Assembly: GCA_001802375.1 (NCBI GenBank)
Contig: MGXK01000119.1
Coordinates: 10,802 to 49,742 of the forward strand
Direction of reading: 5' to 3'
Source: Gammaproteobacteria bacterium RBG_16_51_14
GTDB taxonomy: Bacteria > Pseudomonadota > Gammaproteobacteria > Eutrophobiales > Eutrophobiaceae
Length of the DNA: 38,941 bases
In this document: one piece after another, positions 1-38,941 of the stretch
Numbering within the stretch: the first letter of the stretch is position 1
Layout: each line of letters opens with the position of its first letter
Program-made: the position numbers and the translations under genes
Notes under the pieces: model-generated
Database searches by the model: none
What the model saw: the letters and a program-made list of their open reading frames with translations, nothing else
What the model was told of the DNA's origin: nothing

Positions 1-1763
1 CACTGCAGCGATCAGAACCACGCCTGATAGACAAGGTGAATGCAGACATCAGTATCAAGTCATTTCTTGACGGTATCTTTCTCGCTGATGACCTTCATGC
101 GGCATTAGCAATGCATGATGAATTGACTGAGAATGAATCTGTCGTCACACGTGACGGTATCTGGATTGGATCAAACTGGATTTACGTCAATAAGGGAAAT
201 AATGAACAGGCAGGGATGCTGAGTCGTGAGCGGGAAATTGCTGCAATTCAAACCGATCTGCAGCGCACAACACTGAAACTGGCGGAACTTGAAAAACAGT
301 TAACAGACAGTCACCGGTTCATGGAACAATCTGAACAGAAACTCAATGATTATCAGCAGCAGTCCCAGACCCAGCAGACAAAGATAGCGGATTTCCGGAG
401 TATGCTCGCCGCAAATCGAACCCAGGTCGGGCAGATGCAGATCAGATCGCAGCAGATTCTTGATGAACTTGCCATGCTGGATGAACAGGAAGAAAGTGAC
501 CACAGGGAAATGACTGCCATACAGAGCAGGGCTGGTTGTGCCGGGACTGACAGGGAAAGGATGCAATCGCTGCGTGCAGAATTGATGGAATTGCGCGAAC
601 AACACAGGAAATCGCTTGATGAGGCACGCAGATGCTGGCAGGACACTCATGAACAAAGCCATGGTATTGCCCTGCAACTGGAAGCGATCAGTTCCAAGCG
701 GGCATCCCTGGATCAGGCGATCAAAAGAAATGAAATCCAGTTATCAAACCTCCAGAACCGTTGCACTGAACTGAATAATGAACTGAATGAAAACAAGGTG
801 CCCCTGCACGAGGTGCAACAACGACTGGAAAACAAACTGAAGGACAGGATTACAGCTGAAAAGAAACTGGCAGAAGCACGTTCACAAATTCAGGATGTGG
901 AAAATAAACTGCGGCAAAATGAGACGGCCCGTACCCATTGTGAACAAAAACTGGAGGAATTACGCACTGTCCTGGAACAGGCAAGAATAGCTGTGCGTGA
1001 ATATCAGGTGCGTCTGCAAGCGGTTGCAGAACAATTAACATCGTCAAACCATCAATTAAACGAAATTCTGTCAGCACTGGATGAAACGGCTGATCATGAG
1101 ACATGGCGGGAGCAACTGGAGGTAATCACACACAAGATCCAGCGTCTCGGACCAATCAATCTTGCTGCAATTGATGAATATTCACAGTTGTTTGAACGCA
1201 AGACCTATCTGGACAGTCAGCATGAGGATTTGACTACTGCATTGTCTACCCTGGAAAACGCCATGAGGAAAATCGACAGGGAAACGAGGACCCGTTTCAA
1301 GGAAACATTTGATGATTTAAATACAAACCTGAAGGAGATGTTTCCAAAGCTGTTCGGCGGAGGTCATGCTTATCTGGAATTGATTGGAGATGATCTCCTG
1401 CAGACGGGGGTCGCTGTCATGGCGCGTCCTCCCGGCAAGCGAAACAGCAACATACATTTGTTGTCCGGCGGGGAAAAGGCATTGACTGCTGTTGCACTGG
1501 TGTTTGCCATTTTCAGATTGAATCCTGCGCCATTCTGTATCCTTGATGAAGTAGATGCCCCCCTGGACGATACCAATACCGGTCGCTTCAGCGAACTGGT
1601 GTCTTCTATGTCAGAGGATGTCCAGTTTATATTTATTACACACAATAAAATCACCATGGAAATTGCACATCAATTGCTGGGCGTGACAATGCAGGAACCC
1701 GGTGTTTCACGTCTGGTATCAGTTGATATGGATGAAGCTGTGGAAATGGCAGCAACCGCCTGA
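1..1763 (+). CDS. smc: Chromosome partition protein SMC, C-terminal half (5' end outside window)
   Basis: SMC is the ATPase of the bacterial condensin that compacts and segregates the chromosome. The frame is open to the left edge (read from base 3), so this is the 3' part of a gene whose family is about 1160 residues long; about 587 residues are present. It starts near the hinge, continues through a long coiled coil rich in Q, E, K and L, and ends in the C-terminal ATPase head. The head shows the ABC signature LLSGGEKAL and the Walker B/D-loop [13 protein letters not shown], followed by the switch histidine in FIFITHNK. The GTG at 36 is internal and not a start. The next gene, zipA, lies 149 bp downstream in the same direction, the usual smc-zipA-ligA order of gammaproteobacteria. 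Confidence 0.96.
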
Positions 1764-1912
1764 TAAATCGTGAAACACAGATTGTGAAACGCATTTCGCT
1801 GTATTTTTTACATTTTTCAGGACACACTTCCCCCGAATGGATGGCATCGACGGATACCCGGACAAGCACTTGAACCCGGTAAGACTGTGTAGATATTTTT
1901 TCTGATTCAATC

Positions 1913-2722
1913 ATGAACAACCTGCGTTGGATACTACTTGGTATCGGTATTGTCATCATCGCAGGTATTTATCTCTGGGAAACACTCAGGCAACGACGTG
2001 CGCGAAAACGTGATTTCATACCTGACTCTGGCGATCACAGGTTTCCTGAATTACATATCAAACCAGGAACTGACACGGATGACGATTATTCCGAGGCACT
2101 TTCCGATCTCAATAATCTGCTGGTACATAAGAGGCGTATGCTTGCTGATAAACAGGTAACTGAGAAGATATCAAGGAATAATGATACTGGCAGGAAGGGA
2201 CGTCCATCACAAATTGCATCCACGCCTGATGTGGATTTAAAGGGGGAAAGCACAGCTTCTGCAAGAATTGCAAGGTCGGAGCTGGACGAGATTCCGGGGG
2301 CCGCCACGAATGAGCCGGTGTTTGTGTTTTATGTGACTGCCCCCGGGACAACAAGATTTAACGGCCGGGAAGTATGGCAAGCGGCTGAGATGGCCGGTAT
2401 GGAGTATGGTGCAATGGATATATTTCATCATTTCGGGGTTGGTCACATACACAGTGAGCAACCGTTGTTCAGCATGGCAAACATGTTTGAGCCAGGTCAT
2501 TTCAAGGCAGACATACTGGATTCACTGACGACGCGTGGGATCGTGCTGTTTATGTATCAACCCGGTGCGGTTGATGCGCAGCTTGTTACTGAATTGTTGT
2601 TAAATACGGTTCTGCAACTTGCCGATCTTCTGGGCGGGGAAATCAGGGGAGGCGATCACGATCTGATGACTGGATCAGCAATAACTGCCCTGCGGGACAA
2701 AGTACGGCGAATGGCCAGATAA
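1913..2722 (+). CDS. zipA: Cell division protein ZipA
   Basis: ZipA is an inner-membrane anchor that tethers the FtsZ ring at midcell. The 269-residue product has an N-terminal membrane segment (about residues 5-24, WILLGIGIVIIAGIYLW) followed at once by a basic stretch (RQRRARKRD). A polar linker then leads to a C-terminal FtsZ-binding domain from about residue 130, with the family-like GMEYGAMDIFHHF and ADLLGGEI segments. The linker is short for the family (E. coli ZipA is 328 residues). The ATG is chosen because it directly precedes the membrane segment. Position between smc and ligA is the standard context and supports the call. Confidence 0.93.
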   Translation: MNNLRWILLGIGIVIIAGIYLWETLRQRRARKRDFIPDSGDHRFPELHIKPGTDTDDDYSEALSDLNNLLVHKRRMLADKQVTEKISRNNDTGRKGRPSQIASTPDVDLKGESTASARIARSELDEIPGAATNEPVFVFYVTAPGTTRFNGREVWQAAEMAGMEYGAMDIFHHFGVGHIHSEQPLFSMANMFEPGHFKADILDSLTTRGIVLFMYQPGAVDAQLVTELLLNTVLQLADLLGGEIRGGDHDLMTGSAITALRDKVRRMAR

Positions 2723-2754
2723 GGAATACAGGCCTTCTATTCATGTCATATTGA

Positions 2755-4779
<2,025 letters not shown>

Positions 4780-4860
4780 CCAGTCCTGACTATCAAGACA
4801 TATTACTTCCTCCCGCAGCGCAGGTGCGGATAAAAGGCACTCAACAGCCGGTATTCCGGA

Positions 4861-6468
4861 TCAGGACAGGTTTTTTTGCAGGATGGTGTTCCGGGCAGGT
4901 TTACTGGTGTCAGCTAACGGATAATCCAGGGTGTAATGCAGGCCACGGCTTTCCTTGCGCAGCAGTGCTGATTCAATTATCAAACCGGCAACAATCACCA
5001 GGTTCCGTAATTCAATCAGGTCATTCGTTATGCGGAAATTCCCGTAATAATCAGCTATTTCTGCTTGCAGGAGTCTGGTCCGATGCTGGGCACGCTGCAG
5101 GCGTTTGTTGGTACGTACGATGCCGACGTAATCCCACATATAGCGGCGAATCTCATCCCAGTTATGGGAAACGACAACCTCTTCATCAGAGTCAGTAACG
5201 CGGCTTTCATCCCAGTCGGGTAACTCCCCGGGCATTTGATAAGTGTCCATATGTTGCCTGATATCGGTATAGGCCGCATGGGCATAAACAACACACTCAA
5301 GCAATGAATTGCTGGCCATGCGATTTGCGCCATGCAAACCGGAACAAGACACTTCACCAATAGCGTACAGGCCAGGCAGATCAGTCCTGCCATTTTTATC
5401 GTTGACGACACCGCCACAGGTGTAGTGGGCAGCCGGGACGACGGGTATGGGTTCCCTGGAGATATCAATTCCGAATTCCAGGCAGCGCTGGTAAATAGTC
5501 GGAAAATGAGAAATGAGATAGTCTTTCGGTTTCTGGCTTATATCCAGAAAGACACACGAATCTCCTGTACGTTTCATTTCGTGATCGATGGCCCTGGCAA
5601 CAATATCACGTGGCGCCAGTTCAACTCGCGCGTCGAACCGTTGCATAAATGCATCGCCGTTGGTCAGCAGCAGTTTGGCGCCTTCCCCCCGCAACGCCTC
5701 CGAAATCAGGTAGGATTTTGCCTTGGGATGATACAGACAAGTCGGGTGAAACTGCACGAACTCCATATTGGCAATACGGCATCCAGCACGCCAGGCCATG
5801 GCAATCCCGTCCCCGGTACAGATATCCGGATTACTCGTATAGAGATAAACCTTGCCTGCCCCGCCGCTGGCAAGGACAACAGTGCGTGCCCTGAAAACAG
5901 ATATCTCGTCCGCTTTCTGATTGAGTACATAGGCCCCCAGACAATGATTGTGTGTACCACCGATTTTTGCACTGGTAATCAGGTCGATGGCGGTATGATA
6001 TTCAAATATTGCAATACGGGGATGCGCATGTGCCTGACTTTCCAGTGTGGATTCAATGGCCCGGCCGGTGGCATCGGCAGCATGAATGATACGACGATGA
6101 CTGTGACCGCCTTCCTTATGCAGATGGTAAGGTGTTCCCCCCTCAGCAGACGTTGCCCTGGTGAAATTAACCCCCTGATTGATTAACCATTGAATACTTT
6201 TGAAACCGTTTTCGACAACAAAACGAACCACATCAGGATCACAGAGACCGGCACCCACCGCCAATGTATCCTGGAGATGAGATTCGATTGAATCACTGTT
6301 ATCCAAAACAGCAGAAACCCCTCCCTGTGCATACAAGGTAGCGCCTTCAGTCAATGGTCCCTTGGATAAGACTGCAACATCGGCAAATTCGGCAAGTTTC
6401 AGGGCAAGGCTTAAACCGGCGGCACCACTGCCGATAATCAGGACGTCATGTCGGTATTGGTCATGCAT
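4861..6468 (-). CDS. nadB: L-aspartate oxidase
   Basis: NadB is a cytoplasmic FAD enzyme that oxidises L-aspartate to iminoaspartate, the first step of de novo NAD synthesis; NadA then uses the product. The 535-residue length matches E. coli (540). The N-terminal dinucleotide-binding motif [10 protein letters not shown] (about residues 11-20) binds FAD. The flavoprotein core follows with [26 protein letters not shown] and the active-site [24 protein letters not shown]-type segment. The C-terminal helical domain includes the [14 protein letters not shown]-like stretch. It is divergent from rpoE, exactly as in E. coli, and convergent with ligA. nadA and nadC are not in the window. Confidence 0.97.
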
Positions 6469-6612
6469 AGGAGTTAAGGTAACATAGATAATTTACAATG
6501 TAACTTGTTGATAAACTAAAATTAATACAACTCATTGATTTTATGAATGATTTGATGTGTTTTATAGCACGCCTGACCTGTCCCTCTATTTTAACATACG
6601 GGTTTGTCCAGC

Positions 6613-7191
6613 ATGGGCGATAGTGTGACAGACCAGCAATTGATAGATCGTGTCAAACGGGGAGATAAATCGGCCTTTGATCTTCTCGTATTAAAATATC
6701 AGCACCGCATAACCAACCTTGTTTCCCGTTTTGTACGGAACCCGAGTGATGCACAGGATGTCACACAGGAGGCTTTTATCAAGGCCTATCGTGCCTTGCC
6801 GAATTTCAGGGGTGAGAGTGCGTTTTATACCTGGATGTACAGGATTGCGGTAAATACGGCAAAAAATTATCTGGCTGTACAATCGCGCCGGCCAATAGAG
6901 GCAGAACAAGATATTTCTGAAATTGAACAAATTGAAGGAGATAATGCTCTAAAGGAACAGGCAACACCGGAAAATATGCTGCTGAGAGATGAATTGCAGG
7001 CCACAGTGATTCGTGCAATAGAAAATCTGCCGGCTGATTTACAAATGGCGCTCACTTTGAGAGAGATAGAGGGGCTCAGTTATGATGAAATCGCTGTCGT
7101 CATGGAATGTCCAATCGGTACGGTCAGATCACGTATTTTCCGTGCCCGCGAGGCTATTGACATTCAACTGAAACCATTGCTGGATAATTAA
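6613..7191 (+). CDS. rpoE: RNA polymerase extracytoplasmic-stress sigma factor RpoE/AlgU
   Basis: This ECF sigma factor (sigma-E, AlgU in Pseudomonas) drives the envelope-stress regulon and is held inactive by the membrane anti-sigma factor RseA encoded next. The 192-residue product has region 2 (FLVRNPSDAQDVTQEAF-like segment and FRGESAFYTWMYRIA, which bind the -10) and region 4 (LSYDEIAVVMECPIGTVRSRIFRARE, helix-turn-helix for the -35). I prefer the ATG at 6613 to the in-frame TTG at 6604, because MGDSVTDQQLIDRV aligns with the E. coli start MSEQLTDQ. No strong Shine-Dalgarno precedes either. rseA follows after 14 bp, so the two are surely co-transcribed. Confidence 0.96.
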   Translation: MGDSVTDQQLIDRVKRGDKSAFDLLVLKYQHRITNLVSRFVRNPSDAQDVTQEAFIKAYRALPNFRGESAFYTWMYRIAVNTAKNYLAVQSRRPIEAEQDISEIEQIEGDNALKEQATPENMLLRDELQATVIRAIENLPADLQMALTLREIEGLSYDEIAVVMECPIGTVRSRIFRAREAIDIQLKPLLDN

Positions 7192-7205
7192 ACAGGTAAA
7201 TAACC

Positions 7206-7778
7206 ATGAGTGAGCATAAAATCGAAGATCTGTCCGCACTGATTGATGGTGAACATGCCGGCGTTGCAGATGAGGTTATTGACCGTATCTGTGAAGATGG
7301 ACATCTCCGTCAAACCTGGGCCCGTTACCATTTAATCAGTGATTGTCTGAAAGGCCAGCTGCCGGAACATGTCAGCATGAAAGTAGGGGACAGGATTCAG
7401 CGTGCCCTGGATGCGGAACCCGTTATCCTAGCACCGAAACGCCGTGTTTACCCTTATTTGAAACCAGTGGCAGGGTTTGCCATTGCAGCATCGGTAGCCG
7501 TTATGGCCATACTCGGCATACAGCACAATAACGCTTCGTTGAGTGATCGTGATACAGGGCCCCTTGCGGCAAATCAACCTGCACAGGGCAAAACACAGCA
7601 ATTTACCTTTGCGCCCACTCGGCTCGTCCAGCACCCGCAAACCGTTTCTTCAGATAAAGTCAATGCAAATTCAAGAATGAACAGTTATCTGGTCAATCAT
7701 AATGAACAACGATCCAGCGCTGGCATACAGGGGATGTTCCCCTATGTCCGAATTGTTGCCCATGAGAAACAAGAATAA
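7206..7778 (+). CDS. rseA: Sigma-E anti-sigma factor RseA/MucA
   Basis: RseA is a single-pass inner-membrane protein whose cytoplasmic N-terminus binds and sequesters sigma-E; stress-triggered cleavage by site-1 and site-2 proteases releases the sigma factor. The 190-residue sequence shows the anti-sigma N-terminal domain (LSALIDGEHAG; TWARYHLISDCLKG). One hydrophobic segment (about residues 87-106, KPVAGFAIAASVAVMAILGI) and a periplasmic tail of about 85 residues, where RseB should bind, follow. It sits between rpoE and rseB, and its last 17 bp overlap the chosen rseB start. The name mucA would be used in pseudomonads. Confidence 0.92.
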   Translation: MSEHKIEDLSALIDGEHAGVADEVIDRICEDGHLRQTWARYHLISDCLKGQLPEHVSMKVGDRIQRALDAEPVILAPKRRVYPYLKPVAGFAIAASVAVMAILGIQHNNASLSDRDTGPLAANQPAQGKTQQFTFAPTRLVQHPQTVSSDKVNANSRMNSYLVNHNEQRSSAGIQGMFPYVRIVAHEKQE

Positions 7779-8769
7779 GAATACCTTCCCCCGTCCCGGC
7801 ACGACAGTATTTATTGCATTAACATGGTTGCTTTTTCAGGCAACTGTCGTGTTTGCAGACAGTGCCTCTGAAAAGGCGCAAATGCTAATTAATGAAATGT
7901 CCAGGGCAAGTCACGATCTGAATTATGATGGTGTGCTCGTCTATCGCTGTGCCAATCAAATGAATACCATGCGTATTATCCACAAAGCGGGCGGTGAGGG
8001 GGAACATGAACGGCTTGTTTCCCTGACGGGTTCTGCGAGAGAGGTAATTCGGGACGGCAATACAGTCAGGTGTTTTTTTCCTGAAAACAAGGCCGTCATG
8101 GTGGAAAAAAGCCACGCTGGAAAACTAATCTCCTCCTATTTGCCCGATCCTATTGAGAGGATTGCTGATCACTATCATTTTGAAATTGCAACCCAGGATC
8201 GTGTTGCAGGCCGCAACGCCTGGGTAGTGAACATAATTCCGGGAGATAATTTACGCTATGGATATCAACTCTGGGTCGATCAGGATACCAGGTTAATGCT
8301 CAAATCAGAACTGAAGAACAGTGATGGGATAACCCTTGAACAGATCATGTTTACACAACTTGAAGTTCTTGAGCAGATTCCGGATAGTCTGCTAAAACCC
8401 ACTATAACCGGCGCTGACTATACCTGGTATGAAACAACAGCCAAGAGCAAAATGGAAGTGCAAAATAGTGATATTCGCTGGATAGTTACCTGGATGCCGG
8501 ATGGTTTCACCATGAGTGAATATGGAAAACAGTCCATGTCAATGAGCCAGGTTCCGGTTGATCATATGGTATTCACTGATGGCCTGGCCATGGTTTCCAT
8601 ATTCATTGAAAAACTGACCAGGGACGCACAGTCTGCGGAAGGTCCATCAACCATGGGCGGCATTAATACCTATGCTGTACTGACTGGTGGATATCAGGTA
8701 ACCGCTGTTGGTGAGGTGCCCATGACAACGGTCAGATTGATGGCAAATTCAGTCAAACCAAGGGACTAA
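7762..8769 (+). CDS. rseB: Periplasmic sigma-E regulator RseB/MucB
   Basis: RseB binds the periplasmic part of RseA and shields it from DegS-type cleavage until lipopolysaccharide or lipoprotein stress is sensed. From the ATG at 7762 the product is 335 residues and begins MRNKNK, then a signal peptide (hydrophobic core about residues 13-30, ending VVFADS). Earlier in-frame ATGs (7702, 7744) would bury this signal, so 7762 is preferred. The mature part has the MucB/RseB segments LINEMSRASHDLNYDGVLVY and YGYQLWVDQDTRLMLKSEL and a C-terminal domain with DGLAMVSIFIE. The start overlaps rseA by 17 bp, pointing to translational coupling. No rseC follows. Confidence 0.93.
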   Translation: MRNKNKNTFPRPGTTVFIALTWLLFQATVVFADSASEKAQMLINEMSRASHDLNYDGVLVYRCANQMNTMRIIHKAGGEGEHERLVSLTGSAREVIRDGNTVRCFFPENKAVMVEKSHAGKLISSYLPDPIERIADHYHFEIATQDRVAGRNAWVVNIIPGDNLRYGYQLWVDQDTRLMLKSELKNSDGITLEQIMFTQLEVLEQIPDSLLKPTITGADYTWYETTAKSKMEVQNSDIRWIVTWMPDGFTMSEYGKQSMSMSQVPVDHMVFTDGLAMVSIFIEKLTRDAQSAEGPSTMGGINTYAVLTGGYQVTAVGEVPMTTVRLMANSVKPRD

Positions 8770-8957
8770 ACTGATCATTACGCAACAAAACATCAGAAAT
8801 CTGTTAGGATAGATATTCTAATGGTTTCGTCATTTCAAACGGAATGCAAAGTGGTAATATCGATAAAAATCTGATGGTATCAGGCAGTTCAATAACAGCA
8901 GAAATGGCGGAATTGCCAAACAGGATTTCAGTTTAACCATATCAGGAAAAAGATTTT
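8770..8957 (+). other. rseB-mucD spacer
   Basis: This 188-bp gap is AT-rich and has no credible ORF. An AGGAAAAAG purine tract about 8 bp before the ATG at 8958 could be the mucD ribosome binding site. I looked for a sigma-E promoter (GGAACTT with TCTGA-like -10) and found only partial matches such as GGAATT near 8913, so I do not call one. The gap is long enough for mucD to have its own promoter. Confidence 0.4.
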
Positions 8958-10400
8958 ATGAGTTCCGAATTTTTGTTTATCAATACCAGGTGCTATGGTG
9001 TTTTATTCTGCAGCCTTGTTCTGTTCTCATTTGACGTATCTGCACTTACATTACCCGACTTTGCACCACTGGTGGAAAATAATGCTGCAGCTGTTGTTAA
9101 TATCAGCACGATACTGAAAAAATCAGAATATGGTGAAAGAGGACCTCACGGATTCAATATGCCTGATATTCCAGAAGACAGCCCATTTTATGAATTTTTC
9201 AAGAAATATTTTGATGAAATGCCGGAAGGGATGGAACCATTTAAACATCGCTCTTCACTTGGTTCCGGTTTTGTCATTTCCAGTGACGGTTATGTCATAA
9301 CAAACAATCATGTTGTAAAAGACGCAGATGAAGTTATCGTCCGCCTGAATGATCGCCGTGAATTTATTGCAGAACTCGTCGGAACCGATGAACGCAGCGA
9401 TATTGCTGTTTTAAAAGTTGAGGGGAGTGATCTGCCGACTGTAAAACTGGGTAATTCATCTGATCTTAAAGTCGGAGAATGGGTGCTGGCTATCGGTTCA
9501 CCATTCGGATTTGACCATTCTGTAACTGCGGGAATCGTCAGTGCAATGGGGCGGAGCCTGCCAAATGAAAATTATGTTCCTTTCATTCAAACCGATGTTG
9601 CTATCAATCCCGGTAACTCAGGTGGTCCATTATTCAATCTGCAAGGTGAGGTGGTTGGTGTTAATTCGCAAATCTACAGCCGGACGGGCGGGTTTATGGG
9701 CCTGTCCTTCGCAGTGCCTATCAATGTTGTTACCAATGTCTATCAGCAAATAAGGGATCAAGGCCATGTATCCCGTGGCTGGCTGGGTGTCCTGATCCAG
9801 GATGTCACCCGTGAACTCGCAGAATCATTTGGAATGGAACGACCACACGGTGCATTGATTGCCAAGGTATTACCGGATAGCCCGGCCACAGCAGCGGGTC
9901 TGGAGGTGGGTGATATTGTGATCAGATTCAATGGTGAAGAAGTGAGTTTTTCATCAGATTTGCCTCCCATGGTAGGAAACAGCATGATTGGAAAATCCGT
10001 TCCGGTCGATATCATCCGGCGCGGCAAGGAACAGACAGTCAGCATTACAATCGCAGAATTGCCAGGTGAAGAGGAAATCAAGATTGCCGGCGCAGGCTCA
10101 TCAGCAGTAATAGCCAATGCATTGAACATAGCAGTAAATGATATTGATGAACAACAGCGGAAGGAACTCGGCATTGAGGACTATGGAGTAATCGTTTCCG
10201 GCGTATCAGAAGGACCAGCAACCAAGGCAGGTATTATCAAGGGAGACGTTATATTGTTGATCAATAATATCAAGGTAAAGGATGTCGGCCATTTTAATGA
10301 GATTGTTGAAAGTTTGCCCGAGGGGAAATCCATACCTGTTTTAATCCAGCGCAGTGGTGGTCCGATTTTTCTGGCACTGAAACTGAAGGATGCTGATTGA
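8958..10400 (+). CDS. mucD: Periplasmic serine protease of the DegP/MucD family
   Basis: DegP/MucD proteases degrade or refold damaged proteins in the periplasm and feed back on the sigma-E response. The 480-residue precursor has a signal peptide (hydrophobic core about residues 13-29, ending VSA). A trypsin-like domain carries the full triad H118 (ITNNHVV), D148 (ERSDIAVL) and S221 (NPGNSGGPL). Two PDZ domains follow (about residues 270-360 and 390-475), with GLEVGDIVIRFNGEEV and GIIKGDVILLINNIKV. The Q-loop region HGFNMPDIPEDSPFYEFF is typical of DegP/Q. Its place directly after rseB is the Pseudomonas algU-mucA-mucB-mucD arrangement. A degP or degQ label would be equally defensible. Confidence 0.93.
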   Translation: MSSEFLFINTRCYGVLFCSLVLFSFDVSALTLPDFAPLVENNAAAVVNISTILKKSEYGERGPHGFNMPDIPEDSPFYEFFKKYFDEMPEGMEPFKHRSSLGSGFVISSDGYVITNNHVVKDADEVIVRLNDRREFIAELVGTDERSDIAVLKVEGSDLPTVKLGNSSDLKVGEWVLAIGSPFGFDHSVTAGIVSAMGRSLPNENYVPFIQTDVAINPGNSGGPLFNLQGEVVGVNSQIYSRTGGFMGLSFAVPINVVTNVYQQIRDQGHVSRGWLGVLIQDVTRELAESFGMERPHGALIAKVLPDSPATAAGLEVGDIVIRFNGEEVSFSSDLPPMVGNSMIGKSVPVDIIRRGKEQTVSITIAELPGEEEIKIAGAGSSAVIANALNIAVNDIDEQQRKELGIEDYGVIVSGVSEGPATKAGIIKGDVILLINNIKVKDVGHFNEIVESLPEGKSIPVLIQRSGGPIFLALKLKDAD

Positions 10401-10402
10401 AC

Positions 10403-10663
10403 ATGGAATTTATCCTGTATGGGAAATTTGATTGTTATCCATGTAAAGCGATGCTTCAGGATCTCAAGCAATTGAATACAAATTATTTTTTCGAAATCAG
10501 GACAGTCGATATCCGGGAAGATCTGCAACTGATGGATCAATATGGATCCCGTATCCCTGTGCTGGTAGCAGGCGGGGTGGAACTCTGCCATTTCACGCTG
10601 GATACAGAAAAAGTCACATCCTATTTATGCACTGAAGGATCCATCGGTACAAGCAATAGTTAA
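10403..10663 (+). CDS. Glutaredoxin-like thiol-disulfide protein (DUF836-type)
   Basis: Small 86-residue thioredoxin-fold protein. A CxxC pair (FDCYPCK, about residues 10-14) lies after the first beta strand, as in glutaredoxins, and the cis-proline region IPVLVAGG is present around residue 54. It matches the short glutaredoxin-like family often found beside lepA in gammaproteobacteria. The exact substrate is unknown. The ATG at 10403 is 2 bp past the mucD stop; an in-frame TTG at 10397 overlaps that stop but is less likely. AAGGA at about 10386 may be the ribosome binding site. Co-transcription with mucD is expected. Confidence 0.75.
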   Translation: MEFILYGKFDCYPCKAMLQDLKQLNTNYFFEIRTVDIREDLQLMDQYGSRIPVLVAGGVELCHFTLDTEKVTSYLCTEGSIGTSNS

Positions 10664-10860
10664 AAAGCAAGTAACAGGATGATGGCAGAGGATGAACTGC
10701 AGGTGAATGCCTGCATGAAGGATATGGAGCCTTGTCCTGGATTACCATAATTATCTCCTGCCTTATCATCAATGAGTGGTTTATGTTGTGAGAGAGATAG
10801 GCTAGAATCGCCCGCTTTCCAGGCCGGCTTGTTTGATCCTTTACCCACATAGCAGAAAGC
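10664..10860 (+). promoter_or_regulatory. lepA upstream region with a candidate -10 box
   Basis: The 197-bp gap before lepA has no credible ORF. TAGAAT at 10803-10808 is a good -10 hexamer about 50 bp before the lepA ATG, but the -35 position (around 10780-10785, TTTATG) is poor. A perfect 6-bp hairpin TGCAGG-TGAATG-CCTGCA lies at 10698-10715, without a T-run, so it is not an obvious terminator of the mucD transcript. Confidence 0.35.
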
Positions 10861-12657
10861 ATGCAGCACATTCGAAACTTCTCGATCATCGCCCATATCG
10901 ACCACGGAAAATCCACATTGGCTGATCGGTTTATCCAGATCTGTGGTGGTCTCAGCCAGCGTGAGATGTCTGAGCAGGTACTGGATTCAATGGATCTGGA
11001 ACGTGAACGTGGCATCACAATAAAATCCCAGAGCGTCACACTGGAATACCAGGCAGAAGATGGTCAGGTATATCAGTTGAATCTGATTGATACACCAGGT
11101 CATGTGGATTTCAGTTATGAAGTGTCCCGATCATTGGCTGCGTGCGAGGGAGCATTACTTGTTGTTGATGCCGCACAGGGTGTTGAGGCACAGAGTGTTG
11201 CCAATTGCATGACCGCTATCGAGCATAATCTGGAGGTGCTTCCGGTACTGAATAAAATCGATTTGCCTTCAGCGGATCCTGATCGCGTTATTATGGAGAT
11301 AGAGGAGATCATTGGTCTTGATGCTTCCAACGCCATTCGTGTCAGTGCAAAAACCGGCAAGGGCATGACGGAATTGCTGAAACAACTGATTAAATATATT
11401 CCATCCCCGAAAGGAAAGGTGGATGCCCCCCTGAAGGCGTTGATAATTGATTCCTGGTTCGATAATTATCTGGGAGTGGTTTCTTTGGTTAGAATTGTAG
11501 ATGGTCGCATGCAGGTAGGCAGGAAAATACGCGTCATGTCGACCGGAAGAGATTTTGAAGTTGATCAGGTAGGAGTTTTCAAGCCCAAACGCACACCAAT
11601 GAAAGCCCTTGAAACAGGTGAAGTCGGTTATGTTGTGGCCAGTATCAAGGATATTGACGGGGCGCCTGTTGGTGATACCTTTACAAACTCAGATATGCCG
11701 GCTGATAAGGCATTACCTGGATTCCAGAAAATAAAGCCGAATGTTTTTGCAGGTTTATATCCGGTTGACTCGGGTGATTATGAGGCTTTTCGTGATGCCC
11801 TGGCAAAACTGCGTCTGAATGATGCCTCCTTGCATTATGAACCGGAAACTTCCCAGGCCCTCGGTTTTGGATTTAGGTGTGGCTTTCTGGGGTTGCTGCA
11901 TATGGAAATTATTCAGGAGAGGCTGGAACGGGAATATAATCTGTGCTTGATAACGACCGCACCCACCGTTGTATATGAGGTAGTGACGACCGGTAGCGAG
12001 ACAATCTATGTCGACAATCCAGCCTTGCTGCCGCCGGTTGACAAAATTGTTGAAATCCGTGAACCAATCATTCGTGCCGATATCCTGGTACCGCAAGAAT
12101 ATCTTGGTAATGTCATTGCGCTGTGTATTGAGAAACGCGGTGTTCAGAAGAAGTTACAATACCTGGGAAAACAGATTTCGCTTTCTTTTGAATTGCCAAT
12201 GAGCGAGGTGGTTCTGGATTTTTTTGACCGGTTGAAATCAGTCAGCCGCGGATATGCATCATTTGATTACAGTTTCGTCCGGTTTCAAGCGGCAAAACTG
12301 GTCAAGCTGGATATTCTGATTAATAACGAACATATTGATGCATTGTCCTGTATTGTGCATCATGATCATGCACACTACCGGGGCAGGGAATTAACGGAAA
12401 AAATAAAGGAATTTGTTCCCAGACAGATGTTCGAAGTGGCCATCCAGGCCGCAATTGGCTCAAAAATCCTGGCCAGGCAGACCGTCAAGGCGCTGAGAAA
12501 AAATGTCACTGCCAAGTGTTATGGTGGTGATATAACACGTAAACGCAAATTGCTGGAGAAACAAAAGGCAGGAAAAAAACGCATGAAACAATTTGGTTCA
12601 GTAGAAATACCCCAGGCGGCATTTATGGCTATCCTCCACGTAGGTAAGGGCAAATGA
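10861..12657 (+). CDS. lepA: Elongation factor 4 (LepA), ribosomal GTPase
   Basis: LepA/EF4 is a translational GTPase that binds the ribosome and helps under ionic or assembly stress. The 598-residue length equals the family norm. G domain motifs: P-loop AHIDHGKST (about residues 12-20), switch [13 protein letters not shown], and NKIDLP. The C-terminal domain unique to LepA is present, ending in the basic [19 protein letters not shown]-type tail and [12 protein letters not shown]. The ATG at 10861 gives the standard N-terminus [12 protein letters not shown]. The stop overlaps the lepB start by 4 bp (ATGA), so the pair is coupled as in E. coli. Confidence 0.98.
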
Positions 12658-13469
12658 ATTTTGATTTTGCTGCTTTGCTGGTTTTCCTGACATTTGCCAG
12701 CGGGTTGATATGGGCTATTGATGCCTGGTTTCTGGCGCCCCGTCGCATAAGTAATGCCACAACCAGAACAACCGGGAGCGGTGAGGCAGGGCAAAATGCC
12801 TCGCATGAATCCGTTTTTGTTGAGTATGCACGATCTTTTTTCCCTATATTCCTGATTGTCCTGATCCTGCGCTCTTTTCTCGTCGAACCATTTAAAATAC
12901 CGTCAGCCTCGATGATGCCTACCCTTCTGATCGGGGATTTTATACTGGTTAATAAATATGATTACGGTATACGGCTACCCGTACTGAACTATAAAATAAT
13001 AGATAGAGGCACACCTGAGCGCGGTGATATTGTTGTATTCCGGTACCCCGAGGACCCGGGCATTCCTTTTATCAAACGGATTGTCGGATTACCTGGTGAC
13101 AAGGTTGCTTATTATGATAAGACCTTGTATATAAACAGTTTACCGGTATCGCAAATCCTGAAAGGCCATTATCAGGGGCAAGGTGCAGGAATCATGATGA
13201 ATGGGGTATCACTGCGACTTGAGTTACTGGATGATATTGAGCATGAGATCCTGATTGATCCGGGCAGAATGTCACAACGACTTGAAACCGTTGTACCGGA
13301 AGGTCATTATTTTGTCCTTGGAGACAATCGTGATAACAGTAAGGACAGTCGTTTCTGGGGATTCGTGCCGGATCAGAATCTGGTTGGCAGGGCATTCATG
13401 ATCTGGATGAATTGGGACAGAAAAAACGGCGGGATCGATATCAGTCGTATTGGTACGATGATGAAATAA
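12654..13469 (+). CDS. lepB: Signal peptidase I
   Basis: LepB cleaves signal peptides from exported preproteins on the outer face of the inner membrane. The 271-residue product has two N-terminal membrane segments (about residues 3-25 and 61-77). The catalytic serine is S86 in IPSASMMPT and the general-base lysine is K141 in [12 protein letters not shown]. Box [12 protein letters not shown], is present near residue 222. In the usual PSGSM motif glycine is replaced by alanine here (PSASM), a mild variation. It is somewhat shorter than E. coli LepB (324). It starts inside the lepA stop and is followed 25 bp later by the DUF4845 gene. Confidence 0.97.
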
Positions 13470-13494
13470 AACTATCACTTATCAAGGGGGCATT

Positions 13495-13899
13495 ATGAAT
13501 CTGATAAAACGAAGACAAGGTGGAATTACCTTTATTGGTATATTACTCATACTGGCTGTACTCGCCTGTTTTGTTCTATTTGTATTGAAGGCATTCCCGT
13601 TATACAACGAATATTTCGCAGTAAAGACTGCCATGAATTCTGTTGCAAGTCAGCCAGCAGACCTGCTTGTCACCACCAGGGATATCCAGAAATCTTTTCT
13701 GAAAAATGTTCAGCTCAATAATGTGCAACGATTTGATGACAGATCAGTGAAAGAACTGGTGACGATTCAAAAGCCGGAAAAGAAAGGGCAACCTCGAGTA
13801 ATGCGTGTAACATATGAGGCCCGGAATGTACTATTTAAAAATATCTATTTATTGATGGCTGTTGATGAAAGCATAGCAATAGGGGGAGGTGCTGAATAG
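13495..13899 (+). CDS. DUF4845 family membrane protein
   Basis: This 134-residue protein has a short basic N-terminus (MNLIKRRQGG), one strongly hydrophobic segment (about residues 10-33) and a soluble tail of about 100 residues. The N-terminus resembles a type IV pilin-like leader but no processing is proven. DUF4845 proteins are commonly encoded between lepB and rnc in gammaproteobacteria and have no settled function. AAGGGGG at about 13482 is a good ribosome binding site for the ATG. The TAG stop at 13897-13899 overlaps the proposed rnc start by 4 bp. Confidence 0.8.
   Translation: MNLIKRRQGGITFIGILLILAVLACFVLFVLKAFPLYNEYFAVKTAMNSVASQPADLLVTTRDIQKSFLKNVQLNNVQRFDDRSVKELVTIQKPEKKGQPRVMRVTYEARNVLFKNIYLLMAVDESIAIGGGAE
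13881..13898 (+). promoter_or_regulatory. Strong Shine-Dalgarno before an AUA start codon of rnc
   Basis: AGGGGGAGGT at 13881-13890 contains a perfect GGAGGT. Five bases later comes ATA at 13896-13898, the first codon after an in-frame TGA (13893-13895). No ATG, GTG or TTG occurs between that stop and TTG at 13947, which lies inside the conserved RNase III N-terminus. The spacing and the protein homology both point to initiation at AUA. Confidence 0.65.
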
Positions 13900-14558
13900 A
13901 AAAGCTATTACAAGGCATCGGCTATGAATTCAATAATCTGGAACTTTTGCAAACTGCACTGACTCACCGCAGTTCAGGTTGTGTCAATAATGAACGCCTT
14001 GAATTCCTCGGTGATGCGTTACTGGGCTTTATCATCGCCGAGGCACTTTACAGGCAATTCCCGCAAGCATCTGAAGGTGAACTGACCCGCCTGCGGGCAT
14101 CTTTTGTCAATAAAGATACACTTGCCAAAGTGGCGAAAGGGATTGAACTTGGCAGACATTTAAAGCTGGGCAGCGGAGAACTGAAAAGTGGTGGCTGGAG
14201 ACGTGATTCCATACTTGCCAACACGGTCGAGGCCATATTCGGTGCTATCTACCTTGATTCCGGCATCGATATGTGCCGCAACTGTGTCTTGCATCTCTAT
14301 CAGGACTTGTTGACTGGTATTACCCCCGATACGCTTGTCAAGGACGCGAAGACCCGGCTTCAGGAATATCTTCAGGCCAGGAAGCAACCACTGCCGGTAT
14401 ACGATATCATTGCCGAGGAAGGTGAAGTACATGCGCGTGAATTTACCGTCGAATGCAAGGTAACCGGGCTCGAGGAAACCGTTATTGCACGTGGCCGGAG
14501 CAAGCGCAGTGCTGAACAGTCTGCAGCACAGAAAGCCATTGAATTGTTACTGTCCTGA
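13896..14558 (+). CDS. rnc: Ribonuclease III, apparently with a non-canonical AUA start
   Basis: RNase III cleaves double-stranded RNA in rRNA precursors and many mRNAs. Read from ATA at 13896 the product is 220 residues (E. coli 226). Its N-terminus, EKLLQGIGYEFNNLELLQ, aligns with the E. coli helix RLQRKLGYTFNHQELLQ. The signature NERLEFLGDALL and the downstream DSILANTVEAIFGAIYLDSG hold the catalytic acidic residues. The C-terminal dsRNA-binding domain ends SKRSAEQSAAQKAIELLL. Starting at TTG 13947 would remove the first 17 residues. The start overlaps the DUF4845 stop by 4 bp, and era follows after 23 bp. A sequencing error (ATG read as ATA) is the alternative. Confidence 0.92.
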   Translation: MEKLLQGIGYEFNNLELLQTALTHRSSGCVNNERLEFLGDALLGFIIAEALYRQFPQASEGELTRLRASFVNKDTLAKVAKGIELGRHLKLGSGELKSGGWRRDSILANTVEAIFGAIYLDSGIDMCRNCVLHLYQDLLTGITPDTLVKDAKTRLQEYLQARKQPLPVYDIIAEEGEVHAREFTVECKVTGLEETVIARGRSKRSAEQSAAQKAIELLLS

Positions 14559-14581
14559 ACCACAGCGGGCAAGTCTGTTAT

Positions 14582-15481
14582 ATGGTTCTGTCTCCTGATT
14601 ATCGTTGTGGTTATGTAACCATAATTGGTCGTCCTAACGTTGGTAAATCGACGCTGCTCAACCGTATACTTGGTCAGAAGATCAGTATCACTTCACGCAA
14701 GCCACAGACTACACGCTGGCACTTGCTGGGTATCAAGACAGACGATAAAAGTCAGGTAATCTATGTTGATACGCCAGGCCTGCAAAAATCGCCACAACGT
14801 GCAATTAACCGGTATATGAATCGTGAAGCTGTTAATTCAATAGCCCATGTTGACGTTCTGATTTTCATGATCGAGATCATGGTCTGGAATGAACTGGACT
14901 CATATGTACTGGATCTTATATGCAATAAATCTGTACCAGTCATTCTGGTGCTGAATAAAGCAGACAAGTTAAAAGACAAGCGGGCAATGTTGCCATTCAT
15001 AGATGAAATATCATCCAGGATGTCATTCGCCGGCGTTTTCCCTGTCTCGGCGACCAAAGGTGATAATGTCGATGAACTGCAGGAAACCATCAAAACATTG
15101 CTGCCGATAGCACATCCCCTGTTTCCGGAAAATCAGTTAACAGATCGCAACGAGCGGTTTTTCGCGGCCGAGTTCATACGTGAAAAGCTGACTGGAAAGC
15201 TGGGAGATGAAATCCCTTACCGGTTGGCTGTCACCATTGACCAGTTCAGACACAGGGATAAAGTACTCCACATCTATGCGACGATATGGGTTGAACGCCA
15301 GGGTCAAAAGAAAATTGTGATTGGAGAAAATGGAAAAATATTGAAATCGGTGGGTGAACAGGCAAGAAAAGATATGGAATCCATGTTTGGCTGCAAGGTG
15401 TTTTTACAGACCTGGGTCAGGATCAAACGCAGGTGGGATGATAATGAACAGGCATTGAAACAATTTGGTTATGAAAATTAG
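14582..15481 (+). CDS. era: Era GTPase, 16S rRNA maturation
   Basis: Era binds the 3' end of 16S rRNA and GTP and is needed for 30S assembly. The 299-residue length equals E. coli (301). GTPase motifs: P-loop GRPNVGKST (about residues 16-24), switch I SRKPQTTRW, DTPGL and LNKADKL. The C-terminal KH domain has GENGKILKSVGEQARKDME-like GxxG sequence. It is the third gene of the rnc-era-recO set; rnc ends 23 bp upstream and recO starts 17 bp downstream, so the three should be one transcript. Confidence 0.98.
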   Translation: MVLSPDYRCGYVTIIGRPNVGKSTLLNRILGQKISITSRKPQTTRWHLLGIKTDDKSQVIYVDTPGLQKSPQRAINRYMNREAVNSIAHVDVLIFMIEIMVWNELDSYVLDLICNKSVPVILVLNKADKLKDKRAMLPFIDEISSRMSFAGVFPVSATKGDNVDELQETIKTLLPIAHPLFPENQLTDRNERFFAAEFIREKLTGKLGDEIPYRLAVTIDQFRHRDKVLHIYATIWVERQGQKKIVIGENGKILKSVGEQARKDMESMFGCKVFLQTWVRIKRRWDDNEQALKQFGYEN

Positions 15482-15498
15482 TACCTGCTAGGACGGTC

Positions 15499-16221
15499 TT
15501 GAGAATCCCACTGCATCCCTGTTATATCCTGCACCAGCGTAGCTACCGTGAAACCAGCCTGTTGCTGGATGTATTCTCGCGTGATCATGGACGTGTCGGC
15601 CTGATTGCCAAGGGAGCTAAAAGGAAACGTGCTGTACCCCAGGGGATATTACAGCCTTATCGCCGGTTATTGATTTCCTGGACCGGGAAGGGTGAATTAT
15701 TCACATTAACAGGCATTGAATCAGAGTCCTCCTCACTGATGCCGTTGTCAGGTCAGGTCATGGCCGGGTTTTACCTGAACGAGTTGATATTACGTTTATT
15801 GCATCGACATGAGGCGCATGCGGAACTGTTTGATGCCTACGAAGAATCTCTGGTAAGACTCGGAAAGGGATTTTCAGAACAACCGGTATTGCGGATCTTT
15901 GAGAAACGATTGCTGCAATCATTAGGCTATGGACTTGTACTGGATCACGATGTGCAGTCAGGTCAACCCATTGATGGCAATCAGGAATATTATTACCAGT
16001 TTGATCTGGGTCCGTTATCTCTGAAACCAATCACCCCTGATCATCTCAAGCTGTCAGGCCGAACCTTGCAGGCACTCCGGGATGAATATCTGGAAGATAC
16101 TGATTCACTGCGTGAGGCCAGACATCTCATGCGCAGCATTCTGCACAGGCATCTGGGAGAAAAGCCACTGGCGAGCAGAGAACTGTATCAGGCCTACCTT
16201 AAAAACCGGATAAGGCCATGA
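15499..16221 (+). CDS. recO: DNA repair protein RecO
   Basis: RecO works with RecR and RecF to load RecA onto SSB-coated single-stranded DNA. The 240-residue product begins at TTG 15499, with AGGACGG just upstream as a plausible ribosome binding site. The N-terminal OB-fold segment HQRSYRETSLLLDVFSRDHGRVGLIAKGAKR is clear when aligned in parts to E. coli HSRPWSETSLMLDVF. A helical region with LRIFEKRLLQSLGYGL follows, and the C-terminus LMRSILHRHLGEKPLASRELY is typical. The usual zinc cysteines of longer RecO proteins are absent, as in E. coli. It follows era by 17 bp. Confidence 0.95.
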   Translation: MRIPLHPCYILHQRSYRETSLLLDVFSRDHGRVGLIAKGAKRKRAVPQGILQPYRRLLISWTGKGELFTLTGIESESSSLMPLSGQVMAGFYLNELILRLLHRHEAHAELFDAYEESLVRLGKGFSEQPVLRIFEKRLLQSLGYGLVLDHDVQSGQPIDGNQEYYYQFDLGPLSLKPITPDHLKLSGRTLQALRDEYLEDTDSLREARHLMRSILHRHLGEKPLASRELYQAYLKNRIRP

Positions 16222-16222
16222 A

Positions 16223-16669
16223 ATGTCTATCCTGTTCCCATATCATGGTGTTATACGGGGTTCCCTTAAAGTACCTGAAGCACGTCTGATCTCTTGCTAT
16301 CATTTACCGGTACTGTTCAAATCGGATCCTGACGAAAATGAAGATGTATTATTTAAGGGTGGTCTGAATAATTCCGTACCCAGCCAGGGGGGTACCGGGG
16401 CCCTGCATTTTTCAGACCACGACAAAATCGCCTGGACAATTTCATCGGGAATGAAATTGGACATCCCGAAGGGATGCCGGGAAGGCGAATTACAGGGAGG
16501 TTATTCGTCAACGATTTTGAACAGTGCGCAAGCACTGGCCCGAAGGGCGCATACCATGGAGGGTATGCGTAAAAGCAAAAATGCGATTATTGCTTTGTCT
16601 CACATTTCAATGGCTTATCAACCATTGGAAAGGGTGGTGCCTCCACGCGCCGCTGAAACCATGAATTAA
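16223..16669 (+). CDS. Unrecognised ORF between recO and pdxJ
   Basis: I do not recognise this 148-residue product and see no domain, signal peptide or membrane segment. For it: the frame is open for 148 codons, the ATG lies 1 bp past the recO stop with AAGG 7 bp upstream, and codon choice looks like that of its neighbours. The C-terminal part (about residues 95-140) could be helical. Against it: the same DNA holds an unusual series of perfect hairpins from 16263 to 16646, which may mean the region works as RNA. In E. coli recO and pdxJ are adjacent with nothing between. The protein may be real, the RNA may be real, or both. Confidence 0.42.
   Translation: MSILFPYHGVIRGSLKVPEARLISCYHLPVLFKSDPDENEDVLFKGGLNNSVPSQGGTGALHFSDHDKIAWTISSGMKLDIPKGCREGELQGGYSSTILNSAQALARRAHTMEGMRKSKNAIIALSHISMAYQPLERVVPPRAAETMN
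16263..16646 (+). other. Hairpin-rich stretch, candidate structured RNA
   Basis: Perfect helices follow one another almost without gaps. CCCTTAAA 16263-16270 pairs with 16352-16359. AGTACC 16270-16275 pairs with 16309-16314. A 10-bp stem GTGGTCTGAA joins 16359-16368 to 16411-16420 and encloses GTACCC/GGGTAC (16376-16381/16390-16395). TCGCC/GGCGA (16428-16432/16484-16488) encloses a 9-bp hairpin (16437-16445/16451-16459, loop CGGGA) and CATCCC-GAA-GGGATG (16462-16476). Then come CAGTGC-GCAA-GCACTG (16522-16537, a GNRA loop on the plus strand), GCCC-GAA-GGGC (16538-16548), GCATACC/GGTATGC (16549-16555/16562-16568, loop ATGGAG), AAAGCAA/TTGCTTT (16572-16578/16590-16596) and CAATGG/CCATTG (16608-16613/16622-16627). 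Some are mutually exclusive by one base. No known RNA family was recognised. Confidence 0.4.
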
Positions 16670-16758
16670 TCCGGATATCCTTGGATAATATATCCACTGT
16701 AATTGTGTACTATTAGGGTTAGAATACCGCCTTTTTTTCAGACCAACTGACAGTTAAC

Positions 16759-17490
16759 ATGAACCCCATCCTGCTCGGCGTAAATATTGATCACGTGGCC
16801 ACGTTGAGGCAATCACGCCTGGTTCGTTACCCGGATCCCGTGCAGGCGGCATTGGCAGCGGAACAGGCGGGGGCAGATTCGATCACAGTTCATTTGCGTG
16901 AGGATCGCAGACATATTCAGGAACGTGATGTTTATTTACTGCGAGAGGTCATGTTGACACCCATGAATCTGGAAATGGCTGTCACTGAGGAAATGCTTGC
17001 CTTTGCAGAAGGTGTTAAACCTGAATTCTGTTGTCTTGTACCCGAACGACGCGAGGAATTAACTACAGAAGGTGGACTGGATGTATCAGGTCAGCTTTCC
17101 CGAATCAGGGACGCCTGTCAGCGCCTGACTGAAGCCGGGATATGTGTGTCATTGTTTATTAATGCAGATCCGGAACAAATTGCTGCTGCGACTGTGGCTG
17201 GGGCGCCGGTAATAGAACTCCATACCGGTCATTATGCCGATACGAAAAATGCCAGGGATCGAAACAGGGAATTAGGCCGGATTATCCATGGTGTACAACA
17301 AGGCAGGGCAGCCAATCTGCAGGTCAATGCCGGGCATGGCCTGAATTACCAGAATGTACAGTCCATTGCCGGTATTCCCGACATCCATGAATTGAATATC
17401 GGGCATGGCATCATTGCGCGGGCTGTGTTTACAGGGCTGACAAATGCGGTTATGGAAATGAAACAATTGATGAACATGGTACGTCAATAA
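16759..17490 (+). CDS. pdxJ: Pyridoxine 5'-phosphate synthase
   Basis: PdxJ condenses 1-deoxyxylulose 5-phosphate with 3-amino-2-oxopropyl phosphate to form pyridoxine 5'-phosphate, the last ring-forming step of de novo vitamin B6 synthesis. The 243-residue TIM-barrel protein shows the family motifs [12 protein letters not shown] (residues about 9-20), the active-site [13 protein letters not shown] and the C-terminal [12 protein letters not shown] and [12 protein letters not shown]. In E. coli acpS follows immediately; here prfC does, and acpS is not found in the window. The gene has an 89-bp gap before it, containing a T7 run at 16733-16739. Confidence 0.97.
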
Positions 17491-17534
17491 GAAAACACAG
17501 TATTTGTATTGAAAATATCCATTACGAGTGAATC

Positions 17535-19109
17535 ATGTCTGAACTGAATTCGCAGATTGCCAGGCGACGTACATTCGCGATTATTTCGCATCCGGATGCG
17601 GGTAAAACGACGGTAACAGAACAACTGCTGCTTATTGGCGGTGCTATCCAGATGGCTGGGACCGTGAAGGCACGGAAGTCATCCAGGCACGCTACTTCTG
17701 ACTGGATGGCCATGGAAAAAGAACGGGGTATTTCCATCACCAGTTCTGTCATGCAGTTTGAATTTAACAACAGGATAATCAATCTGCTCGATACCCCGGG
17801 ACATGCAGATTTCTCTGAAGATACTTACCGGACCCTGACCGCAGTTGACTCTGCCCTCATGGTGATCGATGTCGCCAAAGGGGTTGAAGAAAGAACCATC
17901 AAGCTGATGGATGTCTGTCGTCTGCGCAATACACCGATCATTACCTTTATCAACAAGCTGGACAGGGAGGGAAAGGATCCCATTGTATTACTGGACGAGA
18001 TTGAACATGAACTCAATATACAATGTGTTCCCATCACCTGGCCTGTTGGAATGGGAGCGCGTTTGCGGGGGATCTGTCATCTCCGCCAGGATAAAATACG
18101 TCTTTATTGTAAAGGCAATAGTGATCGTCACAGTACGATAATTGATGGTGTACACAGTAAGGAAGTGGCTGAACTACTGGGGCCCGCCCTGGATGAATTA
18201 AAGGAACAGACGGATCTTGTAAACGGGATTTATCCTGAATTTGATAACAATTCCTTTCTTGCAGGAAAACAGACACCGGTATTCTTTGGCTCGGCACTGC
18301 ATAATTTCGGGGTTTCGGAATTTCTTGATTGTCTAATGCAGTATTCGCCTGCACCACTGCCAAGAATCTGTGAGGAACGTGTTGTTGAACCAGGGGAACC
18401 CGGTTTCAGCGGGTTTGTCTTCAAGATCCAGGCAAATATGGATCCTGCTCACCGGGATCGAATTGCCTTTTTACGCATCTGTTCCGGGCAATACCAGAAA
18501 GGCATGAAAATGCGTCATGTCAGGTTGGGACGGGATATTCAAATTTCGAATGCATTGACCTTCATGGCAGGTAACCGTGATCAGGCGGAAACTGCCTGGC
18601 CAGGTGATATTATCGGCTTGCATAATCACGGTACAATCCAGGTTGGGGACACCTTTACTCAAGGTGAGCAACTTACATTCAGTGGTATTCCGCATTTTGC
18701 CCCGGAGTTGTTTCGACGGGTACAGTTACGGGACCCGTTGAAAATGAAGGCATTGTTGAAAGGGCTTGTGCAATTGGGGGAAGAAGGGGCGACCCAGATT
18801 TTCAGGCCGTTAAACAGCAATAACCTGATTCTGGGTGCCGTCGGTATTCTGCAGTTCGACGTTGTCGCCTGGCGACTCAAGGAAGAATATGGTGTTGATT
18901 GCGGCTACGACACCATACCGGTCAAGACAGCACGCTGGATTGAGTGCCATGATGAAAAGCGTTTAAGGGAATTTCGCAACAAGGTTTCTGATAATCTTGC
19001 CCTTGATGGGGGAGAACACCTGACCTACCTTGCCCCTTCCATGGTTAATCTGAACCTGATTATGGAGCGCTGGCCGGAAATTACATTTCATGTCACCCGG
19101 GAACACTGA
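17535..19109 (+). CDS. prfC: Peptide chain release factor 3
   Basis: RF3 is a GTPase that recycles RF1 and RF2 from the ribosome after termination. The 524-residue length matches E. coli (529). The G domain has P-loop [13 protein letters not shown] (about residues 17-29), the switch I segment [33 protein letters not shown] and [10 protein letters not shown]3-specific domains II and III follow, with [21 protein letters not shown]. The ATG at 17535 gives the standard start [20 protein letters not shown]. It lies 44 bp after pdxJ and ends only 10 bp from the convergent rne stop. Confidence 0.98.
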
Positions 19110-19119
19110 TCATCCTTTT

Positions 19120-21507
19120 TTATTCCTTGTCCTGTTCTTTCAATTCAGCATCACTTGCATTATCAATGCTGTCATTACGGACTGGAACTGAGTTTGGATT
19201 TATCTGGGTGATTTCATCATCACGCCCGGCTTCGCCTGAATGAGTATCCTTTTGAATTGCATGGGGTCTGGAATCTGAATAGGTAACAGATCCTGCTGTG
19301 ACCATATCAGATCTGGGTTCAACGATTCGAGTATTGCTGTCCGCTATGACAGGATCAACTGAAGTCATGGTTTCCTTTATCGAGGAGTTCTCATTAACAG
19401 ACGTTTGCTGACGCGTATGATCACTTTTGGATACAGTCTGATCAGTTGCTATATCATCCGGAGAATTCTGTGTATTCTGCCTGGTGTTACTTTGCGGTGC
19501 ATTGTCATCACGACGCCGACGCCCACCGCGGCGGCCACGTCGTGGCCCTGAAGGCATTTTTTTCGTTGTTCCAGAATCTGCAGTACCCGCTTCACTATTT
19601 TTACCAGGATTCCCCCTGGGACTATCATCGCGCCCGGATCTGTTATTATTTCTCCGCTGACGATTCCCTTCCCTGTTGCCACGTCTTGGACGCTCCCGGT
19701 TAATTTCGCCGGTACGTTCGTTTCGAACCTGGCCTAATTGTTGTTTTTGCAGGGAATTACTCTGCTGGCTGGTTACTTGTGTAGATTGTTTTTTTTCATC
19801 GGGGACACCAAACAGGCTGCCAAACAGGCGTGAAATCAATCCTTTTGTCTTGATGCTGCCTATGTCCCTGCCGCCGGAAGGGGCCGGTGATTCAGGTACA
19901 ATCTGTTTGACAGCGGGCACTTCAACAGCTTGTTTTTTCACGCTGGAAGATACTTCTTCAGTATCCGCATCCTTGTTTTCATAGGGTAACAGGTAACTGG
20001 CCTGTTGATGTTCACCTTGCATTGCTTCGGATAAACGTACCCTCTGCACCTTGTATTGTGGAGTTTCCATTGACGGATCAGGTATAAGGATAATATCCAC
20101 ATCAACCCGATTTTCAATATCCCTGATTACCTGGCGTTTTTCATTGAGCAGAAACGTCGCCGCATCGACGGGTAGTCGTGCTACAACCTTGGCTGTCATA
20201 TCCTTCATTGATTCTTCTTCGATGATGCGCAGTACTGCAAAAGCGAGTGACTCCACACCGCGGATCGTACCCTGACCATCACAACGCGGACAGGGAATAT
20301 GACTGGATTCGCCCAGTGATGGCCGGAGTCGCTGTCGCGACATTTCCAGTAAACCAAAACGGGAGATGCGCCCGACCTGTACCCTCGCCCGGTCAAGACG
20401 CAAGTCTTCTTTCAGACGATTTTCGACTACCCGCTGATTACGGGAGTTCATCATGTCTATGAAGTCGATGACAATCAAACCACCCAGATCACGCAATCGT
20501 AGTTGCCTGGCGATTTCCTCAGCTGCTTCGAGGTTGGTGTTCAGCGCGGTTTCCTCAATGTCGCTGCCTGCGGTTGCACGCGCTGAATTGATATCGATTG
20601 TGACCAGCGCTTCCGTGTGGTCGATAATCAAGGCCCCACCCGAATGCAAAGAGAGATGTCTGGAAAAAGCCGATTCAATCTGGTTTTCAATCTGATAGCG
20701 GGTAAACAGCGGTTCCGGGTCCTTGTATAGCTTGAGTTTATCCAGGTTAGAGGGCATGACCTGCTTCATAAAATCATATGCGCGCTTATGGACCTCCGGG
20801 TCATCTATCCAGATTTCGCTGATATCCTGTCTCAGGTAATCACGAATGGCACGGATGATGACCTCGCTTTCCTGGTAAATCAGAAACGGGGCGGGACGAT
20901 CTTTTGCAGCGGATGCTATGGAATTCCACAGTTGCATGAGATAGTCCAGATCCCATTGCAGTTCTTCAGACGATTTTCCGACACCGGCGGTCCGCAGGAT
21001 CAGTCCCATTCCAGGAGGGATGTCGAGTGTACTCATTGCCTCGCGGGCTTCAGTCCGGTCACTGCCCTCAATTTGTCTGGATACCCCACCGGCCCGGGGA
21101 TTGCTGGGCATCAGAACCAGGTAACGGCCAGCGAGACTGATAAAGGTGGTCAGTGCAGCCCCTTTATTACCTCTTTCCTCTTTCTCAACCTGAATAATGA
21201 ATTCCTGCCCTTCAGACAGGTCTTCCTTGATGTTAATACGACCGTCGCGGTTATCATCTGTCTTCTGGGTTTTTAATAAGGAATGGGCGATTTCCTTGAA
21301 GGGGAGAAAACCATGCCTTTCAGCGCCGTAGTCAACGAAGGCCGCTTCGAGGCTGGGTTCAATGCGAATAATACGGCCCTTGTATATATTGGATTTTTTC
21401 TTTTCGCGTCGCGTTGATTCAATATCAAGATCATACAGACGCTGGCCATCCACTAGCGCCACACGCAACTCTTCCGGCTGAGTTGCATTGATCAGCATTC
21501 TTTTCAT
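19120..21507 (-). CDS. rne: Ribonuclease E
   Basis: RNase E is the main endoribonuclease for mRNA decay and for rRNA and tRNA maturation and is the scaffold of the degradosome. The 795-residue product begins [13 protein letters not shown], identical in style to E. coli. Its N-terminal half (to about residue 500) has the S1 domain ([19 protein letters not shown]), the DNase I-like catalytic segments [13 protein letters not shown] and [10 protein letters not shown] with the metal-binding aspartates, and the Zn-link CPRCDGQGT. The rest is a low-complexity, disordered tail with arginine-rich RNA-binding stretches ([14 protein letters not shown] near residue 655). The tail is shorter than in E. 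coli (1061 residues). Divergent to rluC, as in E. coli. Confidence 0.97.
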
Positions 21508-21965
21508 TGTTTCCTGTGTTCCTTTTCAATTTGCGCTCGACCATGCTGGAGTAGCGAGTTTCAGTCGACTCTCATTCTTTATCCGTCTGCTCAAAGCAGG
21601 TGGGAGCGCATTAGTTATTGCTCATTAAATCAGGGTAGAGCAATAGTTAAACCCTTGGCCTGTACAATTGCCTGTAGTTACACTATTTCAGTGCTATCTT
21701 GTACTGTTTCAGCAGCACGACATTTGTGTTACAGGGCTTCCGGTTGGTCTGAACAGAACTGTGAAAATCAGGCATTGCATTCTATTTTCACAGGCATGTC
21801 ACTGGTATCGGGAGGTGGTGGAAGCGCCGTCCGGACTGTTCTTACAGACCGTATCTTATCTTCTGCACCACGTTTGTCTCGCCACCCCGCTACAGCAGTT
21901 ACCATGCTGTTTTCAGGCCATTTTCTCTGCATGGCCACCCTCAAGTCATACTTACTGCGGCTACA
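21508..21965 (-). promoter_or_regulatory. Long structured 5' leader of rne (putative autoregulatory UTR)
   Basis: In E. coli the rne mRNA has a leader of about 360 nt whose hairpins let RNase E cut its own message. Here the rne-rluC spacer is 523 bp without a convincing ORF and is rich in helices. TATTGCTC 21616-21623 pairs with 21638-21645. A 10-bp stem CTGTGAAAAT 21759-21768 pairs with 21784-21793 (15-nt loop). That hairpin is enclosed by GGTCTG-AACAG 21746-21756 pairing with CTGTT 21836-21840 and CAGACC 21845-21850 (one 4-nt bulge). CTGC-TCAAA-GCAG lies near 21587-21599. The helices are symmetric, so the strand is inferred from the rne precedent. I cannot show homology to the E. coli hp2 element. 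Confidence 0.5.
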
Positions 21966-21971
21966 GCTGAT

Positions 21972-22001
21972 AATATAGCAATATTGCACTACCCAGTGCA
22001 A
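21972..22001 (-). promoter_or_regulatory. Candidate rne promoter overlapping an inverted repeat
   Basis: Read on the minus strand, TATATT (plus 21972-21977) is a 5/6 -10 box and TTGCAC (plus 21996-22001) a weak -35, spaced 18 bp. It would give an rne leader of about 460 nt. The spacer and -35 lie in an imperfect inverted repeat, GCAATATTGCAC (21978-21989) and GTGCAATTGC (21996-22005), whose core ATTGCAC/GTGCAAT is perfect. The repeat sits 26 bp before the rluC ATG, so it could also be a hairpin in the rluC leader or an operator shared by both genes. Confidence 0.35.
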
Positions 22002-22030
22002 TTGCAGAGGGCTATCTGAAGCAAAGAAAA

Positions 22031-22969
22031 ATGAAAAAAAGTGAGGTAAAACATATCATTATTACCAATGAACAAGCCGGCCGCCGGATTGATAATTTTT
22101 TAATGCGCCATATGAAGGGGATTCCAAAGTCCAGACTTTATCAAATGCTGAGAAAGGGTGAGGTCAGGGTAAACAGCAACCGTATCAAACAGACATACCG
22201 GCTGGAAGCGGGGGATACTGTCCGATTACCCCCCCTGTACCAGGAAACGACCGCTCCAGGAGGTTCACCTTCCTTATTCCTGCTGGAGCGGATCAGAGAC
22301 AGTATTATTTACGAAGATGATGTGCTGATCGTGCTGAACAAACCATCAGGTATTGTGGTCCACAGCGGTAGTGGTCGACGTTTTGGCGTCATTGAAGTAC
22401 TCCGGGTACTCAGACCCGGGGACAGGTCACTGGAACTTGTCCATCGACTGGATGGTGCCACCTCCGGCTGTTTATTAATTGCCAAGGACAACGTGTACTT
22501 GCGATATCTACATTCTGTGCTCAAATCAGGTCAAATGGCCAAATCCTATATAGCCCTCGTCAAGGGGCATTTAAAAAAGCCATCGATTAAGGTTGAACAG
22601 CCATTGAGCAGGAATCTGCTGCGTTCCGGCGAGAGAATGGTTCAGGTAAGAGACGATGGCAAGCGTGCCATTACCTGTTTCCGGTGCGAGCGTCTTTATC
22701 CACAAGCAAGCCTGGCAAACGTTGAACTGTTGACCGGGCGTACCCACCAGATCCGGGTACATGCTGCGCACATCGGACATCCGCTGGCAGGTGATGATAA
22801 ATATGGCGACAGGGAGTTCAACAGGCGATTGAAAAATTTCGGCCTGTCACGTTTGTTCCTGCACGCCTCCTCGATTCAATTTAAATCACCTTCTTCGGGG
22901 CGGGAAATCAAAATCAAGGCACCATTGCCGGAAGACTTACAGGTATTCCTGAATACCTATGGGTCCTGA
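22031..22969 (+). CDS. rluC: 23S rRNA pseudouridine synthase RluC
   Basis: RluC converts uridines 955, 2504 and 2580 of 23S rRNA to pseudouridine (E. coli numbering). The 312-residue product has an N-terminal S4 RNA-binding domain (about residues 18-70, KSRLYQMLRKGEVRVN) and the RluA-family catalytic domain. The catalytic aspartate is D141 in VHRLDGATSG. The usual motif is HRLDRDTSG, so both residues after the aspartate differ here (G-A for R-D). ELLTGRTHQIRVHAAHIGHP and the C-terminal KIKAPLP are intact. Divergent from rne and followed 5 bp later by the HAD phosphatase, which supports RluC over the paralogues RluA and RluD. Confidence 0.93.
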   Translation: MKKSEVKHIIITNEQAGRRIDNFLMRHMKGIPKSRLYQMLRKGEVRVNSNRIKQTYRLEAGDTVRLPPLYQETTAPGGSPSLFLLERIRDSIIYEDDVLIVLNKPSGIVVHSGSGRRFGVIEVLRVLRPGDRSLELVHRLDGATSGCLLIAKDNVYLRYLHSVLKSGQMAKSYIALVKGHLKKPSIKVEQPLSRNLLRSGERMVQVRDDGKRAITCFRCERLYPQASLANVELLTGRTHQIRVHAAHIGHPLAGDDKYGDREFNRRLKNFGLSRLFLHASSIQFKSPSSGREIKIKAPLPEDLQVFLNTYGS

Positions 22970-22974
22970 TCGCT

Positions 22975-23637
22975 ATGGCTAACAGATTCAATCTGCTTGT
23001 GTTTGATTGGGATGGCACGTTGTCTGATTCGGAGTCAGGGATTATAGCTGCAATGCAACTGGCGATTCAGGAACTGGGACTGACTGAACGGCATGATGTC
23101 GAAATCTGCGAAATAATAGGCCTGGGTCTGGAGGAAGCAATCGATACCCTTTATCCGGAAATAGAGGTTGGTCAGCGACATGATCTTGCAAGGCTTTATC
23201 GTCTTTACTACCCGATGGTAACAGCAGGGTCAACGCCATTGTTTCCCAGGACACAGGCAACAATCGAATCATTGTATAATGCAGGCTATCTGCTCGCTGT
23301 GGCGACCGGCAAGAGCAGGCGAGGTCTTGACAGATCACTCAGGGAAAACAATCTGGGACACTATTTTCATGCATCACGTTGCGCAGATGAAACCTTTTCC
23401 AAGCCTCATCCACAAATGCTCAGGGATCTCATGCAGATGCTTGATGTTTCGCCTGAAAGAACACTGATGATAGGTGACACTGAATATGATTTGCAGATGG
23501 CAATGAATGCAGAAGTAGCTTCTCTTGCAGTCAGTTATGGAGTACACCCGTCTGGACGTTTGCTAGAATTCAGACCACTGACCTGTCTGGATAGTCTGGC
23601 TGAGTTACCGGTATGGCTGGAACATCCGGATAATTGA
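22975..23637 (+). CDS. HAD-superfamily phosphatase, phosphoglycolate phosphatase-like
   Basis: This 220-residue hydrolase belongs to HAD subfamily IA. The nucleophile and acid-base aspartates are D11 and D13 in VFDWDGTLSDSE. Motif II threonine lies in AVATGKSRRGL, the motif III lysine in SKPHPQML, and motif IV is MIGDTEYDLQMA. A helical cap domain sits between about residues 17 and 80. The substrate cannot be told from sequence; phosphoglycolate or another small phosphate ester is possible. A HAD gene of this type is found between rluC and sppA in Pseudomonas and relatives. Gaps of 5 and 7 bp to its neighbours imply one operon. Confidence 0.88.
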   Translation: MANRFNLLVFDWDGTLSDSESGIIAAMQLAIQELGLTERHDVEICEIIGLGLEEAIDTLYPEIEVGQRHDLARLYRLYYPMVTAGSTPLFPRTQATIESLYNAGYLLAVATGKSRRGLDRSLRENNLGHYFHASRCADETFSKPHPQMLRDLMQMLDVSPERTLMIGDTEYDLQMAMNAEVASLAVSYGVHPSGRLLEFRPLTCLDSLAELPVWLEHPDN

Positions 23638-23644
23638 TAAACCT

Positions 23645-24616
23645 ATGGAAACAGATCACATAATAATGAACCAAAACTCGGGAAGTCAAAATTCGGCTGA
23701 TTCTTTTGAACAAGGTGTCGTAAACCGGCTGGCGCAGGAAATACTGGCCGAACAAAGGCGTGCACGACGTTGGGGTGTCTTCTTCAAATCCCTGCTGGCC
23801 TTGTATCTATTTGTGTTACTGGTGATTTATCTGGCAGGAGATATGGGTGCGGGCCCGATTGCTGTCGGTAAACATACCGCCCTGATCGAGATCAACGGTG
23901 TAATATCCCCGGATAGTGAGGCAAGGGCGGATTATATTGTCACCGGCCTGAGAGATGCCTTTGAAAATAACGATACAGCCGGTGTCATATTGAGGATAAA
24001 CAGTCCCGGCGGCAGTCCGGTTCAGGCCGGGTACGTCAGTGATGAAATTGCAAGGTTACGAGAGAAATATCCCGATATACCACTCTACGCCGTGATTAGT
24101 GATATCTGTGCCTCGGGTGGCTATTACATTGCTGCTGCCGCGGATAAAATCTATGCTAACAAGGCCAGTATCGTGGGCTCAATTGGTGTCATTATGGCCA
24201 GTTTCGGTTTTGTGGACGCCATTGATAAGCTCGGGATCCAGCGGCGCTTGTTCCATGCAGGTGAAAACAAGGGATTCATGGATCCGTATTCCCCCCTGCG
24301 GGCAGAAGATGTCGCTCACGCAGATACTATGTTGGCTCAAATTCATCAGCAGTTTATAGATGTCGTCAGAAAGGGCAGGGGGGAACGTTTAAAACAGGAT
24401 GCCCAATTATTTTCCGGTTTAATCTGGACAGGCGAGCAGTCACTTGAACTGGGTCTGGTTGATGCCCTCGGCAGTGCAAGTTATGTCGCCCGCGAAGTTA
24501 TCGGGGCTGAGGATATTGTGGATTTTACCAAACGGGAGACCGTGTTTGATCGCTTCGCAAATCGGATCGGCGCAAAGATAGCTGAAAAATTGACCACAAG
24601 TTTTGAACTGAGGTAG
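23645..24616 (+). CDS. sppA: Signal peptide peptidase SppA (short form)
   Basis: SppA degrades signal peptides left in the inner membrane after LepB cleavage. The 323-residue protein is the short, single-domain form (E. coli has a 618-residue tandem form). It has a cytoplasmic N-terminus, one membrane segment (about residues 48-65) and a Clp-protease-like periplasmic domain. The serine/lysine dyad fits Bacillus SppA: S157 in DICASGGYY and K209 in AGENKGFMDP, 52 residues apart as in the Bacillus enzyme. The start at 23645 is 7 bp after the HAD gene; an in-frame ATG at 23666 is possible. The downstream maf gene is convergent. Confidence 0.92.
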   Translation: METDHIIMNQNSGSQNSADSFEQGVVNRLAQEILAEQRRARRWGVFFKSLLALYLFVLLVIYLAGDMGAGPIAVGKHTALIEINGVISPDSEARADYIVTGLRDAFENNDTAGVILRINSPGGSPVQAGYVSDEIARLREKYPDIPLYAVISDICASGGYYIAAAADKIYANKASIVGSIGVIMASFGFVDAIDKLGIQRRLFHAGENKGFMDPYSPLRAEDVAHADTMLAQIHQQFIDVVRKGRGERLKQDAQLFSGLIWTGEQSLELGLVDALGSASYVAREVIGAEDIVDFTKRETVFDRFANRIGAKIAEKLTTSFELR

Positions 24617-24635
24617 GACTATTTCCAGGGCACAT

Positions 24636-25217
24636 TCAGGGAACCGGTATGCCTTCCTTGCGCAGCATCTCCGCGAGCCTGATCAGGGGCAGACCAATCA
24701 GCGCGGTCGGATCCCCACCTTCCATCCTGGATACCAGAGAGATGCCAAGTTGTTCTGATTTAAAACTGCCGGCACAATGGTATGGTTGTTCCTTTCTCAG
24801 ATAATTTTCTATTTCATCATCAGTCAACACCCTGAAATAGACCGCATAGGGCACATAATCGGCTTGTATTGTCCCGCTGGCAGTATTCAGGACACAGAGC
24901 CCGGTAACAAATTCAATACATTTACCCCTGATTCGAGCCAGTTGCTCCCTCGCCTGTTCATGATTTCCTGGTTTGCCCAGGATGTCAGGCCCCAGTAAAG
25001 CCACCTGATCGGAACCAATGACGATGGCATTATTTCTGTTATTGGCTATTTTTCTGGCCTTGGTCTCCGCCAGTCTGGTAACCAGTTGTGCTGGCGTTTC
25101 TCCCTTTCTTGGAGATTCGTCAATTTCAGGGGATTCACAGGTAAATGGTATCGCCAGGCGTCCTAACAATTCACGCCGGAACGGTGAGGAGGAAGCGAGG
25201 ATAATGGTGAGGTTAAT
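24636..25217 (-). CDS. maf: Maf/YceF nucleotide pyrophosphatase, apparently with an AUU start
   Basis: Maf-family proteins hydrolyse non-canonical nucleoside triphosphates; the YceF group prefers 7-methyl-GTP. The body contains YceF-like DETPR-type ESPRKGE, VIGSDQVALL and HCAGSFKSEQLGI. The first standard start codon is TTG at 25169, but this would remove the essential substrate-binding motif SSSPFRRELL that is encoded just upstream in frame. Going up to the in-frame TGA, no ATG, GTG or TTG exists. ATT at 25217-25215 lies 6 bp after AGGAG and gives MINLTIILASSSPFRRELL, aligning with E. coli MPKLILASTSPWRRALL. Product 193 residues. It is transcribed against its neighbours. Confidence 0.9.
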   Translation of the reverse strand: MNLTIILASSSPFRRELLGRLAIPFTCESPEIDESPRKGETPAQLVTRLAETKARKIANNRNNAIVIGSDQVALLGPDILGKPGNHEQAREQLARIRGKCIEFVTGLCVLNTASGTIQADYVPYAVYFRVLTDDEIENYLRKEQPYHCAGSFKSEQLGISLVSRMEGGDPTALIGLPLIRLAEMLRKEGIPVP

Positions 25218-25228
25218 AGGTTTCTCCT
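25215..25228 (-). promoter_or_regulatory. Shine-Dalgarno and AUU start codon of maf
   Basis: On the minus strand AGGAG (plus 25224-25228) is followed after 6 bases by ATT (plus 25215-25217). This is the only position with good spacing upstream of the conserved Maf N-terminus. E. coli infC and pcnB are precedents for AUU initiation. Confidence 0.65.
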
Positions 25229-25254
25229 GTCTGGTTTGTTCTGATATCCCCGTG

Positions 25255-25284
25255 ATTAAATCGAATAATTGGCAGTGAAGTCAA
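25255..25284 (-). promoter_or_regulatory. Sigma-70-type promoter for maf
   Basis: On the minus strand TTGACT (plus 25279-25284, 5/6 match) and TTTAAT (plus 25255-25260, 5/6 match) are separated by 18 bp. Transcription would start about 30 bp before the AUU codon of maf. The 114-bp maf-yceD spacer must also carry the plus-strand promoter; TTGGCA (25269-25274) with TAAATG (25290-25295) has a 15-bp spacer and is weak. Confidence 0.5.
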
Positions 25285-25331
25285 ATGCTTAAATGAATTC
25301 AGTGCTCTTCTTTTTGACAGTAAAGGGGTGT

Positions 25332-25868
25332 ATGGATAAACTTTGCCGCCTGATGTGTCCAGACCTGTCGCAATTGATCAAGCCTTTGTGTCTAGCCAGG
25401 GATAGCGAATGTCTGAACGGACAGTTCAGTATGAAGGAGTTTCAACGCCTGAAGGCGCTGTTAAGTGATGATCTGGGTGAACTGGTTTACAATCTGGATT
25501 TTTCAGTGGATACGAAAGGTATATGCTGTATTGGCGGTGAACTAAAAGCAACGGTAAACGTGATATGTCAGCGTTGTCTCGAACCCATGCAAATAGAGGT
25601 GAATCATACAGTCAGTCTCGGTATTGTCCGCGACATGGCAGAAGCAACACGATTGGCACCGGAGTATGAACCGCTCATACTGACAGAAGAAACGCTTTCA
25701 TTAATTGAATTGGTTGAAAATGAGTTAATCCTGGCTTTGCCATTTTCAACTACACATGCAACGGGGAATTGTCCAGGGTCAGATATACTGGCGAAGGTAA
25801 ATCAAAATCAGATACAGAGCCCTTTTGCAATATTGGCTAGGCTCAAGCCGCATAAATATATTAAATAG
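25332..25868 (+). CDS. yceD: YceD (DUF177), 23S rRNA accumulation protein
   Basis: YceD is required for normal 23S rRNA accumulation and is nearly always encoded before rpmF. I choose the ATG at 25332 because AAAGGGG lies just upstream; an earlier in-frame ATG at 25293 has no such site and adds a hydrophobic, cysteine-bearing stretch. The 178-residue product matches E. coli YceD (173) in its central [10 protein letters not shown] (the conserved CxRCL-type motif), [10 protein letters not shown], and [11 protein letters not shown], and in the C-terminal [11 protein letters not shown] second conserved cysteine lies in GNCPGS. rpmF follows after 16 bp. Confidence 0.9.
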
Positions 25869-25884
25869 GACAGGAGAAAAAACT

Positions 25885-26070
25885 ATGGCCTCGCAACAGA
25901 ACAAGAAATCTACCTCGCGCCGGGGCATGCGGCGTTCACACGATGCACTGATCAATCCGGCGCTCTCAGTCGAACCGAACACGGGTGAAGTGCACCGCCG
26001 TCACCATATAAGTCCGGATGGCTACTATCGTGGTCGCAAAGCCATTGATGTTGAAGAAACCCAGGATTAA
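25885..26070 (+). CDS. rpmF: 50S ribosomal protein L32
   Basis: L32 is a small protein of the large ribosomal subunit near the peptidyl transferase side. The 61-residue sequence begins [20 protein letters not shown], the usual basic L32 N-terminus (family [20 protein letters not shown]). The middle and C-terminal part keeps [18 protein letters not shown]. It lacks the zinc-binding cysteines found in some L32 proteins, as in E. coli. GACAGGAG upstream of 25885 is a good ribosome binding site. An 82-bp gap with a T7 run near 26122 separates it from plsX. Confidence 0.97.
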
Positions 26071-26152
26071 AAATTTGCAACAGCGCGTTTCATAACGTGT
26101 GTAAGCACATCCTGCGGGTTTTTTTGGCAGCATGCTATAGATAGCTGCTACC

Positions 26153-27175
26153 TTGAAAGTAACTATTGCCCTTGATGCTATGGGTGGTGACCATGGTCCC
26201 ACCGAGATTGTACCTGCAGCACTCTATTCCCTCAGAAAGCATGATAATCTGCATCTCATCCTGGTAGGCCTGGAAGATGTCCTGAAAGATATACTGGCAA
26301 GTAATAACGGGACAGTAAATGAGCATCTGACGATATATCATGCCTCTGAAACAGTAGAGATGCATGACTTGCCTTCCCAGGTGTTACGCCTTAAAAAAGA
26401 TTCCTCCATGCGCGTCGCCATCGAACTGGTCAAGGGTGGACAGGCACAGGCCTGTGTCAGTTCCGGTAATACAGGTGCCCTGATGGTGACGGCCCGCTAT
26501 GTGCTCAAGATGTTACCGGGCATCGATCGGCCTGCAATCTGTGCCACCATGCCGGGTATTGAGGGACAGACACATGTGCTTGATCTCGGGGCCAATGTCG
26601 AATCCACTTCCGAACAGTTATTCCAGTTTGCGGTAATGGGGGCGGAACTGACCAGCGCAGTACATAACAAGAAAGATCCGACAGTGGCATTGCTGAATAT
26701 CGGTGCAGAAGAAATAAAGGGTAATGATCGTGTTAAACAGGCAGCCTCATTACTGACTGAAAGTCATCTTAATTATGTCGGTTTTGTTGAAGGGAAAGAC
26801 CTTTTTACCGGTAAAGTGGATGTCATTGTTTGCGATGGTTTTACAGGGAATATTGCCCTTAAAGCCAGTGAGGGTATTGCAGAATTTCTGAAACACCACG
26901 CCGCAGCAGAATTCAGGGGTACACTCTATGGCCGGCTTGCATCCTTGATCTGCATGCCTGTCCTGAAAGCGGTTCGCCGCAAGATTGATCCACGTCGCTA
27001 TAACGGGGCAAGTCTGCTTGGTTTGCGCGGTATTGTGATTAAAAGCCATGGTTGTGCCGACAGGGTGGCTTTCGCCAGTGCCATTGAAGAGGCGGTTGTC
27101 GAAGTAGAAAAAAATGTGCCTGAACGCATCTGCAAAGAACTGGAAGAAATACTAACCGAAAGGAAGAAAATCTGA
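26153..27175 (+). CDS. plsX: Phosphate acyltransferase PlsX
   Basis: PlsX makes acyl-phosphate from acyl-ACP, which PlsY uses to acylate glycerol-3-phosphate, linking fatty acid and phospholipid synthesis. The 340-residue product has the N-terminal [11 protein letters not shown] (residues about 6-16), the SSGNTGALM segment, [11 protein letters not shown] and [12 protein letters not shown], all standard. The start is taken as TTG 26153, because a stop lies five codons upstream and TTG gives [12 protein letters not shown]. No clear Shine-Dalgarno precedes it. The TGA stop and the fabH ATG share one base. Confidence 0.96.
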
Positions 27176-28140
27176 TGTATTCGAGAATTGCCGGTACTGG
27201 CAGTTACCTGCCAGAACGTGTTATGACCAATGCTGAACTTGAAAGGATGGTTGACACGACAGATGACTGGATAAGATCACGAACCGGCATTGAAGAGCGC
27301 CGTATTGCCGCAGATGATGAAACTACCTGTGATCTCGCTGAAAAGGCAGCATGGCAAGCTATTGAATCTGCAGGTATTTCACCAAAGGATATTGATTTAA
27401 TCATCGTTGGCACAACCACGCCGGATGTTGTATTTCCAAGTACGGCATGTTTATTACAGAAACGTCTTGGTGTGCATGGCTGTGCGGCATTCGATGTCCA
27501 GGCAGTCTGTACGGGATTTATCTATGCCCTGGGTATTGCAGACAAATTTGTTCGTACGGGTTCGGCCAAATGTGTGTTGGTTGTGGGGGCTGAAACGCTG
27601 TCAAGAATCCTTGACTGGACAGATCGAAGCACCTGTGTCCTGTTTGGGGATGGGGCCGGTGCGATTGTACTTGAATGCAGTGATAAACCGGGGGTGCTTT
27701 CCTCTCATCTGCATGCCGACGGAAAATATCACGACCTGCTGAGTGTTCCTACCGGGATTTCTGTTAACTATGAACGTGTTAAAAACGGATCTGCCTATAT
27801 CCAGATGCAAGGCAATGAGGTTTTCAGGGTTGCGGTGAATACACTGGGTAGAATAGTGGATGAAACATTGCAGGCAAACAACCTGAAAAAAAAGGATATT
27901 GACTGGCTGGTTCCCCATCAGGCCAACACACGTATCATCGCAGCAACGGCGAAGAAACTGGATATGCCCATGGAACGTGTTATTTTGACCATCGCACAAC
28001 ACGGAAATACCTCGGCAGCGTCGGTACCGTTGGCACTGGATATCGCCGTCCGGGATGGACGTATTAAAAGAGGAGATATGTTATTGCTTGAGGCATTTGG
28101 TGGTGGATTTACCTGGGGTTCTGCACTCGTCAAGTACTGA
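27175..28140 (+). CDS. fabH: 3-oxoacyl-ACP synthase III (KAS III)
   Basis: FabH starts fatty acid synthesis by condensing acetyl-CoA with malonyl-ACP. The 321-residue length is close to E. coli (317). The catalytic triad is complete: C112 in [10 protein letters not shown], the histidine in VPHQANTRI and the asparagine in [10 protein letters not shown]. The [14 protein letters not shown]-terminus is typical. The ATG overlaps the plsX stop by one base, implying coupled translation. fabD follows after 33 bp. Confidence 0.98.
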
Positions 28141-28143
28141 CGT

Positions 28144-28201
28144 AATTGGTTACTGGTAACAGGTGAATTCACAATGAATCACCAATCATCAATGACCAAA
28201 A
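28144..28201. repeat. Degenerate 7-bp repeats flanking the fabD start
   Basis: Left of the start, 28144-28157 read on the minus strand gives ACCAGTA then ACCAATT. Right of it, 28181-28201 on the plus strand gives ACCAATC, ATCAATG, ACCAAAA. The fabD Shine-Dalgarno AGGTGA (28161-28166) and ATG (28174) lie between the two arms. ATTGGT 28145-28150 can pair with ACCAAT 28181-28186. The right arm encodes fabD residues 3-9. Identical units occur before tmk. Confidence 0.6.
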
Positions 28202-29145
28202 ACACCAAGCTTGCCTTTGTCTTTCCGGGGCAGGGCTCCCAGTCTGCGGGTATGCTATCCGATCTGGTGAAAAACTTTTCGATCGCAGGACAAACCTTTG
28301 CAGAGGCATCTGATGTACTTGGCTATGATCTCTGGTCATTAATAGAAAACGGACCGGTGCAAGACCTGAACCGGACTGAAATAACCCAACCAGCCATGCT
28401 CACGGCAGGGGTGGCTACTTGGCGCGTCTGGCAGGAAAAGAACGGCGCAAAAGCCGCGTTTCTGGCAGGACACAGTCTGGGGGAATATACTGCCCTGGTA
28501 TGTACCGGATCGATTGAATTTCCGGCAGCAGTTGCAGTGGTGGCAGATCGGGGCAAGATCATGCAGGAAGCTGTCCCTGACGGAATCGGCGCGATGGCAG
28601 CCATACTTGGTCTTGAAGACATGGATGTCATTCGGTTGTGTGAAACGGCGGCAGGCACTGAAATTGTCTCGGCAGCGAATTTTAATTCACCGGGGCAGGT
28701 TGTAATCGCCGGCCATCATGAGGCGGTAGGGAGGGTTGTCATCTCGGCGAAGGAAGCGGGGGCAAAACGTTCTGTCATATTACCCGTCAGCGTCCCGTCT
28801 CATTGTGCCTTGATGACTGAGGCGGCACAACGGTTTTCAGCCCGGTTACTGTCAATTTCGGTTGCAGATGCAAACATCCCGGTTATACAGAATGTGGATG
28901 CCAGTCCACATACCGCAAGCAAGGATATCCTGCCGATCCTGCTGGCACAATTATATAAGCCGGTGCGTTGGACAGATACGATTCATACCATGATTAAGCT
29001 CGGCGTAGGGTCAATCATAGAGTGTGGACCAGGACGTGTTTTATGTGGCCTTAACAAACGTATTGATCCTGGACTTCAATGCATGCCGGTATTTGATACG
29101 ACATCGTTGCATAAGGCGCTTGGTTATTTTGAGGAAAAGGTATAG
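28174..29145 (+). CDS. fabD: Malonyl-CoA:ACP transacylase
   Basis: FabD loads malonyl groups from CoA onto ACP. The 323-residue product has the nucleophile serine S101 in AGHSLGEYTAL, the FPGQGSQSAGM motif (about residues 17-27), the conserved arginine region and the catalytic histidine in VSVPSHCALM. AGGTGA 7 bp before the ATG at 28174 supports that start. The first residues, NHQSSMTK, are an extra extension encoded by a heptamer repeat; the homologous start may be the internal ATG at 28192. fabG follows after 3 bp. Confidence 0.97.
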   Translation: MNHQSSMTKNTKLAFVFPGQGSQSAGMLSDLVKNFSIAGQTFAEASDVLGYDLWSLIENGPVQDLNRTEITQPAMLTAGVATWRVWQEKNGAKAAFLAGHSLGEYTALVCTGSIEFPAAVAVVADRGKIMQEAVPDGIGAMAAILGLEDMDVIRLCETAAGTEIVSAANFNSPGQVVIAGHHEAVGRVVISAKEAGAKRSVILPVSVPSHCALMTEAAQRFSARLLSISVADANIPVIQNVDASPHTASKDILPILLAQLYKPVRWTDTIHTMIKLGVGSIIECGPGRVLCGLNKRIDPGLQCMPVFDTTSLHKALGYFEEKV

Positions 29146-29148
29146 ATA

Positions 29149-29898
29149 ATGTCAAAATATCTTGAAAATCAGATCGCACTGGTGACAGGTGCCGGTCGCG
29201 GGATCGGTTATGCGATTGCACTACGTCTCGGGAAGGAAGGGGCGTTTGTAATCGGTACCGATATATCAGAATCAGGACTCAACAAGCTGGAACATTGTTT
29301 TGAAAAAGAGGGAATACAGGGCAGGTCACTGGTACTTGATGTAGCGGACCCGGTCTCGATTGAAACCCTTGACGATGAACTCAGGGCAGCAGACCAGATC
29401 CCGCAAATACTTGTTAATAACGCGGGCATCACACGCGACAATTTATTAGTGCGGATGAAAGAGGAAGAGTGGGCGTCGGTGATCAATACCAATCTGAACT
29501 CGGTTTTTTATCTCAGCAAGACATTTCTGCGGGATATGATGAAGGCACGATACGGCAGGATTGTTAATATTGCTTCCGTTGTTGCCTTGTCAGGTAACCC
29601 AGGCCAGGTAAATTACTCTGCGTCGAAGGCTGGTATGATCGGGTTCACCCGGTCCCTGGCACGCGAAGTGGGTTCGCGAGGTATCACAGTCAATGCGGTC
29701 GCCCCCGGTTTCATAGATACTGATATGACCAAACTATTGTCTGATGAACAACGTGCGGCATTGTTGCGGCAGACCGCACTAAACAGATTGGGGGAAGTTG
29801 ACGAGATTGCCGCGGTGGTATCATTTCTGGTCTCACCGGGAGCAGCCTATATTACAGGTGAAACGATTAATGTTAATGGTGGTATGTATATGGGCTGA
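29149..29898 (+). CDS. fabG: 3-oxoacyl-ACP reductase
   Basis: FabG is the NADPH-dependent short-chain dehydrogenase that reduces 3-oxoacyl-ACP during elongation. At 249 residues it is near the E. coli 244. The cofactor motif TGAGRGIG is at residues about 13-20. The catalytic residues are S143 (NIAS), Y156 and K160 (YSASK), and the structural NAG motif is at 90-92. VAPGFIDTDMT and the C-terminal ETINVNGGMYM are standard. It lies 3 bp after fabD; a 153-bp AT-rich gap with promoter signals follows before acpP. Confidence 0.98.
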   Translation: MSKYLENQIALVTGAGRGIGYAIALRLGKEGAFVIGTDISESGLNKLEHCFEKEGIQGRSLVLDVADPVSIETLDDELRAADQIPQILVNNAGITRDNLLVRMKEEEWASVINTNLNSVFYLSKTFLRDMMKARYGRIVNIASVVALSGNPGQVNYSASKAGMIGFTRSLAREVGSRGITVNAVAPGFIDTDMTKLLSDEQRAALLRQTALNRLGEVDEIAAVVSFLVSPGAAYITGETINVNGGMYMG

Positions 29899-29964
29899 TT
29901 TTAATAAAAATTACATTAAAAACAATACATATCTATTTGTTATAGAAATAGAAATCAAATTAGA

Positions 29965-29984
29965 AACTTTCTAAGTTGAAAGTT
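29965..29984. promoter_or_regulatory. Inverted repeat overlapping the acpP -35, candidate operator
   Basis: AACTTTC-TAAGTT-GAAAGTT is a perfect 7-bp inverted repeat with a 6-bp centre. Its right arm includes the -35 hexamer TTGAAA proposed for acpP, so a dimeric regulator bound here could block transcription. It differs from the E. coli FabR and FadR sites I know; the regulator is not identified. Confidence 0.45.
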
Positions 29985-30003
29985 ATTGGCATTTCACTAA
30001 ACT
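29976..30003 (+). promoter_or_regulatory. Sigma-70-type promoter for acpP
   Basis: TTGAAA (29976-29981, 5/6) and TAAACT (29998-30003, 4/6) are separated by 16 bp, in the AT-rich 153-bp gap after fabG. The transcript would start near 30010 and leave about 40 nt before the ATG, with GGGAGGAG at about 30036 as a strong ribosome binding site. A dedicated promoter fits the high demand for ACP. Confidence 0.5.
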
Positions 30004-30051
30004 TACACACGCAATCCGGTCGGTAGATCGGAAAGGGAGGAGATATCCATT

Positions 30052-30288
30052 ATGAGTAGTGTCGAAGAACGCGTTAAAAAAATAGTTGTAGAACAATTAG
30101 GAGTTAAGGAAGAAGAAGTGACTGCTGAGGCATCTTTTGTGGATGACCTGGGTGCTGATTCACTCGATACTGTCGAACTGGTAATGGCTTTGGAGGAAGA
30201 ATTCAAAACAGAAATCCCGGATGAAGAGGCAGAGAATATTACTACAGTGAAGCAGGCAATTGATTTCATAAACGCAAATCTTGAATAA
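30052..30288 (+). CDS. acpP: Acyl carrier protein
   Basis: AcpP carries the growing acyl chain on a phosphopantetheine arm. The 78-residue acidic protein has the attachment serine S37 in [18 protein letters not shown]-type helix II, here read in parts as GADSLDTVE and LVMALEEEF. It is very close to E. coli AcpP (78 residues). A strong ribosome binding site (GGGAGGAG) lies upstream. It has its own probable promoter and a strong terminator right after it, an arrangement that gives far more ACP than its neighbours. acpS, whose product adds the arm, is not in this window. Confidence 0.99.
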
Positions 30289-30306
30289 TATTTCAAGCTA
30301 GAACCA

Positions 30307-30350
30307 AAAGGCCGCGCTGTTTGGTACTCAGTCGCGGCCTTTCTTTTTTA
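30307..30350 (+). terminator. Rho-independent terminator after acpP
   Basis: AAAGGCCGCG (30307-30316) pairs perfectly with CGCGGCCTTT (30333-30342), with a 16-nt loop that has a small CTG/CAG stem. A T-rich tail (TTTCTTTTTT) follows. It lies between acpP and fabF, so part of the acpP transcript should end here and fabF be read at a lower level. Confidence 0.85.
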
Positions 30351-30366
30351 TCACAGGAAAACAGTT

Positions 30367-31608
30367 GTGGGTAAACGTCGAATTGTGGTCACTGGTCTGG
30401 GCATGGTGACGCCTGTAGGAAATAACGCCACAGAAACCTGGAAAAATATTCAGGCGGGCGTCAGCGGTATTGCCCCCCTGATGCATTTTGATACTTCGAA
30501 TTTTTCCGTCCGCATCGGGGGATCAATCCGGAATCTGGATATTACTGAATACATCCCGAACAAGGATATCAAGAAAATGGATCCATTCATCCATTACGGT
30601 ATGATAGCCGGGATTCAGGCTGTTGAAGATTCCGGTCTTGAGATAACAGAAACCAATGCAACCCGTATCGGTGTCGCTGTTGGTTCCGGGATTGGGGGTC
30701 TGCCTGGAATTGAAAGGGGCACCAAACAATTCCTCGAGGGCGGACCACGCAAGATTTCACCGTTCTATGTGCCGAGTAATATTATCAACATGATTTCAGG
30801 GCATCTATCAATCAAATATGGCATGAAAGGTCCGAATTTTGCGATTGCCACGGCATGTACGACAGGTACGCACAATATTGGTAATGCCGCACGACTCATT
30901 GAATATGGTGATGCCGATGTCATGATTGCGGGCGGGGCTGAGATGGCTACATCACCTACCGGACTGGCCGGTTTTGCCAGTGCCCGCACCCTGTCAACTC
31001 GAAATGAGGAACCAGAACGCGCCAGCCGCCCCTGGGACAAAGACCGGGATGGTTTTGTATTGAGTGACGGTGCAGGCGTCGTTGTTCTTGAAGAGTATGA
31101 GCATGCACGTCAGCGGGGGGCCAATTTATATGCTGAATTGATCGGCTTTGGAATGAGTGGCGATGCCTACCACATGACTGCCCCATCTGAAGATGGTCAA
31201 GGCGCAGCCAGCTGCATGACTAATGCATTAAAAAATGCGGGGGTCGCACCGGATCAGATTGATTATATCAATGCACATGGTACCTCAACCCCCGCAGGTG
31301 ACGTTGCAGAAACCAGGGCCGTGAAAAAGGTGTTTGGCAATTATGCCTGCAAACTTGCAGTAAGCTCTACCAAATCCATGGTCGGACACATGCTGGGAGC
31401 TGCCGGTGGGGTAGAAGCGATCTTTTCCGTTCTGGCTATTCGTGATCAGGTTGCGCCCCCAACAATTAATCTCGATAACCCGGACCCGGAGTGCGATCTG
31501 GATTACGTCCCCCATGAAGCAAGACAGATGAAAATCAGTATTTCCTTATCCAATTCATTTGGTTTTGGCGGCACAAACGGGACATTAATCTTCAAAAGAA
31601 TGACCTAA
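30367..31608 (+). CDS. fabF: 3-oxoacyl-ACP synthase II (KAS II)
   Basis: FabF elongates acyl-ACP and controls the C16 to C18 step. The 413-residue length equals E. coli. The catalytic set is complete: C164 in [12 protein letters not shown], the first histidine in [11 protein letters not shown] and the second in [12 protein letters not shown]. The motif around the cysteine is TACTTGTHN where E. coli has TACTSGVHN. The start is GTG 30367, with AGGA about 9 bp upstream. It follows the acpP terminator, so expression relies on readthrough or a weak local promoter that I could not define. Confidence 0.98.
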
Positions 31609-31651
31609 GTTGTCTTGTCTGCAGGCAATTTGAACACATTGACCTCACATC

Positions 31652-32485
31652 ATGGCACCCATATTCCTGATCAACGGTGATTCATGTGAACAGATTTCAG
31701 TTCAGGACCGCGGCCTGCATTATGGTGATGGTATTTTTGAGACCATTGCGGTGCATGACCACAAGCCCCTGAGTTGGTCAGGACATATCCGGCGGCTGCA
31801 ATCCGGTTGTGAACGACTGGGAATCGAATGTCCCGATAAGGACGTAATTGAATCCGAGGTCAGGCAATTATCCTCCGCAAGTTCTCCGTCTGTAATCAAG
31901 ATTATTGTCACACGTGGGCAGGGCGGGCGTGGTTACCGGGTTCCTGAGCGGGACAATACGACACGTATTGTTGCTTCCTATCCCTGGCCTGAATTCCCAT
32001 CCGGGAATCGTAATCCCGGTATTATCTCCCGCATTTGCCGAACCCGCATTGGGCGTAATCAACAACTTGCCGGTATCAAGCATTTAAACAGACTGGAACA
32101 GGTACTGGCACGCAAGGAATGGTCGGATCCGGGTATCGCAGAAGGTATCATGCTGGATGATACGGGACATGTTATCGAAGGCACCATGAGTAATCTCTTT
32201 CTTTTCCGGCAAGGTCAGTTACTGACCCCGGACCTTTCTGAATGTGGAATCGCCGGTGTTACCAGGGCGAATATACTGGAACTGGCACCTGCGCTGGATA
32301 TGCCTGTTGTTATCAAGCAACTGGCACTGGATGAGATGTTCTTGGCAGAAGAAATATTCCTGTGCAACAGCGTGATTGGTATCTGGTCAGTGCGACAGAT
32401 TGATAAATATCGTTTTGACTCGGGACCCGGAACAGGAAAGATCAGGAATGCCTTGCTCTCGGCAGGTTTGATTGCCCCGGCATGA
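31652..32485 (+). CDS. pabC: 4-amino-4-deoxychorismate lyase
   Basis: PabC is a PLP enzyme that splits 4-amino-4-deoxychorismate into p-aminobenzoate and pyruvate for folate synthesis. It belongs to fold-type IV (class IV aminotransferases). The 277-residue sequence has the PLP lysine K143 in AGIKHLNRLEQVLAR, the GLHYGDGIFETIAV N-terminal motif and the phosphate-binding GTMSNLF and CGIAGVTR segments. Position between fabF and mltG is the same as in E. coli and rules out a branched-chain aminotransferase. Its stop overlaps the mltG start by 4 bp. Confidence 0.94.
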   Translation: MAPIFLINGDSCEQISVQDRGLHYGDGIFETIAVHDHKPLSWSGHIRRLQSGCERLGIECPDKDVIESEVRQLSSASSPSVIKIIVTRGQGGRGYRVPERDNTTRIVASYPWPEFPSGNRNPGIISRICRTRIGRNQQLAGIKHLNRLEQVLARKEWSDPGIAEGIMLDDTGHVIEGTMSNLFLFRQGQLLTPDLSECGIAGVTRANILELAPALDMPVVIKQLALDEMFLAEEIFLCNSVIGIWSVRQIDKYRFDSGPGTGKIRNALLSAGLIAPA

Positions 32486-33486
32486 AGCATGGTATCTTCC
32501 GGTGTGCTGCTTTGCTGACCCTGTTGGTGGGGGCCACAATGTGGTGGTTATGGCAGGACATGCAGCGCTTATTGCAGCAACCCGTCCACTTGACAGATAC
32601 CTATATCTATACCATCGAAACGGGAATGACACTCCGTACTGTCAGCGAGGATCTGGCGGCCAACGGGTTGCTGGACAAGCCTCTTTACCTGATTGTGGCG
32701 GGGCGCAGACAAGGTGTTGCCAACAAATTGAAGGCTGGTGAATATGAAATACAGCCCGGGACGACAGCTTTGCAGTTACTTGATCAGTTTGTTGCCGGCA
32801 AGGTAGTGCAATACACCCTGACCTTGCTGGAAGGATGGTCATTTACCCAGGTCATGGAGGCTGTTACAAACTGCAACCAACTCGTTCATACGCTTACCGC
32901 ATCTGACTCAGGTCAGGTCATGGCAGCGCTTGGCTACCCGGACCTCGCAGCCGAAGGCCAGTTTTCCCCGGATACGTATCATTTTCCAGCCGGCACTACC
33001 GATGTGGAGTTCCTGCGCCGTTCCAACCGGTTGTTAATACGTATTCTGGAGGCAGAGTGGCAACAGCGAGCCAGTGATTTGCCGTATCAGATACCCTATG
33101 ATGCCCTTATCATGGCATCCATCATTGAAAAGGAAACAGCCAGGGTGGATGAGCGCGGGGAAATTGCAGGTGTACTTGTGCGTCGTCTGCAGCAAGGGAT
33201 AAAACTGCAGACGGATCCTACCGTCATCTATGCCATGGGTAAATCCTATAATGGTAATATCATGAATAAGGATCTGGAGATAGACTCGCCATTCAATACC
33301 TACCGGTATAAAGACCTCCCGCCTACGCCGATTGCCCTGGCCGGGAGGGAATCCATCTATGCGGCTCTTCACCCGGAAGGCGGATCGGCATTGTATTTCG
33401 TATCCATGGGAGATGGCAGTCATTATTTTTCCAGTACACTGGAAGAGCATAACCGGGCTGTTGCTAAATATCAGTTGGGAAAGTAA
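32482..33486 (+). CDS. mltG: Endolytic murein transglycosylase MltG
   Basis: MltG (YceG) is an inner-membrane lytic transglycosylase that cuts nascent peptidoglycan and probably ends glycan strand growth. The 334-residue protein has one N-terminal membrane segment (about residues 8-24), a LysM-like region (about 35-100) and the YceG catalytic domain. The catalytic glutamate lies in MASIIEKETARVDER, followed by GIKLQTDPTVIY. The SPFNTYRYKDLPPTPI and LHPEGGSALYFV segments are family hallmarks. It starts inside the pabC stop (ATGA) and is followed by a repeat-bearing spacer before tmk. Confidence 0.96.
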   Translation: MKHGIFRCAALLTLLVGATMWWLWQDMQRLLQQPVHLTDTYIYTIETGMTLRTVSEDLAANGLLDKPLYLIVAGRRQGVANKLKAGEYEIQPGTTALQLLDQFVAGKVVQYTLTLLEGWSFTQVMEAVTNCNQLVHTLTASDSGQVMAALGYPDLAAEGQFSPDTYHFPAGTTDVEFLRRSNRLLIRILEAEWQQRASDLPYQIPYDALIMASIIEKETARVDERGEIAGVLVRRLQQGIKLQTDPTVIYAMGKSYNGNIMNKDLEIDSPFNTYRYKDLPPTPIALAGRESIYAALHPEGGSALYFVSMGDGSHYFSSTLEEHNRAVAKYQLGK

Positions 33487-33567
33487 CCGGTAATCAGTAA
33501 TTCGTTATTTGTGCCTTACACCAATGACCAATGACCAGTAACTTAATGTCCAATTACCAATCACTAC
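33487..33567. repeat. Degenerate 7-bp repeat tract before tmk
   Basis: Plus-strand units in strict 7-bp phase: ACCAATG 33520-33526, ACCAATG 33527-33533, ACCAGTA 33534-33540, an 8-bp unit ACTTAATG 33541-33548, TCCAATT 33549-33555 and ACCAATC 33556-33562, ending 5 bp before the tmk ATG. The left part (33485-33508), read on the minus strand, gives ATTACTG and ATTACCG, circular variants of the same unit in the opposite direction. No Shine-Dalgarno is visible before tmk. Confidence 0.6.
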
Positions 33568-34194
33568 ATGAACAAAGGCATATTTATTACACTTGAAGGG
33601 ATCGAAGGGGTTGGTAAAACCACACATGCCCGTTTCGCAGCTGACCTGCTGGAACAACAGGGCAGAAAGATTATCCTCACCCGTGAACCAGGGGGAACCG
33701 TAGCGGGTGAGGCCATCAGAAAAATCCTGTTGCATAGTCAGCGACATGATTTGTCTGCCGAGGCGGAATTGTTACTCATGTTTGCTGCCAGGGCGCAGCA
33801 TTTGCAGGAGGTTATCCTGCCCGCACTGGCAGAAGGAAATATCGTTATATGCGACCGGTTTACTGATGCAAGCTTTGCCTATCAGGGAGGTGGACGCGGG
33901 ATAGTATTTGAGCAAATCCGTATACTGGAACAATGGGTTCAGAACGATTTACGCCCTGATGTCACACTCTTGCTGGATGTTGACGTGAAAACCGGTCTTG
34001 ATCGTGCCGGGACACGCAGTGAGGCAGACAGGTTTGAGTCAGAAACGCTGCATTTCTTTGAACGGGCCAGAACAACCTATCTGGCCAGGGCAGAGGCCGA
34101 ACCGTTAAGAATTTGTGTTATTGATGCATCCGGGACGGTAGAAGAAGTACAGAGACAGATCAGCAGGGTGCTGCAGGAGAAGGGGCTGTGTTGA
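33568..34194 (+). CDS. tmk: Thymidylate kinase
   Basis: Tmk phosphorylates dTMP to dTDP, an essential step in dTTP supply. The 208-residue protein has the P-loop EGIEGVGKTTH (about residues 10-20), the DRFTDASFAYQGGGRG substrate motif and the lid. The ATG at 33568 gives the standard MNKGIFITLEGIEG, but there is no Shine-Dalgarno because the 7-bp repeat tract lies directly before it. Translation may depend on coupling or on repeat-formed structure. The 3' end overlaps holB by 7 bp. Confidence 0.97.
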   Translation: MNKGIFITLEGIEGVGKTTHARFAADLLEQQGRKIILTREPGGTVAGEAIRKILLHSQRHDLSAEAELLLMFAARAQHLQEVILPALAEGNIVICDRFTDASFAYQGGGRGIVFEQIRILEQWVQNDLRPDVTLLLDVDVKTGLDRAGTRSEADRFESETLHFFERARTTYLARAEAEPLRICVIDASGTVEEVQRQISRVLQEKGLC

Positions 34195-35189
34195 CAGTTT
34201 ATCCATGGCAGATGAACCAGTGGCAACATCTGCAGCATGTAATAAAACATGATCGTTTACCGCATGCACTGCTTCTGACCGGAGCGGACGGGATTGGTCT
34301 GAACGATTTCGCTATCCATGTCGTTGCAGACTTGCTGTGTGAATCCCGTGGTGACAAGGAATCTCCGTGCGGCGCATGCAAGGGATGCCATTTGAGGCAG
34401 GCGGGAAATCATCCCGATCTGTTCCTGATAGGACTAGAGGAAAAAAGTAAGCAGATAAGTGTCGAGCAGGTGCGTGATCTGATTGAATTTATGACATTAA
34501 AAAGTCATGCAGGTGGATACAAGATCGCGGTTATCAATCCTGCCGAGGCCATGAACCGTAGCGCAGCGAATACATTACTCAAGACTTTGGAGGAACCCCC
34601 TCCCCAGTCACTCCTGTTGCTGCTCAGTCACCGTCCGGCTTTATTACCAGTAACAATCCGCAGTCGATGTCAGTGTCTGGTATTTAATGGCAGTAAGAGT
34701 ACAGAAACCATCAGGTGGTTGGCAGAACAACTTGGCGAAACAGTGGTTGATCCTGTTTTATTGCTGTCACTGACGGGTGGTGTGCCTTTGCAGGCCAAGG
34801 CATTAATTGAAGACGGGGGCCTGGAATGTCGAAAGATGGTTCTGGCTGATCTTCAGACATTGCAACGTAAACAGGCTGATCCCGTAAAGGTGGCCGAAAG
34901 ATGGAAGGAGCATGGTACAGCGGAAACATTGCACTGGCTGACTGAATTAATCATCGACATGGTCCGACTGAAATTGACTGGAGAAACATCCAGATTGACA
35001 AACCAGGACGTGACTGACCACTTGCAACGCCTGATAAAAACATTAGACTTGAAACAGCTTGTAGATAGCCATGATCTGGCACAAAATAACTGGCACCAGG
35101 TTTCAGGACCCTTCAATCTCAATTCGCTTGGATTGCTGGAGGAAATGGCGACGCACTGGCTTAATCTGGGGATAGCAAACGGAGAATAA
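34188..35189 (+). CDS. holB: DNA polymerase III subunit delta-prime
   Basis: Delta-prime is a structural subunit of the clamp loader that places the beta clamp on DNA. The 333-residue length equals E. coli (334). The start GTG 34188 (or TTG 34191) gives a family-like YPWQMNQW. The degenerate P-loop TGADGIGLNDF lacks the lysine, as expected for delta-prime. The zinc module is CGACKGCHLRQAGNHPD with its upstream cysteine, and the SRC motif is in TIRSRCQCLVF. The LLKTLEEPP segment is intact. It overlaps tmk by 7 bp, and pilZ starts 5 bp after it. Confidence 0.95.
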   Translation: MLTVYPWQMNQWQHLQHVIKHDRLPHALLLTGADGIGLNDFAIHVVADLLCESRGDKESPCGACKGCHLRQAGNHPDLFLIGLEEKSKQISVEQVRDLIEFMTLKSHAGGYKIAVINPAEAMNRSAANTLLKTLEEPPPQSLLLLLSHRPALLPVTIRSRCQCLVFNGSKSTETIRWLAEQLGETVVDPVLLLSLTGGVPLQAKALIEDGGLECRKMVLADLQTLQRKQADPVKVAERWKEHGTAETLHWLTELIIDMVRLKLTGETSRLTNQDVTDHLQRLIKTLDLKQLVDSHDLAQNNWHQVSGPFNLNSLGLLEEMATHWLNLGIANGE

Positions 35190-35194
35190 ATAAC

Positions 35195-35548
35195 ATGGCA
35201 GCTGGCCGTGACCCGAGACAGGGCATATTATCGCTGACGATCCGCGACAAGAGCGCGCTCTATGCCTCATATATGCCGTTCATTAAAAATGGTGGCCTGT
35301 TCATACCGACGGCCAAGCCATACAAACTTGGTGATGAAGTCTTCATGCTGCTGACCCTGACGGACAGCAAGGACAAGATTCCTGTTGCCGGTCGCGTCGT
35401 CTGGATTACGCCCGTAGGGGCACAGGGGAACAAAATAGCTGGGATCGGTGTTCAGTTCAGTGAACTCGATAAGGGTGCAACCAGGAACAAGATTGAAAAA
35501 CAACTCGCCGGGGCCCTGTCATCTGACCGCCATACACATACGATGTAG
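35195..35548 (+). CDS. pilZ: PilZ-domain protein, type IV pilus assembly type
   Basis: This 117-residue protein matches the PilZ encoded between holB and tatD in Pseudomonas, which is needed for type IV pilus biogenesis. The usual cyclic-di-GMP binding motifs (RxxxR and D/NxSxxG) are not visible; the corresponding segment reads FIKNGGLFIPT. This agrees with the Pseudomonas PilZ, which does not itself bind the nucleotide. GRVVWITPVG and AGIGVQF are the conserved core strands. No pilus genes lie in the window. The gene follows holB by 5 bp, and tatD follows after 51 bp. Confidence 0.88.
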   Translation: MAAGRDPRQGILSLTIRDKSALYASYMPFIKNGGLFIPTAKPYKLGDEVFMLLTLTDSKDKIPVAGRVVWITPVGAQGNKIAGIGVQFSELDKGATRNKIEKQLAGALSSDRHTHTM

Positions 35549-35599
35549 TCGCCGTTAACCCTGGCATTTATAAAAAAATCCTTTCTGTTACAGTGAAGT

Positions 35600-36382
35600 A
35601 TGACACTACTGGTTGATTCGCACTGTCATATCCAGCTGCTTGAGTCTGCAACACCGGTTACATCAATACTTAAGGAGGCCAGAAAACTGGGTGTAGGACA
35701 TATGCTGTGTGTTTCAACCGATCTGGAAAGTTATCCGGGAATCCTGGCACTGGCACAGGAACATACTTCAATTTTCGCCTCGGTCGGTGTCCATCCAAAT
35801 ACAAAAACAGAACATGAACCCAGCAAGGAACAACTGGTGAAACTGGCACTAGACTGGCATGTTGTCGGCATCGGGGAAACGGGACTGGATTACTTTCGAA
35901 GCCAGGGTGATCGGGAGTGGCAGCGTGAACGTTTCCGCACCCATATCAGGGCAGCAAAAGAAGTGGGTAAACCGCTGATTATCCACTCACGGGAGGCCAA
36001 GGATGACGTCATAAGGATCCTGACAGAAGAGGGTGCGGATACTGTGGGTGGTGTCATGCACTGCTTTGTCGATGACTGGAAAACTGCCAGACAGGCAATG
36101 GAAATGAATTTTTATATTTCCTTTTCCGGCATCATAACATTCAAGAATGCGGGTGATTTGAAGTCGGTCGCACAAAAGGTACCACTCGACCGTATTCTGG
36201 TAGAAACGGATTCACCATATCTGGCACCAGTCCCTTATCGGGGCAAGCAGAATCAACCAGCCTATGTGTATTACGTTGCCCGTCATATGGCTGAATTACG
36301 CGGTGTTGAAGAAGACAAATTCACGTCGGCAACCACACACAATTTTTTTCAATTATTCAATAGTGCATTATCTATAAACTAG
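35600..36382 (+). CDS. tatD: TatD-family metal-dependent DNase
   Basis: TatD-type proteins (E. coli YcfH at this locus) are TIM-barrel hydrolases with 3'-5' DNase activity. The 260-residue product has the metal ligands in VDSHCHIQL (about residues 6-14), the glutamate in GIGETGLDYF, histidines in IHSREAKDD and VMHCFVDDW, and the aspartate in VETDSPYLAP. All are intact. Position after holB and pilZ corresponds to ycfH in E. coli. It ends the plus-strand housekeeping operon; the next gene is convergent and 7 bp away. Confidence 0.96.
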   Translation: MTLLVDSHCHIQLLESATPVTSILKEARKLGVGHMLCVSTDLESYPGILALAQEHTSIFASVGVHPNTKTEHEPSKEQLVKLALDWHVVGIGETGLDYFRSQGDREWQRERFRTHIRAAKEVGKPLIIHSREAKDDVIRILTEEGADTVGGVMHCFVDDWKTARQAMEMNFYISFSGIITFKNAGDLKSVAQKVPLDRILVETDSPYLAPVPYRGKQNQPAYVYYVARHMAELRGVEEDKFTSATTHNFFQLFNSALSIN

Positions 36383-36389
36383 TTAATAT

Positions 36390-37532
36390 TCAAATAAATG
36401 AACTAACTATCTCAAGTGCATTGTCCATTTTTTCCTTGCTGGTATAGAAATGTGGGGAAAACCGGATACCAGCCCTGCGGCAGGCACAAATAATATTATT
36501 ATTTAATAGGTAAGCATGTAGTTCATGGATATCCTGGCCCACAATTTTAAAAGTCACAATGCCAGCCCGTCGTTCTTCATCCTCTGGAGTTACAATCTCT
36601 ATTCCATTAATATTATTTAATTTATCAATAAGATAGGTTGTATTATTAAGTATATTCCTATATATAGATTCCATTCCTAACTCTTCAAATAAGGAGAGGC
36701 TGGCCGATAATGCATGTATCCCTAACATGTTAGGACTGCCGCACTCAAACCGATGTGCATCGGCAGCTGGCTGCCAATCCTTGGTATCATAATCACCCGC
36801 ATTCTGCACCATATGCCAACCATATTGCCGCAACTCGAGCTGAGCGCGGGTCTGAGATTTACAGTAGAAAAGGGCAATCCCCTCCGGTCCCAGCATCCAT
36901 TTATGACCATCCGCCATGACAAAATCCGCCTGGATTGCCTGAACATCCAGTGGATGTGCCCCCACACTCTGGATAGCATCGATGCAAAACAGGATATTGT
37001 TGTTGGCGCAAAAATCTCCCAATTGTTGCAGGTTAAGTCGGATTCCTGAACCGTACTGGACCGAACTGACGGTCAGGACCCTTGTTTTCTCGTCACAGGC
37101 ATTGATCAGATCCAGTTCCGGATCATTGCTATGCAAGATGTTGATTTCCCTGAACTCAACTCCGGATTTTCGTTGTGCCTGCCAGGGAATGCGATTAGAC
37201 GGGAATTCTTCATCTGTACTGACGACATTCTCACCCCGTCGCCAGTTCAACCCGCCCGCAACAACAGATAAAGCCTCCGAGGTGTTTTTAAGCAAGGCAA
37301 TATCATCTGTTGACGGAGAATTGATCAGGCGTTGTAACTGGTTGCGTAACGCTGATTCGCGTTCGATCCATGTTTTATAGCGTATTGCACCTTTATGTAT
37401 GTTTTCTTCGGCAAACTGTCTGACTGCATCCGATGTCCGTTTTGGCCAAGGGGCAACGCCAGCATGGTTTAAATATACAATGTTGTCATCAAGCGGAAAT
37501 TCTCTTCTTATGAATGTGTTATCAATCGCCAT
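36390..37532 (-). CDS. Class V aminotransferase / cysteine desulfurase-like PLP enzyme
   Basis: A 380-residue fold-type I PLP enzyme. The Schiff-base lysine is in DGHKWMLGPEG, preceded by the cofactor aspartate in FCIDAIQSVGAHPLD. The N-terminal YLNHAGVAPWPKR and the ENVVSTDEEFPSNRIPW segment are typical of the SufS/CsdA-like and isopenicillin-N-epimerase-like branch. No clear cysteine desulfurase loop (RxGxxC with a catalytic cysteine) is seen; the C-terminal region has ICACRRAGIRFSPHFYTS, where the C could serve but the spacing differs. The substrate is unknown. The gene is more AT-rich than the operon to its left, which suggests accessory status. Confidence 0.85.
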   Translation of the reverse strand: MAIDNTFIRREFPLDDNIVYLNHAGVAPWPKRTSDAVRQFAEENIHKGAIRYKTWIERESALRNQLQRLINSPSTDDIALLKNTSEALSVVAGGLNWRRGENVVSTDEEFPSNRIPWQAQRKSGVEFREINILHSNDPELDLINACDEKTRVLTVSSVQYGSGIRLNLQQLGDFCANNNILFCIDAIQSVGAHPLDVQAIQADFVMADGHKWMLGPEGIALFYCKSQTRAQLELRQYGWHMVQNAGDYDTKDWQPAADAHRFECGSPNMLGIHALSASLSLFEELGMESIYRNILNNTTYLIDKLNNINGIEIVTPEDEERRAGIVTFKIVGQDIHELHAYLLNNNIICACRRAGIRFSPHFYTSKEKMDNALEIVSSFI

Positions 37533-38036
37533 ATTCTCTAGTTTGCCCTGTAATAGTTGGTATCAAGAGGCGTAATGTACCAATACCAGGTCGGGTTAAA
37601 CCAATTGATTGCTTGTTGTAGAAACAAGAAATACTACGACGATTTGAACACATCACACTGTAGCAGGGTATGCAGGGCAGGAGAGTTTGTATTGACATCA
37701 TTTTTTATCGCGGTACAAACCTTTGTTTATCTGTCCGAGTTAGCGGGTTCCGGGTTTGTATATACCAGATGAAATAACACCACGTTAAATATTTCCCGGG
37801 GGATAATCATGGATCCATGATAAAGGAATAAGACAAGCACTAATGGGTGGTGTTTTGCTAACCTATTGTATCTATTATTGAAATAGAACCTTACTAATGA
37901 AGAATACATAGCCTGATAAACTATATAATAATATGTAAAATTATGAAAACTTATCCATGTGTATGTAAGAAATACACTTATAATCAATTATATAGAGTAT
38001 ATTTATGATGTTTTTTTATATATAATCAACGTCAAT
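37533..38036. other. AT-rich spacer between the aminotransferase and the globin gene
   Basis: This 504-bp spacer has no convincing gene. A 71-codon ORF at 37557-37772 starts at TTG, has no ribosome binding site and reads like random sequence. The region holds a 16-bp perfect palindrome at 37806-37821 and a 6-bp hairpin TCTATT-ATTGA-AATAGA near 37868-37884. The last 150 bp are very AT-rich and should carry the globin promoter, but no box pair stands out. Confidence 0.5.
37806..37821. promoter_or_regulatory. Perfect 16-bp palindrome
   Basis: ATCATGGATCCATGAT reads the same on both strands without a spacer. It lies about 215 bp before the globin ATG and 275 bp before the divergent aminotransferase start. 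It could be a site for a dimeric regulator. No regulator gene is adjacent. Confidence 0.3.
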
Positions 38037-38474
38037 ATGAAACCATATCGCAAACTTTTCAATAACAGTTTTCAAAGGGCAATCATCCCCGACTCAAACA
38101 GCTTCTATAAACGCTTCTATGAAATATTTGTTGGCTCTGATCCGCGTATCGCAGAACTATTTGAAAAAACCTTCATGAATCTTCAAAGAGAAATGCTTAA
38201 GCAGTCAATGACCTACATGATGTCTTTTTCAGCCACACTTGAACCCAGTGATGAGATGAAAGAACTTGCAGAGATGCATGGCAGAGGAAAGTTGAATATC
38301 CCTGCAAATTTATATGAAATCTGGCTTGAAAGCATGATAAAGACGGTTGAAGAATTTGACCCAAAGTTTGATGAAAATATAGAGATTGCCTGGAGAGTAA
38401 TGATGGCTCCTGGCGTAGCTTATATGCAGTCTTTTTGTGATAAAAATAAAAACGCCGCTGATGAAACTACTTAA
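38037..38474 (+). CDS. Small single-domain globin-like protein
   Basis: The 145-residue product, from the ATG at 38037, has globin features: an N-terminal helix with SFYKRFYEIFVGSDPRIAELF, a long E-helix region (REMLKQSMTYMMSF) and an F-helix with a probable proximal histidine H81 in AEMHGRGKLNIP. The C-terminal helix WRVMMAPGVAYMQSF fits the G/H helices. It resembles bacterial single-domain and sensor-type globins, with no attached output domain. Role (oxygen or NO binding) is unproven. A longer ORF from 37959 adds a poorly supported N-terminus encoded by very AT-rich DNA. It is the only plus-strand gene in the accessory tail. Confidence 0.75.
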   Translation: MKPYRKLFNNSFQRAIIPDSNSFYKRFYEIFVGSDPRIAELFEKTFMNLQREMLKQSMTYMMSFSATLEPSDEMKELAEMHGRGKLNIPANLYEIWLESMIKTVEEFDPKFDENIEIAWRVMMAPGVAYMQSFCDKNKNAADETT

Positions 38475-38522
38475 TACATAAAATAGTATTTATAAGCTGT
38501 TGATTTTAATTCTATTATCCAT

Positions 38523-38588
38523 AAAAAATGCCCCGCCAAGGGGATAGATGTGAAATAATATTTCAATAGTAAACATCTAGGCGGGGCC
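38523..38588 (-). terminator. Nested inverted repeat, probable minus-strand terminator
   Basis: GCCCCGCC (38530-38537) pairs with GGCGGGGC (38580-38587). Inside, TAGATGT (38545-38551) pairs with ACATCTA (38573-38579), and GAAAT-AAT-ATTTC (38552-38564) forms a small hairpin. A 7-nt bulge AAGGGGA sits only on the left side, and its GGGG could instead pair with the CCCC of the outer stem. Left of the outer stem is an A6 run, so a minus-strand transcript would end in a GC stem followed by T6. No T-run follows on the plus strand. Confidence 0.5.
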
Positions 38589-38671
38589 AAGCATTAATTT
38601 CATACTTTCCTGAAGAATATCCTAATGTACTTTTTATACTTAGACAAGTTCTAAATAGAATATTTTAATCA

Positions 38672-38941
38672 TTATAAAACCGCCCTGAGACTACTGAGTT
38701 TACGTGAGGCGGTTTTATTCGGTTTCCGGTCGCGTTTCTATCGCCGGTAGGTTTCGGGACTCACCAGACAATACCGGGCCGCTTCCTCATTAGTAAATTT
38801 GCAGATGGCCTGCAGGGTGTTGGGGGTGGGGCAGATTGCCCACGAAGGCTTCGTCCAGAATCTCGCGAAAGCCGCTCACGGTGCGAAACTCCGGCTGAAC
38901 CACTCCCGTCTGTACTGCGCATAATATATATAAAGCCATTT
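38672..38941 (-). pseudogene. Broken gene with HTH-like C-terminus (edge of window)
   Basis: Read on the minus strand from the right edge, a protein-like frame gives PEFRTVSGFREILDEAF. After VGNLP the frame breaks: one G in the G4 run at 38828-38831 (plus strand) appears extra. Removing it continues as TPNTLQAICKFTNEEAARYC then LVSPETYRR. A TAG at 38738-38740 follows, in a place where related helix-turn-helix proteins often have tryptophan (TGG); the frame then runs on as KRDRKPNKTASRKL to a TAA at 38672-38674. The pattern EEAARYCLVSPETYRR resembles an HTH of phage- or plasmid-type regulators. It is more GC-rich than the sequence to its left. Family assignment is tentative. Confidence 0.45.
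38675..38717. terminator. Perfect 10-bp inverted repeat, possible bidirectional terminator
   Basis: TAAAACCGCC (38675-38684) pairs with GGCGGTTTTA (38708-38717) around a 23-nt loop. A-rich and T-rich flanks of four bases on each side suit weak termination in both directions. It could end the globin transcript (200 bp downstream of its stop). It overlaps the 3' end of the decayed minus-strand gene. Confidence 0.45.

Follow-up and report, generated by a model that had tools for sequence, protein, structure and literature searches.

A chain of hairpins in the recO-pdxJ gap

In the DNA analysed here (a stretch of 38,941 nucleotides, hereafter the window), the genes recO and pdxJ are separated by 537 bp (positions 16222-16758), and this gap is rich in perfect hairpins. 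A preliminary description, made from the sequence alone, counted at least ten perfect helices in the gap and read the hairpin chain as a structured RNA, either a cis element of the operon or a processed small RNA, that is possibly also translated as a 148-codon open reading frame (ORF). The question raised by the locus is therefore whether the chain belongs to the operon at all, and, if it does not, what it is and what its RNA may do.

The helices were found where they had been described. They include a 10-bp stem (16359-16368 pairing with 16411-16420), a 9-bp stem at 16437-16459 with the loop CGGGA, and three abutting hairpins at 16522-16537 (loop GCAA), 16538-16548 and 16548-16569. Loop GGA triplets are present at 16448-16450, 16496-16498 and 16558-16560; the last had been located exactly, whereas the first had been given as 16447-16449, one base off. 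The proposed comparison of folding energy with dinucleotide-shuffled sequences also bore out the description, as the + strand of the 537 nt has a folding energy of -174.1 kcal/mol, where the shuffled sequences give -150.6 +/- 6.8 (z = -3.44), and none of 100 shuffled sequences was as stable. The energy alone does not tell the strand, because the - strand gave z = -3.27 in the same comparison. When the whole window was searched with Rfam, no family reached its gathering score, the CsrB/RsmZ family included, and nothing convincing appeared at E <= 10. A tRNA search found none in the window.

The segment is an inserted, dispersed repeat

In 17 relatives in which recO adjoins pdxJ, only about 25-180 bp separate the recO match from pdxJ, and no match to the 148-codon ORF was found in these recO-pdxJ loci. 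The genome under study (2.67 Mb) contains about 30 partial copies of the segment, 71-97% identical and on both strands; related genomes have weaker matches, one being present in 12 of the 40 genomes searched. Because the gaps of the relatives are short and the segment is repeated in its own genome, the hairpin chain is an inserted multicopy mobile repeat, neither a gene nor an operon-specific leader. The proposal of a cis element of the operon is not supported by the comparison of spacers that had been suggested for it, since the element is absent from the relatives and repeated elsewhere.

The ORF fares no better. It has no match in Pfam or among protein families, and when the copies are aligned in its frame, 1-nt indels and in-frame stops appear and nonsynonymous single changes far outnumber synonymous ones. 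As judged from these alignments, the frame is not conserved; it is spurious and open by accident. The idea of a pdxJ leader, or of a translated gene within a recO-pdxJ operon, which the position directly upstream of pdxJ and the open frame had seemed to favour, has in our view been largely refuted and is very improbable, given that the segment is a dispersed repeat that the relatives lack and that encodes no known protein family.

Anatomy of the composite

Comparison of the copies resolved the segment into an outer shell with two nested inserts. The features, with matches to our covariance model R1 (described below), are as follows.

16223-16669, + strand: 148-codon ORF, a by-product of the insertion and not a gene
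16357-16680, + strand: outer shell, a copy of the MITE-like family A, delimited by comparison of copies
16359-16420, + strand: left shell hairpin (arms 16359-16368 and 16411-16420, 10 bp), kept in about 20 copies
16423-16571, + strand: outer RrB/TLR-like RNA element (R1 match at 16511-16571, 28.9 bits)
16423-16430 and 16512-16519, + strand: split HP1 of the outer element, CAAAATCG pairing with CGATTTTG
16522-16537, 16538-16548 and 16548-16569, + strand: HP2, HP3 and HP4 of the outer element, which ends in GTA
16433-16509, + strand: inner RrB/TLR-like RNA element (R1 match), nested in the HP1 loop of the outer element
16437-16459 and 16484-16509, + strand: HP1 and HP4 of the inner element
16446-16450, + strand: loop CGGGA of inner HP1, with GGA at 16448-16450
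16462-16476, + strand: HP2/HP3 region of the inner element, with CATCCC-GAA-GGGATG
16493-16500, + strand: loop region of inner HP4, CAGGGAGG, matching the RsmA/CsrA motif within a hairpin loop
16555-16562, + strand: loop region of outer HP4, CATGGAGG, matching the RsmA/CsrA motif within a hairpin loop
16572-16631, + strand: shell hairpins H2 (AAAGCAAAAATGCGATTATTGCTTT) and H3 (ATTTCAATGGCTTATCAACCATTGGAA)
16655-16680, + strand: right shell end hairpin H5, decayed here and perfect elsewhere (GGAAACCCTGAATTAATCAGGGTTTCC)

The simplest copies of shell A (L036, L037, L039, L040 and L042) consist of five hairpins, H1-H5, in about 150-180 nt, and one copy (L043) has only H1 and H5. The ends of the shell are GGAAAGGTCTGAATAATTCC ... 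GGGTTTCC, and good copies are flanked by short A/T-rich repeats (TTA/TTA, TTAA/TTAA, TAA/TAA or TAT/TAT), which are irregular and 3-4 nt long; the flanks of the window copy have decayed. The left end occurs at 23 places with at most two mismatches, although at a few of them nothing else of the element is present. A scan of contigs of GTDB genomes with the left hairpin gave 0 matches, which suggests a narrow range for the shell. We regard shell A as a MITE-like hairpin element. An IS4-like gene in contig C137 was the sole candidate seen for its autonomous partner, and was rejected because its ends differ. Family B, which is unrelated to A, comprises about 25 copies (e.g. L099, L102 and L105) of a clean MITE of 140 bp that has GAACCTATCTCAAAATT as its inverted repeats and duplicates TA; one copy of family B (L108) contains yet another hairpin with the loop ATGGA.

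Four copies of shell A (L030, L032, L034 and L035) have a four-hairpin block between H1 and H2 in which HP1 is uninterrupted, and some copies of family B have a related block at another, single site. A further block lies inside HP1 of the first one in the window, in L027-L029 and in the family B copies L031 and L033, and in the window this inner element has destroyed the HP1 loop of the outer element. Copies thus exist without either insert, with one and with both, and the inserts in both MITE families follow the same short site, CGA. Each MITE family has one insertion site; therefore, as far as the arrangement of the copies goes, the RNA element was probably captured once per family and then amplified.

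A covarying RNA family

We scanned the contigs of GTDB genomes for exact matches to the first hairpin (CAAAATCGCCNGGAGCGATTTTG) and obtained at least 117 contig stretches, nearly all of them from Gammaproteobacteria by record title; a scan of IMG/VR with the RNA hairpin gave 0 matches. The consensus of the family is about 75 nt long and has four hairpins, namely HP1 (CAAAATCGC-CNGGA-GCGATTTTG), a variable HP2, HP3 (GCCC-GNA-GGGC) and HP4, which has a variable stem and the loop A(N)GGA, followed by the end GAGTA or GAGCA. The covariance model R1 was built from 31 GTDB copies and no E. coli sequence. In its 22-pair structure, 78 cells were changed on both sides against 23.7 +/- 4.2 in shuffled alignments, and the covariation score was 0.294 against 0.082 +/- 0.011 when shuffled and 0.017-0.077 when the structure was slid. 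Both-side changes occur in eight pairs, and the covarying stems are HP2 and HP4; HP1 was fixed by the search pattern and contributes no information to this test. In relatives found by DNA similarity, the HP1 stems also change in compensation around the loop CNGGA.

In the window, R1 matched the inner element at 45.2 bits (E = 1.5e-8 in 580 kb; 1.1e-11 in an unfiltered search of 451 bases), and the weaker score of the outer match goes with a first hairpin interrupted by the inner element. The genome has 27 copies, of which MITE B accounts for about 10 and shell A for about 8, and 2 are beside tRNA genes. The model found members in 81 of 185 Gammaproteobacteria genomes and also in many genomes from other classes of the phylum. 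One taxonomic family from another class of the same phylum (f187) is very rich in matches, with up to 17 per genome. In four other loci (L187, L195, L222 and L226) the element lies within a different dispersed palindrome, with TTTTCTTTGGACAAGCAAAGA before it and AAAGTAAC after it.

Kinship to E. coli RrB and the tRNA-linked repeats

R1 also recognized known E. coli elements. On the RrB stretch between the two terminators of rrnB it scored 72.7 bits (E = 1.4e-17), on the four repeats of the tyrT operon 14.8-24.0 bits (the next best match being 1.5), and on the two repeats beside argQ 14.3 and 18.7 bits. Relatives of the element thus occur in rRNA and tRNA operons of E. coli. The tRNA-linked repeats (TLRs) of E. 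coli have been known since 1978 and have no agreed function, and their hallmark is a repeated 3' end of the upstream stable RNA (PMC8144298). Among 38 elements with a same-strand upstream tRNA or tmRNA, 16 have, 1-3 nt beyond their end, an 18-nt stretch identical to the 3' end of that RNA; allowing up to two mismatches raises the number to 22. Two tandem arrays behind a single tRNA gene (L202:1667-2098 and L199:6768-7212) have units of about 180 nt, each with a copy of the tRNA 3' end; the units of the former also have a terminator-like hairpin, and both arrays resemble the E. coli tyrT repeats. At L223:1727-1811 and L207:826-905 the element lies immediately downstream of a tmRNA gene, and after the first of these copies 17 of the 18 nt at the tmRNA 3' end recur.

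The window elements have the same hairpin order and loops as E. coli RrA, RrB and RrF, which lie at the ends of rrnA, rrnB and rrnD (PMC8144298): the four hairpins come in order, three hairpin loops have GGA, and the RrB loops are CGGGA in HP1 and AGGAC in HP4. In contrast to these RNAs, the window copies are two, nested, and lie in a MITE within a protein operon and not behind a 5S rRNA gene, and they are not followed by the 18-19 nt identical to the 3' end of an upstream 5S rRNA or tRNA; many of their relatives do lie in tRNA or rRNA operons. Because the sequence and structure agree with RrA/B/F while the position (operon and repeated 3' end) does not, we call the window copies RrB/TLR-like elements residing in a MITE-like repeat and do not class them as strict TLRs. 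With the other E. coli TLRs, including the tyrT repeats or rttR (RtT, Rfam RF00391), the tRNA-linked relatives share the T-loop boundary GGTTCGA/.../ATCC. However, the tyrT copies lack GGA in the end hairpin (HP4), showing that GGA is not universal in the family, and the RtT covariance model gives the window only 14.3 bits against a gathering cut-off of 45. The identity of the window elements as members of the RrB/TLR-like RNA family is strongly supported.

Strand, base pairs and loops

Several signals bear on whether the hairpins are kept as RNA or as DNA. Because the element copies are related, the cases in the strand, pair and loop counts are not independent of one another. Where a tRNA or tmRNA gene lies within 400 nt, 49 of 51 elements lie on the tRNA strand (one of the two exceptions is a marginal antisense match), a bias that is partly built in where the element sits inside a tRNA 3' copy. 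Of the elements with no tRNA nearby, 18 share their strand with the upstream gene and 6 lie on the opposite one, and the downstream genes are divided 17 to 17, the neighbour genes being long ORFs obtained by simple calling. The outer pair of HP3 is G-C in 36 copies, G-U in 25, A-U in 4 and A-C in 5, indicating that wobble pairs are tolerated chiefly on the strand of the element. HP4 has mismatches of G-U (3), A-C (0) and other kinds (2), too few for such an asymmetry test.

These observations weigh against the view that the chain is a purely selfish DNA hairpin element, moved by a REP/BIME-like or HUH/IS200-like enzyme, in which stems and loops are kept for recognition as single-stranded DNA and have no role as RNA. 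Like the REP/BIME and MITE repeats, the element is short, multicopy, palindromic, mosaic and non-coding; its high copy number, its nested modular insertion, the shared CGA site of the two MITE families and the presence of six Y1_Tnp genes in the genome would all suit such a mechanism. However, none of these six (IS200/RAYT-type) genes (L047-L052) is flanked by the hairpins studied here, as a REP/RAYT system would have them, and no cognate transposase was found for shell A. The excess of G-U over A-C and the bias relative to tRNA and upstream genes are signals of one strand, and the family member RrB of E. coli is an RNA that undergoes processing and binds both Hfq and CsrA (PMC8144298). Because of the strand-specific signals, we consider the selfish DNA-level reading less likely, and quite improbable. 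Covariation, tolerance of G-U pairs, sense orientation and kinship to the characterized small RNA RrB together uphold the structured RNA proposed at the outset.

The loop of HP4 is a further RNA-level feature. In the strongest hairpin after HP3, with no loop required, GGA is in or beside the loop in 84 of 101 cases, and 93 HP4 hairpins have 51 different stems; the loop CNGGA is likewise kept in related hairpins with different stems. Across hairpin loops in general, surveyed over 360 kb of the genome and over 100 kb from each of four relatives, no enrichment of GGA was seen, and the GGA-loop signal is confined to the RrB/TLR-like family. The main rival at the RNA level is that the hairpins, together with the repeated tRNA 3' end in trailers, are signals for processing or end protection, GGA being in the loops only incidentally. 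It has been proposed that RNase E acts in processing at the repeated 3' end (PMC8144298), and the position in tRNA trailers and gene 3' regions and the stable GNA and GCAA loops are consistent with this idea. We hold it to be unlikely, as it leaves unexplained why HP4 keeps the loop A(N)GGA while its stem varies.

A possible link to CsrA

Features of CsrA sites are GGA in a loop and the motif CAGGA(U/A/C)G (PMC7652899), and an RsmA/CsrA motif has been quoted as CANGGANG (PMC4353343). Both HP4 loops of the window match the latter, and csrA is present in the genome. E. coli RrB is transcribed, processed and bound by Hfq; in vitro its GGA loops bind CsrA (at about 100 nM), and changing the GGAs abolishes the binding (PMC8144298). 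The resemblance of the GGA loops to CsrA/RsmA sites, which had been rated weak, is thereby strengthened. Note that the deletion or overexpression of RrA/B/F in E. coli has only small effects, and that the CsrA-binding subtype was regarded as the only one of its kind among TLRs, CsrA binding being considered unlikely for the tRNA-linked TLRs of E. coli (PMC8144298). A CsrA match was found in about 73 of the 81 genomes with the element and in 86 of the 104 without it, a difference that is not significant by the counts. Some element-bearing genomes have no CsrA match, among them G037, rated 100% complete, and G117, with 17 copies.

In the genome under study, csrA, tRNA-Ser, an RrB/TLR-like element and tRNA-Arg follow one another on one strand (G000:C137:50425-51208; L294, L129), and in four other genomes (G169, G149, G156 and G039) copies lie a few hundred bases downstream of csrA. 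This placement may reflect only the order of the csrA and tRNA genes.

With the CsrB/CsrC and RsmY/RsmZ decoys, the window composite has in common a chain of hairpins with loop GGA and the motifs cited above; it differs from them in that it is not a dedicated small RNA gene, has only two or three sites and is part of a mobile repeat.

Proposed explanation

Kinship to RrB, the match of both HP4 loops to the motif and the presence of csrA in the genome led us to propose a role as CsrA decoys. The best explanation, to which we assign a probability of roughly 0.6, is that of a MITE-like element with nested GGA-loop RNA elements of the RrA/RrB/RrF subtype, whose transcribed copies would act as CsrA decoys or as a CsrA-responsive mRNA segment. 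In this explanation a MITE-like element of the genome acquired a TLR-family RNA element with GGA loops (the RrA/RrB/RrF subtype), within whose first hairpin a second copy lies. One such composite is present between recO and pdxJ in the sense orientation, so that a recO-pdxJ transcript would carry it. Its GGA loops, those of the two motif-bearing hairpins and of the inner HP1, may bind CsrA; CsrA binding by the window copy is predicted here by analogy with RrB. The transcribed copies would then most likely serve as small CsrA decoys or as a CsrA-responsive segment of the host mRNA, and the spread into protein operons would be a by-product of MITE movement and not of selection at the recO-pdxJ site.

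Significance

Homologues of RrA/B/F have been reported only from Enterobacteriales (PMC8144298). In the openly accessible literature, where a single paper using the term tRNA-linked repeat was found, the GGA-loop type beyond this order, its covariation and its presence inside MITEs appear to be undescribed, and a search of papers for the literal sequence returned nothing relevant. R1 is a model absent from Rfam. The covarying family that it defines includes RrB, occurs in 81 of the 185 genomes of the class and extends to other classes. Its members often lie in tRNA trailers and, in the genome under study, mostly in two MITE families; this wide occurrence makes the function of TLRs testable by comparison.

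More tentatively, and with more doubt than confidence, at least two unrelated MITE families (A and B) may have taken up an RrB-type decoy from stable-RNA operons and dispersed it among protein operons. Mobile DNA would then distribute CsrA sites and alter the CsrA network; on a wider scale, the GGA-loop TLRs of tRNA trailers might form a widespread, unrecognized layer coupling tRNA and rRNA transcription to CsrA across Pseudomonadota. The composite offers a route by which transposons could spread the sites of an RNA-binding protein, and it suggests that RNA decoys of the CsrA type can be spread around genomes by transposons.
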